Notes under the pieces: model-generated
Seen by the model: the letters and a program-made list of their open reading frames with translations, nothing else
The model's database searches: none
Told to the model about the DNA's origin: nothing
Translations under genes and position numbers: made by a program
NCBI GenBank assembly: GCA_039794565.1
Contig: JAUQVX010000002.1
Location: 254,126 to 318,125 of the forward strand
Direction: 5' to 3'
DNA: 64,000 bases
DNA from: Gloeomargarita sp. SRBZ-1_bins_9
Lineage (GTDB): Bacteria; Cyanobacteriota; Cyanobacteriia; Gloeomargaritales; Gloeomargaritaceae
In this document: piece by piece, positions 1 through 64,000 of the stretch
Layout of the letters: each line of letters begins with the position of its first letter
Numbering within the stretch: the first letter of the stretch is position 1

Positions 1-350
1 ACCTGGAGGGGGAAGCCCTGGCCCAGGCCTTCGCCAGCGCGGATGTGTTTGTGTTTCCGTCTTGCACCGAGACTCTGGGGCTGGTGTTACTGGAGGCGAT
101 GGCAGCGGGGTGTCCGGTGGTGGCGGCCCGACGGGGAGGGATCACAGACATCGTGCAGGATGGGGTCAACGGTTATTTGTTTGAGCCGGAGGAGGAAATG
201 GGGCTGATTGGGGCGGTCCGGCGGGTGTTGGCTGCCCCGGAACAACGGCAGCGGTTGCAGCAAGCGGCGCGTCAGGAGGCCCAACGGTGGGGCTGGGACC
301 AGGCCACGGCCCAGTTGCGCCGGTACTACCAACAGGTGGTCCAGTGTTGA
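1..350 (+). CDS. sqdX: Sulfoquinovosyltransferase SqdX, C-terminal part (cut by window edge)
   Basis: The reading frame is open from the first bases of the window and stops at 348-350, so only about the last 115 residues are present. They form the nucleotide-sugar binding half of a GT-B glycosyltransferase of family 4: a SADVFVFPS strand is followed by the E-x7-E signature ETLGLVLLE, then AAGCPVVAAR and a DGVNGYLFEPE loop. This wording is characteristic of cyanobacterial SqdX, which moves sulfoquinovose from UDP-sulfoquinovose to diacylglycerol to make the thylakoid lipid SQDG. Its substrate would come from SqdB, encoded at 13.7-14.9 kb. The next gene starts inside this one by a few bases. 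Another GT4 enzyme cannot be fully excluded from the C-terminus alone. Confidence 0.82.
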   Translation, partial: LEGEALAQAFASADVFVFPSCTETLGLVLLEAMAAGCPVVAARRGGITDIVQDGVNGYLFEPEEEMGLIGAVRRVLAAPEQRQRLQQAARQEAQRWGWDQATAQLRRYYQQVVQC

Positions 351-943
351 CCCTGGAGAGCCGGTTTCAGGGGTGTCTTTTGGGGGCATGGCTGGCCTGG
401 CAACGGGTGGGGGATACCACCTGGGGCGTTTGGCTAGAGCAGGGATGTCGCTACTGGACGGGACAAAGCGCCCAAGCACCGGTGGCGACGATGGCGGGGG
501 AGGCGTTGCTGTTGCTGTTGCCGGGGTTGTTGCTAGGCTACCCGGAACCGGCCAAAGTTGCAGAAATGGTGCTGACGGCGGGGTTGCCGGAGGTGGTGAG
601 TGCCTGGGCGCAGGTGTTGCATGGAGCGTTGCAGGGACAACGGGGCGACCCCCTGGCCGATACGCAAACCTGGCCGGAGCTGGCCCAATCGGTGGCGGAT
701 TTCCAGAGCGACCCCGATGACCCGGTAACGACTTTGACGTTGGCTCACCGGCAGGGACGTTCTGCTTTGGCGCTGGGGCTGACGGGCTGGTTGTTGGGGG
801 CCTATGGCGGGGCAACGGTTTTTCCGGCCCACTGGGTGGTGCGGCTGCCGGATACCCAATGGCGGGAGATGGGCACGGCCCTGTTGGCGCGGTGGGCGGG
901 GGTGCGCTTCGGCCGAGGACCTTGGGCGGTTGGTGCGCTGTGA
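344..943 (+). CDS. ADP-ribosylglycohydrolase-like protein, apparently without catalytic Asp residues
   Basis: A 199-residue protein starting at GTG 344, overlapping the sqdX stop by 7 bases, so the two are probably cotranscribed. The start ESRFQGCLLGAW and the late segment TGWLLGAYGG followed by PAHWV resemble the first helix and the last conserved helix of the ADP-ribosylglycohydrolase (DraG/ARH) fold. In that family the metal is bound by Asp-rich motifs, a TDDT-type motif near the N-terminus and a GxDTD-type motif just before the last helix. I see neither here: the position before the late helix reads QGRSALALG. If the fold assignment is right, this is a shortened, probably non-catalytic relative. 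The assignment rests on weak motif similarity. Confidence 0.55.
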   Translation: MLTLESRFQGCLLGAWLAWQRVGDTTWGVWLEQGCRYWTGQSAQAPVATMAGEALLLLLPGLLLGYPEPAKVAEMVLTAGLPEVVSAWAQVLHGALQGQRGDPLADTQTWPELAQSVADFQSDPDDPVTTLTLAHRQGRSALALGLTGWLLGAYGGATVFPAHWVVRLPDTQWREMGTALLARWAGVRFGRGPWAVGAL

Positions 944-1043
944 ACCTTTTTGACAGGTGGGTGGGTTTATCCTGGAGCGCAGCTTGGCCCTGAGCTACCA
1001 TAGGGGAGTGGGTTGAGGCTGTCTTCGCCAAAGGAGTCCGCGC

Positions 1044-2945
1044 GTGCATCTTAGCGAAATTACCCATCCGAATCAGTTGCATGGTCTGTCTATCCCCCAA
1101 CTGGAGGCCATCGCCCGGCAGATTCGGGAAAAGCATCTCCAGACAGTGGCCGTTAACGGGGGACACCTGGGGCCGGGGTTGGGGGTAGTGGAACTGACCC
1201 TGGCGCTGTACCAGACGCTGGACTTGGACCGGGATAAGGTGATTTGGGATGTGGGGCACCAGGCCTATCCCCACAAGTTGATTACTGGGCGCTACCACCA
1301 GTTCCATACCCTGCGGCAAAAGGGAGGGATCGCCGGATACCTGAAGCGCTCGGAAAGCCGCTTTGACCATTTTGGGGCGGGGCATGCTTCCACGAGTATT
1401 TCGGCAGCGCTGGGGATGGCCATTGCCCGGGACCTGAAGGGGGAAGATTTCAAGGTGGTGGCGATTATTGGCGATGGGGCCTTGACGGGGGGGATGGCCC
1501 TGGAGGCGATTAACCACGCGGGCCATTTGCCCAAGACCCGGCTGCTGGTGGTGCTCAACGACAACGAGATGTCCATTTCTCCCAATGTGGGGGCGATTCC
1601 CCGTTATTTGAACAAGCTGCGCCACAGTCCGCCGGTGCAGTTTTTAACCGAGAACCTGGAGCAGCAGTTCAAGCACCTGCCCTTTGTGGACGAGGCCCTG
1701 GCCCACAACGTGAAGGAGGGGATGAAACGCCTGATGGTGCCCAAGGTGGGGGCGGTGTTTGAGGAACTGGGCTTTACCTACTTTGGGCCGGTGGATGGGC
1801 ATAACATTGCGGAAATGATCGAAACGTTCAATCGCGCCCACCAAATTTGCGGCCCGGTGCTGGTGCATGTGGTGACGGTCAAGGGCAAGGGCTATGAGGT
1901 GGCGGAGCGGGACCGGGTGGGGTATCATGCCCAAAACCCCTTTGACCTGACCACCGGTAAACCCAAGCCCAGCAGTAAACCCAAACCCCCCAGCTACTCC
2001 AAGGTGTTTGGGGAGACGCTCACCCGCCTAGCCAAAGACAACCCCCGGATCATCGGCATTACGGCGGCCATGGCCACAGGGACGGGCCTGGACATCCTGC
2101 AAAAACAGTGCCCCAAGCAGTGTATTGATGTGGGGATTGCCGAGCAGCACGCGGTGACTTTGGCGGCGGGGTTGGCCTGTGAGGGGATGCGGCCGGTGGT
2201 GGCTATTTACTCCACCTTTTTGCAGCGGGCCTACGACCAAATTGTGCATGATGTGTGTATCCAGAACTTGCCGGTGTTTTTCTGCATGGACCGGGCGGGG
2301 ATTGTGGGGGCGGATGGGCCGACGCACCAGGGGATGTATGACATTGCCTACCTGCGCTGCCTGCCCCACATGGTGTTGATGGCCCCTAAGGATGAGGCAG
2401 AAATGCAGCGGATGATCGTCACGGGCATCCAGTACACGGAGGGTCCGATTGCCATGCGCTATCCCCGGGGCAATGGCTACGGTGTCCCCTTGATGGAAGA
2501 AGGTTGGGAACCGTTGCCTATTGGTAAGGGGGAACTGCTGCGCCACGGCCAGGATGTGTTGATCGTCGCTTACGGTTCGATGGTGGTGCCGGCGCAACAA
2601 ACGGCGGAATTGCTCCAGGAACAGGGAATTGCTGCGGCGGTGATCAACGCCCGTTTTGCCAAGCCCCTGGATACGGAACTGATCCTGCCTTTGGCGCGGG
2701 AGATAGGCCGGGTGGTGACGATAGAAGAAGGGTGTCTGATGGGGGGCTTTGGCAGTGCGGTGGCGGAGGCCTTGTTGGACGCCGGTTTGACCTTGCCGGT
2801 GCTGCGCATTGGGGTACCGGACATACTGGTGGAACACGCCCAGCCGGAGGAGTCCAAAGCCGACCTAGGATTAACGCCACCCCAGATGGCGGAGCGCATC
2901 TACCGCTTTGTCCGGCCAGAACTCCGGTTGCCGGTGACCGCCTAG
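1044..2945 (+). CDS. dxs: 1-deoxy-D-xylulose-5-phosphate synthase
   Basis: A full-length 633-residue Dxs. It condenses pyruvate and glyceraldehyde 3-phosphate to DXP, the first step of the plastid-type (MEP) isoprenoid pathway that supplies carotenoids, phytyl chains and quinones. Visible motifs are the N-terminal [11 protein letters not shown] and [10 protein letters not shown], the thiamine diphosphate motif [13 protein letters not shown] ending in LNDNEMSIS, and the central [12 protein letters not shown] typical of the pyrimidine-binding domain. The start is the GTG at 1044, preceded by a good Shine-Dalgarno sequence (AAAGGAG at 1030-1036). The 100-base gap from the previous gene suggests its own promoter. 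The alpha/beta hydrolase gene converges on it 14 bases downstream. Confidence 0.97.
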
Positions 2946-2959
2946 GGGGTTCCCTGACG

Positions 2960-3811
2960 TCAGGCAGCTTGGGGGGCGACGGTGGCCTGATGCACCCATG
3001 TGCGGAGTTGCTGCGCCACCAGTTCCGGGTACTCCAGCATGGCGAAGTGGCCGCAGCGGGGCAATTCCCAGACAATATCTTCGCCAGCCTGGAAGCGGGC
3101 ATGAAAACTGGCCAGGTGCCGCACATAGATCACCGGCATGATGGGGTCCTCTTGACCGGCAATCAAATAAAGGGGCTGGGACAAGCGACTCACGACCTGG
3201 GGGAGCCGGTGAACTTCCGCTTCCGTTGTAGCCGCCAAAAGGGTTTCTCGAGCCGCTTGGGGACAGGCCCGCAACCAATCCTGCAGGCGTTGTTTCCCCC
3301 ACTGCACCGGCAAGGGACGCACCACCCCACTGCGGGCAAAAAACCAGCCACCCCCCGGCAACCACTGCATCCAACGGGAGCGCCAGCGTACCAACTGCAC
3401 CCCCAGGCGGCGAAACCGGTCAAATTCCTGCTGGAGGTAAATACCCCCCCCCGCATTCACCCCAATCACCCCGTTGACCAGGTTTGGCAACTGGGCGGCT
3501 GCCAATAGCGCCACGCTCGCTCCTAAGGAATGCCCCACCAACCAACAGGTTTGGATACCCAAGTGGGCTAACAAATCCCCCAAATCCTGGGCATAGCTAT
3601 CCAGGGAGAAGGTGCAGTGGTTATAGGTCGGTTGGGAAGCCCCAAATCCCCGCAAATCGTAGGTCACACAGGCAAAGTCATCCTTGAGTAAATCCACTAG
3701 GGGCTGCCAGTAGTGCCGACTCAACAACCAACCATGAATGAAAACCAATACCGGGCCCTTGCCCACCCATTCATAAACATGAGGGACACCCCGGATAGTG
3801 ATGGTCGGCAT
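2960..3811 (-). CDS. Alpha/beta hydrolase
   Basis: A 283-residue cytosolic alpha/beta hydrolase with no signal peptide. The oxyanion-hole segment FIHGW is near residue 30, DLRGFGAS near 53, the nucleophile elbow GHSLG near 95, the acid in GQEDPIMP near residue 220, and the catalytic His in CGHFAMLEYPE near 250, so the Ser-Asp-His triad is complete. Such proteins include esterases, C-C hydrolases and lipases, and the sequence does not reveal the substrate. The gene converges with dxs and stands alone between dxs and rpsN. Its start ATG lies in a short AT-rich gap shared with rpsN. Confidence 0.9.
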   Translation of the reverse strand: MPTITIRGVPHVYEWVGKGPVLVFIHGWLLSRHYWQPLVDLLKDDFACVTYDLRGFGASQPTYNHCTFSLDSYAQDLGDLLAHLGIQTCWLVGHSLGASVALLAAAQLPNLVNGVIGVNAGGGIYLQQEFDRFRRLGVQLVRWRSRWMQWLPGGGWFFARSGVVRPLPVQWGKQRLQDWLRACPQAARETLLAATTEAEVHRLPQVVSRLSQPLYLIAGQEDPIMPVIYVRHLASFHARFQAGEDIVWELPRCGHFAMLEYPELVAQQLRTWVHQATVAPQAA

Positions 3812-3898
3812 GGGATGACATCACCGTCTATGCTGCCTGTAATCCATCCTATCAGATGACCTCTACAGGGCCAAAGCTATCAAAGCCATCTATGTAAC

Positions 3899-4201
3899 CT
3901 ACCAGCTAGACTTAACTACGCCTGGCAACAAGCCTTGCAACGCCATCTCCCGTAGGGCATTGCGACAGAGACCAAAATCCCGGAAATAGCCGCGGGGACG
4001 CCCGGTCAACCAGCAGCGATTGCGCAAACGATTGGGGGCGCTGTTGCGGGGCAAGCGTTGGAGTTGCCGGTGGATCGCCAGCTTTTCTTCCCACGTCTCC
4101 GCCATGGCAAATTGTTGCTTGAGTTGTTCCCGTTTGGCGCGGTACTTGTTCACCAGACGTTGCCGGCGCTTCTCCCGCTCCACCATGCTCTTTTTGGCCA
4201 T
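3899..4201 (-). CDS. rpsN: 30S ribosomal protein S14
   Basis: A 100-residue S14 of the long, zinc-free class: it has no CxxC pairs, and carries the conserved C-terminal run [18 protein letters not shown] followed by [12 protein letters not shown]. The ATG at 4201 (MAKKSMVER) gives the standard cyanobacterial length; an upstream in-frame ATG would add 23 unrelated residues. S14 binds the 3' major domain of 16S rRNA in the head of the small subunit. As is usual in cyanobacteria, the gene stands outside the main ribosomal protein operons. It diverges from sipA with about 105 bases between them. Confidence 0.96.
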
Positions 4202-4306
4202 ACCCCTCCCCGGTAGCAAACGCAATTTCTTATTATCCCTACAGAAAACTTTGCTCGTCAAGGGGAGCAAGATTGTACCCTAGAAGCTAAAAAAGGAGCA
4301 CCAGGT

Positions 4307-4525
4307 ATGGCCAAGTTTCGGATTGGACAGCGGGTCCGAATTGTCCGCCTGCCGGCCTATGTGAAGACGGCGGAACCGATGCCCATGTTGCGCTCACCCC
4401 AGGTGCTTGAGCTGGGGGAAGAGGGGGTTATCCTGGCCTATAGCCCCGGCGGTGAATGGAGTGTGCGGTGCCAGCGGGGGGCCTATTTACTGGCGGAACA
4501 GTATCTGGAGGCGGTGGAGCCATGA
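4307..4525 (+). CDS. sipA: SipA-like regulatory protein (DUF3148)
   Basis: A 72-residue protein with an SH3-like beta-barrel pattern: FRIGQRVRIVRLP, then AEPMPMLR, then GEEGVILAYSPGGEWSVR and AEQYLEAV at the end. This matches the DUF3148 family, whose studied member SipA binds the sensor kinase NblS and modulates its output in high-light and nutrient-stress responses. The start ATG follows an AAAAAGGAGCACC ribosome-binding region. The last codon and stop overlap the ATG of the next gene (ATGA at 4522-4525), so sipA is translationally coupled to the DUF3288 gene. No nblS gene is in the window. Confidence 0.8.
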   Translation: MAKFRIGQRVRIVRLPAYVKTAEPMPMLRSPQVLELGEEGVILAYSPGGEWSVRCQRGAYLLAEQYLEAVEP

Positions 4526-4806
4526 ACCGGTCGCAGGAGCAACAGCACCCCCTTTACCACGTGGACCGGCAGGTGGTGGATCAGTTGCTCGGCAGTACTC
4601 CCGATGATTACACCTTAGCAGAATGGGCGCGGCTATACATCCGCTATCAGAACTTTCCCGGCGCCCGTGACATTCAGCGGGATTTGGCGCAGGTTTTGGA
4701 GCGTTGGGGCTTGGATGTGGAGGAGGTCTTTCGGCGCACCCGAGCGATTCATCAACAGGGTAAAGTTTATGGCAGTCGCGTGATCACTCAAGAGGACTGG
4801 AACTAA
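4522..4806 (+). CDS. DUF3288 family protein
   Basis: A 94-residue soluble protein of a conserved cyanobacterial family of unknown function. Features seen are the N-terminal QQHPLYHVDRQVVDQLL, a central IRYQNFPGARDIQRDL, an RTRAIHQQGKVYGSR segment and the terminal EDWN, all typical of DUF3288. The start ATG 4522 overlaps the sipA stop in an ATGA arrangement. The cbiT gene begins 7 bases after its stop, so the three genes look like one transcript. The protein appears mainly helical and charged, without membrane segments. No biochemical role can be read from the sequence. Confidence 0.85.
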   Translation: MNRSQEQQHPLYHVDRQVVDQLLGSTPDDYTLAEWARLYIRYQNFPGARDIQRDLAQVLERWGLDVEEVFRRTRAIHQQGKVYGSRVITQEDWN

Positions 4807-4813
4807 ACCCCCT

Positions 4814-5404
4814 ATGGATTGGCCCTACGTGACTGCCGGGATTCCGGATGAGGCCTTTGAGCGCTTGCCCGGCATCCCCATGAGCAAACGGGAATCCCGC
4901 GTGCTCATCCTGTCACAACTGTACCTGCAAAAAAATTCCGTGGTTTGGGACATTGGCGCCGGCACGGGGACGATTGCCATTGAAAGCGCGCTGCTGTGTT
5001 CGGAGGGCCAGGTCATGGCCATCGAACGGGACGAGGACGTGGTGGGCCTGCTCCAGCGCAATCGGGAGCGGTTTGGGTTACAGAACCTGACCATCGTAGC
5101 CGGACATGCCCCCGATTGTCTCCGCGACATTCATCCCCGACCGGACCGCATTTGCTTAGAAGGGGGACGTCCCATTGAGGGGGTGCTCAGGGTGGCATGG
5201 GGCTACTTGCGCCAGGGGGGGCGGGTGGTCACGGCAACCGATAGCCTGGAGGCTTTCTACAACCTGATGCAAACCTTGAGCCAATTGCAAGCTCGCAAAA
5301 TCGAGGTGATTCAATCGGCCGTCAATCGTTTGGAAACGCGGGGGATGCAGCGGGTATTGGTGGCCCTGGACCCCATTTTTATCCTGAGCGCAGAAAAACC
5401 ATGA
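4814..5404 (+). CDS. cbiT: Precorrin-8W decarboxylase / C15-methyltransferase subunit CbiT
   Basis: A 196-residue Rossmann-fold methyltransferase. The N-terminal GIPDEAFERL and PGIPMSKRESR followed by the SAM-binding loop VWDIGAGTGTIAIES (around residue 45) is the CbiT signature. CbiT methylates C15 and decarboxylates the acetate side chain at C12 during cobalamin corrin synthesis. In many bacteria it is fused to CbiE as CobL; here it is a free subunit. Its stop overlaps the ATG of the mannosidase gene (ATGA at 5401-5404). The pairing with sipA and a glycosidase is not explained by pathway logic and probably reflects operon packing. Confidence 0.88.
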   Translation: MDWPYVTAGIPDEAFERLPGIPMSKRESRVLILSQLYLQKNSVVWDIGAGTGTIAIESALLCSEGQVMAIERDEDVVGLLQRNRERFGLQNLTIVAGHAPDCLRDIHPRPDRICLEGGRPIEGVLRVAWGYLRQGGRVVTATDSLEAFYNLMQTLSQLQARKIEVIQSAVNRLETRGMQRVLVALDPIFILSAEKP

Positions 5405-8400
5405 ATTTTGACAAAGTCATAGCCCAGTGGTTGCACCATGTCAGACAGCTGGCCTATCCAGAAGTCCTGCCTTTAGCCGACTGGCACATCACCGTAGAGG
5501 GTCAGGACGAGGCATGGCAAAGGGTGACGCTCCCGGCAAGTTGGGGGGGCGATGACCAAACGGTTTGGTGGCACAGGTGGGTGAGTTTACCCCCGGGTTG
5601 GACCAACCGCAAAATTGCCCTGCGCATGGATATTCCCGAAGGTTTGCTGTTTTTGAACCGGCGGCCCTATCAGGGGATAGATGCCCATCACCCCCTGGTG
5701 GTTCTGCCGGCGGACATCGGGTCGGAGTTCACCCTAGATATCCAGGCCTATAGCGGTCGTCGGCCCGAACCCCAGCAGTGCCGTTTCAGTGAATTGGTGG
5801 TCATTGACCCCCAGGCGGAACAACTGTTGGTGTGGCTGGAACAGCTCCGGTCGGCCTGGCGAGACCACCCCTGGGTCGAAGCCGGTTTACGCCAATGGCT
5901 GGCTGCCATGGAGACCCATGGAGCGGATTTCGGGCAAAAACTGCTTGCGGCGTTCCCGGACACAACCCCTACACCAGCGACCCCGCAGATTTATCTCATC
6001 GGTCATTCGCACCTGGATGTGGTGTGGCTGTGGACCCATCGGGAAACCCGCCGCAAGGTGGGCCGCACCTTTAGCATTGCCTTGAATCTGATACGGGAAT
6101 TTCCCGAGTTTTGTTTCTGTCAGGGCCAGGCGCAACTGTATGTCTATTGCCGGGAAGACTACCCGGAACTCTATCAGCAGATTCAGCAGCAGGTGCAGGC
6201 GGGGCGGTGGCAGGTCGAGGGGGGGGTGTGGGTCGAACCGGACGGCAATTTAATTAGCGGCGAATCCTGGGTGCGGCAACTGGTGTACGGCCAGCGCTTT
6301 TTCCGCCGGGAGTTTGGGGTGCAGTGCCGGGTGCTGTGGCTGCCGGATACCTTTGGTTACCAGGGCAATCTGCCCCAGTTGCTCAAACAGGCCGGTATTG
6401 ATTACTTCTTCACGACGAAACTGAACTGGAATGACACCCAGGAATTTCCCTACGACGCGTTCTGGTGGCAAGGGATTGACGGTAGCCGGGTGCTGGCCCA
6501 TCAACCGCCGGTAGGTCTGGAGGGTTTGTTGCGGATTCAGGATTTAACCCGAACGGGGCAACAGTACGCCCAGAAGGCGGTGGCGCCGGTGGTGGCCCAA
6601 ACCTTTGGTTACGGCGATGGCGGAGGGGGCGTGACCCGGGAGGAGTTGCATCTGTACGCCCTGTTGCAGCGGCTGCAGTTGCCCTTCCCCCCCAAAATCA
6701 CCAGTCCCCTGGCTTTCTTCCAAGCGCTTGAACGATACGGCGAGAGTCTTCCCGTGTGGCCAGGGGAACTCTATCTGGAAAAACATCGGGGCACCTACAC
6801 CACCCATAGCTGGATCAAGCAATGGCATCGCCAGGCGGAACGGGAGTTTTACATCACGGAATACTTGGCGACCCATGCCTGGTTACGGGGCCATCCCTAT
6901 CCCCAAACTGCCCTGGAAACCACGTGGCAACTTTTACTTTTGCAACAGTTTCACGACATCCTGCCTGGGACCTTCATTGCTGCGGCCTATCCCCAAATCC
7001 AACAGGACTTTGCGCAAATCCTAACCACCCTATCTGCGCTCCGCCGGCAGGCTGTCAACCAACTACGCCGGGCAGTCGTTTCAGAACTGACCTGGACGAT
7101 TGGGAACAGCATTCACGCCCGGGATCATGTCGAGCTGTTCCTGCCGGTGCCCCGGACGGTTTGGGAGCGCTACGGTGGGCAATTTCGCCTCAGGGCCAAC
7201 GGTCAGGTGATTCCCCACCAGGTCTTGCCTGCCGGCAGTCCCATTCCCAGCCTGTATCCCGAACATCACCCGCCGGATGTCGTGCATGTGCTATGCCACT
7301 TGGAACACTTACCTGCCTACAGCACGGTGGAGGTGCATCTAGAACCAGCGTCAACCCCCCTGGAGTTACCTAGCGACTGGTCTCCCCCAAGTGGTCAACA
7401 ACTCGAAAACAGTTGTTTGCGCCTGACCTTTGATGACCAGGGCAACCTGACCGAACTGTGGGATCAGCGTTTGCAGAGAAATCTGCTGGCGCCGGGGCAA
7501 GTCGGTGCAGAAATCAAGCTTTTTCTCGACCGGCCTAAACAATGGGAAGCCTGGGATATAGACGCCGATTACACCCAGTACGCCGCCCCACCTTTGCCGT
7601 TGCTGGATGCCCAGGTCGTGGAACGGGGGATAGGGCGACAAGGGGTGGCTTTTCGTTACCAACTGCACCAGGATAATGGCTTGCACTGTCACGTGAAAAA
7701 GTCGTTTTATCTGTATCGTGACGCCCCCTTTGTGGAGTGTTTTGTGGAGGTGGACTTAACCCAAAACCGATATGCCCCCTTTATTTTGAAACTGCTGTTT
7801 CCTTTTGACCTGGCCAGTGAGCAAGCTACCTTTGATATTCCCTTTGGTTGGATACAGCGCCCAACGGAGCACCCAGCCCAATTTGAGGTTCCGGCGCTGA
7901 GTTGGGCTGACCTGTCCCAGGGGGATTGGGGGGTTGCTTTACTCAGTCGCGATAAGTACGGCTTTTCCGTGGACCGCCACGCAATCGGCTTAACCCTGCT
8001 GCGAGTAGCCCATTATCCCCACCCCCAGGAACCCTGGCACTTAACCGATAGCGCCATCACGGATACCGGCATTCATCAATTTTGTTGCCGCTTGTATCCC
8101 CATCAGGGTTCGGCGCAGGCGGCCGCCATTCCCCACCGGGCGCAGGAATTTTTATATCCCCCCCTGCCCATACCTGGTTGTTTGGCCCAGCCCCTGACCC
8201 CCTTATTCACCCTGAACGCCCCCAACATCATCACAGCCGCCGTCAAAAAAACCATGGATGCTGAGGCGATTGTGGTGCGCCTGTACGAGGCCTATGGTCA
8301 ACCGACCCAAGTGCATATTGGCCCCCAGATTGCGGTGCGGGAAATTTGGGAGTGCGACCTGCACGAACAACCCTTGCACTATCTATCTGATGGCACTCCA

Positions 8401-8451
8401 TTCACCCTGGATTTCTCCCCTTTTGGCGTCAAAACCCTTTTGTTGACTTGA
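5401..8451 (+). CDS. Glycoside hydrolase family 38 alpha-mannosidase
   Basis: A 1016-residue protein with the complete GH38 architecture. An N-terminal region of about 195 residues precedes the catalytic domain, which starts at IGHSHLDVVWLW (zinc-binding His and Asp, about residues 202-207). The nucleophile Asp lies in WLPDTFGY (about 315) and a zinc-ligand His in QQFHDILPGTF (about 516). The C-terminal half is beta-sandwich (HVKKSFYLYRD, KLLFPFDL). GH38 enzymes release alpha-mannose from glycans; whether this one acts on stored or imported glycan is unknown. There is no signal peptide, so it is probably cytosolic. The gene is coupled to cbiT by a 4-base overlap. Confidence 0.92.
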   Translation: MNFDKVIAQWLHHVRQLAYPEVLPLADWHITVEGQDEAWQRVTLPASWGGDDQTVWWHRWVSLPPGWTNRKIALRMDIPEGLLFLNRRPYQGIDAHHPLVVLPADIGSEFTLDIQAYSGRRPEPQQCRFSELVVIDPQAEQLLVWLEQLRSAWRDHPWVEAGLRQWLAAMETHGADFGQKLLAAFPDTTPTPATPQIYLIGHSHLDVVWLWTHRETRRKVGRTFSIALNLIREFPEFCFCQGQAQLYVYCREDYPELYQQIQQQVQAGRWQVEGGVWVEPDGNLISGESWVRQLVYGQRFFRREFGVQCRVLWLPDTFGYQGNLPQLLKQAGIDYFFTTKLNWNDTQEFPYDAFWWQGIDGSRVLAHQPPVGLEGLLRIQDLTRTGQQYAQKAVAPVVAQTFGYGDGGGGVTREELHLYALLQRLQLPFPPKITSPLAFFQALERYGESLPVWPGELYLEKHRGTYTTHSWIKQWHRQAEREFYITEYLATHAWLRGHPYPQTALETTWQLLLLQQFHDILPGTFIAAAYPQIQQDFAQILTTLSALRRQAVNQLRRAVVSELTWTIGNSIHARDHVELFLPVPRTVWERYGGQFRLRANGQVIPHQVLPAGSPIPSLYPEHHPPDVVHVLCHLEHLPAYSTVEVHLEPASTPLELPSDWSPPSGQQLENSCLRLTFDDQGNLTELWDQRLQRNLLAPGQVGAEIKLFLDRPKQWEAWDIDADYTQYAAPPLPLLDAQVVERGIGRQGVAFRYQLHQDNGLHCHVKKSFYLYRDAPFVECFVEVDLTQNRYAPFILKLLFPFDLASEQATFDIPFGWIQRPTEHPAQFEVPALSWADLSQGDWGVALLSRDKYGFSVDRHAIGLTLLRVAHYPHPQEPWHLTDSAITDTGIHQFCCRLYPHQGSAQAAAIPHRAQEFLYPPLPIPGCLAQPLTPLFTLNAPNIITAAVKKTMDAEAIVVRLYEAYGQPTQVHIGPQIAVREIWECDLHEQPLHYLSDGTPFTLDFSPFGVKTLLLT

Positions 8452-8471
8452 CCAGTTTGTCCAAGTATGCT
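8443..8471 (+). promoter_or_regulatory. Predicted sigma70-type promoter for the coiled-coil gene
   Basis: TTGACT at 8443-8448 and TATGCT at 8466-8471 are separated by exactly 17 bases and match 5/6 and 4/6 of the consensus. The -35 box lies in the last codons of the mannosidase gene. Transcription would begin about 8478, leaving an untranslated leader of roughly 85 bases that contains the 11-bp inverted repeat at 8489-8532. Inferred from sequence only. Confidence 0.55.
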
Positions 8472-8488
8472 ACCATGCCCGCGTAATT

Positions 8489-8532
8489 TACCTAATGAGT
8501 TTGCGCCGATTGTTGCTATTTCTCATTAGGTA
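8489..8532. repeat. Perfect 11-bp inverted repeat in the leader of the coiled-coil gene
   Basis: TACCTAATGAG (8489-8499) and CTCATTAGGTA (8522-8532) are exact reverse complements separated by 22 bases. The arms do not extend further on either side. There is no T-run after the right arm, so it does not look like a terminator of the mannosidase gene. The element lies just downstream of a predicted promoter and 29 bases before the next ATG, so it may act as an mRNA hairpin or as a two-site operator (arm centres 33 bases apart, about three helical turns). Confidence 0.85.
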
Positions 8533-8561
8533 TTGGTTCCCTAGGCTAGGAGGGTAAAAAC

Positions 8562-8855
8562 ATGTCGGATCGATTGACTTATCAGGGGGAGATGGAAGCC
8601 AAGTTGCAAAAACTGGGCGCTCAACTTGATCAGCTCAAGGCCAAAGCGGCACAAGCTACGGAAGAGGCCAAGGCGGATATTGAAGCCAAAATTGAGGCCC
8701 TCAAGGCTAAACGAGATGAGGTTATGCAGCAACTGACGGCCCTCAAGGAGGCAAGTGATGACGCTTGGGAATCCCTCAAAACCGGGTTTCAGAATGCCTG
8801 GGATGAATTGAGTCAAGCGGTGGAGGAAGCAGTCAAGAAATTCACTGGTGAATAG
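8562..8855 (+). CDS. Small coiled-coil protein of unknown function
   Basis: A 97-residue, highly charged protein rich in Ala, Glu, Lys and Gln that should form one long amphipathic helix or coiled coil: MEAKLQKLGAQLDQLKAKAA, later DIEAKIEALKAKRDEV, then a Trp-containing segment (SDDAWESLKTGFQNAWDEL). No signal peptide or transmembrane segment is visible. Similar short sequences are often annotated only as coiled-coil proteins, and I do not recognise a characterised homologue. It has a very strong ribosome-binding site (TAGGAGGG, 8548-8555), its own predicted promoter and a hairpin leader, all of which suggest high and regulated expression. It stands alone between the mannosidase and the convergent DUF3370 gene. 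Confidence 0.8.
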   Translation: MSDRLTYQGEMEAKLQKLGAQLDQLKAKAAQATEEAKADIEAKIEALKAKRDEVMQQLTALKEASDDAWESLKTGFQNAWDELSQAVEEAVKKFTGE

Positions 8856-8867
8856 CCTGAATAGCCG

Positions 8868-10199
8868 TTAGTCCCTCGTCAGAAGGGTGAGCACTTGCGG
8901 CGGCGAAGCGTCGGGGGGATACAGCAAACTGACCTGTACCAAACGCTTTTGGCCAGGTGCGATATTGATTTCCACCAGGGGTTCCAGCATTTGTCCCCGC
9001 CGCAATACCAGATGACTGTCCTGCACCCGGGGGAGTCCCCTATCGTCTATGTAACGCACGCGCACGGTGCCCCGGAAAAAGATTTGGGGAGCCGGTGGTT
9101 GCCAGAAGCGCAGTCCCCCTTCATCCCGGTCGGTTTTCAGGGGGGATTCCAACCCGATGGCCACCCGGCGCGTCTGCCTTTGGCGATTGACCAGGGGCAG
9201 GACCAAGCTGTAGTGGACAGTGTAGTTGCCGTGGGTCCGGTAGGCGGTGTCGGGATAACGTACCAGCATAGGTGCCGTTTGGTCTTGACCCGTCCCCATC
9301 CGCCCGCGCGGTAACAGGCTAAGGCCGTAGGAAATGGCCCCACCTGGAGGGGGAATCGCCAGGGTTGTTTGCTGGGGGTCAGTCAACACCGCCCGCCATT
9401 GGGTTCCCAGAGCTACCCCGCTGACCCGTCCGTAGCGAAACTCCCCCGCCGGTGTATCCAAAGGGGTGGGGGCCAAATCCCGCGGACCGGCCAGATGCCC
9501 CTCCCGCAACAGCCGTCGCCAGCGCTCCCAGCTAGGGGCTTCCTCCTGACCTGTGGGTCTCACGGTGGCAAATAGCCCCAAACTGGCGGCATAGACCGGT
9601 TGGTCGCTGTGTAAACGTAAAACCACCGAACGGGCATTACGGTTGATCCCAAGACGCCGGGTCGGAATGGGCTGGTTGAGCAAAAGCCGTTCTTCGCCGG
9701 GCGGGATAACTAAGGTTGACGGTCCCAGAAAAGGTTGATGCCCCCCGCGCAGAAGGAAATCGGTCAGGCGACTGCCCGGCCCACTATAGACCCAGCCCAG
9801 GGGATTAGGCACCAAGGGCGGCAGATGGATAAATGGGGCATCCGGTTGGGTGAGAAAACTGGCCCCCTGGCGTAGCGTCACCGTGGCCGGTCGGGAACCC
9901 CGATTGCCCAGCACAAACCCCAAGTAAAACGTGCGCTTGTCCTGAGCGCCAGAGGCATCAGCCAGGTGATGCAAAAAAGCGGCAAATTCCCCCCGAAAGG
10001 CGTAGTGGAGATGGGCATGGGGATGGCGCATCCCCTGGGGCGGAAAAGTGGACAACAAAATGCCTTCAGTGAACACCAGCTCCGGACTGTTGCTGTTGAA
10101 CAGGGGCACAGCATTTAACCCCCCCGGCAGCGGCCGCACCACCTGGGGTCGAAAAATCTCTTGGGGCGGCGGTGTCTGCGCCAATAACAACCATCCCAT
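8868..10199 (-). CDS. DUF3370 domain-containing exported protein
   Basis: A 443-residue protein of the cyanobacterial DUF3370 family, recognised from the N-terminal RPLPGGLNAVPLFNSNSPE, the following FTEGILLSTFPP and the LHYAFRGEFAAFLHHLAD segment. The rest is beta-rich with repeated short Gly/Pro turns. The N-terminus [12 protein letters not shown] looks like the end of a signal peptide, so either the signal is very short or the true start lies upstream within ridA; I see no better start. Its ATG overlaps the ridA stop by one base (TGATG), so nudix-ridA-DUF3370 form one transcript. Family function is unknown; an envelope or S-layer-like role is a guess. Confidence 0.78.
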   Translation of the reverse strand: MGWLLLAQTPPPQEIFRPQVVRPLPGGLNAVPLFNSNSPELVFTEGILLSTFPPQGMRHPHAHLHYAFRGEFAAFLHHLADASGAQDKRTFYLGFVLGNRGSRPATVTLRQGASFLTQPDAPFIHLPPLVPNPLGWVYSGPGSRLTDFLLRGGHQPFLGPSTLVIPPGEERLLLNQPIPTRRLGINRNARSVVLRLHSDQPVYAASLGLFATVRPTGQEEAPSWERWRRLLREGHLAGPRDLAPTPLDTPAGEFRYGRVSGVALGTQWRAVLTDPQQTTLAIPPPGGAISYGLSLLPRGRMGTGQDQTAPMLVRYPDTAYRTHGNYTVHYSLVLPLVNRQRQTRRVAIGLESPLKTDRDEGGLRFWQPPAPQIFFRGTVRVRYIDDRGLPRVQDSHLVLRRGQMLEPLVEINIAPGQKRLVQVSLLYPPDASPPQVLTLLTRD

Positions 10200-10597
10200 C
10201 AGCCAGCCGTCGGCATCACCGCAATGGCCTCGATTTCCACCCGCACGTCTTTAGGTAAACGGGCCACCTGTACACAGGAGCGCGCCGGGGCATAACCCGC
10301 CGGGAAGTACTCGGCATAGACCTGATTCATGGCAGCAAAATCCCCCAGGTCCACCAAATAGACGGTCGTTTTCACCACATGCTGCCAGCTACAACCCGCT
10401 GCCCGTAACACCGCCCCTAGGTTCTCCATCACCTGCCGCGTTTGCGCCGTAATGTCCTTGCCAACGACTTCCCCCTGGGTATTCAAGGGAATTTGCCCCG
10501 ACAAAAACACCCAGGTTCCCTGCGCCCGTATGGCTTGCTGGTAGGGACCCACTGGCCAAGGGGCATCCGTCGTTTGAATTGGCTGGGGCGTGGTCAT
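10199..10597 (-). CDS. RidA family reactive imine/enamine deaminase
   Basis: A 132-residue RidA/YjgF/UK114 protein. RidA hydrolyses reactive 2-aminoacrylate-type imines made by PLP enzymes. Family features are the start [13 protein letters not shown], the [12 protein letters not shown] strand, the [13 protein letters not shown] helix, [16 protein letters not shown], and [20 protein letters not shown], which contains the active-site Arg that binds the substrate carboxylate. The last conserved Glu in VEIEAIAV is also present. The start overlaps the nudix stop by 4 bases. The length is normal for the family. Confidence 0.93.
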
Positions 10598-11025
10598 AGC
10601 GTTGGCCGAATCCCGTAGTAACGAAACTGCAAATAGTCCTGGAGAATTTGGCTGTGGTCAAAGCACAGGGGATGGGGGACCTCCCAGGGCAAAAAAATCC
10701 CCACCCCTTCGGCGTCATCCCCGGCGCAGGGTTCCCCCGTAGCTGTGGCAATAAAGACGGTGGCAATGGTGTGCTGGCGGGGGTCCCGCTGGGGGTCCGA
10801 GTAGGTATAGAACTGGGTGACCAGCTGCACAGTCAATCCGGTTTCCTCCAGAGCTTCCCGCCGGGCCGCCTGAGCCAGGGTTTCCCCGTAGTCCACAAAT
10901 CCCCCCGGAATGGCCCAGCCCAGGGGCGCATGCCGCCGCTGCACCAGCACCAAGGGCCGATGGGGACGGTCCACCAGTTCAATGAGAATGTCCACTGTGG
11001 GCGCCGGGCTGCGGGGGGCGGCCAT
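10594..11025 (-). CDS. NUDIX hydrolase
   Basis: A 143-residue NUDIX protein with a complete Nudix box, starting [18 protein letters not shown] and ending LEETGL, which provides the metal-binding Glu residues. The N-terminal strand [18 protein letters not shown] and the [16 protein letters not shown] segment resemble ADP-ribose/NADH-type NUDIX enzymes of bacteria, some of which also act as regulators in cyanobacteria; the substrate is not determinable here. It leads a compact run with ridA and the DUF3370 gene on the minus strand. The small acidic protein gene ends 3 bases upstream and may be part of the same transcript. Confidence 0.9.
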
Positions 11026-11027
11026 GC

Positions 11028-11234
11028 CTAAGCTTCCTGCAATTCCAGATACAGCTGGCGCAGTTGCTCCACCAATTCCTGCTCCACCTGCTCGATTAAC
11101 TCCCCCGCCTGCTGTTCATCCAGGGCATAGCGCTCGCTCACGTCCGGGTCCAGGAGATAATCCCGCAGGGACTCCAACATGACCTCGGCCATTTCCTCGG
11201 CAAATTGGTCGGCGACGTCGGAACGCAGTGTCAT
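11028..11234 (-). CDS. Small acidic helical protein, unknown function
   Basis: A short soluble protein, 68 residues if it starts at ATG 11234 ([20 protein letters not shown]). It is strongly acidic and predicted helical, ending in [20 protein letters not shown]. In-frame ATGs at 11258 and 11267 would give 76 or 79 residues; none has a clear ribosome-binding site. I do not recognise the family. It diverges from hisIE with at most about 36 bases between the two starts, so the two 5' regions must overlap. It lies just upstream of the nudix-ridA-DUF3370 run. Confidence 0.6.
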
Positions 11235-11270
11235 ACAGTAATAAGGCGTAAACGTCATCCATATCATTTT

Positions 11271-11921
11271 ATGGCGACCATGAACCAGGAATTCCGTCTC
11301 TTGCCGGATGTGATTAAGTTTGATGAACAAGGGCTGGTGCCGGCTATCATCCAAGACCACCGCGACGGCATGGTGCTGATGCTGGCCTGGATGAACCGGG
11401 AATCCCTGCAAAAAACCCTAGACACCGGACGCACCTGGTTTTGGAGCCGCTCCCGGCAGGCCCTGTGGCCCAAGGGGGAGACCTCCGGCCATGTGCAATG
11501 GGTGCGCTGGATTCGCTATGACTGCGACCACGACGCCCTGCTCATTGGCGTTGAACAGGTTGGGGACACAGCTTGCCACACCGGCGCCCGCAGTTGTTTC
11601 CACCTCGTCGATGACCCGAAGACCGCCCCCCAACTGCCCCCCACCTCTCTTCTGGCTCAACTCTACGACACCATTTGCCAACGCCGCGACCATCCCCAAC
11701 CCGACTCCTACACCTGTCACCTTTTGGCAGGGGGCGACAACCGCATTCTCAAGAAACTGGGGGAGGAAACCGCGGAATTGATCATGGCCTGCAAGGACCG
11801 CCAACCCGAGGCCATCGCCAGTGAATGCGCCGATTTGCTCTACCACATCCTGGTGGCGCTAGCTGCTTACCACGTCTCCTGGTTCCAGGTCCTGCAGGAA
11901 CTGGCCCGTCGCCAGCGCTAA
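11271..11921 (+). CDS. hisIE: Bifunctional phosphoribosyl-AMP cyclohydrolase / phosphoribosyl-ATP pyrophosphatase
   Basis: A 216-residue fusion catalysing steps 2 and 3 of histidine synthesis. The HisI half (about residues 10-125) shows [32 protein letters not shown], the metal-binding YDCDHDALL and the zinc-ligand segment [12 protein letters not shown]. The HisE half (about 130-216) has [17 protein letters not shown] with the conserved Glu residues and [13 protein letters not shown]. Start choice: ATG 11271 or ATG 11280 ([10 protein letters not shown]); neither has a strong ribosome-binding site, and I give the longer. HisI precedes HisE as in other fused enzymes. Confidence 0.95.
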
Positions 11922-12005
11922 AGCCGGCAATTCAGACTCGTTACGAGTACGGCTCTTTGCGCTACAGTAGAGGGGCAAGGCAACCCATCTGAGGAAGGAT
12001 TGGCT

Positions 12006-12611
12006 ATGGCTTACCAGTTACCGGAACTGCCCTACCCCCAGGACGCCCTAGCGCCCTATATCACGGGGGAACTCATGAGCTATCACTATGGCAAGCACCA
12101 CGCCGCCTACGTGACCAACTACAACAACCTGGTCAAGGACACCGAGTACGACAGCATGCCCCTGGAGGAGGTAATCAAGAAAACCTACGGCGACTCCAGC
12201 AAGGTGGCCATTTTCAACAACGGCGCCCAGGCCTGGAACCACACCTTCTACTGGAACTGCATGAAACCCGGCGGTGGGGGTGAACCGACCGGCCCCCTGG
12301 CGGAAAAAATCAAGGCCGACTTCGGCAGCTTTGAAGCCTTTAAGCAGGCCTTTAAGCAGGCAGGGGTCAGCCAATTTGGCAGCGGTTGGGCCTGGTTGGT
12401 GTTAGACAACGGCACCCTCAAGGTGACCAAGACCGCCAATGCCGACAACCCCCTGTGCTTTAACCAAGTCCCCCTGCTGACGATGGACGTGTGGGAGCAC
12501 GCCTACTACCTGGTCTATCAGAACCGGCGGCCCGATTACGCCCAGGACTTCATTGACCACCTGATCAACTGGGATTTCGTCAGCGCCCAGTACGCCGCTG
12601 CCACGGCCTAA
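12006..12611 (+). CDS. sodB: Superoxide dismutase, iron type
   Basis: A 201-residue FeSOD converting superoxide to hydrogen peroxide and oxygen in the cytosol. The four metal ligands are visible: His in LMSYHYGKHHAAYV, His in AQAWNHTFYWNC, and Asp and His in DVWEHAYYLVYQN. The FNNGAQAWNHTFYW pattern is typical of iron rather than manganese enzymes. The ATG at 12006 sits 7-8 bases after GAGGAAGG; a TTG at 12000 is too close to that site. A TTACGA/TACAGT pair with a 16-base spacer, about 40-60 bases upstream, is a possible promoter. A clear terminator follows at 12636-12661, so it is monocistronic. Confidence 0.97.
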   Translation: MAYQLPELPYPQDALAPYITGELMSYHYGKHHAAYVTNYNNLVKDTEYDSMPLEEVIKKTYGDSSKVAIFNNGAQAWNHTFYWNCMKPGGGGEPTGPLAEKIKADFGSFEAFKQAFKQAGVSQFGSGWAWLVLDNGTLKVTKTANADNPLCFNQVPLLTMDVWEHAYYLVYQNRRPDYAQDFIDHLINWDFVSAQYAAATA

Positions 12612-12635
12612 CCCTGGGGGTAACCTGCACCACCG

Positions 12636-12661
12636 AACAGGGGACCAGCCCCTGTTTTTTT
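12636..12661 (+). terminator. Intrinsic terminator of sodB
   Basis: AACAGGGG (12636-12643) pairs with CCCCTGTT (12649-12656) around a 5-base loop, followed at once by a T-run to 12661. This is a textbook rho-independent terminator 25 bases after the sodB stop. Confidence 0.9.
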
Positions 12662-12736
12662 GTCCCACTTTGACAACATCACCGTTGTTAAAGTACCCTA
12701 AAAAATACTTAAAGAAAGATTTAGGTTGTTTTAGTG

Positions 12737-14880
<2,144 letters not shown>

Positions 14881-14962
14881 TTAATGTACCAGTTTTGGGG
14901 ACGCCTCCACGGCAACTCCGGGATAAATGACGTAAAATGGGCCTGACGGTTGGGGATCAGCG

Positions 14963-15538
14963 ATGGGCTGGCGGCGGCATTTAGCACAGGGGTTGGGTAT
15001 CGGTCTGGGGGTGGTGCTGGGTGTAGCCCCGATAGCCCTGGCCCAAGATGCCTTGCAAACCTACTTTGACCACCTGGAGCGGGGCCAGGAAGCCCTCACC
15101 CTGCGGGAGTACACCCAGGCCGTCGCCGCCTTCACCCAGGCCATTAAGGTGCAACCCCAGCGCTTTGAGGTCTATTACCAGCGGGGGCAGGCCTATAGTT
15201 TTCTGGGACAAGACGCGGCTGCCCTAGCCGATGCGGAAAAGGCCATTCAACTCAACCCCACCTACGCTCCCGCCTATACCCTACGGGGTTTATTGCGGTT
15301 TCGTTATCGCAGGGACCTGGAGGCGGCCCTGGCGGATTTGAACCAATCCCTGGCATTGGACCCCCAACAGGCCGCCGTCTATGGCTTGCGGGGCAGCATC
15401 AGGCGGCAGATGCAGGACCTGGCCGGCGCTATCGCTGATTTTGAGCAAGGTATCCAGGTAGCCCGTGCCCGCAAGCAGTTTTCCCTCTACAAGGCTCTAG
15501 AGCAGGAACTGGAGCGCACCCGGCAGATGCAGCCCTAG
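14963..15538 (+). CDS. Exported TPR-repeat protein
   Basis: A 191-residue protein with an N-terminal signal peptide (GLGIGLGVVLGVAPIALAQ, likely cut after ALA) followed by about four tetratricopeptide repeats: ALTLREYTQAVAAFTQAIKV, the YYQRGQAYSFLGQDAAALAD repeat, YTLRGLLRFRYRRDLEAALA and YGLRGSIRRQMQDLAGAIAD. TPR proteins serve as scaffolds; this one should act in the periplasm or thylakoid lumen. The gene has a 112-base upstream gap shared with divergent sqdB. Its TAG interlocks with the stop of the following minus-strand HAD gene. No specific partner can be inferred. Confidence 0.85.
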   Translation: MGWRRHLAQGLGIGLGVVLGVAPIALAQDALQTYFDHLERGQEALTLREYTQAVAAFTQAIKVQPQRFEVYYQRGQAYSFLGQDAAALADAEKAIQLNPTYAPAYTLRGLLRFRYRRDLEAALADLNQSLALDPQQAAVYGLRGSIRRQMQDLAGAIADFEQGIQVARARKQFSLYKALEQELERTRQMQP

Positions 15539-15978
15539 GGAACAGCCAACTGGGGCAACTGGCCCGTGTGATACCAGGCTGTTAAAATTTCCCCCTCCCG
15601 GTCAGTAAATCCCTGGCGCGGGTCCACCCAAATTAAGTGCGGGTCCCCCGGGGCAAACAATGCCGCCATGTCATCCAGGGCCACCCAGGCGTCTGCCCGT
15701 TCCTGAGCCAGAAAGTCCTCGATCTCCCGGCGTCGTCCCCCCGGCCCCAGTCCATCCGGGTGAACGGGGGTTGTTCCGACAATCCGCGGGCGCAACGCCG
15801 GTGTAAAAAACGAGCGTAACTGGTGGAGGGAATGTTCGTAGCGCCAAGAAGAACTGATCACCATCTCCAACTCCGGCAGGGCCAGCAGGTAGCGTTCCAC
15901 CAGGGGTACCCGAGTAAAGGGCAACTCCCCCTCGGCGTGCAACACTCCGTCAAAATCCAGAAACAGCAACCGCCGCAT
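15535..15978 (-). CDS. HAD-type phosphatase domain protein (Swiss-army-knife RNA-repair-like HAD)
   Basis: A 147-residue protein with the HAD nucleophile motif LLFLDFDGVLHAEGEL right at its start, a Ser-rich motif II strand VISSSWRYEHSL, and VALDDMAALF near residue 110, which likely gives the motif IV acidic residues. The compact, cap-less layout resembles HAD domains found in RNA-repair-associated proteins, but the substrate is unknown. ATG 15978 (MRRLLFLDFDG) places motif I at the normal distance from the N-terminus; a longer in-frame start exists at 16023 but would add 15 unrelated residues. The stop overlaps that of the TPR gene in a shared CTAG. Confidence 0.72.
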   Translation of the reverse strand: MRRLLFLDFDGVLHAEGELPFTRVPLVERYLLALPELEMVISSSWRYEHSLHQLRSFFTPALRPRIVGTTPVHPDGLGPGGRRREIEDFLAQERADAWVALDDMAALFAPGDPHLIWVDPRQGFTDREGEILTAWYHTGQLPQLAVP

Positions 15979-16254
15979 AGCAGCTCCGGGAGCCAATCCG
16001 CCCGTTATTGTACCAAGCCTCAACCCCTAGAGCCGTTAGACCAACCAGGGTTCTCGCGACCGGGGAACCAAGCCAGGAAAAAAGTTCCACCCACCATCGC
16101 CGATTCTTTACGATTCATTAACTTATTGCCGACGGCCTTGGGCAAATGGATGACTTACCAATACAATCAGCTAAACGGCTCGGTACCTGTTAGGGAATAA
16201 CCCTCTAGGGCATAGCTGCTAACTATCACAGTTTCCTTTCCCAGGGAGAACAAC

Positions 16255-18429
16255 ATGGCTGGCAAACCAAGTAAAGCCCAGGTTCTATCGTTGGTTGTTG
16301 TACCATTCGTGGCTTATGCATTACCGGTATGCGCCCAAGGTATATTCGACTCCAAGCCTGTCCCTAGTACCTCTTTTTCTGTCTCGCCCGAAGTACTCAG
16401 GTCTATCGAAATCAACCCACCTGCGGACTTAAAAACGCATCAGTTGGATGGCTCTGCGATTTTATCCCATCGGACCCTAAGCGATCAGTTGCCTAGACTG
16501 GGGATTCAACGCCAGTTCAACCTGAGCAGCCTGCGTCAACAGCCCATTTTAAGCTTTGGTCTTGGCCGGTTAAATTTTCAACCTTTTTTGAATGACCCAA
16601 AAGCACCGTTCAACGTGGCCCAGAAGCTACGGGCTTTACCCAACTTGGCGACCGTACAGACGGATACGACAACTGTCTGGGAAGTAAGGGATGGCATGGT
16701 CATTCACACCCTCCTGCGTTACGAATTGAAACCGGGGGCCTGCACCAATCCGGCTAGCCGTCGTCAAGTGGAACAGGCGGGGGTTGCTTGTGCAAGTCGG
16801 CTGTCCGAAAGCGCCTTAGAAGCCCGTAATCAGCAACTATTTAGGGAGGGAACCGGCCGACCCGGACCTGTCCATGACTGGTCACTGCGGCAGCGGGAAT
16901 GGCGAGCCAAACAACTGTCGGCCCTGAGGGGATACATGGCCCAGTTGCGGGCTTACTTCCAGGACCCCACCCAGCGGGCCAGGATGGTTCAAAACTGGGG
17001 TCAGGCTGAGGTCCAACGCCTAGCCGCCTTGGATGACGAAGCATTGATGACCGAGATGGCCAATTCTAGCGAAACCGTCATTGAGCAGGTTATGTTCATC
17101 CCGGTCAAAGACCAATTAGACTGGTATATTCCCGGTCTCAAACTGATTCTTAAAACACCGGATTTTCTGGTCCTGCAAAACATTAAATTACCCCAAAAGG
17201 ACGGGGTTTCAGCCACGAGCACCGCCCACAAACCTACAACCCAAGCCCTACCGGAGCGTTATTTTTTAACCGGCTTTACTTTAGGTCGAGAGTACGAATG
17301 GCGCCGGCGCATCGAGAAAACCATTAAATGGTGTTGGTTAGGGTGTGCCGAAACTTACTTTGCAGAAGCCTACGCTCAATTTAGGTACGGCTTAGGACTG
17401 CGTTTCCCGATCAAAACCTGGGGGACTTACAGCTATTTGGGTCAGGACCAAGCAGAAGTGACGGTTAACTTTAGTCCCGTCAATGGCCATGAAGGTCACT
17501 ATCTGGAGGCGGGATTACCCAAGGAAAAATTATTTCAGGGCAAGGAAATCGTCGCCGAAGCATCCGCTAAAGCCGGTTTAGCCGTAAAATTCCCTATTAT
17601 TGGTACAACGGGTGTCCATCCATCCCTAGAAGCCGACTTCACCCAGTACCTACCGGGCATTTTTAGTGGTGGACAATTGACGCCGCCAGCCCCTGGGAAT
17701 CAGACCCTCTCCCAAACGACGGTCATCGAACAAATAGATTTTTTAGGCAATTCCGCTAACTTTGGTGTCATTGGTGCCAAGGTGCATCCGGTGCTGGCTC
17801 TGGCTATGCAATCGGGTTCATTGACCCTCAAACTGGTGGACAACTTAGCTGGTGGTTCCTCAAGGCTGCTAACCGCTTCAGGCCTCAGGATACCCCTAAA
17901 AACCAGTCCTGCCGATCAAAGTAGTAGTTTTTCCCTGGGCGACCCTGTTTATGAAGTATCGTTCATCATTACGCCGGGGATTAATGCTAAGCTCTTTTTG
18001 GACCTGGCTGTTTGGTCAACCAGTTGGGATCAGACGATCCTGTTTCCCCAATTAGAGATTCGGCTACCACCTGACGGTCTGCAATTTGCCTGCCATGCAC
18101 AAACCAAATGTAGTCGCATCTACACCGTTGGTCCCCAGGTGGTTAAAGTCCAGGAATTTACCCCGTCAGAAAAGGCGGTTGCCGACGTGATGGCCTACTA
18201 CAAAGGTTACGGTCAGTCGTGGCTGAAAAAATGTTATGACGGTCCATGTGTAGTGGAAGTGGCCAACTTGGTTATACAGATGATGAAATGGGTCAAAACC
18301 TATGCCGAAAATAAGCCTGACGCCGATTGGAAAGCCTTTAATGCTCAAGTCGAAGCTGGTTACATGCCGTTGCTCCAGAAGGTGGTTAAGGATTCTCAAG
18401 CTCGCACCGGTGGGGTTAAGAAAATATAA
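16255..18429 (+). CDS. Large exported protein of unknown family
   Basis: A 724-residue protein I do not recognise. It begins with a signal peptide (VLSLVVVPFVAYALPVCAQG). The mature part holds eight Cys that fall into pairs: about residues 162/179, 359/363 (CWLGC), 611/617 (CHAQTKC) and 659/664 (CYDGPC), suggesting four disulfides in an oxidising compartment. Residues 185-260 look helical and Arg-rich (DWSLRQREWRAKQLSALRGY); about 340-600 look beta-rich with many Gly/Thr/Ser turns; the last 90 look helical. There is no internal transmembrane helix. A good ribosome-binding site (CAGGGAG) precedes ATG 16255. By eye the gene is more AT-rich than its neighbours, with codons such as TTA, AAA and ATT more frequent, compatible with recent acquisition. 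It is monocistronic, ending 12 bases from the convergent argB. Confidence 0.8.
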   Translation: MAGKPSKAQVLSLVVVPFVAYALPVCAQGIFDSKPVPSTSFSVSPEVLRSIEINPPADLKTHQLDGSAILSHRTLSDQLPRLGIQRQFNLSSLRQQPILSFGLGRLNFQPFLNDPKAPFNVAQKLRALPNLATVQTDTTTVWEVRDGMVIHTLLRYELKPGACTNPASRRQVEQAGVACASRLSESALEARNQQLFREGTGRPGPVHDWSLRQREWRAKQLSALRGYMAQLRAYFQDPTQRARMVQNWGQAEVQRLAALDDEALMTEMANSSETVIEQVMFIPVKDQLDWYIPGLKLILKTPDFLVLQNIKLPQKDGVSATSTAHKPTTQALPERYFLTGFTLGREYEWRRRIEKTIKWCWLGCAETYFAEAYAQFRYGLGLRFPIKTWGTYSYLGQDQAEVTVNFSPVNGHEGHYLEAGLPKEKLFQGKEIVAEASAKAGLAVKFPIIGTTGVHPSLEADFTQYLPGIFSGGQLTPPAPGNQTLSQTTVIEQIDFLGNSANFGVIGAKVHPVLALAMQSGSLTLKLVDNLAGGSSRLLTASGLRIPLKTSPADQSSSFSLGDPVYEVSFIITPGINAKLFLDLAVWSTSWDQTILFPQLEIRLPPDGLQFACHAQTKCSRIYTVGPQVVKVQEFTPSEKAVADVMAYYKGYGQSWLKKCYDGPCVVEVANLVIQMMKWVKTYAENKPDADWKAFNAQVEAGYMPLLQKVVKDSQARTGGVKKI

Positions 18430-18441
18430 CGGATTGGGGTA

Positions 18442-19347
18442 TCAATTGGGGGCATGACCTACGCCCGAGGCCACGATCATGGAGCCAATCCCCGTATCGG
18501 TAAAGATTTCCAAAAGCAACGCATGGGGCAATCGGCCGTCGAGGATGTGGGCGGCTTTCACCCCCTGGGCCAGGGACCGCACGCAGCAGTTTACTTTGGG
18601 AATCATGCCCCCCCGGATCACCCCCTGTTCGATGAGCGCCCGCGCCTGCTGAATGTTGAGAAAGTGATAGAGGGTGCTGGGGTCCTGGGGGTCGTGCAGG
18701 ATGCCGGGGGTGTCTGTCAGCAGGATGAGCTTTTCGGCTCCGAGGGCAGCGGCAATTTCTCCGGCAACCGTATCGGCGTTGATGTTGTAGGCTTGGCCGG
18801 TTTCATCGGCGGCTACGCTGGAGACCACCGGAATATAGCCCGACTGGATCAAAGTTTCTAAAAGGTGGGTCTCTACGCTTTTGACTTCCCCCACAAAGCC
18901 GATGTCGTCAGAACCCTCAGGACGGGCCTGAATCAGATGGCCATCCACGCCAGCGATGCCCACCGCCTTGCCCCCCGCCTGGTTGATCAAGCGCACGATT
19001 TCTTTATTGACCCGACCCACCAGCACCATCTCCACCACCTCCATCGTGGCCGCATCGGTCACCCGCAGGCCGTTTTTGAACTGGGGGGCGATACCCAGCT
19101 TGTCCAACCAGGTATTGATCTCCGGCCCGCCGCCATGGACCAGGATGGGGCGAATCCCGACGCAGGACATGAACACCACGTCGCTGATGACCTGTTGTTT
19201 TAAGGATTCATCCTTCATGGCTGCCCCGCCGTATTTGATCACGATGGTGCGCCCGGCGAATTTCTGGATGTAAGGCAAGGCTTCGCTGAGAACCTGCACC
19301 CGGTCGCGGTTGCTGAGCATAGGGCCTTTTGGGGAAAATTTCCCCAT
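18442..19347 (-). CDS. argB: Acetylglutamate kinase
   Basis: A 301-residue NAGK, the second step and usual control point of arginine synthesis (phosphorylation of N-acetylglutamate). Seen are the ATP loop [10 protein letters not shown], the substrate loop [52 protein letters not shown] and [20 protein letters not shown]. The N-terminal helix segment [15 protein letters not shown] is the extension of arginine-sensitive, PII-regulated hexameric enzymes as in Synechococcus. Start options are ATG 19347, given here, or ATG 19320, which has AAAAGG six bases upstream and may be the true start (292 residues). It diverges from the HIT gene. Confidence 0.96.
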
Positions 19348-19356
19348 TTAGCTTAA

Positions 19357-19746
<390 letters not shown>

Positions 19747-19775
19747 CCAAAAACATAAAAACCCTGTAACAGTCC

Positions 19776-19804
19776 TTCACAAAACCCGACCTATGCGTTA
19801 AGAT
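19776..19804 (+). promoter_or_regulatory. Predicted psbA promoter
   Basis: TTCACA (19776-19781) and TAAGAT (19799-19804) are 17 bases apart, about 50 bases upstream of the psbA ATG, which fits a sigma70-type promoter with a leader of roughly 43 bases. Inferred from sequence only. Confidence 0.6.
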
Positions 19805-19854
19805 AGGCCCAGGGAGTTTTCCCTGCTGTTGTCGTTTACTGGACTGATAGAACC

Positions 19855-20925
19855 ATGACTGTAACCCTGGAACGTCGTTCGAGCGTGAGCCTGTGGGAGC
19901 AGTTCTGCCAGTGGGTGACCAGCACCGACAACCGGCTGTATGTGGGCTGGTTTGGCGTGTTGATGATCCCCACCCTGCTGACTGCCACGGCTTGCTTCAT
20001 CATTGCGTTCATTGCGGCTCCCCCGGTGGATATTGACGGGATTCGTGAGCCGGTGTCCGGTTCGCTGCTGTATGGCAACAACATCATCACGGCGGCGGTG
20101 GTGCCTTCCTCCAATGCCATTGGGATGCACCTGTACCCGATTTGGGAAGCGGCTTCCTTGGATGAGTGGCTGTACAATGGCGGCCCTTACCAGTTGATCG
20201 TGCTGCACTTCCTGATCGGTGTGTTCTGCTACATGGGTCGGGAGTGGGAGTTGTCCTACCGGCTGGGGATGCGTCCCTGGATTTGTGTGGCCTACTCGGC
20301 GCCGGTGGCGGCTGCGACTGCTGTGTTTTTGATCTATCCCATTGGCCAGGGGTCCTTCTCGGATGGGATGCCTCTGGGGATTTCCGGTACCTTCAACTTC
20401 ATGCTGGTGTTCCAGGCGGAGCACAACATCCTGATGCACCCCTTCCATATGTTGGGGGTGGCGGGGGTGTTTGGCGGTGCCCTGTTCTGCGCCATGCATG
20501 GTTCCCTGGTGACCTCCTCCTTGATCCGGGAAACCTCTGAGGATGAGTCCCAGAACTACGGCTACAAGTTCGGCCAAGAGGAAGAAACCTACAACATTGT
20601 GGCAGCCCACGGCTACTTCGGCCGGCTGATCTTCCAATACGCCAGCTTTAACAACAGCCGTTCGCTGCACTTCTTCCTGGCGGCCTGGCCGGTGGTGGGC
20701 ATCTGGTTCACCTCCCTGGGCATCAGCACGATGGCCTTCAACCTGAACGGCTTTAACTTCAACCAGTCCATCGTGGACAGCCAAGGTCGGGTGATTAACA
20801 CCTGGGCGGATGTGATCAACCGGGCCAACCTGGGGATCGAAGTGATGCATGAGCGCAACGCCCACAACTTCCCCCTGGATCTGGCCTCCGCTGAACCGGT
20901 GGTGGCCCCGGCGATCAACGGCTAA
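19855..20925 (+). CDS. psbA: Photosystem II reaction centre protein D1, Glu130 type
   Basis: A 356-residue D1 precursor with five transmembrane helices in the thylakoid. Cofactor and water-oxidation residues are in place by direct counting: Tyr161, Asp170, Glu189, His190, His198, His215, Ser264 and His272, with [13 protein letters not shown] giving His332, Glu333, His337, Asp342 and Ala344. A 12-residue tail after Ala344 would be removed by CtpA. Residue 130 is Glu (GREWE), the form associated with high-light D1 copies. Residue 80 is Ala instead of the common Gly (NNIITAAVV), while Phe158 and Thr286 are the usual residues. Met91-His-Leu93 and Cys212 also depart from the commonest sequence. 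The gene has its own promoter and terminator. Other psbA copies may exist outside the window. Confidence 0.98.
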
Positions 20926-20967
20926 TTCCTGTAGGATTGCAGCCAAGATTTCACTCTGAGGAATGTC

Positions 20968-20993
20968 TACCCCCCAAACGGGGGTATTTTTTT
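20968..20993 (+). terminator. Intrinsic terminator of psbA
   Basis: TACCCCC (20968-20974) pairs with GGGGGTA (20980-20986) around CAAAC and is followed by a run of seven T. It lies 43 bases after the psbA stop. Confidence 0.88.
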
Positions 20994-21097
20994 ATGGTTG
21001 ATCTGCCCAGTCTGCAGGGCTAAGGGCTGGCCCGCGCCATCGGTGGGCTATTCAGATTAGGATAGAACCAAATTTAGGGTAATACGGACGGGAATTT

Positions 21098-22741
21098 ATG
21101 ACCCACACAGGCCCCCTTGGTGTTGTGATTCAAGGCTCCCTGACCCAGGGTTTGGAGGTGCGTCTGCATCCCGATGTCTCGGTGGAGGATTTGCGGGTGG
21201 GCAAATTTTTAGTGGTACAGGGGCGGCGTGCCCGGTTTTTTTGCATGTTGACGGATGTGGTCTTGGGAACGGCCAGCCCCCGCATCCTTGCCGATCCCCC
21301 CGCGCCCCACAATCAATTCCTCACCCAGGTACTGGCTGGGACGGGCACCTACTCCACGATTAATCTCAGTCCCATGCTGGTATTGGTGACGGGGGATGGC
21401 GACCAACCCATGGAGCTACTGCCGGTGAAAACGGTGCCCAGCCATTTCAGCCAGGTGTATGAGGCTTCGGAGCAGGATTTCCGGTCGGTCTTTGGTTGGG
21501 AGGATGATCCCCACCGGCGCAACTTTGCTATTGGGCGGCCTCTGGATATGGATGTCCCCATTTGCCTGGACCTGGACCGGTTTGTAGAACGGAGTAACGG
21601 CATTTTCGGCAAATCCGGCACCGGCAAATCCTTCCTGACCCGGTTGCTCCTATGCGGCATTATTCACAAACAAGCGGCGGTGAATCTGGTGTTCGACATG
21701 CACTCGGAGTACGGCTGGGAGGCGATGAAAGAGGGCAAAGAGGCCTCCACCGTCAAGGGGTTAAAGCAGCTCTTCCCCGACCAGGTGCAGATTTATACCC
21801 TAGACCCGGATTCGACCAAACGGCGGGGGGTGCCCCAGGCGCAGGAACTGCGGATTAGCCTCGACCAAATTGAGGTGGAGGATTTGGAGTTATTGCGGGA
21901 GGTGTTGAACCTTTCGGAGGCCAGTATCGAAAACGCCAACATCTTGCGGGCGGAATACGGCAACCAATGGATTGGTCAACTTCTGCAATTGTCCAACGAA
22001 GAAATCCAGGAGTTTTGCCAGACGCGGCGGGGTAGTCCGGCGGCCATCATGGCTTTGCAGCGCAAACTCCAACGCCTGGAAAATCTGTCCTACATTTGCT
22101 CCGCCTCAGCCAATAACTACGTGCAACAGATTCTGCGGGACCTGGATGCGGGCAAGCATGTGGTGATTGAATTTGGGTCCCAATCGAATCTCTTGGCCTA
22201 CATGCTGGCCACCAATATCATTACCCGCCGGATTCACGGTTCCTATGTGAAGAAAGCGGAGAAGTTTTTACAATCCAAGGACCCCAAGGACCGGCCCCGG
22301 CAACTGGTTATCACCATTGAGGAGGCCCACCGGTTTCTCAATCCCGCCGTGGCCCACCAGACTATCTTTGGGACGATCGCCCGGGAGATGCGCAAGTACT
22401 TTGTGACGCTTTTGGTGGTGGACCAACGGCCCTCGGGGATTGATAACGAGGTGATGTCCCAAATTGGCACCCGGATTACGGCCCTGCTGAATGATGAAAG
22501 AGATATTGAGGCTATTTTCACGGGGGTGGCGGGTAGTCAAGGGCTGCGGTCGGTGCTGGCTAAGCTGGATTCGAAGCAACAGGCGCTGGTGCTGGGCCAT
22601 GCGGTGCCGATGCCGGTGGTGATGCAAACCCGTCCCTACGACCAGGCTTTCTATCAGTCCCTTGGCTACCTAGACAGTACCCAGGACCGGGAAAAGATTC
22701 TGGCGCGGGCGCAGGCGGCACGACGGGATTTGGGGGTCTAG
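21098..22741 (+). CDS. HerA/DUF87-type ATPase
   Basis: A 547-residue ATP-binding protein of the HerA-FtsK superfamily. An N-terminal beta-barrel-like region (about 1-110) is followed by the Walker A loop FGKSGTGKSFLTRLL (about residue 171), NLVFDMHSEYGWEA, and the Walker B LVITIEEAHRFLNP (about 404). The motif FVTLLVVDQRPSGIDNEVMSQIG then GTRITALLND is typical of HerA proteins, and an Arg finger may lie there. HerA hexamers pump DNA, with NurA in repair or with other nucleases in defence; no nurA or partner nuclease is adjacent here, so this is probably the stand-alone cyanobacterial form. The gene is monocistronic, with psbA's terminator upstream and a 320-base gap after it. Confidence 0.88.
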   Translation: MTHTGPLGVVIQGSLTQGLEVRLHPDVSVEDLRVGKFLVVQGRRARFFCMLTDVVLGTASPRILADPPAPHNQFLTQVLAGTGTYSTINLSPMLVLVTGDGDQPMELLPVKTVPSHFSQVYEASEQDFRSVFGWEDDPHRRNFAIGRPLDMDVPICLDLDRFVERSNGIFGKSGTGKSFLTRLLLCGIIHKQAAVNLVFDMHSEYGWEAMKEGKEASTVKGLKQLFPDQVQIYTLDPDSTKRRGVPQAQELRISLDQIEVEDLELLREVLNLSEASIENANILRAEYGNQWIGQLLQLSNEEIQEFCQTRRGSPAAIMALQRKLQRLENLSYICSASANNYVQQILRDLDAGKHVVIEFGSQSNLLAYMLATNIITRRIHGSYVKKAEKFLQSKDPKDRPRQLVITIEEAHRFLNPAVAHQTIFGTIAREMRKYFVTLLVVDQRPSGIDNEVMSQIGTRITALLNDERDIEAIFTGVAGSQGLRSVLAKLDSKQQALVLGHAVPMPVVMQTRPYDQAFYQSLGYLDSTQDREKILARAQAARRDLGV

Positions 22742-23061
22742 GGGAACCTCAACGCTACGGATGAGGTCAAAAGGGGGGGAAATCCGCTCCGGTGGGGAGC
22801 TGCGTATGAATTTACACAAGGATACATTTGGTTTATCATGTTAATAGGAAGCTTGATGGCCGTAATGTTGAGTTGTAGTATTTACCAGTGGATTGGCGAG
22901 TCAGGCGGGCGCAAGGGATAGGTGACTCAAGGTTTGACGCGGAACATGGAAGTCGTTAGGACGGCTACGGCATTTACATAATCCAGCGTTCAACCGATAT
23001 TCTTACCCTTTACTGACTCCACTATAGCAGATTCTTGTCTCCCCCATTGTAGGAACGACCC
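22742..23061. other. 320-base gap between the HerA-like gene and the second sigma factor
   Basis: No recognisable gene family or RNA was found. It contains a possible 27-codon ORF (22838-22921), a weak 6-bp inverted repeat (ACCTCA/TGAGGT) just after the HerA stop without a T-run, and an AT-richer segment with TATAGC about 40 bases before the sigma ATG that could serve as a -10 box. An AGGAACG ribosome-binding site precedes ATG 23062. The length suits a complex promoter region for the sigma gene. Confidence 0.5.
22838..22921 (+). CDS. Possible 27-residue hydrophobic peptide
   Basis: ATG 22838 opens a 27-codon frame ending at TAG 22919-22921. The peptide begins with a hydrophobic stretch (MLIGSLMAVMLSCSIYQW) and ends in a charged Gly-rich tail (ESGGRKG), a layout like small single-span membrane peptides of cyanobacteria. 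I could not match it to PetL, PetN, PsbT, PsaM or Psb30. The ribosome-binding site is poor, and the frame may be chance. Confidence 0.2.
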   Translation: MLIGSLMAVMLSCSIYQWIGESGGRKG

Positions 23062-24093
23062 ATGATGAACGACTACACCGACTTCCCCACCGATGAACTA
23101 GGAAATGGTTGGACCAGCCCGGGTGAGTTGGACACCGGCCGGCGTGGTTCGGTCACCCCGGACATGGTGCGCACCTATTTGCAGGAAATTGGCCGGGTGC
23201 CCCTGCTGACCCACGAGGAGGAAATTGTTTACGGTAAACAGGTGCAGCAGATGATGCGCTTGCTGGAGTTGCGGGACCAGATGGCGGCAGAAACTGGGCA
23301 ACCTCCCGACGAAGAAGCCTGGGCTAAGCGGGCGGGTCTGTCGGTGACCGAATTGCGAAACATTCTCCGGCGGGGCCAGCGGGCCAAGCAACGGATGATT
23401 GAGGCGAACCTGCGGCTGGTGGTCTCGATTGCCAAAAAGTACCAGAAGCGCAATTTGGAGCTGTTGGACCTCATCCAGGAGGGTACGCTAGGCCTGGAGC
23501 GGGGGGTAGAAAAGTTTGACCCCACCCGGGGCTATAAGTTTTCCACCTATGCCTACTGGTGGATTCGGCAGGCTATTACCCGGGCGATTGCCCAGCAGGC
23601 CCGCACCATCCGCTTGCCGATTCACATCACGGAGAAGCTGAACAAGATTAAAAAGACCCAGCGGGAGTTGTCCCAGCAATTGGGCCGTTCCCCGACGCCC
23701 TCGGAAATTGCCCAAGCTCTGGAGTTAGACCCGGCCCAGATTCGCGAGTACCTGACGATGGCGCGGCAGCCGATTTCCATGGACCTGCGCATCGGTGATA
23801 ACCAGGATACGGAGCTGGGGGAACTGCTGGAGGACAAGGGCATGTCGCCGGAGGATTTCACCACCCGTGAAGCCCTGCGGGGGGACCTGGAGCGTCTGAT
23901 GGCGGAACTGACGCCCCAGCAACGGGAGGTGATTAGTCTGCGTTTTGGGCTACAGGACGGCAAGGAGCTGTCCCTGTCCAAGGTGGGCAAGCGGTTGAAC
24001 CTATCGCGGGAGCGGGTGCGGCAGCTGGAGCAGCAGGCTCTGGAACACCTGCGCCGCCGGCGGGTGAATATCCGCGAGTACTTGGCCAGCTAG
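23062..24093 (+). CDS. Group 2 RNA polymerase sigma factor (RpoD-like), second copy
   Basis: A 343-residue sigma70-family protein with a 30-residue variable N-terminus and then region 1.2 (TPDMVRTYLQEIGRVPLLTH). Region 2 contains [40 protein letters not shown] and the melting motif [19 protein letters not shown]. Region 3 starts at [18 protein letters not shown], and region 4.2 ends LNLSRERVRQLEQQALEHLR. It differs from the copy at 12.7 kb mainly in region 4 and the N-terminus, so they are different paralogues and not a recent duplication. Group 2 factors recognise the same basic -10 and are non-essential stress regulators. The rlmI start follows its stop with no gap, so both are probably on one mRNA. 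Confidence 0.94.
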   Translation: MMNDYTDFPTDELGNGWTSPGELDTGRRGSVTPDMVRTYLQEIGRVPLLTHEEEIVYGKQVQQMMRLLELRDQMAAETGQPPDEEAWAKRAGLSVTELRNILRRGQRAKQRMIEANLRLVVSIAKKYQKRNLELLDLIQEGTLGLERGVEKFDPTRGYKFSTYAYWWIRQAITRAIAQQARTIRLPIHITEKLNKIKKTQRELSQQLGRSPTPSEIAQALELDPAQIREYLTMARQPISMDLRIGDNQDTELGELLEDKGMSPEDFTTREALRGDLERLMAELTPQQREVISLRFGLQDGKELSLSKVGKRLNLSRERVRQLEQQALEHLRRRRVNIREYLAS

Positions 24094-25287
24094 GTGGATA
24101 CCCCTAGGGTCATCCTCAAACCGGGCCGCGACAAGTCCCTCCGGCGCTACCACCCTTGGGTATTTTCGGGAGCCATTGATCGCCTGGTTGGCAGGCCTCT
24201 GCCCGGTAGTACGGTAGGGGTCTATAGCCACGACGGGGAATGGTTGGCCTGGGGGGCCTGGTCGCCCGAGTCACAAATCCGGGTGCGGGTGTGGAGTTTC
24301 CAAGCGGCGGACCGGATTGACCCCTGTTGGTGGCGTGCCCGTATAGACCAAGCTCGGCAACGGCGGCAAGTCTTTAGCGCCCGTCCTGACCTGGATAGTT
24401 ATCGTTTGATTTACGGGGAAGCGGATGGGTTACCGGGGGTGATCCTGGACCGCTATGGGGATGTCCTGGTCCTACAGTCCCTGACCTGGGGGGCGGATTT
24501 TTGGTGGGAAACCCTGGTGGATATTCTGACGGAGTTCTATCCCGGCGCCACCGTTTATGAACGGTCGGATACGGATAGCCGAAGCAAGGAGGGGCTGCCT
24601 TGGCGCACGGGGTTAATCACCGGTCCCGAACCACCAGAACTGGTGCTGATTCGCGAGTACCAAAACCGCTTTTGGGTGGATATTCGACGGGGTCACAAAA
24701 CGGGCTTTTACCTGGACCAGCGGGAAAATCGGCAGGTGGTGCAGGCCTATTGCCGGGGAGGAGAAGCCCTCAATTGCTTTGCCTATACGGGTGGGTTTAC
24801 GGTGAGTTTGTTGCGAGCCGGTTGCGAGCACGTAACCCAAATTGACAGCTCGGCCAGTGCCTTGACCTTGGCGACCCAAAATGTGGCGCTGAATGGTTGC
24901 GACGGGCGCCGGGTGACCAGCGTGGTGGGGGATGTGTTCCAGGTGTTGCGTCAGTATCGGGATGCGGGGCGGACCTTTGACCACATCATCCTCGACCCAC
25001 CCAAATTTGCCGATAGCCAAGCCCAGGTGCCCAAGGCCGCCCGTGGTTATAAAGACATCAATTTGCTGGCGATGAAACTGCTGCGACCGGGCGGTTTCTT
25101 GGTGACCTTTTCCTGTTCGGGCCTGGTGAGTGCTGATTTATTTCAAAAAATCCTGGCCGCAGCAGCTATAGATAGCGGGCGCACTGTGCATCTACTACAA
25201 CCTTTGGGGCAACCTTGGGACCATGGGGTTAATCTCTGGGTGCCGGAGGGGGCCTATCTCAAGGGTTGGGTGTGTCAGGTGATTTGA
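24094..25287 (+). CDS. rlmI: RlmI-type 23S rRNA m5C methyltransferase
   Basis: A 397-residue class I SAM methyltransferase of the RlmI/YwbD family, which makes 5-methylcytosine in 23S rRNA (C1962 in E. coli). An N-terminal PUA domain (VILKPGRDKSLRRYHPWVFS) precedes a central linker with RLIYGEADGLPGVILDRYGD. The catalytic Rossmann domain has the SAM loop LNCFAYTGGFTVSLLRAG, the motif IILDPPKFADSQ, and the catalytic Cys in TFSCSGLV. The start is a GTG touching the sigma stop, which supports co-expression. The 3' end overlaps the convergent serine hydrolase gene by 29 bases, an unusually long overlap for this window. Confidence 0.92.
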   Translation: MDTPRVILKPGRDKSLRRYHPWVFSGAIDRLVGRPLPGSTVGVYSHDGEWLAWGAWSPESQIRVRVWSFQAADRIDPCWWRARIDQARQRRQVFSARPDLDSYRLIYGEADGLPGVILDRYGDVLVLQSLTWGADFWWETLVDILTEFYPGATVYERSDTDSRSKEGLPWRTGLITGPEPPELVLIREYQNRFWVDIRRGHKTGFYLDQRENRQVVQAYCRGGEALNCFAYTGGFTVSLLRAGCEHVTQIDSSASALTLATQNVALNGCDGRRVTSVVGDVFQVLRQYRDAGRTFDHIILDPPKFADSQAQVPKAARGYKDINLLAMKLLRPGGFLVTFSCSGLVSADLFQKILAAAAIDSGRTVHLLQPLGQPWDHGVNLWVPEGAYLKGWVCQVI

Positions 25288-26386
25288 CGCGATTCAGGTA
25301 GCGATAAACCTGGCGGGACAGTTCCTGAACTAACTGCACGGCTTGGGGGTCGTTGTAGGCGCTTTGGACGAAGATGGCAACCAGGTAGCGTTGGCCGGTG
25401 GCCGTATCCACCAAACCCGCATCACCGATGATGAAGCCAATGTCGCCGGTTTTATGACCAATCACCGCCCCCGGCCCCAGCCCCGCCGGCAACAGGCTCC
25501 GGTTTTCCGTTCGGCGCAGAATGTGCAACACCCAATCCCGGCTGCGGCGCGATAGGACCTCTCCTCGTTCGATGAGCGCCAGGGTGTGGACCAAATCGGC
25601 GGCGCTGGTGGTGTTGGTACCCTTGAGGTCGGGCAAAAGATTGCGAATGACCGTGTTTTGCAATCCCCATTCTGCAAACTGGCGGTTGACCAGGTCTTTG
25701 CCCCCCAGCCGTTCCAGGATCATATTGGTTGCCGTATTATCGCTGATGACGATCATGCGGGTGGCGGTGTCCAGCAGGGTAAACGTCGTCCCCACCGGCT
25801 GAAACTGCATGTTACCCGAACCACCGGCCACCAGGTTTTTCGTCATGGTTAACCGTTCCTCCAGCCGCACCTTCCCCTGGTCCCAGGCTTGAAACAGGGC
25901 AAGCAACAGGGGCAACTTGATGGTGCTGGCCGCTGAGACCGCCTGGGTGCCGTTGATGTCTAGGTACTCGCCGCTATCTAAGTCCACCGCGTACAGGGTG
26001 ACCGTCATCTTGGCATGGCGCTGGATCAGGGGCAAGAGTTGCTGGCGCAGGGGTTGCATCTCGCCGCGGCGGGGAATCAGTTCCTCCAGCGTTGTGGGAC
26101 GAACCGGTTGGGGGATAAGGGGGGGGTGGTCGGCTGTCGGGGGCCAGAAAAACTGTTGCCAGGTGGGGGGACGGTCCTGGGGACGCAAAGGCAGCGAGCC
26201 AAGGCGGTCGTGACCCTGGCTGGACCAAATCCGCAAGCCGGTGCCGGTCAACACGCCCAAGCCCACCCCCAAAATTCCCAGGCGCACAGTCCCCAAGCAC
26301 ACCTGCTGCCACCAGGGGCGGAGACGGGATGGTCGGATGGGGGTGGTTGGGGAGGCAAATTCCGTGGGGCGATAGGGTTTGCTCAT
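25259..26386 (-). CDS. Membrane-anchored serine hydrolase of the beta-lactamase/PBP fold
   Basis: A 375-residue protein from ATG 26386 (GGATAGG just upstream; an in-frame ATG at 26437 would add 17 residues). A membrane segment near residues 35-50 (LGILGVGLGVLTGTG) and a Pro-rich linker precede the catalytic domain. Motifs are SxxK in SAASTIKLPL (about 151), SDN in VISDNTATN (about 214) and KTG in GHKTGDIG (about 310), as in class A beta-lactamases. The omega-loop Glu of true class A enzymes (ExxLN) is not seen; the region reads LLPDLKGTNTT. It is thus more likely a peptidoglycan peptidase or weak esterase than a resistance enzyme. It faces the periplasm. Confidence 0.87.
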   Translation of the reverse strand: MSKPYRPTEFASPTTPIRPSRLRPWWQQVCLGTVRLGILGVGLGVLTGTGLRIWSSQGHDRLGSLPLRPQDRPPTWQQFFWPPTADHPPLIPQPVRPTTLEELIPRRGEMQPLRQQLLPLIQRHAKMTVTLYAVDLDSGEYLDINGTQAVSAASTIKLPLLLALFQAWDQGKVRLEERLTMTKNLVAGGSGNMQFQPVGTTFTLLDTATRMIVISDNTATNMILERLGGKDLVNRQFAEWGLQNTVIRNLLPDLKGTNTTSAADLVHTLALIERGEVLSRRSRDWVLHILRRTENRSLLPAGLGPGAVIGHKTGDIGFIIGDAGLVDTATGQRYLVAIFVQSAYNDPQAVQLVQELSRQVYRYLNRVKSPDTPNP

Positions 26387-26544
26387 CGGCCTATCCCCAA
26401 GGGATTTGGTGGTCATTTTATCCCGTGGGTAGCCCATCTAGCACCTGGCGCTGGGGCCAATCAGACCCATTAGCCGGCAGGGCGGTCATAGCCCCCACCA
26501 GTCTAGTAGCGTTACATCCCTGCTTTTGTCTGAACCGGTCTGTT

Positions 26545-26712
26545 TTACTCCGCGTTCTCCAGCAGCGAGCCACAGATGGGGCAGCTTAAACCGCTGTAGC
26601 AATCAAAGCAAATGAGATGGCTGCGTCCATAGGGGTTCTGACAGCGCTTGGCCCATTGAAAATCGCTGTAGGACAGGTACTTGCCACAGCGGTCACAGCG
26701 CACATCTGACAT
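26545..26712 (-). CDS. Small Cys-rich zinc-binding protein
   Basis: A 55-residue protein with three CxxC motifs (CDRC, CFDC, CPIC) and one further Cys (KRCQNP), enough for one treble-clef or two zinc-ribbon-like sites. The middle contains QWAKRCQNPYGRSHLICFD. ATG 26712 (MSDVRCDRCGKYLSY) puts the first zinc pair near the N-terminus; another ATG lies 15 bases upstream. I do not recognise a named family. It may be a small nucleic-acid or protein adaptor. It stands alone, divergent from the GT4 gene. Confidence 0.7.
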   Translation of the reverse strand: MSDVRCDRCGKYLSYSDFQWAKRCQNPYGRSHLICFDCYSGLSCPICGSLLENAE

Positions 26713-26819
26713 CAGCAACTCCTCCACCGCCTATCTAAAGTTAACTAGCGGACTTCTCTGCCCTTGTCAAGAGCGGCCCCTTTGTGCTAAATCCAAAGCT
26801 ATTCCGTCAGACAGTTGCG

Positions 26820-27860
26820 ATGCGGATTGCCCAGATTGCCCCTTTACACGAAAGCGTTCCCCCTAAACTCTACGGCGGCACGGAACGGGTGGTCTATTGG
26901 TTAACGGAAGAACTGGTGCGCCGGGGTCATGAGGTGACATTGTTTGCCAGCGGTGATTCTCAAACTCAGGCGCGGTTGGTGCCCTTTTGCCCCCGGGCCC
27001 TACGCCTCGACCCCAACGCCATTGACGCCGTCGCTCCCCACATCCTGATGGTGGAAAAGGTTTTTCAAATGGCCCAGGAGTTCGACGTGATTCACGGCCA
27101 TGTGGACTATTTCCCGTACCCATTGGCGCGGCGGCATCCCCAGGTGGCGTTTTTGAGTACGTTGCACGGGCGGTTGGACATTCCCGAGCTGCAACCCCTG
27201 TATGACGAATTCGGTGATATACCGGTGGTGTCCATTTCCCACGCCCAACGGACGCCCTTGCCCCAGGCCCGCTGGATCGGCACGGTCTATCACGGATTGC
27301 CCCTGGATTTGCACCCCTTTTACCCGGAACCGGGGGATTACCTGGCCTTTTTGGGGCGGGTGTCGCCGGAAAAGGGATTGGACACGGCCATTGAAATTGC
27401 CACCCGCTTGGGCATGCCCCTGAAGGCGTCGATTAAGATTGACCGGGTGGACCGCTTTTATTACGAATCCCAGATCGAACCCCTGGTGCGGGGCAACCCC
27501 CTGGTGGAACTCATTGGCGAAATTACGGAGAAGGATAAAAGCGAGTTTCTGGGCCGGGCCTACGCGGTGCTGTTTCCCATCCGTTGGCCGGAACCCTTTG
27601 GCCTGGTGATGATTGAAGCTATGGCCTGTGGAACGCCGGTGATTGCCATGCGTTGTGGCTCGGTGCCGGAGGTGATGGCGGATGGGGAAACGGGGTTTGT
27701 GGTAGATTCGGTGGCGGCGGCGGTGGAAGCCGTGGGCAAGGTGGGGGAACTCAGCCGCCAGCGAGTGCGACAAATCTTTGAAAAGCGCTTTAGTGTGGAA
27801 CGGATGACGGATGACTACGAGGCTCTCTACCGGCAACTGCTGGCGGAACGGGCCACGTAG
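26820..27860 (+). CDS. Glycosyltransferase family 4
   Basis: A 346-residue GT-B retaining glycosyltransferase. The N-terminal domain has MRIAQIAPLHES, the YGGTERVVYWLTEEL loop and FDVIHGHVDYF. The C-terminal domain has LAFLGRVSPEKGLDTAIEIA, the E-x7-E motif EPFGLVMIEAMACGTPVIA and the DGETGFVV loop. Proteins of this form with an N-terminal GGTERVV loop are common next to glycogen-debranching-type enzymes. The start ATG 26820 matches family N-termini; the few codons upstream do not. It is followed after 56 bases by the amylo-alpha-1,6-glucosidase gene on the same strand, which suggests a linked role in polysaccharide or oligosaccharide metabolism. The acceptor is unknown. Confidence 0.9.
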   Translation: MRIAQIAPLHESVPPKLYGGTERVVYWLTEELVRRGHEVTLFASGDSQTQARLVPFCPRALRLDPNAIDAVAPHILMVEKVFQMAQEFDVIHGHVDYFPYPLARRHPQVAFLSTLHGRLDIPELQPLYDEFGDIPVVSISHAQRTPLPQARWIGTVYHGLPLDLHPFYPEPGDYLAFLGRVSPEKGLDTAIEIATRLGMPLKASIKIDRVDRFYYESQIEPLVRGNPLVELIGEITEKDKSEFLGRAYAVLFPIRWPEPFGLVMIEAMACGTPVIAMRCGSVPEVMADGETGFVVDSVAAAVEAVGKVGELSRQRVRQIFEKRFSVERMTDDYEALYRQLLAERAT

Positions 27861-27916
27861 CCACCCCCTAACCCCGCTTGCTAACCTAGGGACGTTGTAC
27901 GGTAACCGGGTACCCC

Positions 27917-30082
27917 ATGGCGGACGACATTATCCAGTACCAGGACCAGTACTACATCCGGGCGCAAGCGTCCCTGGTGGAAAGCCGGCCCCACGTCCTC
28001 AAGCACGACAATTGCTTTGCCATTTTTGACCGGCTGGGACATATGCGTCCCCTGGGCATCGGTGACCACGGCCTGTTTCGGGATGACACGCGGTTTTTGT
28101 CCCGCTTGGTGCTGGACCTGGAGGGCAAACAGTTTTTGCTGCTCAGTTCCGAAGTGCGCGAGGACAAGGACATCCTGGCGGTGGATTTGACCAACCCGGA
28201 GTTCACCACCTCCCAGGGCCAGTTCATCGGCCAGGACACCATCCACGTGTTTCGCACCACCTTTTTGTGGCAAAACGCGGCCTACCAGCGGATCCGGGTG
28301 CATAACTACGGTTCCCAAACGTTTCGCATTCCCCTGACCTTGCGCTATGAGGCAGACTTTGCCGATATTTTTGAGCTGCGGGGCATCCGGCGCAACCGCC
28401 AGGGCAATAGTCTGCCATCCCAGGTGCAATCGGAGCGGGTGGTGCTGCGCTACTGGGGGCTGGACAATGTGGAGCGCCAAACCCATCTCTTGTTCGACCC
28501 CGCGCCTACGGTGGTGTCGGCGGATACGGCCCAGTGGTGGGTGACGTTGGCGCCCCAGCAGGAACAGGACCTGTGGCTGACGGTGGTGTGCGCCTATGGG
28601 GGGGAGACGCTGACGGTATTGACCTACGACCAGGCCCTACAGGCGGAACGGACCCATCGCCAACGGTTGCGCAGCCAGGCAGCTCACCTGGATACGGGCA
28701 ACGCCCAGTTCAACGATTGGCTGAACGCCTCCCGGGATGACCTGCTGATGATGCTCACGGAAACCCCCTATGGCCTGTATCCCTACGCGGGCGTGCCCTG
28801 GTTCAGTACGGTGTTTGGGCGGGATGGGTTGATCACGGCCCTGGCAACCCTGTGGTGGTATCCCGACATTGCCCGGGGGGTGCTATTGTACCTGGCAGCC
28901 CAGCAGGCCACGGAGGAGGACCCCAGCCGGGATGCGGAACCGGGGAAAATCCTGCACGAGCAGCGCCAGGGGGAAATGGCTAAGACCCGGGAGGTGCCCT
29001 TCGGTCAGTATTACGGCAGCATTGACGCCACACCCCTATTTGTCGTGCTGGCGGGGCGTTATTTCCGGCGCACGGGGGACCGGGCATTGTTAGCCCAGTT
29101 GTGGCCCCACGTGGAGGCGGCGTTGCGCTGGATGGATACCTACGGCGACCGGGATGGGGATGGATTCGTAGAGTACGCCCGCAAGGTGCACACGGGCCTG
29201 CGCAACCAGGGTTGGAAGGACTCCGACGATGCCATTTTTTATCCCAATGGGACGATTGCGGAACCGCCTTTGGCCCTGTGCGAGGTGCAGGGATATGTCT
29301 ATGAGGCGAAACTCCAGGCCGCCCAAATGGCCGAGGCCCTAGAGCAGTGGGAACGGGCAGCTACCCTACGGCAACAGGCATTAGATTTACAACGGCGGTT
29401 CTGGCGAGCCTTCTGGTGCGAAGAAATCGGCGGTTATGCCCTGGCGCTGGATGGGGATAAACAACCCTGCCGGGTGCGCAGTTCCAACATGGGACACTGT
29501 TTGTTTGCGGGGATCGCCCACCCAGAACACGCTGCCCGCATTGCCGCCCAGATCCTCGAACCCCATTTTTTCAGCGGCTGGGGGATTCGCACGGTGCCCC
29601 AGGGGGAAGGCCGCTACAACCCTATGTCCTACCACAACGGCTCGATTTGGCCCCACGATAACGCCCTGATTGCTGCTGGGCTGGCTCGGTATGGGTACAA
29701 GGAAGAGGCGGTGCGGGTGTTGACGGCCCTGTTTGACGCCAGCCAGTTTCTGGATTTAAAACGCCTACCGGAACTCTTTTGCGGGTTTGCCCGGCGCCAG
29801 CGGGAAGGTCCGACCCTGTATCCGGTGGCCTGCTTGCCCCAAGCTTGGGCGTCAGCGAGTGTGTTTTTGCTCCTCCAGGCTTGTCTGGGTCTAGAGATCG
29901 AAGGGGCGACCCAACGGGTGTACTTGCAACAACCGACCTTGCCCCTGTGGTTGCCCCATGTCACCCTGCAAAACCTCACTGTGGGGACAGGTGCTATTGA
30001 CATCGGTCTGTACTTACACCACGGGGGCGTCAGCATCAATGTGCTGGGGCGGCGGGGCCGGGTAGATCTAATTGTCCAGTGA
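27917..30082 (+). CDS. Amylo-alpha-1,6-glucosidase / glycogen-debranching-type glucosidase
   Basis: A 721-residue protein with the two-part layout of bacterial debranching-type glucosidases. The N-terminal beta-sandwich (GDE_N_bis-like, about 1-240) contains FDRLGHMRPLG and GLFRDDTRFLSRLVL. The (alpha/alpha)6 barrel (about 270-720) has GVPWFSTVFGRDGLITALA, ATPLFVVLAGRYFRRTGD, RNQGWKDSDDAIF and YHNGSIWPHDNALIA. Acidic residues in FGRDG and WKDSDD are likely catalytic. Such enzymes cleave alpha-1,6 branches or related alpha-glucosides. The pairing with a GT4 gene upstream is frequent in cyanobacteria. The exact substrate is not resolved by sequence. Confidence 0.9.
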   Translation: MADDIIQYQDQYYIRAQASLVESRPHVLKHDNCFAIFDRLGHMRPLGIGDHGLFRDDTRFLSRLVLDLEGKQFLLLSSEVREDKDILAVDLTNPEFTTSQGQFIGQDTIHVFRTTFLWQNAAYQRIRVHNYGSQTFRIPLTLRYEADFADIFELRGIRRNRQGNSLPSQVQSERVVLRYWGLDNVERQTHLLFDPAPTVVSADTAQWWVTLAPQQEQDLWLTVVCAYGGETLTVLTYDQALQAERTHRQRLRSQAAHLDTGNAQFNDWLNASRDDLLMMLTETPYGLYPYAGVPWFSTVFGRDGLITALATLWWYPDIARGVLLYLAAQQATEEDPSRDAEPGKILHEQRQGEMAKTREVPFGQYYGSIDATPLFVVLAGRYFRRTGDRALLAQLWPHVEAALRWMDTYGDRDGDGFVEYARKVHTGLRNQGWKDSDDAIFYPNGTIAEPPLALCEVQGYVYEAKLQAAQMAEALEQWERAATLRQQALDLQRRFWRAFWCEEIGGYALALDGDKQPCRVRSSNMGHCLFAGIAHPEHAARIAAQILEPHFFSGWGIRTVPQGEGRYNPMSYHNGSIWPHDNALIAAGLARYGYKEEAVRVLTALFDASQFLDLKRLPELFCGFARRQREGPTLYPVACLPQAWASASVFLLLQACLGLEIEGATQRVYLQQPTLPLWLPHVTLQNLTVGTGAIDIGLYLHHGGVSINVLGRRGRVDLIVQ

Positions 30083-30084
30083 CG

Positions 30085-30903
30085 TTATAGGCGGCTGAGC
30101 ACCCGCTGGCGATAGGGGTTGGGGTCGGTTCCCTCTCCCTGACTATTGGGGGGCAAAGCCCGCTCAAGAGCAGCAATGCGGGTCGCCGGGGCCGGATGGG
30201 TACTCAAAAACGCCAACGCCGGCGGATACCCCTGTAATTTGGCCAGGAACTCCGGTAAACCCCGCCCGTCATACCCGGCCCGCAACAGGTACTGCAAAGC
30301 GCTGGCGTCGGCCTCCAACTCGTGCTGGCGACTGCGGGGCCGGCGCAGGGTCAGTTCCATCAGCACAGGGGTCAACTGGCTGCCATCGACGCCTAGCAAG
30401 GTGCTCACCCCCTGGGCAATGGCCAACTCCCGCAACTGCTGCACCAGGTGGCGGTGGACAATGTGACCAATTTCGTGGGCCAGGACGCCCGCCAATTGGG
30501 CTTCGTTATCCGCGGCCCGCAACAACCCCGTGGTCACATACACAAATCCCCCCAGGGTGGCGAAGGCGTTTACCTGGGGACTGCGCACCACCGTGAACTC
30601 GTAGGGGAGATTGGGGCGGTCGCTCACCTGCGCCAGGCGTTGGCCAACGGCGGCCACATAGCGTTGCAATTCCGGGTCGGGATGCACCTGGAACTCCCGG
30701 GTGAGCAATTGTTGGTGGATTTGCCGGCCCAACTGCACCTCCTGTCGGTCGGACAGGTTGCTCCATTGGAAAATCTGGATACCCCGTTGTAGCAACACCG
30801 GCCAAGGCAAACTCCGGCGCTGCGCCCATACCGGTCCCATGCTGGCCCAAAAGAAACAACTCACCAGCACCAGGACCCAAAACTGTCGCCACCGTCTGGT
30901 CAT
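30085..30903 (-). CDS. M48 family zinc metalloprotease, exported
   Basis: A 272-residue protein from ATG 30903 with a signal peptide (FWVLVLVSCFFWASMGPVWAQ). The catalytic motif is LAHEIGHIVHRH (HExxH) near residue 140, and the third zinc ligand Glu lies in HELEADASALQYL. The pattern ADNEAQLAGVLAHE is typical of BepA/LoiP-type M48 proteases that maintain the outer membrane. The C-terminus has AFLSTHPAPATRIAALE, the conserved STHP motif. It should act in the periplasm on misfolded envelope proteins. It converges on the debranching enzyme gene with a 2-base gap. Confidence 0.92.
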   Translation of the reverse strand: MTRRWRQFWVLVLVSCFFWASMGPVWAQRRSLPWPVLLQRGIQIFQWSNLSDRQEVQLGRQIHQQLLTREFQVHPDPELQRYVAAVGQRLAQVSDRPNLPYEFTVVRSPQVNAFATLGGFVYVTTGLLRAADNEAQLAGVLAHEIGHIVHRHLVQQLRELAIAQGVSTLLGVDGSQLTPVLMELTLRRPRSRQHELEADASALQYLLRAGYDGRGLPEFLAKLQGYPPALAFLSTHPAPATRIAALERALPPNSQGEGTDPNPYRQRVLSRL

Positions 30904-30986
30904 CACGCCCCCGCCCCTATCGGTCACCCCATGGACTACAATGAAACACAGTAAATCACTCAACCGAATTGTCGCCGGCCAGATTG

Positions 30987-31307
30987 ATGCCTACTCCTAC
31001 AGTCGTTCGTGCCCCCAGGACGGTTCCCACCCTGACCGAACTTGCCTGGGGATGGTTGCTCCAAGCCCTGATCGCCGGGGGGATGCTGGTGGCCTTAACT
31101 CGCCTGTGGCCCTATTACTGCGCCCAACGCCAGCGCCAACAGCTATTGCAAACGGAAGTGAGCCGCACGGAAACCCAGGTGCAAGCCCTCCAGCATCAAT
31201 TCCAACGCATCTTTGACCCCCGCCAGCAATCCCGTTTGCGCCAAGCCGCCACCCAGCAACTCCAACCGAATCAACGCCTAGTTATTTGGGTTACGCCCCA
31301 GCGTTGA
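30987..31307 (+). CDS. Small membrane protein with coiled coil, unknown function
   Basis: A 106-residue protein: a short polar N-terminus, one transmembrane helix (WLLQALIAGGMLVALTRLW), then a coiled coil (QQLLQTEVSRTETQVQALQH) and a basic C-terminus ending VIWVTPQR. This topology resembles FtsL/DivIC-like proteins and cyanobacterial conserved hypothetical proteins, but no signature settles the matter. It diverges from the M48 protease gene and is followed after 7 bases by another hypothetical gene on the same strand, so the two probably form an operon. Confidence 0.72.
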   Translation: MPTPTVVRAPRTVPTLTELAWGWLLQALIAGGMLVALTRLWPYYCAQRQRQQLLQTEVSRTETQVQALQHQFQRIFDPRQQSRLRQAATQQLQPNQRLVIWVTPQR

Positions 31308-31314
31308 ATCGCCT

Positions 31315-31752
31315 ATGACGCCACCGTTGCCCGCCGATTTGAGTGATGCCTCCTATTTGGTCCTGGGGCTGGCCCATTGTTTCTGGAAAGAGGACACCGG
31401 TTTACGGGAGGTGCGCCTGGTGGAACCCATCCCCAGTGCCAGCCTGACCACCCTTTTGCAGGGCGTACCCACCTCCTACACCCGGCTGGTCGCCACAACC
31501 CTTGGTCAAGTCGGGACCCTGATGCCCCAAGCCTTTCCCGAGGCTCAACCCTGTGCCGATTTCTGGGAACGGGCCATCGCCGCCGCCCGCACCTATTGCC
31601 GTCACCCGCAGATAAGGCAGCAGCTACCCCCGGGAACCGAGCGTTGTGACTTGAATTTCAACCTGGAGCGCAAGCGCATTTTGAACAGTCGGCGCACCGT
31701 GCGCGATAGCGACAACATCCGCCAACATCCCCACACCCATCGACAGCTTTAA
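31315..31752 (+). CDS. Conserved hypothetical protein
   Basis: A 145-residue soluble protein without signal peptide or membrane segment. Features are SYLVLGLAHCFWKEDTGL near the N-terminus, a central Ala/Gly-rich part, and a basic C-terminal tail RKRILNSRRTVRDSDNIR. I do not know its function. Its start lies 7 bases after the upstream membrane-protein gene, and its TAA interlocks with the stop of the convergent cyAbrB gene in a shared TTAA. The length and in-frame start look reliable. Confidence 0.72.
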   Translation: MTPPLPADLSDASYLVLGLAHCFWKEDTGLREVRLVEPIPSASLTTLLQGVPTSYTRLVATTLGQVGTLMPQAFPEAQPCADFWERAIAAARTYCRHPQIRQQLPPGTERCDLNFNLERKRILNSRRTVRDSDNIRQHPHTHRQL

Positions 31753-32132
31753 CCCTGGTTGGCTGGTGTCACTTGCGTCAGACGGATTTGCTTACGGCCC
31801 AAGACGATGGCAAACTCATCCCCCGGCTTGAGGTTCATCTGCTTGGTATAGGCCGCACCGATTAGCAGATTGCCATTGGCTTGCACCCGCACCCGGTAGC
31901 TGGCCTCCCGACCGCCACGGGTTCGCTTCGGCTTACGGCCCTGACTGTCGAGGTCAATCCCGTAGGCTTCAATCAAGGCGTTGCGAAATTTTTGAACATT
32001 CACCCGTTCCACGCCTTTTTTGGTCACCGTGTAATAGCCGCAAGCTTTGGCCTTTTCTTTGTAGCTTAAATGACCTAATTCTTGCAACTTGGCTAGCAGG
32101 GCTGGGCCGGTTAATGGCTGGGGTTTGTCCAT
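31749..32132 (-). CDS. cyAbrB-type transcriptional regulator
   Basis: A 127-residue protein with the cyanobacterial AbrB layout: an N-terminal helical part containing LAKLQELGHLSYKEKAKACG and YYTVTKKGVERVNVQKF, then a C-terminal swapped-hairpin DNA-binding domain (ASYRVRVQANGNLLIGAAYT, LKPGDEFAIVLGRKQIRL). In cyAbrB proteins the AbrB domain is C-terminal, as here. Family members control carbon and nitrogen uptake genes and cell division in cyanobacteria; I cannot say whether this is cyAbrB1 or cyAbrB2. It diverges from rpsU, with about 150 bases of shared upstream sequence. Confidence 0.92.
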   Translation of the reverse strand: MDKPQPLTGPALLAKLQELGHLSYKEKAKACGYYTVTKKGVERVNVQKFRNALIEAYGIDLDSQGRKPKRTRGGREASYRVRVQANGNLLIGAAYTKQMNLKPGDEFAIVLGRKQIRLTQVTPANQG

Positions 32133-32280
32133 AACTACCTGACCTATATCGCTGGAGCAATGGCCTTGCTTTTATCATACGATCGGACTTGCCCTTTGGC
32201 CCGTATCCTAGCCAAGTTGTCCGGGTGCCGGGTAAAATAGTTAGGACAGTTAGGTCATTACACAGGAGGTTGCATCGTTC

Positions 32281-32456
32281 ATGACGCAGGTGGTACTGGG
32301 CGAAAACGAAAGCATCGAATCGGCGCTGCGCCGCTTCAAACGGCAAGTCTCTAAAGCGGGGATCCTGGCCACGATCAAACACAAGCAGTACTTTGAGACG
32401 CCCCAGGAAAAGCGCAAGCGCAAGGCCAAAAACGCCCGCCGCAAGCGTCGGATGCG

Positions 32457-32460
<4 letters not shown>
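32281..32460 (+). CDS. rpsU: 30S ribosomal protein S21
   Basis: A 59-residue, very basic protein. It starts [20 protein letters not shown], continues with [20 protein letters not shown] and ends in an Arg/Lys-rich tail, which is the S21 pattern. S21 binds near the 3' end of 16S rRNA and helps mRNA recruitment. A strong AGGAGG lies 11 bases before the ATG. A TAAAAT at about 32232 may be the -10 box. The stop codon interlocks with that of frr in a shared CTAG. Confidence 0.96.
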
Positions 32461-35587
<3,127 letters not shown>

Positions 35588-35700
35588 AACCAAGGCCACA
35601 GAACAATCCTGTTCTATTGTGCCATGGCCCATCCCCCTGTTTTGCCCCCTAAAGTTTAAGGGGAACCGGTTACCCAGCCCCCCTTTCCGTGTTTAACAAG

Positions 35701-35771
35701 CAGAACCTTTATGGCGCTGGTTCTGATTGATACCCCTATTGAAGGTAGGAACCTTTATAGCGCTGGTTCCT
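35701..35771. repeat. Two near-identical hairpin repeats with compensatory stem changes
   Basis: On the plus strand, CAGAACC-TTTATGGCGCT-GGTTCTG spans 35701-35725 and AGGAACC-TTTATAGCGCT-GGTTCCT spans 35747-35771. Each has a 7-bp perfect stem and an 11-base loop that differs at one position. In the stems the two outermost base pairs differ on both sides in a way that keeps pairing (C-G versus A-T, A-T versus G-C). The copies are 21 bases apart in the gap between dnaJ and lepA. A related near-palindrome, GGGGAACCGGTTACCC, lies at about 35659-35674. They could be part of a lepA leader or a small REP-like repeat pair. Confidence 0.85.
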
Positions 35772-35848
35772 TTCTCAACCCTGTTTTTTAGTATGGCCTA
35801 CCCAACAACCGTTCCCCGGGATTTTTAATCATCTCTTTAGGTTGGAGG

Positions 35849-36742
35849 TTACGGTTGGGGTTTCTGGTCCCGGCGGGGGTTAAAGCGCTCCATCTGGCGG
35901 ATTTTTTCGTAGAGTTGTAGTTCTTCTGGGGACAGTTCGGTGGGGATTTGGATCACCACCTCCACAATCTGGTCGCCGCGGGTGCCGTCTTCCCGGGGAT
36001 AACCGCGACCTGGCAGGCGCAGCCGCTGGTGGTTCTGGACGCGGGGGGGAATCGTCAGTTTAACCGTGCCGTCCAAGGTGGGGACGGGTATTTGGGCGCC
36101 CAGGATGGCCTCGCTGGGGGTCACGGGCACTGTGCAGTAAATGTCGTCGCCCTCTAGACGCAGGTGTTCGTCGGGGGTGACGTAAATCTTGAGGTACAGA
36201 TCGCCGCCGTTTTCCCCCTGGTGGCGCAGGCGGATGCGTTGTCCGGTGACCATGCCGGGGGGCAAATTCACCTCCAGGGTACGTCCCCCAATACTCAGGC
36301 GCTGGCGCCCACCCCGATAGGCCTGGTGCAGGGACAGGTGCAAGCGAGCCTCGATGTCCGCCGGGCCGTTGTCGTCCCAGTCGGGTGGAGGGGGCGAGCC
36401 GTTGCGACGGGTAAAGCGGGTCAACAACTGGTCCAAAAAGTCCTGGAAGTCGGCAAAACGCCCGTAGTCAAAGGCGCTGCTGCCCCGGGGCGGCGGTTCC
36501 CCCTGGAAGCCCTTTTGCTGCCAGTACTGGCCATAGCGGTTGTACTCGGCCCGCTTTTCGCTGTCGGAGAGCACCTGGTAGGCCTCGCCGATGATTTTGA
36601 ACATTTCCTCGGCCTGCTTGTCCCCCGGGTTCAAGTCGGGATGGTACTTCCGGGCCAGTTGCCGGTAGGCGCGCTTGATCTCGGCCAAGCTGGCGTTGCG
36701 GTCCACCCCGAGGATTTGGTAGTAGTTGCGGAAGTTGCGCAT
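35849..36742 (-). CDS. DnaJ-type J-domain cochaperone (zinc-finger-free)
   Basis: A 297-residue Hsp40. The J domain (about 1-70) has [20 protein letters not shown] and the HPD motif in [11 protein letters not shown] short Gly/Pro/Phe linker follows, then the DnaJ C-terminal substrate-binding domains ([60 protein letters not shown]). There is no CxxCxGxG zinc finger, so this is a CbpA-like type II protein. It begins 4 bases after the dnaK stop and is probably cotranscribed with it, acting as its ATPase activator. ATG 36742 gives the standard N-terminus. Confidence 0.93.
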
Positions 36743-36746
36743 GGCA

Positions 36747-38660
36747 CTACCAGTTCTCATCGTCCCACTCACGGCGACGGCGGTAACTGGGGCTGTCCTC
36801 TAACCGGCTCCAGGGGGGCGTAAACCAGGGCAGGTCATCCTCCTGCTGTTGTTGGCGGACGATGGCCATGAGTTCGTTGAGCTGATCCTGCAACCGGGTG
36901 GTGAGCCGGTCCACTTTGACCAAATCCTTGGCCGCCAGGCTGCGCCGCAGGGCTTGGATCAATTGCTCCATCTTCTGCCGCCGCTCCCGCAAAAACAGAA
37001 ACCCATAATCTAGGGTTACCTGGCGCAGTTGCCGCTCCGCCTTTTGGATCAGGGCTTCCGCTTTTTGACAGCGCTCAATTTTTTGCTTCTGGGCCTGGTC
37101 GCTGGGGGCAGCCCGCTCCGCATCGGCCAGCATTTTTTCGATTTCGCTGGGGGTGAGGCTGGCTGCATCTTGGATGGTAATGGTGTGTTGTCGCCCGGTT
37201 TGCCGGTCCTGGGCTGAGACCTGGAGGATGCCGTTGGCGTCAATGTCAAAGGCGACTTGCACCTGGGGCAACCCCTTGGGCGCCGGGGGAATGCCCGTCA
37301 AACGAAACCGTCCAAGGGATTTGTTGCCGCTGGCCAGGGGCCGTTCCCCCTGGAGGATGTGGATTTCGACGGCACTCTGGTTGTCTTCGGCAGTGGAGAA
37401 AATGTCAGAGCGGCGCACGGGGATGGGGGTGTTGCGGGGGATCAGGGTTTTCATCATCCCGTTAGCGGTTTCCAACCCCAACGACAGGGGCGTGACATCC
37501 AACAGCAGCACATCCCGCAGGTCTCCCGCTAGGACTGCCCCTTGAATGGCCGCCCCCATGGCCACCACCTCCTCTGGGTTGAGGCCCTGGTAGGGTTCCT
37601 GGCCCAGCATGTCCCGCACCAATTGCCGCACCATGGGCATCCGGGTTGACCCCCCCACCAGCAACACCGCATCAATATCCGCCGGGTCCAACCCGCTGTC
37701 GTCTAGGGCCTGGTCCACCGGTCCCCGCAGGCGATCCAGCAAATCGGCGCACAGGGATTCCAGCGTACTGCGGCTGAGTTCGGCCTCCAGGTGTAACGGC
37801 CCCTCCTCCGTCGCCGTGATAAAGGGGAGGTTAATCAGGGTGCTGGGCACGCTGGATAGCTCAATCTTGGCCTTTTCCGCCGCCTCTAGCAGTCGTTGAA
37901 ACGCTTGTCGCTCCCGGCGCAGGTCAATGCCGTGCTCCTTCTGGAACTGCTCTGCCAACCAATTGACGATGCGCTGGTCAAAATCCACGCCCCCCAATTG
38001 GGTATCGCCCGCTGTGGCCCGCACCTCGAACACCCCCTGGCTGATTTCCAGGATGGACACATCGAAGGTTCCCCCGCCCAGGTCAAACACCAGCACCGTT
38101 TGGTCCTCTTTTTTATCCAGCCCGTAGGCCAGGGCCGCTGCCGTGGGTTCGTTGAGGATCCGTTTGACCTCCAATCCCGCTATACGCCCCGCATCTCGGG
38201 TGGCCTGGCGTTGGGCGTCGTTGAAGTAGGCGGGCACAGTAATGACCACCTCCGTCACTGGATACCCCAGCACCTGCTCCGCATCGTCGGCCAGTTTGCG
38301 CAAAATCATGGCTGAGAGTTCTTCCGGGGCAAAGGTCTGGTCCAGGCGGGGACAGTAGACCTCCACCCGGTTGCGGGGTCCCCGGCGAATGGTATAGGGC
38401 ACGCGACGGGCCACCGGCGGCAATTCATCATAGGTCATTCCCATTAACCGTTTCACCCCATAGAACGTGTTTTTGGGGTCGAGGACGGCCTGCCGCCGGG
38501 CCAGTTGACCCACCAATCGTTCTCCCTCCCGCGAAAAGCCCACTACGCTGGGGGTTGTGCGGCTACCTTCACTGTTGGGGAGCACCACCGGCCTCCCCCC
38601 TTCCATGACGGCGACGACTGAATTGGTTGTCCCTAGATCGATACCCACCACCCTGGTCAT
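36747..38660 (-). CDS. dnaK: Molecular chaperone DnaK (Hsp70)
   Basis: A 637-residue Hsp70. The phosphate loops [18 protein letters not shown] and [18 protein letters not shown], plus [17 protein letters not shown], mark the ATPase domain; the substrate domain holds [17 protein letters not shown] and [19 protein letters not shown]. The C-terminal tail is short, ends in an unusual Trp-rich sequence ([10 protein letters not shown]) and lacks the acidic EEVD-like end of major DnaKs. Cyanobacteria carry several DnaK paralogues; this one is closest in form to the DnaK1-type with a divergent C-terminus. ATG 38660 is chosen because it starts [10 protein letters not shown]. No CIRCE element was noticed upstream. 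Confidence 0.95.
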
Positions 38661-38885
38661 GGACTGCCCAATGCCTGATCGCAAGATTCTCTGTATCCTA
38701 TCTTAATGTGCACCCATGGATAGACCGTTTCCCCTGCCCTGCAACCCGCTGGATAGGCGGCAGTCCCTACCGGGCCGACCTCTGGGGTATCTGACGGCGT
38801 GAATCCCTCCAACATTACCCCCTAGCGGAACTCACCTTTAGCTGAGCACAACTACAATAGAACAAGGTGTTGCCAACCCTCTACC

Positions 38886-39482
38886 ATGGCGCTCATCGAA
38901 GAAGGCCTGACCGCCGAGGCCAACCTGAATGGATTGCTACGGGCCTATCAAGCGGGTGAACGAAATTTCAGCGGTATTGATTTGCAAGGGTTGAATCTCA
39001 GCCGCATCAATCTCATGGGGGCCAATTTGAGTGGGGCCAACCTGAGCTACACCAATCTCAGCGGCGCCAATATGTACGAAGTCAATTTGACGGAGGCCAA
39101 TCTCAAAGGTGCTTACCTGGGCACGGTCATTTTACCCGATCAGGAAGGGGGGCGCCTGGTGTACGGTTCGGTTTTGGTCCGCACCAACCTCAGCCGGGCC
39201 ATTTTAGAACGGGCCAGCTTGGTGGAAGCCAATCTCAGTCGTACCACCTTCTTCCAGGCCAATCTGCGGGGGGCGGATTTGCGCTTGGCCAACCTATACC
39301 GCACCAATTTCGACGGGGCCGACTTAACCGGTGCCCAACTGCGGCAGGCCAAGTTCTGCGGGGTGAACCTGAAAAACGCCATTATTGACATCCTGGAGTT
39401 AAGCAAGGCCCAATTGGACCCCGAAACCCGTCAGCTGGTAGCCGAACGGATCAGCAGCGGCCAGTGGCACGGCCAAATCTAG
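38886..39482 (+). CDS. Pentapeptide repeat protein
   Basis: A 198-residue protein built mostly of A(N/D)LxX pentapeptides from about residue 33 (GIDLQGLNLSRINLMGANLS) to about 165, with an interruption around LPDQEGGRLVYGSVLVRTNL. It should fold as a right-handed quadrilateral beta-helix. A helical capping segment begins at the N-terminus (MALIEEGLTAEANLNGLLRA), and the C-terminus is SKAQLDPETRQLVAERIS. Pentapeptide proteins are abundant in cyanobacteria and often of unknown role; the cytosolic type here has no signal peptide. Its stop is one base from that of the convergent ndhL gene. Confidence 0.92.
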   Translation: MALIEEGLTAEANLNGLLRAYQAGERNFSGIDLQGLNLSRINLMGANLSGANLSYTNLSGANMYEVNLTEANLKGAYLGTVILPDQEGGRLVYGSVLVRTNLSRAILERASLVEANLSRTTFFQANLRGADLRLANLYRTNFDGADLTGAQLRQAKFCGVNLKNAIIDILELSKAQLDPETRQLVAERISSGQWHGQI

Positions 39483-39483
39483 T

Positions 39484-39693
39484 TCAGGGCAAAGAGCGAG
39501 GCTGGTTGCGGAAGTTCAAAAACGGTCCCCACAATAACAGGCCGGGGAAAAAGAAAAAGACCAAAAAATACATAAACACCCGCTCCCAGGAACTGGCGAC
39601 ATACCAGCGGCTTTTCAGGTAAAAATAAATCGCCAGGGGCAACACCGATAGGTATGCACCCACAAGGGTCAGGTACAACAGGACAACCGGCAT
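39484..39693 (-). CDS. ndhL: NAD(P)H-quinone oxidoreductase subunit L
   Basis: A 69-residue membrane protein with two transmembrane segments: [20 protein letters not shown] near the N-terminus and [20 protein letters not shown] further on, ending [12 protein letters not shown]. This matches NdhL of the cyanobacterial NDH-1 complex, which carries out cyclic electron flow, respiration and, in special forms, CO2 uptake at thylakoids. The ATG at 39693 shares its CATG with an overlapping divergent ATG at 39692. No other ndh genes are nearby. Confidence 0.92.
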
Positions 39694-39706
39694 GGTTTTT
39701 CCCCGA

Positions 39707-41068
39707 ATGATATGTTTCTATGGTACTGCCTTGGCCGGGGCTTGGCTACTGGGGACGAGCTGGGCAGGGCAGCCCCAACCCCTGGCGACCGCCTCGGCCC
39801 GCCGCGAACAACTCCAGCGGGAACAGCAGCGGTTGCAACCGGCCCATTACGACCTGGACCGTTACCCCCTGACCGACGCCCAGGCCACCCACTGGCGCCG
39901 CCTGCTCTGGGCCACGGCTCTCCGGCAACCCCAACAGCCCTATGTCTGGCAGGCCCTGCAACGGTTGCTCGTCCGCGCCCAGACCAATCCCCCGACCCCC
40001 ACCGAGCAGGCCATCCTCACCCAGGCCCTGCAAGTTAGTCATCTATACTTCCAGCAACACCCCGCCAGCCGGCCTTACCTGCAACCGGGTCTGGAACAGG
40101 TGGTGCGCACCAGCCCCCATCCCCCCTGGGTGGCCCTGGCCGTAAATACCCTGGCCCGCCCGCTCCCCCTGCCCCAACGGCGAGGGCTGATTGACCAGGT
40201 CCGCCGGCGATTCCCTACGCCCCCTGATTTGCTGGCCCGGGTCCTTGAGGATTTGGAACAAGCGCCGCCGCCTTTGCCTCCTGTGGCCGACCTGCTGGCC
40301 TGGCAAGCCCATCCCCAGGAAATGCAGTTGTACGTTTTCTGCCATACCAACCGCTGGCGCCCCTGCCGGTTGTGGGTCAAAGACCAGCGGGGCGAGTTTT
40401 ACCGGGAAAACGGGCAAATATGGTCGCGACCCCTGCTGCTGCAATCGGTGTATGCCCTGGACTGGCCATTTACCTATGGACAAACGCCCCAGGGGTTGCA
40501 GCGGGTCGAGGGCATCACGCCGGGGCGCGACGGGGAATTGTTCCGGGCCTATGGGCAATTTCCCTTGGTAAAGCTGTTTTTGCCCTGGGAAACGGGGGTG
40601 CAGGCGTTTTTCCCAGAACAACCGGGGCCGTTTCGGGGTTCCCTGGCGGACTACCAAGCCCTTTTGCCCCCTAGCTGGCGGGACTATCACCCCCTGCACC
40701 AGAGTTACCACGCTGGGCGCTTGGGCCGGAATTTATTGCGCCTTCACGGCACGGGCGACGACCCGGCCCTGTTTGTGCGACCACCGGCAGGACAACACCC
40801 ATGGAATCCCGCCCTGGGATGCCTAACGGCCTTGGAACGCTACGGGCCGCAGGGGGAGTTGCTCCAGGCGGATATGCCGGCCATTCTGGAGGTGTTGAGC
40901 CAAGCCAGTGGCGGACGGATGACGGGTTACCTGCTGGTGGTGGACCTGCCGGAGGACCAGCCCTTAACGGGGGCGGCGGGAACAAGCTCGGTAAGGGGTT
41001 TCTGGGGTGTTGGGGAGCGCTGGCAGTTCACAAACTGGCTGCCCCAGGGGCCATCAATGCTAAAATGA
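39707..41068 (+). CDS. Exported protein with L,D-transpeptidase-like motif
   Basis: A 453-residue protein with a signal peptide ([18 protein letters not shown]) when started at ATG 39707; an upstream ATG 39692 overlaps the ndhL start. Residues 30-210 are helical and rich in Gln, Pro and Leu ([20 protein letters not shown]). The C-terminal half holds [14 protein letters not shown], and then [14 protein letters not shown]. The spacing of HGT and GC resembles the HG...S/TxGC active site of YkuD L,D-transpeptidases, and [20 protein letters not shown] may belong to the same domain. This would place it in peptidoglycan cross-linking or editing. The match is partial and unconfirmed. Confidence 0.6.
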
Positions 41069-41345
41069 CACCAGAATGGACTGGGAATCGAAGAGTCACG
41101 ATGGCGTGGTTGTTTTGGACGCAGTCCCAATCAGTGTTAGGGGGTGGAAATTGATGCGATAGATGGGCTTGCCATAGCAGCCTGAGCTATACATCCTTTA
41201 AATTTTTTGAGAAATTATCAACTGCGATGGCTTGAGCTGCAGGGTATTTGGGGGTTCGGATTTGCCTTTTCGGCTGTCCATCACCGGACACCAAGGATAC
41301 CCAAGCAGCTGAGAAATGTTTAGGTTTATCGGGGAGGAATAGTTT
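41069..41345. other. 277-base gap upstream of the tandem EamA genes
   Basis: No gene or RNA family was recognised. The segment 41195-41225 is markedly AT-rich (TTTAAATTTTTTGAG) and may be a promoter region. A short inverted repeat (ATAGC/GCTAT) lies near 41175-41191. There is no terminator with a T-run for the upstream gene apart from that AT-rich stretch. GGGGAGG (41331-41337) precedes the ATG at 41346 by about eight bases and is a reasonable ribosome-binding site. Confidence 0.4.
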
Positions 41346-42215
41346 ATGGTGTGGCAGGGCGCCTGGGCGGCGTTGTTAGATGCGTCGTTGGTGGCTTTTG
41401 TGTCGCAAATCTACGCGATGCTGACGAAGGTTTTGGGGCCGCTGACTTTGAATTGGTTAGAGGGTGTGATGGCCCTGGGGATGTTGCTCCTGACGTTAGG
41501 GCTGCAACGGGAACCCTGGCCGGCGGTAGCCCCGGATACGTGACTGGCTTTGGCCTTAAGCGGCATCCTGGGGATTGGTATCGGTGATACGGCTTTTTTG
41601 CAGGCGCTGCCTACCCTGGGGGTGTCCCAAACCCTGGTGATGGATAAACTGTCGCCGGTGGTAGTGACGCTGCTGGCCTGGTGGACGCTGGGGGAACGGT
41701 TGCAGCCGATGCAACTGCTGGGGATGGCCTTGACGGTGCTCGGGGTCATCCTGGCGGTGACAGAACCCCTGACGATGGGGGGGAAACGGCGGCGTTTCTG
41801 GCAGGGGTTGGCCTGGGGTAGCCTGTATGCTCTGGCCCAGGGGGCAAGTGTGGTGTTGGCGCGGGCGGCTCTGGCAGGGTCGGACATCAGTCCTCGGTGG
41901 AGCGCCACCATCAGCTTGACAGCGGGGTTGCTGGTCCTAAGCTGGGGGTTGCGCCGGAACGCCTGGGACATCCGACGCCTGCCGCTGAAATGGTTACCGG
42001 TGATTGCGATGACCGCTTTTTTGAGTACTTATCTGGGGTTATGGCTCCAACAGTTGGCCTTGAAATGGATGCCGGCGGGGATTGCCCAGACCCTCAGCAG
42101 CACCAGTCCCCTGTTTGGCCTGTTGTGGGCTTGGGCTGGTGGGGAACCGGTCAGCCGCCGGTCTTGGCTGGGGGTGGCTTTGGCCCTGGTGGGCTGTAGC
42201 TTGGTTTTGCCGTAA
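41346..42215 (+). pseudogene. EamA/DMT family transporter interrupted by an in-frame TGA
   Basis: A continuous frame from ATG 41346 to TAA 42215 aligns along its whole length with the next gene, but TGA at 41541-41543 breaks it after 65 codons. The paralogue reads ESWPVLSWETWLGLALSG here, while this copy reads EPWPAVAPDT-stop-LALALSG, so TGG (Trp) has become TGA by a single base change. Downstream the frame is intact and well conserved (ILGIGIGDTAFLQALPTLG, GIAQTLSSTSPLFGLLWAWA), which suggests recent inactivation, translation restart at 41550, readthrough or a sequence error. Ten-helix EamA proteins export metabolites. Roughly half its residues match the paralogue by eye. Confidence 0.85.
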
Positions 42216-42307
42216 TCCCTTGCCTTGCTAACCCAGACCTGGGAGAGGCCTGATTTCCTGTTGTTTACAATCGTTTACAGTTGGGGTGAATTGGGTTCGG
42301 GGGGTTG

Positions 42308-43198
42308 GTGGTGCTCTGGCGGGGTGAGTGGGCAGCGCTGGCGGCGGCATTTTTATGGGCGGCTATGTCCCGAGTGTACGCCGGCTGGGGAAAGGTCTTT
42401 GCGCCCCTGTTGCTGAATTGGCTCAAGGGGGTGATGGCCCTGGGGATGTTTGTCCTCACCCTGGCGCTGCGGGGAGAATCCTGGCCGGTGTTGTCCTGGG
42501 AAACCTGGTTGGGGTTGGCCCTGAGTGGCGTTTTGGGGATTGGCATCGGGGATACGGCCTTTTTCGCCGCCTTGAACTCCCTGGGGGTGCAGCGGACGTT
42601 GCTGATGGATACTTTGTCGCCGGTGCTGGTGACGCTGGTGGCCTGGTTGGTGCTGGGGGAAGGGGTGCGACCGCTCCAGTTGGGGGGGATCGGCTTGACG
42701 GTGACGGGGGTGGCCCTGGTGGTGACGGAGCGGCCCGTAACGGTGCGGGAGCGGTTTCACCTGTGGCCGGGGTTGGCTTGGGGGCTGTTGTTTTCCTTGT
42801 CCCAGGCGCTGGGGGTGGTGCTGTCCCGCTGGGCGTTGGCGGCTTCCCCGGTGACCCCCCTGTGGAGTACGACGGTCCGCCTGGCGGCCGGGGTGGCGGT
42901 GCTGAGCCTGGGGGTACGGCGACCGGTGTGCGCCCGGGGCTGGTGGGCCATTCGCAAACGACCGGCCTGGTTACTCAGCATCGGGGGCACGGCTTTTTTG
43001 AGTACCTATGCGGGCATCTGGCTGCAACAGACGGCTCTGAAGTGGGCGCCGGCGGGGATTGTCCAGACCCTGAGTAGTACCAGTCCCCTATTTGCCCTGT
43101 TGCTGGCCTGGGTCTGGGGGGAACGGGTTAGCTACCGCTCCTGGCTGGGGGTGGCCTTGGCGATTAGCGGTTGCGCGTGGTTGTTTCAGGGGGCCTAG
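42308..43198 (+). CDS. EamA/DMT family transporter
   Basis: A 296-residue inner-membrane protein with about ten transmembrane helices in two EamA repeats. Repeat 1 has LNWLKGVMALGMFVLTLALR, GVLGIGIGDTAFFAALNSLG and LSPVLVTLVAWLVLGEG; repeat 2 has AFLSTYAGIWLQQTALKWAP and QTLSSTSPLFALLLAWVWGE. EamA proteins are drug/metabolite exporters of broad specificity; the substrate is unknown. The start is uncertain: GTG 42308 is given; TTG 42305 and GTG 42311 are alternatives. It is a tandem duplicate of the interrupted gene just upstream. Its TAG interlocks with the stop of the kinase gene. Confidence 0.9.
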   Translation: MVLWRGEWAALAAAFLWAAMSRVYAGWGKVFAPLLLNWLKGVMALGMFVLTLALRGESWPVLSWETWLGLALSGVLGIGIGDTAFFAALNSLGVQRTLLMDTLSPVLVTLVAWLVLGEGVRPLQLGGIGLTVTGVALVVTERPVTVRERFHLWPGLAWGLLFSLSQALGVVLSRWALAASPVTPLWSTTVRLAAGVAVLSLGVRRPVCARGWWAIRKRPAWLLSIGGTAFLSTYAGIWLQQTALKWAPAGIVQTLSSTSPLFALLLAWVWGERVSYRSWLGVALAISGCAWLFQGA

Positions 43199-44730
43199 GA
43201 CAATTGCACCTGCTGGGACAGCCGCGCCAGGATTTGGGGTTTGAGGCGCTCGTACTCCCGCCGCAGCAGTTCCTTGCTCAGGTCAGGGGCCGGGGCCAAG
43301 CGGGACAGTTGCCCTTGGTCGGCCCAGTCTTGCAATAAGGGGCGTTGGGCCGGAGCAATGGCCACCTCCAGGCGATGGCGAAACTTACTCGGATCCTCCA
43401 GGCTGAACAGCAGCAGGTAATAATGCCCGATTTCCGCCAGACAGCGACAGATTTCTTGACCCTCTGGCCGGTGCAAATCCAGGTAGCAGGGCAGCCAGCG
43501 GGGGTCTTGATTCACCTGGTACAGGGCCGTAATCCACAACACCATCGGGTGGGGCGCTGGCGTAAAGATGAACTGGTTATAGCAGCGATTCAACACCCGT
43601 TGGTTGATTTCCGCCTCTGGCAGCATCGCCCAAAGACTGGGAATGTAGGACGACCCCACCGGAATGCGCCTGGGAAAAACGATTTTTTGGATGGGTTTGT
43701 CCTTGGGCCAACTCAGGAGTTCCCAGGCCTCGGCAGACCGCTCTAGACTGGGGCCAGTGGCCACCTGGGGATGGTAGGTGTGGTCGTGGGCTAGGCCACC
43801 GGTAGGTATGACCGGCGTTGGCGGTCGCAGGCTTTGTTCCACCCGCTCCAGGGCCTGGATCACCTCCCCCATATGGGTGGGACGGTCGCGGGGGTCCTTG
43901 GCCAGGCAATGGTAGATCAGGCGTTCCAGTTCCGGGTTCTTGGGCAATTTGGGGTTGATGGCCTGTAGCGACGGCGGCGCTTGCAGGTGGTGGGCGCGGT
44001 ACCAGGCGCCAATGGATTCAACGGGGGCTTGGATCGGCACTTGCCCCGTGAGCATTTCAAACATCATCACCCCAAAGCTGTAAATATCCGAGCGCTGGTC
44101 CAGACTGCGGCCTTCGAGTTGCTCTGGGGAACAGTAGGCCAGGGTGCCGGTAAAGTGGGAGGTTTGATTGCTCTCCGGGTTCTCGTTGATAAATTTGGCA
44201 ATCCCGAAATCCAGGATTTTGGCCAGCATCCCCAGCCCCGGGTCCCGCACCACAAAGATATTGCTGGGTTTGATGTCCCGGTGAATCACACTCCAGACCT
44301 GGCCGTCCACCTCGATCCCCTGGTGCGCCGCCTGCAACCCCCGGGCGATCTGCTGGGCCAAAGGCAGGAACTGCTCCAGGGGCAAGGGCTGCACGTCAAT
44401 CATTTCCCGCAGGCTTTCCCCCTGGAGGTACTCCATCACGTAAAAGGGCAATTCGCTCTCCTCGTCCACCCCGTAGTCCGTCACCCGCACAATGTGAATG
44501 CTTTTGTTGCCGAGCAGGGCGCAGGCCCGGGCTTCGCTGGCAAAGCGTTGTTGACTTTTTTCATCCAGCAACGTGTGGGACAGGAATTTCACCGCCACCG
44601 GCACGCCCCCCAACACCGTATCGGCCGCCTGGTACACCTTGCCCATACTGCCCCGGCCCACGATGGCTTGTAACTTGTAACGTTTTGCCAAGAGACGACC
44701 AATCCAGGGGTCTTGCCCCTTAGTACTCAT
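43195..44730 (-). CDS. Serine/threonine protein kinase
   Basis: A 511-residue soluble Hanks-type kinase. The kinase domain (about 15-285) has the Gly loop VGRGSMGKVYQAAD, the catalytic Lys in VAVKFL, VIHRDIKPSNIF (HRD, about 149), ILDFGIAKF (DFG, about 173), GTLAYCSPEQLEG and SDIYSFGVMMFEMLTG, so it should be active. The remaining 220 residues have no transmembrane helix and form a separate domain of unknown type (SLWAMLPEAEINQRVLNRCY, WITALYQVNQDPRWLPCYLD). It is the last gene of a minus-strand run with an FHA protein, a natural phosphothreonine reader and a plausible substrate or partner. Confidence 0.93.
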   Translation of the reverse strand: MSTKGQDPWIGRLLAKRYKLQAIVGRGSMGKVYQAADTVLGGVPVAVKFLSHTLLDEKSQQRFASEARACALLGNKSIHIVRVTDYGVDEESELPFYVMEYLQGESLREMIDVQPLPLEQFLPLAQQIARGLQAAHQGIEVDGQVWSVIHRDIKPSNIFVVRDPGLGMLAKILDFGIAKFINENPESNQTSHFTGTLAYCSPEQLEGRSLDQRSDIYSFGVMMFEMLTGQVPIQAPVESIGAWYRAHHLQAPPSLQAINPKLPKNPELERLIYHCLAKDPRDRPTHMGEVIQALERVEQSLRPPTPVIPTGGLAHDHTYHPQVATGPSLERSAEAWELLSWPKDKPIQKIVFPRRIPVGSSYIPSLWAMLPEAEINQRVLNRCYNQFIFTPAPHPMVLWITALYQVNQDPRWLPCYLDLHRPEGQEICRCLAEIGHYYLLLFSLEDPSKFRHRLEVAIAPAQRPLLQDWADQGQLSRLAPAPDLSKELLRREYERLKPQILARLSQQVQLS

Positions 44731-44787
44731 CCCCCCATCCCCTCCACCGATGCCCCATGCTTTCCTCCCCCGGCTATCATTCCTATC

Positions 44788-45798
44788 CTACACAAACCCC
44801 TGTTCCGGCATCGAGGTTTGCTGACAGGTGGGCGTCTCCGCCAAACCGTAATTGTAGAGAAACGTGCGCAAGCGGTCATAGCGGCTCCCCCACACCTGAA
44901 CCGGCGGCGCCTGCGGTTGGAGCTGTACCGGAACCGGCTCGAGCCAATCTGCTAAATCCACCCGCTGTAGATGTTGATAGGTCATTTCCCCTACCAGCAC
45001 GTCGTAGCCCGCCGTTTTGGTCGCCGCTTCCAGGGCAAAGGCAGCGCTGACCGTCTGGCCGAGGGCCACATACTCCGTTTGCTGGGGCGATCCACCGGGC
45101 GCTACCAGAGCATAACCCGTATTGACCCCCGTCCCCAATTGCAGGGGAAACGGTAGCAAGTACTGCAAATGCAAGTTACTGGTCCCGCGGTAGAGACTCC
45201 AGAAGGCCCGCAGGATGCGCAACCAATCGGCAGCTGCTGGTTCCTTGGGGGAGTGGAACCAAGCTACCATCACCCCCCTTTCCGTGTACTGGCTGACTTG
45301 GGCGCCATAGCGCTGGGTGATTTCCCCCACCTGCCGGAACCAGGTCCCCATCACCTGGGCCACCTGTTGGTCGGGTGCCTGTTTCTCCAGCATAGCCCCG
45401 TTCCGCAGATGCAGGACCACCGCCGTCATCAAACAGCGGGTTTTGATAGCCGACGTGGTGGGGGCATCACCGCCAGCCAGTCCGCCAGAGGCCAAGAGCA
45501 ACTGCATCCGCACCTGGCCAAAGACCATTTCGTCCCGCTCCCGTAGCCGCACCGGCAGAGTCACCCGCCGCCCGTTGACAAACGTACCATTGCGACTGCC
45601 CAGGTCCACGACATAGAACGCCTCGTTGTTCCGCCGTTGGATCAGGGCATGCAGGCGGGATACCCAAGGACTGTCGAGGATAATGGCCGCCTGATTGCTC
45701 CGCCCCACCAGCCAGGTGCCGTTGCCAATCAGGACATAGCGTTCTTCCGGTTGCCCCGACGACCCCAACCGCACCAGGTAAGCCGTTGCTGGTAACAC
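44788..45798 (-). CDS. FHA domain protein with degenerate class III nucleotide cyclase domain
   Basis: A 336-residue protein. The FHA domain (about 15-105) has TWLVGRSNQAAIIL, SRLHALIQRR and VVDLGSRNGTFVNGRRV, the phosphothreonine-binding residues Arg, Ser and Asn. The C-terminal part (about 115-310) follows the class III adenylate/guanylate cyclase layout, but the metal Asp positions are lost: VVLHLRNG where a DIAGFT-like motif is expected and YTERGVMVAWF where GDG is expected. The transition-state Asn/Arg region reads ALGQTVSAAFALEAATK. It is thus probably a nucleotide-binding or scaffold module and not an active cyclase. It sits between the 3D-domain gene and the kinase gene. Confidence 0.85.
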   Translation of the reverse strand: MLPATAYLVRLGSSGQPEERYVLIGNGTWLVGRSNQAAIILDSPWVSRLHALIQRRNNEAFYVVDLGSRNGTFVNGRRVTLPVRLRERDEMVFGQVRMQLLLASGGLAGGDAPTTSAIKTRCLMTAVVLHLRNGAMLEKQAPDQQVAQVMGTWFRQVGEITQRYGAQVSQYTERGVMVAWFHSPKEPAAADWLRILRAFWSLYRGTSNLHLQYLLPFPLQLGTGVNTGYALVAPGGSPQQTEYVALGQTVSAAFALEAATKTAGYDVLVGEMTYQHLQRVDLADWLEPVPVQLQPQAPPVQVWGSRYDRLRTFLYNYGLAETPTCQQTSMPEQGFV

Positions 45799-45827
45799 CT
45801 AACCCCCAGGGAAACGCTAGCTCTATC

Positions 45828-46940
45828 TTAGTCCCGGTGATACTTGACCAACACATAGGCCGTGGCGTACTCCGGCAGGCGGCGGTTGTAGGCCCAAAAT
45901 TCCTGGCGACTGGCAAAAATCCCGGCCAAATAGTCCAACTGGGCCAAATTGGCAGAAAACGCTCCCCCCGTGTCGGCGATCACCCCCAGCAACCACTGGC
46001 CCGGCCCCCGTTCCAACAGCACCACCCGGCCCAGCCCCACATTCCACACATCCCCGGCCAAGGTTACCCCCGGTTGAATTTCGATCTTGTTCTCGATGGT
46101 TTGGCCGTAGCCGCGCATGGCCGTCACCTCCTGGAAATACCAATAGCGCTGCTGCTTCTCAGGGGAAACACCGGGGACAAAAGGAAGGCCATTGTGGCGG
46201 TCCACGTTGAAATAGGCCGTTGTGCCGTCGGGAAACTCCACCAGGATGGTTCCCTGGAGCAAGGCTTCCTCCAGCCCCGCCCGCGTCAGATACACCAGGG
46301 GCGTCACCTTGTGGGCATCGGGACGACCCGGGGCCAAAGCACCCGCCAGGACCTCCTGTTTGGTGTACTGCTGATGGAAGTCATCCGTGCGCCACTCCGG
46401 GCGAATCTGGTACAGGGCGTAGCGATAATCCCCCTCCGGTTGCCGGCGACCCCGATGGCGAAACACCCCATACTTGGTCAACCGCAATTGCGACCCCAAC
46501 CCCTCCGCTGGACGATAGGCCCGCCAATGCCAGGCTCGGAAATGCCGACGCAAAAAATCGGGATTTTGTAAACGCAGGGGTCGCGCCTGGGTGAGGTCCT
46601 CCAGCAGCACATCAATTAAAAAATTCAGGGTTTGCGTCACCTCCTCGACTTGCACCCCCAAGGCCCCCAACAGACCCGGCCGTTGGACAACTGTATCCTG
46701 CGCCCCGTATTTCCGGAAATAGCGGCGGGTGTTGATCAACACGATCAGCAGGGCATGGGGGTCAAAACTCACCGTTCCCTTCGGCAGGGGTCGCTCCTGA
46801 AAGACCTGGTGCGGTTGTACGGGATAACGGGCCTGCCCAAACTCATCCACCACCATATACAGACCGGTCGCCGCCCCCGGTTGATGCACCATCAACGTCA
46901 GCGCCAGCGCCGTCCATCCTCCCCACCCACAACGCCCCAT
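45828..46940 (-). CDS. Exported 3D-domain protein
   Basis: A 370-residue protein with a signal peptide (WGGWTALALTLMVHQPGAAT). A large N-terminal region (30-270) of unknown type contains FDPHALLIVLINTRRYFRK. The C-terminal 90 residues carry the 3D pattern: the three Asp in LAGDVWNVGLGRVV, VIADTGGAFSA and LAQLDYLAGIF, as in MltA-like lytic transglycosylases. A role in cell-wall turnover is therefore plausible, but it lacks an obvious MltA catalytic domain. It is the first gene of the run that continues with the FHA protein and the kinase, 29 bases apart, suggesting a cell-wall signalling group. Confidence 0.66.
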   Translation of the reverse strand: MGRCGWGGWTALALTLMVHQPGAATGLYMVVDEFGQARYPVQPHQVFQERPLPKGTVSFDPHALLIVLINTRRYFRKYGAQDTVVQRPGLLGALGVQVEEVTQTLNFLIDVLLEDLTQARPLRLQNPDFLRRHFRAWHWRAYRPAEGLGSQLRLTKYGVFRHRGRRQPEGDYRYALYQIRPEWRTDDFHQQYTKQEVLAGALAPGRPDAHKVTPLVYLTRAGLEEALLQGTILVEFPDGTTAYFNVDRHNGLPFVPGVSPEKQQRYWYFQEVTAMRGYGQTIENKIEIQPGVTLAGDVWNVGLGRVVLLERGPGQWLLGVIADTGGAFSANLAQLDYLAGIFASRQEFWAYNRRLPEYATAYVLVKYHRD

Positions 46941-47048
46941 GCGTTTGACCGACCCCCTGCCCTAGAATCGAAATGGATTTTATTGTACGCCATCCCCACG
47001 AATCATAGACATTTGGGGTTGCGCCTGCTAAACTGCCAGCACTGGGCT

Positions 47049-47471
47049 ATGTCAGAAACGATGGCGTCTCCTCCGCTCCCCACCATCCCGCGAGCCGTGG
47101 CCGAGGTGGTGCCGCTGCTGGTGCGTTACCGCTACGAAGCCGACGAGGCGCAAGCCACAGCGCGGGTGCAGGCCTGGGCCAAAACCTATCCAGTCGAATG
47201 GCTCCGACCGGCGGTGGTGGAAACCCTCTACCAGGCCCGTTACAAAAGCATTTCCGTCGAGCAGGTGTTGAACCTCTGGCAGCGGCAGGGACGACCCCAT
47301 CTCCACTACTCCGGTGATTTTGAACGACTGGTCAGTCGCCCGAGTCCCCCTTCCCCCTACCCATCTCCGCCGCGTCTGGGACAACGTCCCTGGCTTCCCC
47401 CGGCGGTCACTGAACCCCAATATCAAAAGCTGCGGACCCTGGCGACAGCCCAACCCCTGTTGGAATCCTGA
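47049..47471 (+). CDS. Conserved hypothetical protein
   Basis: A 140-residue soluble protein. The N-terminal half is helical: VRYRYEADEAQATARVQAWA, WLRPAVVETLYQARYKSISV and EQVLNLWQRQGRPHLHYSGD, then FERLV. The C-terminal half is Pro/Ser-rich (SRPSPPSPYPSPPRLG) and likely disordered. The helical part matches a conserved cyanobacterial family of unknown function as far as I can recall. ATG 47049 is the start used; the frame is open further upstream, but the sequence there is low in structure and lies within the gap. Its stop TGA overlaps the ATG of the HAD gene (TGATG at 47469-47473). Confidence 0.7.
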   Translation: MSETMASPPLPTIPRAVAEVVPLLVRYRYEADEAQATARVQAWAKTYPVEWLRPAVVETLYQARYKSISVEQVLNLWQRQGRPHLHYSGDFERLVSRPSPPSPYPSPPRLGQRPWLPPAVTEPQYQKLRTLATAQPLLES

Positions 47472-48169
47472 TGGAACGACCGGGCGCGATTTTTCTGGAT
47501 GCGGTGGGGACCCTATTCGGCGTGCGGGGGTCGGTGGGCCAGGTTTACAGCGCCTGCGCCGCCCAAATTGGTGTACAGGTGTCCCCAGAACGACTCCAGC
47601 GGGCCTTTGTGCAGGTGTTTACCCAGGCTCCCCCCCTGGCCTTCCCCACCCTACCGGCGACGGCCATTCCCCAGGCAGAGTATGACTACTGGTACCGGAT
47701 TACGGAGCAGACCTTTGCCTTAGCGGGGGGCTTGGCGCAAATTCCCGACTTTGCCGCCTTTTTTCCCCGGGTGTACGCCACCTTTGCCACCGCCGACCCC
47801 TGGGAGCTCTACCCCGATGTTGTGCCGGCGTTGCAGGCTTGGCAGGCCCAGGGTATTCCGGTGGGAGTGATCTCTAACTTTGATAGCCGCCTGTACCGGG
47901 TGTTAGAGGCCTTGGGTTTGGCATCTTGGGTGCAAACGGTGACCATCTCCAGCCAGGTGGGGGCAGCCAAGCCGGCGGCACAGATTTTCCAAGCTGCCTG
48001 GCAGGCCCAGGGTCAACCGCAACCTCCCCTATGGCATATCGGCGACAGTTGGGAGGCAGACGTACTTGGAGCCCGCTCGGTGGGCTGGCGGGGGATTCAT
48101 CTTTGCCGCCAGGGTCCCTCCCCCGGGGCGGATGCCATACGGTGCTTGACGGATTTAATCGAGCAGTAG
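47471..48169 (+). CDS. HAD-superfamily hydrolase, subfamily IA
   Basis: A 232-residue haloacid dehalogenase-like phosphatase. Motif I is AIFLDAVGTLFGVRGSVG (Asp nucleophile; the second Asp is replaced by Val in DAVGT, as in several IA members). The helical cap spans about 20-100. Motif II is IPVGVISNFDSRLYRVLEAL, motif III lies in SSQVGAAKPAAQIF with its Lys, and motif IV is HIGDSWEADVLGARSVGWRG. It is a small-molecule phosphatase or phosphonatase-like enzyme of unknown substrate. It is coupled to the upstream hypothetical gene by a one-base overlap. Confidence 0.9.
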   Translation: MERPGAIFLDAVGTLFGVRGSVGQVYSACAAQIGVQVSPERLQRAFVQVFTQAPPLAFPTLPATAIPQAEYDYWYRITEQTFALAGGLAQIPDFAAFFPRVYATFATADPWELYPDVVPALQAWQAQGIPVGVISNFDSRLYRVLEALGLASWVQTVTISSQVGAAKPAAQIFQAAWQAQGQPQPPLWHIGDSWEADVLGARSVGWRGIHLCRQGPSPGADAIRCLTDLIEQ

Positions 48170-48192
48170 GCCACAACCCCCAGCGGGACGCC

Positions 48193-49197
48193 TCAGCTTG
48201 CCGACATTTCTACCGAGAGGTTAGTCTGGGAGGTGAGCCGGTCCCCAACCGGTCGGGCCGCCCGCACCGCCTTGAACATGCCAAACCGGCACAGCCCGGC
48301 CCCAAACGCCCAGCGCATCAGCAAAAACGTCGGCACTTCCCGCAGGGATTTCACCAGCCCCACCAGGCCAAAGCGCAGGATGCCCTCCGGTCGCGCTACC
48401 CCCTGCCAAACGCTATCCAGCCAAGATGGCAAGGTCGCCCGCGTCCAATCCGCCGTAACCACTTCCCCGGCCACCAGCCCCGTCGCCGTCAGCGCCTCCG
48501 CGAAACCCTCGATGCTGGCAAAGGCCGGATGGGACCATTGGTCCAGCAACTGCCGCATCACCCATCGCTCCAGGAAATTCAGGGGTTTTTGCCGGTCATC
48601 CCGCTGGTTCCAGTCCGCCACCACCAAAATGCCCCCCGGTTTCAACACCCGCATCAGTTCGTTGGCGAAGCGTTGCTTATCCGGGATGTGCGGCCCCGCT
48701 TCGATACACCAAACCACATCAAAACTTTCATCGGCAAAAGGCAAAGCCAGCGCATCCGCCACCAAAAACTGCACCGGCAAATCCGGAGGCGTCAGTTCCT
48801 GCGCCCGGCGCACCTGCTGGGGACTCAGGGTGATGCCGGTGACCACAAAACCATAATCCCGCGCCAGGATACGACTGCTGCCCCCGATACCACAGCCCAC
48901 ATCCAGCACCGTCGTCCCCGGAGGCAACCGGTCTAACCCCGCCCAGCGCACCATCTCGTGCACAAAATCCACCTTAGCCTGGCGGAAATCCTTGCGCCGG
49001 GGCGGGTCGCCGTAGTGTCCCAGGTGAATGTGCTCGCCCCAGTAAAACTCCAAAATACCGTCCCGCGTCCAGTTGTCGTAGGATTGGGCCACCGACGCTG
49101 GTGATTTATACTTGCGGGGAAAGAGCAAATATAAAACCAGACCAATGATTAAAAGGGCAATCAGAATGCTGATGCTCAGCAGAAAAAACCGGAACAT
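48193..49197 (-). CDS. MPBQ/MSBQ methyltransferase (Sll0418 type)
   Basis: A 334-residue membrane-anchored methyltransferase of quinone and tocopherol synthesis. The N-terminal membrane helix (FFLLSISILIALLIIGLVLY) precedes SYDNWTRDGILEFYWGEHIH, LGHYGDPP, the SAM loop TVLDVGCGIGGSSRILARDY and WCIEAGPHIPDKQRF. The C-terminal WNQRDDRQKPLNFLERWVMR and AFGAGLCRFGMFKAVR are characteristic of the Synechocystis Sll0418 family, which methylates 2-methyl-6-phytyl- and 2-methyl-6-solanesyl-benzoquinol on the way to tocopherol and plastoquinone. It diverges from the MurG-like gene across a short gap. Confidence 0.9.
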   Translation of the reverse strand: MFRFFLLSISILIALLIIGLVLYLLFPRKYKSPASVAQSYDNWTRDGILEFYWGEHIHLGHYGDPPRRKDFRQAKVDFVHEMVRWAGLDRLPPGTTVLDVGCGIGGSSRILARDYGFVVTGITLSPQQVRRAQELTPPDLPVQFLVADALALPFADESFDVVWCIEAGPHIPDKQRFANELMRVLKPGGILVVADWNQRDDRQKPLNFLERWVMRQLLDQWSHPAFASIEGFAEALTATGLVAGEVVTADWTRATLPSWLDSVWQGVARPEGILRFGLVGLVKSLREVPTFLLMRWAFGAGLCRFGMFKAVRAARPVGDRLTSQTNLSVEMSAS

Positions 49198-49268
49198 AGA
49201 GCCAGACGGGATGCAAAGCCTTAGTTAGTGTAGCATTCTGGGGAAATTAACGGCGGGGATCATCCTCA

Positions 49269-50351
49269 ATGGCCAAACCGGGGCATCTATACGTTGTTAT
49301 TACAGATCACGGGTTAGGGCATGTGACACGCACCCTGGCTATCCTGGCGGAGCTGCGGCGCCATCGGCCAGACCTCCACCTCACCCTAGTGACAACCGTC
49401 CCCCAGACGGATTTGGCCGCTTACCTGCCCTTGCCCTTTACCCATCGTCCCGTGGCCTTGGATGTGGGGGTGATCCAAACCGACAGCCTGAGCCAGGATA
49501 TAGCGGCGACCCAGCGGGCGTTAATCGCGCTCCAGACCCGGGCCGTGGACCTGGTTGCCCAGGAGGTGGCCCACATCCAGCGTACCGGCGTTGATCTCAT
49601 CTTTGCCGACATTCCGGCCCTGGCGGGGGTGATTGCCCACCAAGCTGGGGTTCCCTGTGTCATGTCGGGCAATTTCGGCTGGGATTTTATTTACCGGCAG
49701 TGGGGGGGCGAGTTTGTGGCCCTGGCGGAGCAGTATGCCCAGGGGTATCGCTACTGTGACCATCTGTTCCGGGTGCCCTTTTGCGAGGCGATGGCCAGTT
49801 TTCCCCGCCTGACGGATGTGGGGTTGACTGGCCAATGGCCCCGCTTTGCCCCCGAGGTGGTGCGGGAAACCCTAGACATCCCTACGCCGCCGGAGCGCAC
49901 GGTGTTATTGGCCTTCGGGGGATTCGGGTTGCGGCACGTTCCCTATGAGGCCCTCAGCCGTTTTGCCGACTGGTGTTTCCTGACGTTTGACCCCCAGGCG
50001 CCCCCCCTGCCCAATCTGCGGCCTTGCCACCAGACCCCCTACCGGCCCGTGGATGTGATGCCCCTGTGTGGCCAGGTGGTTACCAAGCCGGGCTACAGCA
50101 CCTACTCCGAAGCCTACCGCCTGGGGTTGCCCATTTATTCCTTGGAGCGCCAAGGGTTTGCCGAAGCCGATCTGCTGTTGCAGGGTCTCCAGAAGTACTG
50201 CCACCATCGGATTATTTCCCTGGCGGATTTCCACGCCCATCCCTGGGAATTCCTAACCCTTGATCCCTGTCCGCCCCAAACCGACGACCGGCTGGCCACC
50301 GACGGCAACCAAACCATCGCCCAGGCGCTACTGCAGTACCTGAACGGTTGA
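49269..50351 (+). CDS. MurG-like GT-B glycosyltransferase
   Basis: A 360-residue protein with a two-domain GT-B form. The N-terminal domain has LYVVITDHGLGHVTRTLAIL, the Gly-rich first loop, and DLIFADIPALAGVIAHQAGV. The C-terminal domain has VLLAFGGFGLRHVPYEALSR, PVDVMPLCGQVVTKPGYSTY and ERQGFAEADLLLQG, resembling the nucleotide-sugar site of GT28-type enzymes. It is also similar in layout to the N-terminal part of L-arabinokinase-like proteins. The donor and acceptor are unknown. It is soluble, without a signal peptide. The membrane-fusion protein gene follows in the same direction after 92 bases. Confidence 0.82.
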   Translation: MAKPGHLYVVITDHGLGHVTRTLAILAELRRHRPDLHLTLVTTVPQTDLAAYLPLPFTHRPVALDVGVIQTDSLSQDIAATQRALIALQTRAVDLVAQEVAHIQRTGVDLIFADIPALAGVIAHQAGVPCVMSGNFGWDFIYRQWGGEFVALAEQYAQGYRYCDHLFRVPFCEAMASFPRLTDVGLTGQWPRFAPEVVRETLDIPTPPERTVLLAFGGFGLRHVPYEALSRFADWCFLTFDPQAPPLPNLRPCHQTPYRPVDVMPLCGQVVTKPGYSTYSEAYRLGLPIYSLERQGFAEADLLLQGLQKYCHHRIISLADFHAHPWEFLTLDPCPPQTDDRLATDGNQTIAQALLQYLNG

Positions 50352-50443
50352 AACGGGTGCGACTCGGTGGTCCGACGGAAATCAGAACCTGCTATTTACA
50401 ATCTTTAATATCGGCAAAAACCAAGGCGGCAGTCACCCCGGTC

Positions 50444-51727
50444 ATGGCAGTCAGGGGTTGGTTGGAAAAACAGGGCAGGGAGGTTACCCGCTGGCTGGGG
50501 GTGGGAGCGGCAGTGGTGGCCCTGGCGGCCATGGGGTTCTGGTTCTACGGCCGGCGTCGTCCCCAGATGCTCGACCTGGATGCCCTGACCGTTCCGGTTA
50601 CCCGCCGCGATCTCATGGTGCGCATCCCCGCCAGCGGCCGTATCGAACCCCGGCAGCGGGTCAATCTCAGTCCCAAAACGCCGGGGCAACTGGTGGCGTT
50701 GTATGTGCAACAGGGGGACCGGGTGGCCGCCGGACAAGTCATCGCCCGGATGGATGACGCCGAATTACAAGCCCGTAGACAACAGGCCCTGGCTAATTTG
50801 GCCCAAGCCCAAGCCCGCTTAGCCGAGTTAAAGCGGGGCAATCGTCCCGAAGAAATCGCCCAGGCCCAAGCCCAGGTGCAAGCCGCCCAAGCCCGTTACG
50901 AACTGGCCCGCCAGCGCCGCCAACGCAACGAAGACCTGTTTCGCCAGGGGGCCATTGCCCTCGATACCCTGGAAGCTGCCCGCGCCGAAGAAAGCACTGC
51001 CCTAGCCACTCTCCAGGAAGCCCAGCGCCGGTGGGAACTGTTCCAAGCCGGCAACCGACCCGAGGTGATTGCCCAAGCCCAGGCCCAGGTAGCCGCCGCC
51101 CAGGCCCAACTGCGCACGATCGAAGTCCAAATTGCCGACACCCTCATCCGCGCCCCCTTTGCCGGCATCATCACCCAGCGCTACGCCTCGGTGGGGTCCT
51201 TCGTCACCCCCAGTAGCTTTGCCTCCAGCACCGCCTCCGCCACCTCCAGTTCCATCGTCGCCCTGGCCAGTGACCTGGAAATGGTCGCCCGGGTAGCCGA
51301 AACCGACATCAGCCGCATCCAACCTGGCCAGCAGGTGGACATCACCGCCGATGCCTATCCCGGCGAAAGCTTCCGTGGTCAGGTGGCCCTCATTGCCCCC
51401 GAAGCCATCGTGGAACAAAACGTAACCTTTTTTGAAGTGCGGGTACGCCTGCTGACGGGTCAGGAGCGGTTGCGGGCCGGGATGAATGTGGATGCGGTTT
51501 TCCTCGGCGAACGCCTGCCCCAGGCCCTGACCATCCCCACGGTGGCTGTGGTAACGGAGCGAGGGCAAACCGGCGTTTTGGTCCCCGATGCCCAGGGTCA
51601 ACCCCGTTTTCAACCCGTGGTCCTGGGGGTCACCCTCAACGAATACACCCAAGTCCTCCAGGGTCTGCAACCCGGCGATCGGGTCTTTGTGGACCTACCC
51701 AGAGGCACCCTCCCAAACCGTTCCTAA
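50444..51727 (+). CDS. HlyD-family membrane-fusion protein (efflux adaptor)
   Basis: A 427-residue periplasmic adaptor anchored by one N-terminal helix (GVGAAVVALAAMGFWFYG). The lipoyl-like half motifs are DLMVRIPASGRIEPRQRVNL and GDRVAAGQVIARMDDAELQA, and the long Ala/Gln-rich helical hairpin runs about residues 115-255 (AQAQARLAELKRGNRPEEIA and a near repeat ELFQAGNRPEVIAQAQAQVA). The beta-barrel part includes VAETDISRIQPGQQVDITAD and AGMNVDAVFLGERLPQ. It should pair with an ABC or RND pump, but no pump gene follows in the window. ATG 50444 was chosen; longer TTG-started versions would put an unlikely leader before the membrane helix. Confidence 0.9.
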   Translation: MAVRGWLEKQGREVTRWLGVGAAVVALAAMGFWFYGRRRPQMLDLDALTVPVTRRDLMVRIPASGRIEPRQRVNLSPKTPGQLVALYVQQGDRVAAGQVIARMDDAELQARRQQALANLAQAQARLAELKRGNRPEEIAQAQAQVQAAQARYELARQRRQRNEDLFRQGAIALDTLEAARAEESTALATLQEAQRRWELFQAGNRPEVIAQAQAQVAAAQAQLRTIEVQIADTLIRAPFAGIITQRYASVGSFVTPSSFASSTASATSSSIVALASDLEMVARVAETDISRIQPGQQVDITADAYPGESFRGQVALIAPEAIVEQNVTFFEVRVRLLTGQERLRAGMNVDAVFLGERLPQALTIPTVAVVTERGQTGVLVPDAQGQPRFQPVVLGVTLNEYTQVLQGLQPGDRVFVDLPRGTLPNRS

Positions 51728-51782
51728 AAAATTACGCCCCCCTTTACGCCCGCCGATTGCAGGAACCCTAACGACCGTTTCC

Positions 51783-52394
51783 CTAAGCCTTGCGGGAATA
51801 GAACTCCACCACCAGCAGTTCGTTGACCTGTAAAGCCACGCACTGGCGCTCCACCACCCCCGTCACCCGGCCCTCCAACCTGTTTTTATCGAACTCCAGA
51901 TGGGTCGGCAGCGTGGCCAAGCCGGGGTACTCTGCGTAGGCCGCTACCAGCTTACGGGACGATTCCCGCGGGCGCACGGTAATGACATCGCCAGGTTTAC
52001 ATTCGTAACTGGGGGTGTAAACCGTCTGGCCATTGACCTGGATGTGCCCGTGGCTGACCAACTGCCGGGCTGCCGGAATCGTCGGCGCCATCCCCAACCG
52101 AAACACCGTATTATCCAGGCGCATCTCCAGTAGTTGCAACAGCGCCAAACCCGTTGACCCCTTCACCCGTCGCGCCTTGCGCACATACCGCAACAACTGC
52201 CGCTCGGAAACGCCGTAGTTGTAACGCAGCTTTTGTTTCTCCTCCAGCCGCTTGGCGTACTCCGACAACTTGCGGGGCGCCTGGCCGTGTTGGCCCGGGG
52301 GATTTACCCGCTTGCGGGCCGTCTTGCGGGTCAAACCCGGCAACTCCCCCAACCGACGAATGATGCGCACCCGTGGGCCACGATAACGAGACAT
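51783..52394 (-). CDS. rpsD: 30S ribosomal protein S4
   Basis: A 203-residue S4, a primary 16S rRNA binder and translational regulator. Motifs are [20 protein letters not shown], the [20 protein letters not shown] segment, [20 protein letters not shown], and the S4 RNA-binding domain [20 protein letters not shown] with [20 protein letters not shown] 52394 is the standard start; an in-frame ATG 18 bases upstream is not conserved. It diverges from the secE operon. Confidence 0.97.
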
Positions 52395-52528
52395 AGTCTG
52401 CAAAGAAGGCAACAGCCCTTTATCATATCACGGCTATCTCCCCGGGGGCAATGGGCGCAACGGGGTAGGATTGTGCTAAGATAAACAATGCTCTAAACTA
52501 AGCCGGGTCGTCCGGGCGAGGAAGCGGC

Positions 52529-52744
52529 ATGGAGAAAAAAGAAACGGTGGCACCGTCGGCCAAGGCCGGCCTGCTGACGTTTTTACAGGATGTGCGCGCT
52601 GAGTTGAAGAAAGTGATTTGGCCGACTCGGCAGCAGCTCATCAGCGAATCGTTGGCGGTTATCCTGATGGTGGTCGCGGCGACGCTGATGATTTATCTGG
52701 TGGACAGTTTATTTGCGTGGTTAGCGCGGCGGGTGTTTCCATGA
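52529..52744 (+). CDS. secE: Preprotein translocase subunit SecE
   Basis: A 71-residue single-span SecE. The conserved amphipathic motif TFLQDVRAELKKVIWPTRQQ precedes the transmembrane helix VILMVVAATLMIYLVDSLFA. It clamps the SecY channel in plasma and thylakoid membranes. The short form is normal for cyanobacteria. Its stop overlaps the nusG start (ATGA at 52741-52744), giving coupling. A TAAGAT at about 52478 could be the operon's -10 box. Confidence 0.96.
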   Translation: MEKKETVAPSAKAGLLTFLQDVRAELKKVIWPTRQQLISESLAVILMVVAATLMIYLVDSLFAWLARRVFP

Positions 52745-53367
52745 CCTATACAGCGGAACCAAGGGAGGGGGAAGAACGGGCGGGACGGCCCTGTTGGTAT
52801 GTAGTGCAGGTGGCCTCCGGCTGTGAGCAAAAGGTCAAAAGCAGCCTGGAGCAGCGCAGCCGTACCCTGGACATGACGGACCGGATTTTGCAGGTGGCGA
52901 TTCCCCAGGCACCGGTGGTGCGCATCCGTAAAGACGGCAGCCGCCAGAACACGGAGGAAAAGATCTACCCAGGCTATGTGTATGTGCAGATGCTGGCGGT
53001 GCAAAACGACAAGGGCCAGTGGGAGATTGATGATGAGGCCTGGCAGGTGGTGCGCAGTACGCCCCATGTGATCAACTTCGTCGGGTCGCCCCAGGTGCGG
53101 GGGGGGCGGGTGCAGGTCAAGCCGGTGCCCCTGTCGGATGCGGAGGTGGATCGGGTCTTCCGGTCGGTGGCGGTTGAGGAACCCAAGGTGAAGGTGGACA
53201 TGGCCCCCGGCGACCGGATTCTGGTGATTTCTGGGCCGTTTAAGGACTTCCGGGGTGAGGTCATCGAGGTCAGTCCTGAGCGCAGTAAACTCAAGGCGCT
53301 GTTGTCGATTTTTGGCCGGGAAACGCCGGTGGAGTTAGAGTTCACCCAGATTCAAAAAGAAAGCTAA
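52741..53367 (+). CDS. nusG: Transcription termination/antitermination factor NusG
   Basis: A 208-residue NusG. The NGN domain has CWYVVQVASGCEQKVKSSLE and IYPGYVYVQMLAVQND, and VVRSTPHVINFVGSPQVRGG; the KOW domain at the C-terminus has DMAPGDRILVISGPFKDFRG and ALLSIFGRETPVELEF. NusG binds RNA polymerase and links it to ribosomes and Rho. ATG 52741 overlaps the secE stop by 4 bases. It is the second gene of the conserved secE-nusG-rplKAJL block. Confidence 0.97.
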   Translation: MTYTAEPREGEERAGRPCWYVVQVASGCEQKVKSSLEQRSRTLDMTDRILQVAIPQAPVVRIRKDGSRQNTEEKIYPGYVYVQMLAVQNDKGQWEIDDEAWQVVRSTPHVINFVGSPQVRGGRVQVKPVPLSDAEVDRVFRSVAVEEPKVKVDMAPGDRILVISGPFKDFRGEVIEVSPERSKLKALLSIFGRETPVELEFTQIQKES

Positions 53368-53399
53368 GGGTTTAATTGATGGTTTGAGGGAGACTGTTC

Positions 53400-53825
53400 A
53401 TGGCCAAAAAAGTGACTGCGGTGGTGAAATTGGCGTTACCGGCTGGGAAGGCAAACCCGGCGCCTCCGGTAGGTCCGGCCCTGGGGCAACATGGGGTCAA
53501 TATCATGATGTTCTGTAAGGAGTACAACGCCAAAACCGCTGACAAGGTGGGGATGATCATCCCGGCGGAGATCACGATTTACGAAGACCGCAGCTTTACC
53601 TTTGTCCTGAAAACGCCCCCGGCATCGGTGTTACTGGCCAAGGCGGCGGGGATTGAGAAGGGTTCGGGCGACCCCAAGGGCAAAAAGGTGGGGAAAATTA
53701 CTCGGGCGCAACTGCGGGAAATTGCCCAGACCAAACTGCCGGACCTGAACACGGATGACATCGAAGCGGCTATGCGCACGGTCGCCGGGACGGCCCGCCA
53801 GATGGGAATCACTATTGTGGATTGA
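53400..53825 (+). CDS. rplK: 50S ribosomal protein L11
   Basis: A 141-residue L11. The N-terminus [20 protein letters not shown] and [20 protein letters not shown] mark the factor-binding domain, and [20 protein letters not shown] and [15 protein letters not shown] the rRNA-binding domain. L11 with 23S rRNA forms the GTPase-associated centre. It begins 32 bases after nusG and is followed by rplA after 87 bases in the usual order. Confidence 0.97.
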
Positions 53826-53912
53826 CAAGGGGAAGGTTTTGGGGAGAAAATAAAAGACTGTGCTTATTGAGGGGGAGAGGGTGACTCGTACGTACCCCGA
53901 AGGTGACCAGCG

Positions 53913-54623
53913 ATGAAAAAACACTCTAAGCGGTTTCAAGCGCTTTTGGCGAAGGTCGAGCCGCGACCCTATGAGCCAAGGGAAGCGATTGCCCTGTTGA
54001 AGGAAACAGCGACGGCGAAGTTTCCCGAGAGTGCGGAGGCCCATATTCGCTTGGGGATCGACCCGAAGTTCAACGACCAGCAGTTGCGGGCGACGGTGAC
54101 GCTGCCCAAGGGGACCGGGCAAACGGTGCGGGTGGCGGTGATCGCCCGGGGTGAGAAGGTGGTGGAGGCCCAGGCGGCGGGGGCGGATGTTTGGGGCTCG
54201 GAGGAGTTGATTGAGGAGATCGCCGCTGGTCGGCTGGATTTCGACAAGTTGATTGCCACGCCGGACATCATGCCCAAGGTGGCCAAGTTGGGGAAATTGC
54301 TGGGTCCCAAGGGGCTGATGCCCTCGCCGAAGGGGGGGACGGTGACGTTTGACCTGGCCTCGGCAATTAAAGAGTTCAAGGCGGGCAAGCTGGAGTATCG
54401 GGCGGACCGGTCGGGGATTGTCCATGTGCTGTTTGGCAAGGCGTCGTTTGCCCTGGAGGACTTGTTGGTGAATCTCAAGGCGGTGCAGGAGTCCATCGAC
54501 CGCAACCGACCCCCAGGGGCCAAGGGGCGCTACTGGCGGAGTCTTTTCATCTCGGCGACGATGGGACCGGGGATCGAGGTGGACTTCAATCTCCTGCGGG
54601 ACATGAAGTTGGCCGAGGCGTAA
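53913..54623 (+). CDS. rplA: 50S ribosomal protein L1
   Basis: A 236-residue L1, a 23S rRNA L1-stalk protein and operon autoregulator in many bacteria. Typical are [60 protein letters not shown] and [20 protein letters not shown]. The start is ATG 53913 ([14 protein letters not shown]). The L10 leader region follows its stop. Confidence 0.97.
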
Positions 54624-54818
54624 GGGTTTGGTCGGTCGTGCGTGGAGGAGGAGGCAGGCCTAGCGAGTAAATCACCCCCAAAAATTTTTGATCGTTGACC
54701 GCAGACTGCAGGTGGCTGATGCGTAAATCCTGCCGAGGTCAGTCCAAAGTGCCCCGCTGGGGGTGGCGTTGGATATGGCCCGGCGTATCTTGACCGGGTT
54801 TTTTATTTGGGAGGGCCT
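54624..54818 (+). ncRNA. Ribosomal protein L10 leader (rplJ 5' untranslated region)
   Basis: The 195-base gap between rplA and rplJ holds sequence typical of the L10 leader, in which L10(L12) binds a kink-turn and represses translation. Visible are CTGCCGAGGTCAGTCC (about 54730-54745) and a late hairpin with CCCGG (54779-54783) pairing CCGGG (54794-54798) followed by six T, a possible attenuator. GGGAGGG lies before the rplJ ATG. The boundaries are approximate; the leader is inferred from position and these features, not from a covariance search. Confidence 0.68.
54779..54804 (+). terminator. Attenuator-like hairpin before rplJ
   Basis: CCCGG and CCGGG pair across a 10-base loop and are followed by TTTTTT, 15 bases upstream of the rplJ ATG. 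The position inside the L10 leader suggests a partial terminator that could lower rplJL transcription, but the short stem makes full termination unlikely. Confidence 0.55.
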
Positions 54819-55388
54819 ATGGGACGTACCTTAGCGAGCAAAAAGGCGATTGTGGAGGAACTGAAACAGACCCTGGACCAGACCCAGTTGACGCTGGTGA
54901 TTGACTACCAGGGGTTGACGGTGGCGGAGATGACGGACTTGCGCCGGCGGTTGCGCGCGACCGGTGCCCGCTGCAAGGTGACCAAGAACACGCTGATGCG
55001 CCTGGCCGTGCGGGACAATCCCACCTGGCAGCCGATGGAGCGCTTCCTCAAGGGGGCGAATGCCTTTCTCCTCATTCGGGATGATTTACCAGGGGCGGTC
55101 AAGGCTTACCAGGAGTTTCAGAAAGCCACCAAGAAAACCGAATTGCGGGGCGCGGTGATGGAGGGGCAAGCCCTGGACGAACAGGCTCTCAAGGCGGTGC
55201 TAGAGCTGCCCCCCAAAGAGGTGTTGATGGCCAAAGTGGCGGGGATGCTCAAGACCTTGCCCACCCAATTGGCCACCGCGCTCCAGGCGGTCCCCACCCA
55301 ACTGGCGACGGGGATCAACGAAGTACCGGCCTCCTTGGGGCGGGTGCTGCAGGCGGTTGTCCAACAAAAGGAAGCCGCCGGTTCCTAA
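54819..55388 (+). CDS. rplJ: 50S ribosomal protein L10
   Basis: A 189-residue L10, the stalk base that anchors L7/L12 dimers. The N-terminal rRNA-binding part has KAIVEELKQTLDQTQLTLVI and GLTVAEMTDLRRRLRATGAR, then KVTKNTLMRLAV; the C-terminal helix that binds L12 is extended, containing repeated TQLATALQAVPTQLATGINE, typical of cyanobacterial L10. ATG 54819 (MGRTLASKKAIV) lies behind GGGAGGG; an in-frame GTG/TTG-like extension upstream is not used. It is followed after 40 bases by rplL. Confidence 0.96.
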   Translation: MGRTLASKKAIVEELKQTLDQTQLTLVIDYQGLTVAEMTDLRRRLRATGARCKVTKNTLMRLAVRDNPTWQPMERFLKGANAFLLIRDDLPGAVKAYQEFQKATKKTELRGAVMEGQALDEQALKAVLELPPKEVLMAKVAGMLKTLPTQLATALQAVPTQLATGINEVPASLGRVLQAVVQQKEAAGS

Positions 55389-55428
55389 CATGTCCACTGT
55401 TGATTGACGTCAAAAAGGAGAAACGACC

Positions 55429-55845
55429 ATGTCTGCGAAAACCGATGCCATTTTAGAAGAGCTGAAGAGCTTGACCCTGCTGGAAGCAGCCGAGCTGGTC
55501 AAGAAGATTGAGGAAACCTTTGGGGTGAGTGCCGCCGCCCCGGTTGGGGGGATGGTCATGGCCGCCGCCCCTGTGGCCGCTGCGGGTGCCCCTGCTGCTC
55601 CTGCTCCGGCAGCTGAACCGGTGGAGGAACAAACTGAGTTCAGCGTGATCCTAGAGGCGGTACCGGCGGATAAGAAGATCGCCATCTTGAAGGTGGTGCG
55701 GGAGTTGACCGGCCTGGGGTTGAAGGAGGCCAAGGACCTGGTGGAGGCAGCCCCCAAACCGGTCAAGGAAGGCATCCCCAAGGAGGAAGCCGAGAAGATC
55801 AAGGCCAAACTGGTGGAGGCCGGTGCTACAGTAGCGGTGAAGTAA
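55429..55845 (+). CDS. rplL: 50S ribosomal protein L7/L12
   Basis: A 138-residue stalk protein. The N-terminal dimerisation helix is [20 protein letters not shown], the Ala/Pro hinge spans about 45-70 ([15 protein letters not shown]), and the C-terminal factor-binding domain has [36 protein letters not shown] and [12 protein letters not shown]. It recruits translation GTPases. Slightly longer than E. coli L7/L12 because of the hinge. The double histidine phosphatase gene begins 13 bases after its stop. Confidence 0.97.
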
Positions 55846-55858
55846 TAGCCGTTGCGCT

Positions 55859-57139
55859 ATGGCCGCTACCCGTCTCCTGCTGCTGCGTCACGGTGAGAGT
55901 ACCTACAATGCCCAGTCGCTGATTCAGGGTCGTTCGGATGCGGCCTTGCTCACGGAGCGAGGACGGGCCATGGCGGGGCAGACAGGGCAATTGCTCCAGG
56001 GGGTGGCGATTGACCAGATGTACGTCAGCCCCCTGCGACGTGCCCTGGAGACGGCCCAGTTGCTCAACCTGGCGGGGGTGCCCATCACGGTTACGCCTGA
56101 CTTGCTAGAGATTGATTTGCCGGCGTGGGAGGGACTGCCCCAGGAGACGGTTAAGCAGCAATTTCCCGAGGATTACCGGCGCTGGCGCACGGCCCCCAAG
56201 GAATTTGTCATGCAGGGTCGTTATCCCCTACTGGAGCTGCTTTCCCAGGCGGAGCGCTTGACCCAGCGCTTGCACAGTCAGCACCAGGGGCAAACGGTAT
56301 TGGGGGTGGGGCACGCCACCATGAACCGCCTGTGGTTGGTGCAGCTGTTGCGGTTGGCGCCGGAGCATTACTTCCGGTTGCAGCAGAGCAACTGTGGGGT
56401 GAGTGTTGTCAATCTCCAGGGCGAGCAGGTGCAACTGGAGGCCCTCAACCTGGTATTCCACACGGGCAATCTCTTTCCCAAGTATAAGGGGGGGACGCGT
56501 ATCTACCTGGTGCGGCACGGGGAGACGGACTGGAACCGCCAGGGCCAGTTTCAGGGGCTGAAGGATATTCCGCTCAACGCCCAGGGCCGTCGCCAGGCGG
56601 AACAGACGCGGCGGTGGCTGGCCCAAGTGCCCTTGACGTTTGCCATCAGCAGTCCCTTGAGTCGGGCGCGCCAGACAGCGGAAATTCTCCTGGCGGACCA
56701 TCCGGGGGTGACGCTGGAATTGCTGCCGGAACTGCAAGAGATCAGCCACGGTCTGTGGGAGGGCAAGTTCCACCACCAGGTGGAGGCGGAATTTCCAGGG
56801 ATGCTGGCGGCCTGGCATACCCGCCCAGAGACGGTGCAGATGCCCGAGGGGGAGAATCTGCAACAAGTGTGGGAGCGGGCGGCACGGGCTTGGCAGTCCA
56901 TCATCACCCGCTACGAGGGGCAGCAGGGGCTGGTGGTGGCCCACGACGCCATCAATAAGGCCATCCTGTGCCAGTTGTTTCACCTGGGGCCGGAGCGGTT
57001 CTGGTTGTTTAAGCAGGGCAACGGGGCCGTCAGCGTCATTGACTATCCCGAGGGCGCCCAGGGTCCTCCCGTTTTACAGATGCTCAACCTCACCCGTACG
57101 GATGGGTTTTTCGACCAGACGGCTGCCGGCGCCCTCTAA
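55859..57139 (+). CDS. Tandem two-domain histidine phosphatase
   Basis: A 426-residue protein with two complete histidine phosphatase domains. Domain 1 (about 1-210) has RLLLLRHGESTYNAQSLIQG and the second His in GVGHATMNRLWLVQL; domain 2 (about 215-426) has IYLVRHGETDWNRQGQFQGL and LVVAHDAINKAILCQLF. Both keep the Arg-His-Gly and the second His, so both may be active. Cyanobacteria carry such double-domain phosphoglycerate-mutase-like proteins; the substrate (phosphosugar or phosphoserine) is unclear. It closely follows rplL on the same strand and could be read through from the ribosomal operon. Its TAA overlaps the TAG of the minus-strand MBL gene. Confidence 0.9.
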   Translation: MAATRLLLLRHGESTYNAQSLIQGRSDAALLTERGRAMAGQTGQLLQGVAIDQMYVSPLRRALETAQLLNLAGVPITVTPDLLEIDLPAWEGLPQETVKQQFPEDYRRWRTAPKEFVMQGRYPLLELLSQAERLTQRLHSQHQGQTVLGVGHATMNRLWLVQLLRLAPEHYFRLQQSNCGVSVVNLQGEQVQLEALNLVFHTGNLFPKYKGGTRIYLVRHGETDWNRQGQFQGLKDIPLNAQGRRQAEQTRRWLAQVPLTFAISSPLSRARQTAEILLADHPGVTLELLPELQEISHGLWEGKFHHQVEAEFPGMLAAWHTRPETVQMPEGENLQQVWERAARAWQSIITRYEGQQGLVVAHDAINKAILCQLFHLGPERFWLFKQGNGAVSVIDYPEGAQGPPVLQMLNLTRTDGFFDQTAAGAL

Positions 57140-57969
57140 ATCACCTGTAGTACCATGCCTTCGCGGGCAAGGAGACTGTTGGCAAACACCTGGCGCACTT
57201 GGGTCTCCACCTGGTCCAAAAAGTCGTCGTCGTGGTTGGGGTCGTGGTGGAACAGAACTAGCTGGCGCACTTGGGCGGCCTGGGCCACTTGTACCCCCGC
57301 CTGCCAGGTGGAATGGCCCCATCCACACCGAGGTTGTTCGGGGTCGTGGTATTCCCCGTCGGTGTAGTTGGCGTCGTAAATCAATACATCGGCGTGGCGA
57401 GCTAGATGCACCACACTGCGATCGAGCCGGTCGGGGTAATGTTCCGTGTCGCTGGCGTACACCACGGTTTTGCCCCGCCAGGTCACCCGATACCCCAGGG
57501 CGTAATTAGGGTGGTTGAGGCTGCCGGTTTCCACCGTCACGTCCCCTATCGTCAGCACATCCCCCGCCAGCAGGTCATGGAAATGCAAATCCGCTTGCAT
57601 CCGCTGCAGGGGTACGGGGAAATTGGGGTCGAGCATTTGGTTGCTCAGGCTCTGTTTGATGGAATAGCCGGTGTGGGTGGCGGGTCCGTAGATGTGCAGG
57701 CAATTGCCCGCTTGGTAGGCGGGGGCAAAAAAGGGAAACCCCTGGATGTGGTCCCAGTGGGAATGGCTAAAAAACAAATGCAGCTCCAGGGGCGCCTGTA
57801 GCTTCAGGGTTTGGCCCAATACCCGTAGCCCCGTGCCCCCGTCAAAGACCAACCGCCGGTCCCCCGCCTGCACCTCCACACAAGGGGTGTTACCCCCATA
57901 GCGCACCGTCGCCGGCCCTGGCACCGGAATACTACCCCGTACGCCCCAAAACTGCACTGTCAATCCCAT
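57136..57969 (-). CDS. MBL-fold metallo-hydrolase
   Basis: A 277-residue metallo-beta-lactamase-fold protein. The N-terminus VQFWGVRGSIPVPGPATVRY and YGGNTPCVEV belong to the family with tRNase Z-like or phosphodiesterase-like members. The metal motif is LFFSHSHWDHIQGFPFF (about residue 88); further ligands are in GSLNHPNYALGYR, VYASDTEHY and LFHHDPNHDDDFLDQVE. It is often annotated as a signalling or cyclic-nucleotide phosphodiesterase-like enzyme; I cannot fix the substrate. It converges with the phosphatase gene with interlocking stops. Confidence 0.9.
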   Translation of the reverse strand: MGLTVQFWGVRGSIPVPGPATVRYGGNTPCVEVQAGDRRLVFDGGTGLRVLGQTLKLQAPLELHLFFSHSHWDHIQGFPFFAPAYQAGNCLHIYGPATHTGYSIKQSLSNQMLDPNFPVPLQRMQADLHFHDLLAGDVLTIGDVTVETGSLNHPNYALGYRVTWRGKTVVYASDTEHYPDRLDRSVVHLARHADVLIYDANYTDGEYHDPEQPRCGWGHSTWQAGVQVAQAAQVRQLVLFHHDPNHDDDFLDQVETQVRQVFANSLLAREGMVLQVI

Positions 57970-58039
57970 TGCTGTAATGATGGTGGACCCCAGGCCTTTG
58001 CTTCACCATAACCCGAGTTCCCTGAGGCCGTCAGTGATC

Positions 58040-59644
58040 TCACGGTGAAGCTGTCATTGCCTGGGACCGCAACCGGCTCAGACCGTATTCCAACCCCTCC
58101 GCCACCGCCTGGTAAGAGGCTTCAATAATATTGGTGGACACCCCCACTGTGGTCCAGCGGTCTGTTCCGTGGGTAAATTCGACGAGTACCCGGGTGGTGG
58201 CCGCCGACCCCGCCTGCCCGTCCAGCACCCGCACCTTGTAGTCGCTCAACTGGAACTCGCCGATTTGGGGATAGAAATTCACCAGCGCCCGCCGCAGGGC
58301 ATTGTCCAAAGCTGACACTGGGCCGTTGCCCTCGGCTGCTGTGATTAACTCCTGGCCGTTGACTTCCACCTTCACCGTCGCCACCGACGAACTCCAGTGA
58401 CCGTTGCCCTGGGCCTGGGTCTGACAGTGGACCTGAAACCCATGCAGGACGAAAGCCGGTTGCCGCTGCCCCAGCACCTCCCGCACCAGCAACTCAAAAC
58501 TGGCCTCCGCCGCCTCGAATTGATAGCCCCGTCCTTCCAGCTCCTTGAGACGACGCAGCACCTCCTTGGCCGCTGGATGGGACCGGTCCAAAGGCAACCC
58601 CAACTCCTGCGCTTTGGCTAGGATGTTGCTCAGCCCGGATTGCTCGGAAATCACCACCCGCCGCTGGTTGCCCACCACCTCCGGGGGAATGTGCTCGTAG
58701 GTGGCCGGGTTTTTCCCCACCGCGCTGACGTGAACGCCCCCCTTGTGGGCAAAGGCCGATGCCCCCACATACGGCGCATGGTCATTGGGGGCCAGATTCA
58801 CCCGTTCGCTCACCGCCCGGCTCACCGCCACCAAATGCCTCAGTTGCTCTGGGGTAATGCAGTCGTACTTCAGCTTTAGTTGCAGGTTGGGAATCAGGGT
58901 GCACAGGTCGGCGTTGCCACAGCGCTCCCCGTAGCCGTTAATCGTGCCCTGGACCATGCGCGCCCCGCTTTGCACCGCGGCAATGGCGTTGGCCACGGCG
59001 GTCCCGCTGTCGTTGTGGGTGTGGATGCCGATGGGGGCATCGGGAAACCTGGCGCGCACCTGCTGGACAATTTCGCTGATCTGGTGGGGAAGCATGCCGC
59101 CGTTGGTATCGCACAGCACCAACCATTCCGCCCCCGCTTGGTAGGCCGTCTCCAGGGTCGCCAGGGCGTACTCCGGGTTGGCTAGATACCCGTCAAACCA
59201 GTGCTCGGCGTCGTAAAGTACATGGCGCTGGTGCTGGCGCAGGTAGGTAATCGTGTCGGCAATCATGTCCAGGTTGTGGGTCAGGGTGGTGCCTAGCCCT
59301 TCGATGACATGTAAATCCCAGGACTTGCCAAAGACCGTGACCCAGGGGGTGCCTGCCGCCAAAATACCTTGCAGTAGGGGGTCTGCCGCGGCGGTGGTGC
59401 GGGGCCGCCGGGTGGAACAAAAAGCTACCAGCCGGGCGTGGGTCAGGGGTTCCTGTTGCATTTGCCAAAAAAATTGCATGTCCTTGGGATTGGCACCCGG
59501 CCAGCCCCCCTCGATGTAATGCACCCCCAACTGGTCCAGCAGGTGGGCAATTTGCAACTTGTCCTCCAGACTCAAGGACAACCCTTCCCGTTGGGCACCG
59601 TCTCGCAAGGTGGTATCGTAAAGCCAAATCCGTTCGCCGCTCAT
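58040..59644 (-). CDS. cimA: Citramalate synthase
   Basis: A 534-residue enzyme of the alpha-IPM synthase/homocitrate family, condensing pyruvate and acetyl-CoA to (R)-citramalate for threonine-independent isoleucine synthesis. The TIM barrel starts IWLYDTTLRDGAQREGLSLS, and has IEGGWPGANPKDMQFFW, the metal pair HTHND in IGIHTHNDSGTAVANAIAA, and NGYGERCGNADLC. The C-terminal regulatory domain is present (VRVLDGQAGSAATTRVLVEF). The ATG at 59644 (MSGERIWLYD) is chosen; an ATG 12 bases upstream is an alternative. The wording follows CimA and not LeuA. It diverges from the MFS gene. Confidence 0.93.
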   Translation of the reverse strand: MSGERIWLYDTTLRDGAQREGLSLSLEDKLQIAHLLDQLGVHYIEGGWPGANPKDMQFFWQMQQEPLTHARLVAFCSTRRPRTTAAADPLLQGILAAGTPWVTVFGKSWDLHVIEGLGTTLTHNLDMIADTITYLRQHQRHVLYDAEHWFDGYLANPEYALATLETAYQAGAEWLVLCDTNGGMLPHQISEIVQQVRARFPDAPIGIHTHNDSGTAVANAIAAVQSGARMVQGTINGYGERCGNADLCTLIPNLQLKLKYDCITPEQLRHLVAVSRAVSERVNLAPNDHAPYVGASAFAHKGGVHVSAVGKNPATYEHIPPEVVGNQRRVVISEQSGLSNILAKAQELGLPLDRSHPAAKEVLRRLKELEGRGYQFEAAEASFELLVREVLGQRQPAFVLHGFQVHCQTQAQGNGHWSSSVATVKVEVNGQELITAAEGNGPVSALDNALRRALVNFYPQIGEFQLSDYKVRVLDGQAGSAATTRVLVEFTHGTDRWTTVGVSTNIIEASYQAVAEGLEYGLSRLRSQAMTASP

Positions 59645-59686
59645 GGCTGGATGCACTTGCTGGTGTTTTTATTGTAGAGCGCGGGC

Positions 59687-61090
59687 ATGAACCCCCAATT
59701 GTCCCTCTGGGAAAAAGTTTGCTACGGGCTGGGGGATTTTGGCCCCGCGGTATTGGCCAATTTAATGCTGGTGTTTCAGTTGATTTTTTTGACCAACGTA
59801 GCCGGACTGCCACCGGGTCTCGCCGGAACGGTACTCCTGATTGGCAAAGCCTGGGATGCCATTAATGACCCGCTGATTGGTTTTCTCAGTGACCAGACCC
59901 GCAGTCGTTGGGGCCGCCGGTTGCCCTGGATGATGTGGGGAGCGGTGCCCTTGGGGGTGAGTTTCCTGGGGCTGTGGTGGGTGCCCCCCTGGACAGACCC
60001 CTGGCCCAAGTTCCTGTACTACGTGGTGGTAGGAATTGCCATCCATACGTTTTATACGGCGGTGAATTTGCCCTATACGGCCCTGACGGCGGAGTTGACC
60101 CAGGACTACGACGAGCGCACCAGCCTGAATAGTTTCCGGTTTGGGTTGTCCATCGCCGGCAGCTTGTGTGCGTTGACCCTGGCGCTGGTGATTTTTCAAG
60201 CCCTGGTGGAGCTGCCGAGTCAAGGGCGCTATCAGGTGTTGGGGACCCTAGGGGCCGTGGTGGCGGTGCTGGCTATCTACGGTTGTGTGGCGGGGATTCG
60301 CCGGCGGGTGATGGATATAGAACGGCAGCGGCGACCGGTCCCTGTTCAAGAATCCCTCTGGGCGCAATGGCGGGCCGTCCTGCACAACCGACCGTTTTTA
60401 TTCGTGATCGGCATTTACCTGTGCTCCTGGCTGGCCCTGCAAAACACCGTGGCGGTGATTCCCTACTTCGTCAAGTACTGGATGGGCTTGACCGAGGCGG
60501 CCTTTACCCAGGTGGTGCTGGCGGTACAAGTAACAGCCCTGGGGATGGTGTTTTTCTGGGAACGGGTCAGCCGCCGCCTGGGCAAAAAGGCAGTGTATTT
60601 TCTGGGGATGGCGGCTTGGATTGGGGCGCAGGCGGGCTTGTTTGGGCTGCAACCAGGGCAGGTGAGGCTGATGTTCGCCTTGGCGGTGATCGCCGGTGTG
60701 GGGGTGGCCACTGCTTACCTGATTCCCTGGTCCCTGCTGCCGGATGTGATCGAGTGGGAGGAACTGCGCACGGGACAGCGGCGGGAAGGGATTTTCTACA
60801 GCTTGATGGTGTTTTTGCAAAAGGTGGGTCTAGCGCTGGGGCTATTCCTGGTGGGTCAGGCGCTGGAATGGTCCGGGTTTGTCAAAACGGTAGCGGGGCA
60901 ACCGGAACCGGTGCAGCCCGTCAGTGCCTTGCTGGCTATTCGTTGGCTGATCGGCCCGCTACCGACGCTGGTGCTGCTGTTGAGCCTGGTCTTTGCCTAT
61001 TACTACCCCATCACCCGGGAAAAACACGCCGAGATCGTCCTGCGCTTGGCAGAACGTACCCATCCAGGCTCTGATAGCTTGGGCGACTAG
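59687..61090 (+). CDS. MFS transporter of the glycoside-pentoside-hexuronide type
   Basis: A 467-residue polytopic inner-membrane protein with about twelve helices. Typical are YGLGDFGPAVLANLMLVF, the cation-binding-type loop GKAWDAINDPLIGFLSDQTR with SRWGRRLPWMMWG, YTALTAELTQDYDERTSLNS and YLIPWSLLPDVIEWEELRTG. These match the GPH:cation symporters (MelB-like) used for sugar import, often also seen as uncharacterised carriers in cyanobacteria. The two halves are intact and no frameshift is seen. The gene ends 193 bases before sat; the gap contains long inverted repeats. Confidence 0.88.
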   Translation: MNPQLSLWEKVCYGLGDFGPAVLANLMLVFQLIFLTNVAGLPPGLAGTVLLIGKAWDAINDPLIGFLSDQTRSRWGRRLPWMMWGAVPLGVSFLGLWWVPPWTDPWPKFLYYVVVGIAIHTFYTAVNLPYTALTAELTQDYDERTSLNSFRFGLSIAGSLCALTLALVIFQALVELPSQGRYQVLGTLGAVVAVLAIYGCVAGIRRRVMDIERQRRPVPVQESLWAQWRAVLHNRPFLFVIGIYLCSWLALQNTVAVIPYFVKYWMGLTEAAFTQVVLAVQVTALGMVFFWERVSRRLGKKAVYFLGMAAWIGAQAGLFGLQPGQVRLMFALAVIAGVGVATAYLIPWSLLPDVIEWEELRTGQRREGIFYSLMVFLQKVGLALGLFLVGQALEWSGFVKTVAGQPEPVQPVSALLAIRWLIGPLPTLVLLLSLVFAYYYPITREKHAEIVLRLAERTHPGSDSLGD

Positions 61091-61094
61091 CCAG

Positions 61095-61203
61095 GACCGA
61101 CCAATGGTCAAACAGAAATATCAGCCAAGGTGTCTAGATGCGGCTTAGGCTCCAGACGGACCAAGAGCCAACAAGGGATGCTAGAATCAACAACTGGTCG
61201 GTC
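61095..61203. repeat. Nine-bp inverted repeat enclosing an inner hairpin upstream of sat
   Basis: GACCGACCA (61095-61103) and TGGTCGGTC (61195-61203) are exact reverse complements 91 bases apart. Inside is a smaller hairpin, GGCTC (61148-61152) with GAGCC (61165-61169). A further CTGC/GCAG stem lies at 61246-61257. Together they could fold as a structured leader of sat or form a recombination scar. No known riboswitch motif was recognised. Confidence 0.6.
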
Positions 61204-61283
61204 AGCACCGTCATAGCCCTGATTCCCCTGTCCCCAAAACTGCAACTGCTGTAGCAGAATCCGATAGGATACAAGCAGTAGCG

Positions 61284-62453
61284 TTGCACCGATGGTCTGT
61301 GGACATTAAGCCTGATCCCCATGGGGGGGTATTGATTCATCGCCTGGTATCCGGGGATGATCGAGCGCATTGGGAAGAACAAACCCGTCACTCCCTCTGC
61401 CTGCCCCTGAATGAACGCGCCCTGTCGGATGTGGAAATGATAGCCACGGGCGGGTTTAGCCCCTTGACTGGGTTTATGAACCGAGTTGATTACCAGGCGG
61501 TGGTGGAGACCATGCATCTGGCCAACGGCCTGCCCTGGACGATTCCCATCACCCTGGGGGTGCCGGAGGACCTGGCGGCCTCTTTACAGGAAGGGATGCT
61601 GGTGCGGTTGCAAAGCCCCCAGGGGACGGACATCGGCGTGCTGGAAATTCAGGACATCTATCGTCCTGACCGGGAGCGGGAAGCGCTGCAGGTTTACCGC
61701 ACAACGGAAACGGCCCACCCCGGTGTCCAGGCCCTCTACCAGCAGGGACCGGTGTATGTGGGGGGACCGATCTGGGTGTGGGAATTGCCGGCGCCGCCCT
61801 TTCCCCGGTACCATTTGCCCCCGGCCAAAAGTCGGCAGGTGTTTCAGGAGCGGGGCTGGCAGACGGTGGTGGGGTTCCAAACCCGCAATCCCATTCACCG
61901 CGCCCACGAATACATCCAAAAATGCGCCCTGGAAATTGTGGATGGTTTGTTTCTTCACCCGTTGGTGGGGGCGACCAAAAGCGACGACATCCCGGCGGAC
62001 GTGCGCATGCGCTGCTATGAGGTGGTGATTGAGCATTACTTTCCTAAAGAGCGGGTGGTGCTGGGGGTCAATCCGGCGGCGATGCGTTATGCAGGACCCC
62101 GGGAGGCGGTCTTCCACGCTCTGGTGCGCAAAAACTATGGCTGCACCCACTTCATCGTCGGGCGGGACCATGCGGGGGTGGGCAATTACTACGGCCCCTA
62201 CGACGCCCAACATATCTTCCGGGAGTTTGACCCCCAGGCGTTGGGGATTACGCCCCTGTTTTTTGAACACGCCTTTTATTGCCCCCGCACCCAGGGCATG
62301 GCCACCAGCAAGACCAGCCCCAGTCCCCCGGAGGAGCGCATCCATCTATCGGGTACCAAGGTGCGGGAGTTATTGCGCCGGGGTGAACCGTTGCCCCCGG
62401 AATTTAGCCGACCGGAAGTCGCGGCGATTTTGATGGCGGCGATGCGGGAGTAA
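61284..62453 (+). CDS. sat: Sulfate adenylyltransferase
   Basis: A 389-residue ATP sulfurylase making adenosine 5'-phosphosulfate from sulfate and ATP, the first step of sulfate assimilation. Conserved are [20 protein letters not shown], the ATP site [78 protein letters not shown] and [20 protein letters not shown]. The stand-alone prokaryotic form without an APS kinase domain. The start is uncertain: TTG 61284 gives a typical length, GTG 61299 is shorter; neither has a good ribosome-binding site. Sulfite made downstream also feeds SqdB. Confidence 0.95.
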
Positions 62454-62457
62454 ACCG

Positions 62458-64000
62458 ATGGGCTACACCCGGCGGTCCCTGATCCAGAGCACCTTGGCGG
62501 GGATCGGTCTTGCCCTGCTGGGAGCGCAACGGGTGTTAGCCGCGCCTACGTCCCGAAAGTTGGCTTTGCTGGTGGGCATCAACCAGTACCCCAACACCAG
62601 CAAAACCCCATCCCTATCCGGTTGCGTGACGGATGTGGAGTTGCAGCGGGAGTTGCTGTGTGGGCGGTTTGGGTTTGCCCCGGCGGATGTGGTGACCCTA
62701 ACAGATACCCAGGCGACCTACGCCCAAATCGAACAGGCGTTTCGGGAGCATTTGCTGCACCAGGCGCGACCGGGGGATGTGGTGGTGGTGCATTTCAGCG
62801 GCTATGGCAGCCGGGATGGTCAACCGGCCCTGCTCCCCCACGACGGTCTGCAAACCCCCACCTGGATTACGGAAGCCCAATGGCTGGCCTGGCTACGGCA
62901 ATTGGCCACCGACCAGGTGATGGCGGTGCTGGATACGGGCTACGACTACCCGGGAAGTTTTGCCTGCGGCAATGTGCGGGTGCGGGCCTGTCCCCCCTTG
63001 GTCGTGCCTGAGGTCATGTCTCCGGTTCGGGGGGAGGTCCCACCGCCAGGGGTGTTGATCCGGGCAGCCCGCGCCGGTACGGTGGCCACGGAGACCTTAT
63101 GGTCGGGGTTCAGCGCCGGGACCTTGACCTACGCCCTGACCCAGGCCCTGTGGGAAAGCCGCTCCGGGGCGGTGCTGGTGGATGTGGCGGCGCAAATTGC
63201 CCAGACGGTAGGTTCCCAGCAGATGCCGGAGGTGGTAGGGTCGCCCCAGTGGTTGCCAACCGCACCGGCAGCAGCAGGCCGAGTCGTGGAGACTAACAAC
63301 CATGAGGTGGCCTGTATCTTGGCGGGGATGCCCCCCTGGGTGCTGGCTCACCTGGCGCCCGAATCCCAACTGGCAACCCTACAGGGAACCCCTTTGACGG
63401 TGCGGGCGCGCCAGGGTCTGTGGGTGAAGGGGACAGCCCAGGGTCCGGTGCAGGTGGGGGAATGGGTGCAGGAACGGCTGCGCGTGTTGCCAAACCATAT
63501 CCAACTCACCGTAGCGCTAGATGGCCAACTGGAGCGCATCGAGCGGGTGGATGCCACCAGCGCCCTGGACAATTTGGGTTGGGTGCGCACGGTGAAGGCC
63601 GGGGAGCAGAGCGCCGATTGCCTGTTTGGTCGGGTGACCCCCACCACCTACGGACTATTTTCGCCGGGCCATGACCTGTATCCGGGGACGGAAGGGAGCG
63701 CCGATGAAACCGTTAAAGCGGCCATCAAACGCCTGACTCCCCATTTCTACACCCTGTTGGCCGCCAGGTTACTGCTGTTGACCGACAATCCGGCCCATCC
63801 CTTTGAGGCAACCGTGCATCTGCGCCAGGATCAGCACCTGCTGCTTGACCAGAAAACCAATGCCCTGACGGTACCCACTTTAGGCTGCGGCCAGCCCTTG
63901 ACCTGCCAGATCACCCACCGTGCCCCCCAACCCCTGGCGGTTTTGCCCCTAACCATTCGCCCCAGTCACTTGATTCAGCCCCAGCCGGTGCAGGTGGTGC
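62458..64000 (+). CDS. Tat-exported caspase-like protein with substituted catalytic dyad (cut by window edge)
   Basis: The frame is open from ATG 62458 to the window end (514 residues seen). It begins with a Tat-type signal peptide (YTRRSLIQSTLAGIGLALLG, then AQRVLAA). The p20-like domain follows: KLALLVGINQYPNT, LSGCVTDVELQRELLCGRFG, VVVVHFSGYGSRDG (about residue 111), LPHDGLQTP and AVLDTGYDYPGS (about 157). In active caspases and metacaspases the dyad is His in SGHG and Cys in DxCHSG; here these positions are Tyr and Gly. The rest (about 220-514) is less conserved and contains VRARQGLWVKGTAQGPVQVG, probably a beta-rich ligand or SH3-like region. It starts 4 bases after sat. Confidence 0.85.
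   Translation, partial: MGYTRRSLIQSTLAGIGLALLGAQRVLAAPTSRKLALLVGINQYPNTSKTPSLSGCVTDVELQRELLCGRFGFAPADVVTLTDTQATYAQIEQAFREHLLHQARPGDVVVVHFSGYGSRDGQPALLPHDGLQTPTWITEAQWLAWLRQLATDQVMAVLDTGYDYPGSFACGNVRVRACPPLVVPEVMSPVRGEVPPPGVLIRAARAGTVATETLWSGFSAGTLTYALTQALWESRSGAVLVDVAAQIAQTVGSQQMPEVVGSPQWLPTAPAAAGRVVETNNHEVACILAGMPPWVLAHLAPESQLATLQGTPLTVRARQGLWVKGTAQGPVQVGEWVQERLRVLPNHIQLTVALDGQLERIERVDATSALDNLGWVRTVKAGEQSADCLFGRVTPTTYGLFSPGHDLYPGTEGSADETVKAAIKRLTPHFYTLLAARLLLLTDNPAHPFEATVHLRQDQHLLLDQKTNALTVPTLGCGQPLTCQITHRAPQPLAVLPLTIRPSHLIQPQPVQVV

Follow-up and report, generated by a model that had tools for sequence, protein, structure and literature searches.

A twin-hairpin locus downstream of dnaJ in Gloeomargarita is probably a small RNA gene with relatives in most cyanobacteria

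Results

Twin hairpins between dnaJ and lepA

The window analysed here is a stretch of 64,000 nucleotides from Gloeomargarita sp. SRBZ-1_bins_9 (contig JAUQVX010000002.1, forward strand). Two 25 nt hairpins lie between dnaJ and lepA, each with a 7 bp stem and an 11 nt loop (Table 1); in the register of the second-hairpin search described below, their spacing is 22 nt. On the plus strand, positions 35747-35771 read AGGAACC-TTTATAGCGCT-GGTTCCT and positions 35701-35725 read CAGAACC-TTTATGGCGCT-GGTTCTG. The loops differ once (A or G), while the outermost stem pair is A-T in the former and C-G in the latter, and the next pair G-C and A-T, respectively, with pairing intact in both hairpins. This confirms the coordinates, stems, loops, single loop difference and compensatory outer pairs reported in a first-pass annotation of the window; a near-palindrome also mentioned there proved to be a separate, terminator-like hairpin with a GNRA loop (third hairpin in Table 1).

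Along the minus strand, the upstream element is followed by the extended -10 box, the two hairpins (1 before 2) and the terminator-like hairpin. A covariance model built from the seven genus sequences (R1) matches the locus at G000:C2:289776-289913, equivalent to window positions 35651-35788. The predicted RNA, with its 5'-end placed by the -10 box and its 3'-end by the terminator hairpin, has a fold z of -3.1.

Table 1. Features of the dnaJ-lepA region, in window coordinates. R1 to R3 are the models described in the text.
Feature	Position	Strand	Basis or remark
dnaJ, upstream gene	35849..36739	-	kept neighbour within the genus
Upstream promoter element, two 11-bp direct repeats AAAnATwAnGA, here CAACCTAAAGAGATGATTAAAAAT	35821..35844	-	about -61 to -38
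-10 box CATACT (family consensus TGn[C/G]ATnnT)	35790..35795	-	conserved in the family
Predicted small RNA, ~133 nt	35651..35783	-	R1 model match, fold z
Hairpin 1, AGGAACC-AGCGCTATAAA-GGTTCCT	35747..35771	-	inspection, genus alignment, R2 match
Hairpin 2, CAGAACC-AGCGCCATAAA-GGTTCTG	35701..35725	-	inspection, genus alignment, partial R3 match
Third hairpin, GGGGGGCTGG-GTAA-CCGGTTCCCC, GNRA loop, terminator-like	35660..35683	-	genus conservation
T-rich tail TTAAACTTTA, 3' of the third hairpin	35650..35659	-	TTTT-type tails in relatives
lepA, downstream gene	33776..35587	-	neighbour not conserved

A lone palindrome of the form GAACC-N9..13-GGTTC is not rare in the window: two were found against 0.58 expected, and 14 of 100 shuffles reached this number. 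The loop-specific pattern gave eight matches in the seven genus genomes, every one just downstream of dnaJ, and its reversed control gave none in the same genomes. The search for further copies that had been suggested in the first-pass annotation left the twins alone in their own genome, where no copies beyond the two hairpins were found. Genome G002 carries a repeat, AATCTTTTTGTCGCTGGTT, in four identical copies (C1:1069895, 2286864, 2646154 and 2803690), which probably belongs to an insertion element and has nothing to do with the hairpins.

The unit is conserved within the genus independently of the next gene

The regions 3' of dnaJ were alignable across all seven genus genomes, and the hairpin unit is found downstream of dnaJ in each of them, whichever gene comes next. 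The parts common to the genus are the AT-rich motif ATAAAGAAATAATTAA shortly past the dnaJ stop codon, 28-29 unconserved nt and a -10-like box, followed in all seven genomes by hairpin 1, hairpin 2, the third hairpin and a T-rich run. The GC-rich third hairpin, present in 7/7 genomes, has two pairs changed on both sides and carries a GNRA-type loop in some of them, including our own; a simple terminator scan did not flag it, and the T-run is short in this genome. A putative outer helix around hairpin 1 (P0), whose pairs mostly form across the genus without both-side changes, was excluded.

Only in two of the seven genomes, our own and G006, is lepA next to the unit, and lepA has a conserved promoter-like sequence of its own, ATGGCACAATAGA, immediately upstream of its start. 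This implies that the unit belongs neither to lepA nor necessarily to dnaJ, and it speaks against the RNA leader of lepA that had been proposed from the window. In a sister genus of the same family (G007), a twin-hairpin RNA (L245) is located at a different locus away from dnaJ, so the gene has moved with its two modules retained.

Related hairpins occur across most cyanobacterial genera

R1 had matches in 71 of the 390 class genomes searched, spread over 25 genera. Common to these matches are the upstream motif, a -10 box and a single hairpin built as GGrnyC-AGCnn(nn)AUAAA-GrnyCU, whose stems include GAACC/GGTTC, GAGCC/GGCTC, GGACC/GGTCC, GGATC/GATCC and GAATC/GATTC. A pattern scan of named genomes, which includes about as many chance matches as expected, gave matches in Pseudanabaena (many), Kamptonema, Phormidium tenue, Tildeniella, Lyngbya confervoides and others, as well as in one Thermosynechococcaceae and one Acaryochloridaceae MAG.

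A second covariance model, R2, was trained on 45 members from other cyanobacteria, with no genus sequence among them, and matched 270 of the 390 class genomes (~70%) and 125 of 160 genera. Its best match is the locus downstream of dnaJ in 7/7 genus genomes (E values from 2e-5 to 0.016; window 35732-35847 in our genome, E=0.00116, with a modest score), and hairpin 2 gives a second, partial match in several of them. When genomes were drawn from the whole phylum, R2 matched 117 of 386, all of the same class among the matches listed; among the unmatched genomes listed are many of a family with small genomes (f2), which probably represents the marine picocyanobacteria. The RNA family has a member in Synechocystis, and probably one in Synechococcus elongatus.

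Across these relatives the loop is nearly fixed, AGCnn(nn)AUAAA, with a length of 9-12 nt, and the stem varies freely. By inspection there is no conserved reading frame: a small peptide was rejected because differences in loop length disrupt the frame and the one AUG that recurs disappears wherever the outer pair is C-G or A-U. In many families represented in alignment A4 (see below), the single-stranded sequence AAnnAUAAAUCCCUGUGAAUAC is conserved 3' of the hairpin and may be a second functional site.

At gathering score, no Rfam 15 family matches the hairpin locus or 12 related loci. The only Rfam match in the window is the Ribosomal protein L10 leader (RF00557) at 54681-54814 (+), with a score of 44.5 against a gathering score of 44. 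A search for the loop sequence in the running text of the literature found no match. Lists of predicted or mapped small RNAs are available for Nostoc and Synechocystis (PMC4734099, PMC5386190), and it is possible that the RNA is already an unnamed entry in such a published transcript list. As regards Rfam 15, the earlier statement that no named repeat with this loop is known is correct, but rather than being a local feature the element is part of a cyanobacteria-wide RNA family.

Stem pairs covary throughout the family

In A3, an alignment of members that we collected ourselves and selected partly for pairing, 52 cells are changed on both sides. A4 consists mostly of loci outside the training members of R2 and contains 62 full-length members; here 86 cells are changed on both sides and 6/7 pairs covary. 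Because a structure-fitted alignment biases toward pairing, a sequence-only model, R3, was built and the members were realigned with it. R3 recovered all 62 loci and 11 second hairpins (73 rows), including hairpin 2 of our locus (L250). In the resulting alignment 99.2% of the cells are paired and 6/7 pairs covary, with 98 both-side changes, a count which like those of A3 and A4 leans upward, since related sequences were counted repeatedly and R2 had served to find the loci in the first place. None of 500 shuffles reached the score or the percentage, and slid controls remained below 55% paired. This lean has no influence on the recurrent switches that neighbouring pairs show in different families.

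Covariation is thus present beyond the two copies, also in the alignment made blind to structure, and the selection on structure that had been read from the twins is far more strongly supported than two copies could show. Altogether, these hairpins almost certainly represent a real structured RNA family.

The hairpin module is doubled in the Gloeomargarita family

Most relatives have a single hairpin. In 12 of the 62 members, from three families, a further hairpin with a loop of the same type follows 22-29 nt downstream (0.08% in the shuffled control), a number that leaves out a 13th call, L283, judged to be probably spurious. All eight genomes of the Gloeomargarita family, second genus included, have twins at a constant spacing of 22 nt; the others belong to two further families. 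The twin hairpins correspond to a doubled hairpin module in the Gloeomargarita-type family.

In Pseudanabaena (L127, L133, L137, L144, L153, L154 and others), there are often two tandem small RNA genes ~300-350 bp apart, which differ in their stems (GGAGCC/GGCTCT and GGAATC/GATTCT) and are alike in loop design and promoter.

Conserved promoter signals precede the hairpins

In the 62 full-length members, the A at position 2 and the T at position 6 of the -10 box are invariant, and the box ([C/G]ATnnT) is preceded one base up by an almost invariant G (TGn), while the -35 region is unconserved. A 24-bp upstream element at about -61 to -38 is conserved over the same members of A4. It has an 11-bp period (z=3.08, reached in 0.2% of column shuffles), and in 7/7 genus genomes a spacer of 28-29 unconserved nt connects it to the -10 box. 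The exact upstream motif occurs once per genome, at the locus downstream of dnaJ, in six of the seven genus genomes.

The extended -10 box and the upstream element at a fixed position point to a promoter of the predicted small RNA gene itself. Direct repeats of 10-11 bp are typical for response regulators of the PhoB/OmpR type. As a tandem of direct repeats with this period near a promoter, the upstream element has the properties of a binding site for such a regulator, as predicted from its sequence.

Gene neighbourhood and alternative explanations

Outside the genus the neighbours differ. Across the set of 109 members, the gene that follows most closely shares the strand of the RNA in 65 and is convergent in 37 of 102 cases, so the RNA is not only a leader. 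As assigned by simple motif recognition, proB lies downstream on the same strand in 26/109 members and yqeG upstream in 16/109. Loci at which proB (glutamate 5-kinase) comes after the small RNA gene include L229, L230, L233, L264, L265, L290, L291 and L293; in some proB cases only a few tens of bases (~25 nt in some) separate the terminator from the start codon. Transcription of proB driven by the small RNA promoter is possible in such lineages, and with proB on the same strand in those 26 members a cis role is possible there. The overall pattern fits a free-standing small RNA which may additionally drive proB in some lineages.

One alternative is that the RNA works in cis, as a leader or riboswitch-like attenuator (of proB in many cyanobacteria) with the terminator-like hairpin as the switch; this would account for the succession of promoter, hairpin and terminator-like hairpin upstream of same-strand proB, some within ~25 nt. 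However, the next gene is convergent in over one third of the members and is not conserved within the genus, Pseudanabaena has tandem copies, and no alternative antiterminator pairing is visible, which makes this explanation improbable. We consider it just as improbable that the unit is a processed 3'-UTR element of the dnaJ mRNA, a stability element or terminator cluster lacking its own promoter. Within the genus the unit is always close behind dnaJ and ends in a terminator-like hairpin, as such an element would, but outside the genus it adjoins other genes and was absent from the dnaJ 3' regions examined in other families, and the upstream element and the -10 box are kept at fixed spacing across families. 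A mobile or REP/MITE-like repeat (a mobile or REP-like unit in the first-pass annotation) and the pair of protein-binding DNA palindromes, also considered there, are suggested by the short tandem inverted repeats but hardly credible, with two copies in our genome and a single locus per genus genome, and because the distance between half-sites ranges from 9 to 12 bp, a difference of up to 3 bp, and yet the loop sequence, which is asymmetric, is conserved.

Discussion

The locus between dnaJ and lepA is probably a small RNA gene belonging to a family found across most cyanobacteria, as judged from sequence comparison, and the predicted RNA is very likely transcribed independently. We envisage that a response regulator of the PhoB/OmpR type would activate the promoter and that an RNA of ~90-135 nt, ~133 nt at the locus described here, would be made. 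The constant loop together with the conserved single-stranded AAnnAUAAAU after the loop would constitute the active part, which most likely would either pair with target mRNAs or be gripped by an RNA-binding protein, and doubling of the module would provide a higher dose or avidity. Action in trans by base pairing has, in our judgement, nearly an even chance; action by protein binding appears rather unlikely, and cis action on the next gene unlikely. Tentatively, this could be a near phylum-wide, undescribed regulatory RNA under PhoB/OmpR-type control, whose loop is the dock for a partner, either a protein or a set of mRNAs, and whose doubling tunes strength.

Several known RNAs share features with this family. 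PsrR1/SyR1, a trans-encoded small RNA of cyanobacteria, is likewise intergenic, ~130 nt long and widely conserved in the phylum, and its own promoter and terminator resemble the predicted promoter and the terminator-like hairpin found here. However, the Synechocystis PsrR1 locus, located via the published probe, is without the hairpin or the loop, and the family member lies at another locus; PsrR1, the strongest known candidate by upstream-element position and RNA length, was therefore rejected, its Synechocystis sequence being unrelated. Yfr1 and Yfr2 are also cyanobacterial small RNAs of phylum scale with a fixed loop or single-stranded motif, but their motifs are different, that of Yfr1 being CACUCCUCACACC (PMC4734099), and no Rfam match was obtained on the hairpin locus or the 12 related loci. 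RNAs of the CsrB/CsrC type resemble the twins in that a single RNA carries a small hairpin several times, always with the same loop, but the family described here usually has one or two hairpins and is without the GGA loop motif; in Rfam, CsrC is below threshold in the window, with a weak line (E=0.17) that falls on the terminator hairpin.

Ncr0700/PmgR1 and Sye_sRNA1 are abundant conserved cyanobacterial small RNAs as well, set apart here by their published neighbours: Ncr0700 adjoins the transposase ssr2227 (PMC5386190), and Sye_sRNA1 is located 3' of psbD or cobB (PMC6091082). In Synechocystis, the member of the present family follows a pseudouridine-synthase-like gene, as read from the sequence, and faces a convergent gene.

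The locus illustrates the duplication of a functional RNA hairpin as a module. With a member in Synechocystis and probably another in Synechococcus elongatus, the family can be studied in strains that are easy to manipulate genetically. To our knowledge, few small RNAs span most of the cyanobacterial phylum, and a structured RNA without an Rfam entry that occurs in ~70% of the searched genomes would make a candidate for a core regulator.

Follow-up and report, generated by a model that had tools for sequence, protein, structure and literature searches.

Does a short run of genes in Gloeomargarita, a genus of early-branching cyanobacteria, connect protein phosphorylation to turnover of the cell wall? 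The window analysed here, a stretch of 64,000 nucleotides from Gloeomargarita sp. SRBZ-1_bins_9, carries three adjacent minus-strand genes, tdd, fha and kin, which a sequence-only reading had combined into an envelope signalling module. The features that bear on this question are:

45828..46940, minus strand: tdd, predicted exported MltA-like (GH102-fold) lytic transglycosylase (ORF, 370 aa)
45933..45935, minus strand: codon of D336, aligned with catalytic D308 of E. coli MltA (alignment)
44788..45798, minus strand: fha, FHA domain plus class III cyclase-like domain, a predicted pseudocyclase (ORF, 336 aa, GTG start)
45517..45714, minus strand: FHA domain, residues 29-94, pThr-site residues intact (Pfam)
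44944..45447, minus strand: pseudocyclase domain, residues 118-285 (CyaB match and alignments)
43195..44730, minus strand: kin, apparently soluble Hanks-type Ser/Thr kinase (ORF, 511 aa; Pfam Pkinase)
43873..44679, minus strand: kinase catalytic domain, residues 18-286 (Pfam)
43195..43803, minus strand: kinase C-terminal domain (202 aa searched), conserved in cyanobacteria (67/96 relatives)
46941..47048, no strand: divergent intergenic region of 108 bp upstream of tdd, likely operon promoter region
47031-47002, minus strand: weak sigma-70-like site upstream of tdd (promoter scan)

The three ORFs are separated by only 29 and 57 bp, so that their description as adjacent genes on one strand is accurate, and we infer that they are co-transcribed. 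Three promoter-like sites fall within the divergent intergenic region where 1.2 are expected, the promoter/terminator scan being near chance. The order tdd-fha-kin is kept in all seven Gloeomargarita genomes, namely the window's own and 6/6 congeners, and the outcome that would have spoken against a module, that the genes are never neighbours in relatives, does not hold. In two congeners (G002 and G004), just the triad and its divergent neighbourhood, out of the window's 54 ORFs, stay put within 60 kb, besides scattered single matches; tdd is in place in 7/7 genus genomes, some of which have rearranged flanks. Two more genes, one a divergent HAD gene and the other small and unknown, are kept beside the triad, and the synteny is therefore not exclusive to tdd-fha-kin. 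Among the genomes compared, the triad is absent outside the genus, and in the sister genus (G007) tdd sits on a different contig and is followed by a convergent gene. The FHA–kinase adjacency is found in 8/8 Gloeomargaritaceae versus 0/50 other cyanobacterial genomes holding both genes, which assigns the module to one lineage. The FHA–kinase pair, present in the whole family, is older than its link to tdd, which is confined to the genus.

The tdd product had been described as a 3D-domain protein resembling wall hydrolases, a label that is borne out by the predicted fold and the conserved Asp residues and falls short at the level of the Pfam family. A signal peptide is likely at residues 1-23 (read by eye). 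The AF2 model (pLDDT 88.4, pTM 0.86) has the two-domain MltA fold including the 3D domain: the first 14 Foldseek matches and the first 11 in VIA are MltA-type structures without exception, and 284 residues align with 2pnw (Z 21.1, rmsd 3.7). D297, D323 and D336 align with the three 3D-domain Asp of E. coli MltA and are invariant across 25 tdd family members; around D336 the segment reads QLDYL, against HFDIY in wild-type MltA and HFAIY in its D308A entries 2pjj, 2pic and 2pi8. The TxY and QG motifs of MltA are kept as well. Identity to MltA is 15-18%, and the score against Pfam MltA (PF03562) stays below the curated cut-off (12.6 versus 24.3 bits, E 0.14), so that we call tdd MltA-like and not a PF03562 member; at E<=1 the Pfam model picks up 16 of the 25 members, the best of them at 7e-4. 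As the tdd sequence profile finds no meaningful match in the PDB (best E 0.47, PU.1), the probable kinship with MltA rests mainly on the predicted fold. The window's tdd N-terminus has no lipobox Cys and thus no outer-membrane lipoprotein signal, and some Thermosynechococcus members carry an LxGC-type motif (by eye). Judged by its model, tdd is probably a divergent, exported MltA-type lytic transglycosylase, with putative cleavage of peptidoglycan to 1,6-anhydro-muropeptides.

The tdd family is an additional one, found alongside canonical MltA; it is present in 58/388 genomes of the class. Four of 80 named tdd loci have a close relative of kin nearby, three of them in Gloeomargarita and the other in Anabaena sp. 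4-3, whose apparent tdd-AnmK-kinase cluster is a single case among the 80; seven further loci have a kinase within 10 kb that is 28-41% identical to kin and was not counted as its orthologue. A first distribution (14/96; Gloeomargaritaceae, the Thermosynechococcus-containing family f26 and one f32 genome) had prompted the idea that tdd marks intracellular-carbonate cyanobacteria, which was dropped given the class-wide spread and the many Nostoc, Fischerella and Anabaena loci among the 80.

For fha, an FHA domain joined to a cyclase domain devoid of metal-binding Asp and transition-state residues had been claimed, and the alignments agree for the window's copy. The FHA domain is unambiguous (PF00498, E 3.2e-21, 76 versus a cut-off of 20.7 bits), with its pThr-site residues G32, R33, S47, H50 and N70 present and the site intact in 41/41 homologues. 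Residues 125-283 match the class III cyclase CyaB (3r5g, E 4e-8); in this alignment the first metal Asp is a His and GD has become ER. Across alignments the class III active-site set is missing, D1 being replaced by H130, Lys by Q170, D2 by R174, Asn by S251 and Arg by A255. A structure predicted from four sequences was unusable (pLDDT 49).

How general this loss is depends on the residue. All 33 FHA-cyclase homologues examined that are not linked to the kinase keep the catalytic set; in all eight kinase-linked copies the transition-state Arg is gone and the cyclase site broken. Both metal Asp, Lys and Asn are nevertheless kept in 5/7 genus copies, the G002 copy lacking the Arg alone, and disappearance of the metal Asp, which the sequence-only reading had noted, is a recent event peculiar to the window's lineage. 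The kinase-linked copies form one group in the tree (support 97/94) and probably derive from a duplication of the widespread FHA-adenylate cyclase, an intact, psbU-linked copy of which is found in 7/8 family genomes (the exception, G005, is 83% complete). The pseudocyclase gene is in frame in 8/8 family genomes, and the dN/dS of the domain (0.09-0.26; in pairs with the window's copy dS approaches saturation at 1.0-1.8) suggests purifying selection, which argues against simple decay. Between G000 and G002 the FHA-pseudocyclase is 51% identical and the parent copy 83% (dN/dS 0.25 versus 0.065). A change of role accounts better than random decay for loss of the Arg in every kinase-linked copy when 33/33 other homologues are intact. 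The eight copies grade from a nearly intact cyclase into a fully dead one, in cells that also contain intact parents, and offer a clean natural system for how an enzyme turns into a signalling scaffold.

The kinase is as complete as had been stated: PF00069 is matched at E 1.7e-42, and GRGSMGKV, VAVK, HRDIKPSN and DFG are all present. Within the genus kin is 85-91% identical. It has no strongly hydrophobic segment (best 19-residue hydropathy 1.13) and looks soluble; with the MltA-like enzyme exported, any coupling between the two must be indirect. A model for PknB/Stk1 PASTA kinases scores 247 bits against a cut-off of 450, through the kinase domain only. The C-terminal domain of the window's copy has no Pfam family and no PDB match at E<=1. 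PADLOC matches of kin and fha were ascribed to generic kinase and cyclase domains. AnmK recycles lytic transglycosylase products, and the kin orthologue adjoins AnmK in 29/59 non-family genomes that contain both genes, which ties the kinase to peptidoglycan turnover independently of tdd; the two are non-adjacent in the other 30 and in 8/8 family members. Most cyanobacterial Ser/Thr kinases have no assigned substrate or input, and the anmK link, together with the MltA-like link in one lineage, makes wall recycling a testable input for this one, with the FHA-pseudocyclase as a testable reader.

Our preferred reading, held with slightly less than even confidence, is a Gloeomargarita-lineage operon in which an exported MltA-type enzyme, an anmK-associated kinase and a duplicated FHA-pseudocyclase form a small pathway from phosphorylation to wall turnover. 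In the cytosol, the kinase would most likely respond to the state of peptidoglycan turnover and would phosphorylate itself or a partner; the FHA protein would dock as an adaptor on the resulting phosphothreonine, its cyclase domain serving as a dimerising or regulatory scaffold that makes no cAMP; and the lytic enzyme would be expressed along with them, the output tuning wall turnover. The envelope module proposed earlier is partly supported: conserved neighbours and compact spacing speak for it, and the MltA fold and the AnmK adjacency of kin orthologues outside the family give it a stronger wall link than it first had. It loses in generality, being genus-confined and accompanied by two further conserved genes, and in directness, as a kinase devoid of a membrane segment could not act on the exported enzyme itself. 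We also entertain, as an improbable extension, that in cyanobacteria the kinase family senses peptidoglycan recycling from the cytosol, its C-terminal domain recognising a metabolite of the AnmK pathway (anhydro-sugar or muropeptide), and that Gloeomargaritaceae recruited a duplicated FHA-adenylate cyclase as the dedicated phospho-reader of this kinase and turned it stepwise into a pseudoenzyme, the lytic transglycosylase joining the operon later. If true, this would be a natural series from second-messenger enzyme to phospho-signalling adaptor.

The age difference between the two links suits a possible, though rather doubtful, alternative in which FHA protein and kinase do signal together and the MltA-like gene is a chance operon neighbour, the pair regulating something else, such as carbon or motility signalling taken over from the parent cyclase. 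The separate tdd contig of the sister genus and the lone Anabaena case outside Gloeomargarita point the same way, and the parent-type enzyme recalls Synechocystis Cya1, which we take to carry an FHA domain. Cya1 is described as a CO2/bicarbonate-responsive cyclase in the accessible portion of PMC10117731. Chance neighbourhood explains less well why the kinase has its own peptidoglycan link through AnmK and why tdd stays in place where flanks are rearranged.

That there is no functional module at all, only unrelated soluble or exported proteins in a conserved synteny block with a slowly decaying FHA-cyclase copy, is unlikely: the retained HAD gene and small ORF and the faster evolution of this copy relative to its parent would be expected, whereas the signs of purifying selection, the open frame, the intact FHA site and the uniform loss of the Arg would not. 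More improbable is a pseudocyclase that still acts as a cyclase subunit, modulating cAMP output as a heterodimer with the intact psbU-linked FHA-cyclase under upstream regulation by the kinase. Class III cyclases act as dimers that share residues across the interface, the intact copy is available in nearly all family genomes, and the five genus copies that keep Asp, Lys and Asn could complement a partner's Arg. The window's copy, however, has neither half-site complete, D1, D2, K, N and R all being lost, so that it could supply a heterodimer site at best in part.

Among known systems, the likely parent of fha is the cyanobacterial FHA-adenylate cyclase, presumably of the Cya1/slr1991 type, a full-length homologue with the same order of FHA and class III domains and ~40% identity. 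It is psbU-linked in many loci examined, sits elsewhere, and keeps all catalytic residues, in contrast to the kinase-linked copies, in which the Arg is gone and dN/dS indicates evolution 2-4 times as fast. With E. coli MltA (GH102), tdd shares the two-domain fold, the three Asp and both motifs, and differs in its low identity, its sub-threshold Pfam score and, in the window's protein, the missing lipobox. In the literature searched, which covers few subscription papers, we found neither the tdd-fha-kin operon, nor anything relevant on a Gloeomargarita adenylate cyclase, nor a report tying the Synechocystis Cya1 adenylate cyclase to an FHA domain. Like the Spk/Pkn Hanks kinases, as far as the accessible portions of PMC2176072 and PMC11863333 describe them, kin is a soluble cyanobacterial Hanks kinase with intact motifs; unlike them, it has a conserved C-terminal domain with no Pfam or PDB match. 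The closest parallel in the accessible portion of PMC11898655 is the mycobacterial fhaA/fhaB-pstP-rodA-pbpA-pknA-pknB operon and its PknB-MviN-FhaA system, where genes for peptidoglycan enzymes likewise share an operon with those for FHA proteins and a Ser/Thr kinase. In that system the pseudokinase domain of a wall protein, once phosphorylated, is bound by an FHA protein, which brings together kinase, dead enzyme and FHA reader. The Gloeomargarita set is not homologous to it as a set, and the likeness is one of analogy: kin has neither PASTA domains nor a membrane segment, the operon contains no phosphatase, its wall enzyme is a lytic transglycosylase, and the dead domain, here a cyclase, is part of the FHA protein itself.

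The MltA-like "3D" protein gene (tdd), the FHA-pseudocyclase gene (fha) and the Hanks Ser/Thr kinase gene (kin) form a real, lineage-specific gene cluster. The sequence-only reading had placed the three genes side by side on one strand, and they are indeed neighbouring minus-strand ORFs, 29 bp (tdd–fha) and 57 bp (fha–kin) apart, in a genome of 2.22 Mb on 21 contigs:

45828–46940, minus strand, ORF, tdd
44788–45798, minus strand, ORF, fha
43195–44730, minus strand, ORF, kin

The intergenic gaps are likewise short in the remaining congeners where predicted ORF starts are not over-extended, and the triad is probably an operon. Next to it, two tandem, similar DMT-type transporter genes (named by eye; 41550–43198) are convergent with kin; such a pair also adjoins the triad in G001, G003, G005 and G006, four of the congeners.

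The order tdd–fha–kin is found in the window's own genome and in 6/6 congeners. Within our set of 96 cyanobacterial genomes, FHA gene and kinase are adjacent in all eight genomes of the family Gloeomargaritaceae versus none of the 50 others holding both, so that the neighbourhood comparison suggested by the sequence-only reading upheld the linkage inside the family but not outside it. Adjacency of tdd to the FHA gene was seen in 7/8 family genomes versus 0/5 others, and to the kinase in 7/8 versus 1/5. The sister genus (G007) has the FHA–kinase pair, with tdd on a separate contig and a convergent gene downstream. In two congeners (G002 and G004), only the triad and a neighbouring small gene hold their position from the 54 window ORFs of at least 120 aa (within 60 kb), besides one or two scattered lone matches; a HAD gene adjoining the triad is retained at five loci (L041–L045). 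The block has therefore been selectively retained, its divergent neighbour included. In Gloeomargaritales VI4D9, a 330-aa ORF with identical start sequence occurs three times around the triad (L111:2982–3974, 13881–14873 and 19130–20122); it is probably an insertion element and may have caused the rearranged flanks there.

No Pfam domain exceeded the cut-off in tdd, MltA scoring 12.6 bits against 24.3 required. Its predicted structure (25-sequence model, pLDDT 88.4, pTM 0.86) retrieved MltA-type lytic transglycosylases at ranks 1–14 in Foldseek and ranks 1–11 in VIA-align, where 2pnw aligned over 284 residues (Z 21.1, rmsd 3.7, 18% identity) and the top non-MltA row reached Z 6.3. The catalytic Asp of E. 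coli MltA sits in HFDIY, as D308A entries show, and aligns with D336 of tdd; in the alignment, the remaining two Asp of the 3D domain correspond to D297 and D323, and all three are invariant across 25 family members. On this model, tdd is MltA-like. Because canonical MltA (PF03562) is present in 78 of the 96 relatives including the window's genome, tdd is an additional enzyme. The canonical copy there (G000:C1:223636–223944) covers just profile positions 58–162, those of G004–G006 only 57–162, and PF03562 had no match in G001; tdd may compensate. The tdd N-terminus resembles a signal peptide by eye. The tdd family occurs in 14/96 relatives and in 58 of 388 genomes evenly sampled from the class, the named loci among the best 80 of 153 confirmed belonging to Gloeomargarita, Thermosynechococcus, many Nostocales and Chamaesiphon. 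The Nostoc sp. S4 homologue (L118:10001–11053) carries an in-frame stop inside the matched stretch, which may be a natural gene end or a break, and Mastigocoleus testarum BC008 has the locus on two contigs (L123, L124) with the same neighbour at equal distance, either a duplication or an assembly artefact.

The fha product combines an FHA domain (3.2e-21) with a class III cyclase-like domain matching CyaB (3r5g, 4e-8). The catalytic roles of the class III D, K, N and R residues are established. We compared 41 homologues, eight kinase-linked and 33 not (seven family copies of the psbU-linked type, the likely parent, and 26 others). Whereas D, K, D, D/E, N and R are complete in 33/33 non-kinase-linked copies, the Arg is absent from 8/8 kinase-linked ones, being replaced by Q (G002–G006), H (G001), D (G007) or A (window). 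G006 has additionally changed the first Asp to N and the Asn to S, G007 has lost Lys and Asn, and both Asp, the Lys and the Asn are missing from the window's copy, in line with the earlier claim that metal-binding Asp and transition-state residues are gone. Judged from these residues, the cyclase site was lost stepwise. The FHA phosphothreonine-site residues are intact in 41/41. In a tree with arbitrary root and the G007 kinase-linked copy on a long branch, kinase-linked copies form a single group versus the rest (97/94; 99% of bootstrap trees) and psbU-linked family copies another. Both copies coexist in 7/8 family genomes, G005 (83% complete) having just one. Values of dN/dS between the window's genome and G002 were 0.25 (kinase-linked copy), 0.065 (psbU-linked copy), 0.09 (kin) and 0.20 (tdd), and 0.09–0.26 for the fha cyclase domain only (six pairs), all of them rough because dS reaches 1.8. 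We read the kinase-linked copy as a retained pseudoenzyme rather than a dying gene. The intact FHA-cyclase has conserved surroundings in distant cyanobacteria (L084, L088, L092, L093, L098, L100), with proteins of 130–160 aa and 550–590 aa downstream whose genes we take, from reading the sequence, to be psbU and nadB; "psbU-linked" is a label, the PsbU-like neighbour being seen in part of the loci read.

The kinase (Pkinase, 1.7e-42) has G-loop, Lys, HRD and DFG, as anticipated. A PASTA-kinase model matched its kinase domain alone, far under the cut-off, and no strongly hydrophobic stretch was found in it; it is probably cytosolic. Its C-terminal domain has no Pfam or PDB relative; with these 202 residues as query, homologues were found in 67/96 relatives. 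In two of them (G088, G068) the genes neighbouring the kinase encode an AnmK homologue, named by reading the sequence and afterwards checked with PF03702, and a protein of about 150 aa of no assigned family, which lies between AnmK and the kinase (L085:9485–9937, L095:7980–8423; 59% mutual identity). Of 59 genomes from other families that carry both genes, 29, belonging to 13 different families, have AnmK within 5 kb of the kinase, versus 0/8 in Gloeomargaritaceae. AnmK phosphorylates anhydro-MurNAc, which stems from lytic transglycosylase products; the kinase therefore adjoins opposite ends of one pathway, AnmK in many cyanobacteria and tdd in Gloeomargarita, and has a peptidoglycan link independent of tdd. 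All three occur together in a single case, Anabaena sp. 4-3 (L180).

Beyond the directly observed parts, order, fold, residue states and distribution of the triad, we propose that the three genes would share one transcript, co-expressing the lytic enzyme with fha and kin. The kinase may sense wall recycling via its orphan C-terminal domain, the FHA protein would read the phosphorylated kinase or a phosphorylated partner, and the dead cyclase domain could serve as scaffold or regulatory part. It is unlikely that the kinase phosphorylates the mature lytic enzyme directly, since the former is probably cytosolic and the latter exported.

The triad gains interest over a mere adjacency of three genes through its graded series of pseudoenzymes and through the kinase–AnmK link. 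In the accessible portions of two cyanobacterial kinase surveys (PMC2176072, PMC11863333), a triad-like arrangement is not described. Cya1 (slr1991) is according to PMC10117731 the main soluble cyclase of Synechocystis, its activity being raised by CO2 and/or bicarbonate. We regard the triad as a variation on a known kinase/FHA/wall-enzyme theme, with a hypothetical functional role. Its closest parallel in function is a mycobacterial operon of fhaA, fhaB, pknA, pknB, rodA and pbpA (PMC11898655); there, FhaA binds to the pseudokinase domain of MviN in its phosphorylated form.
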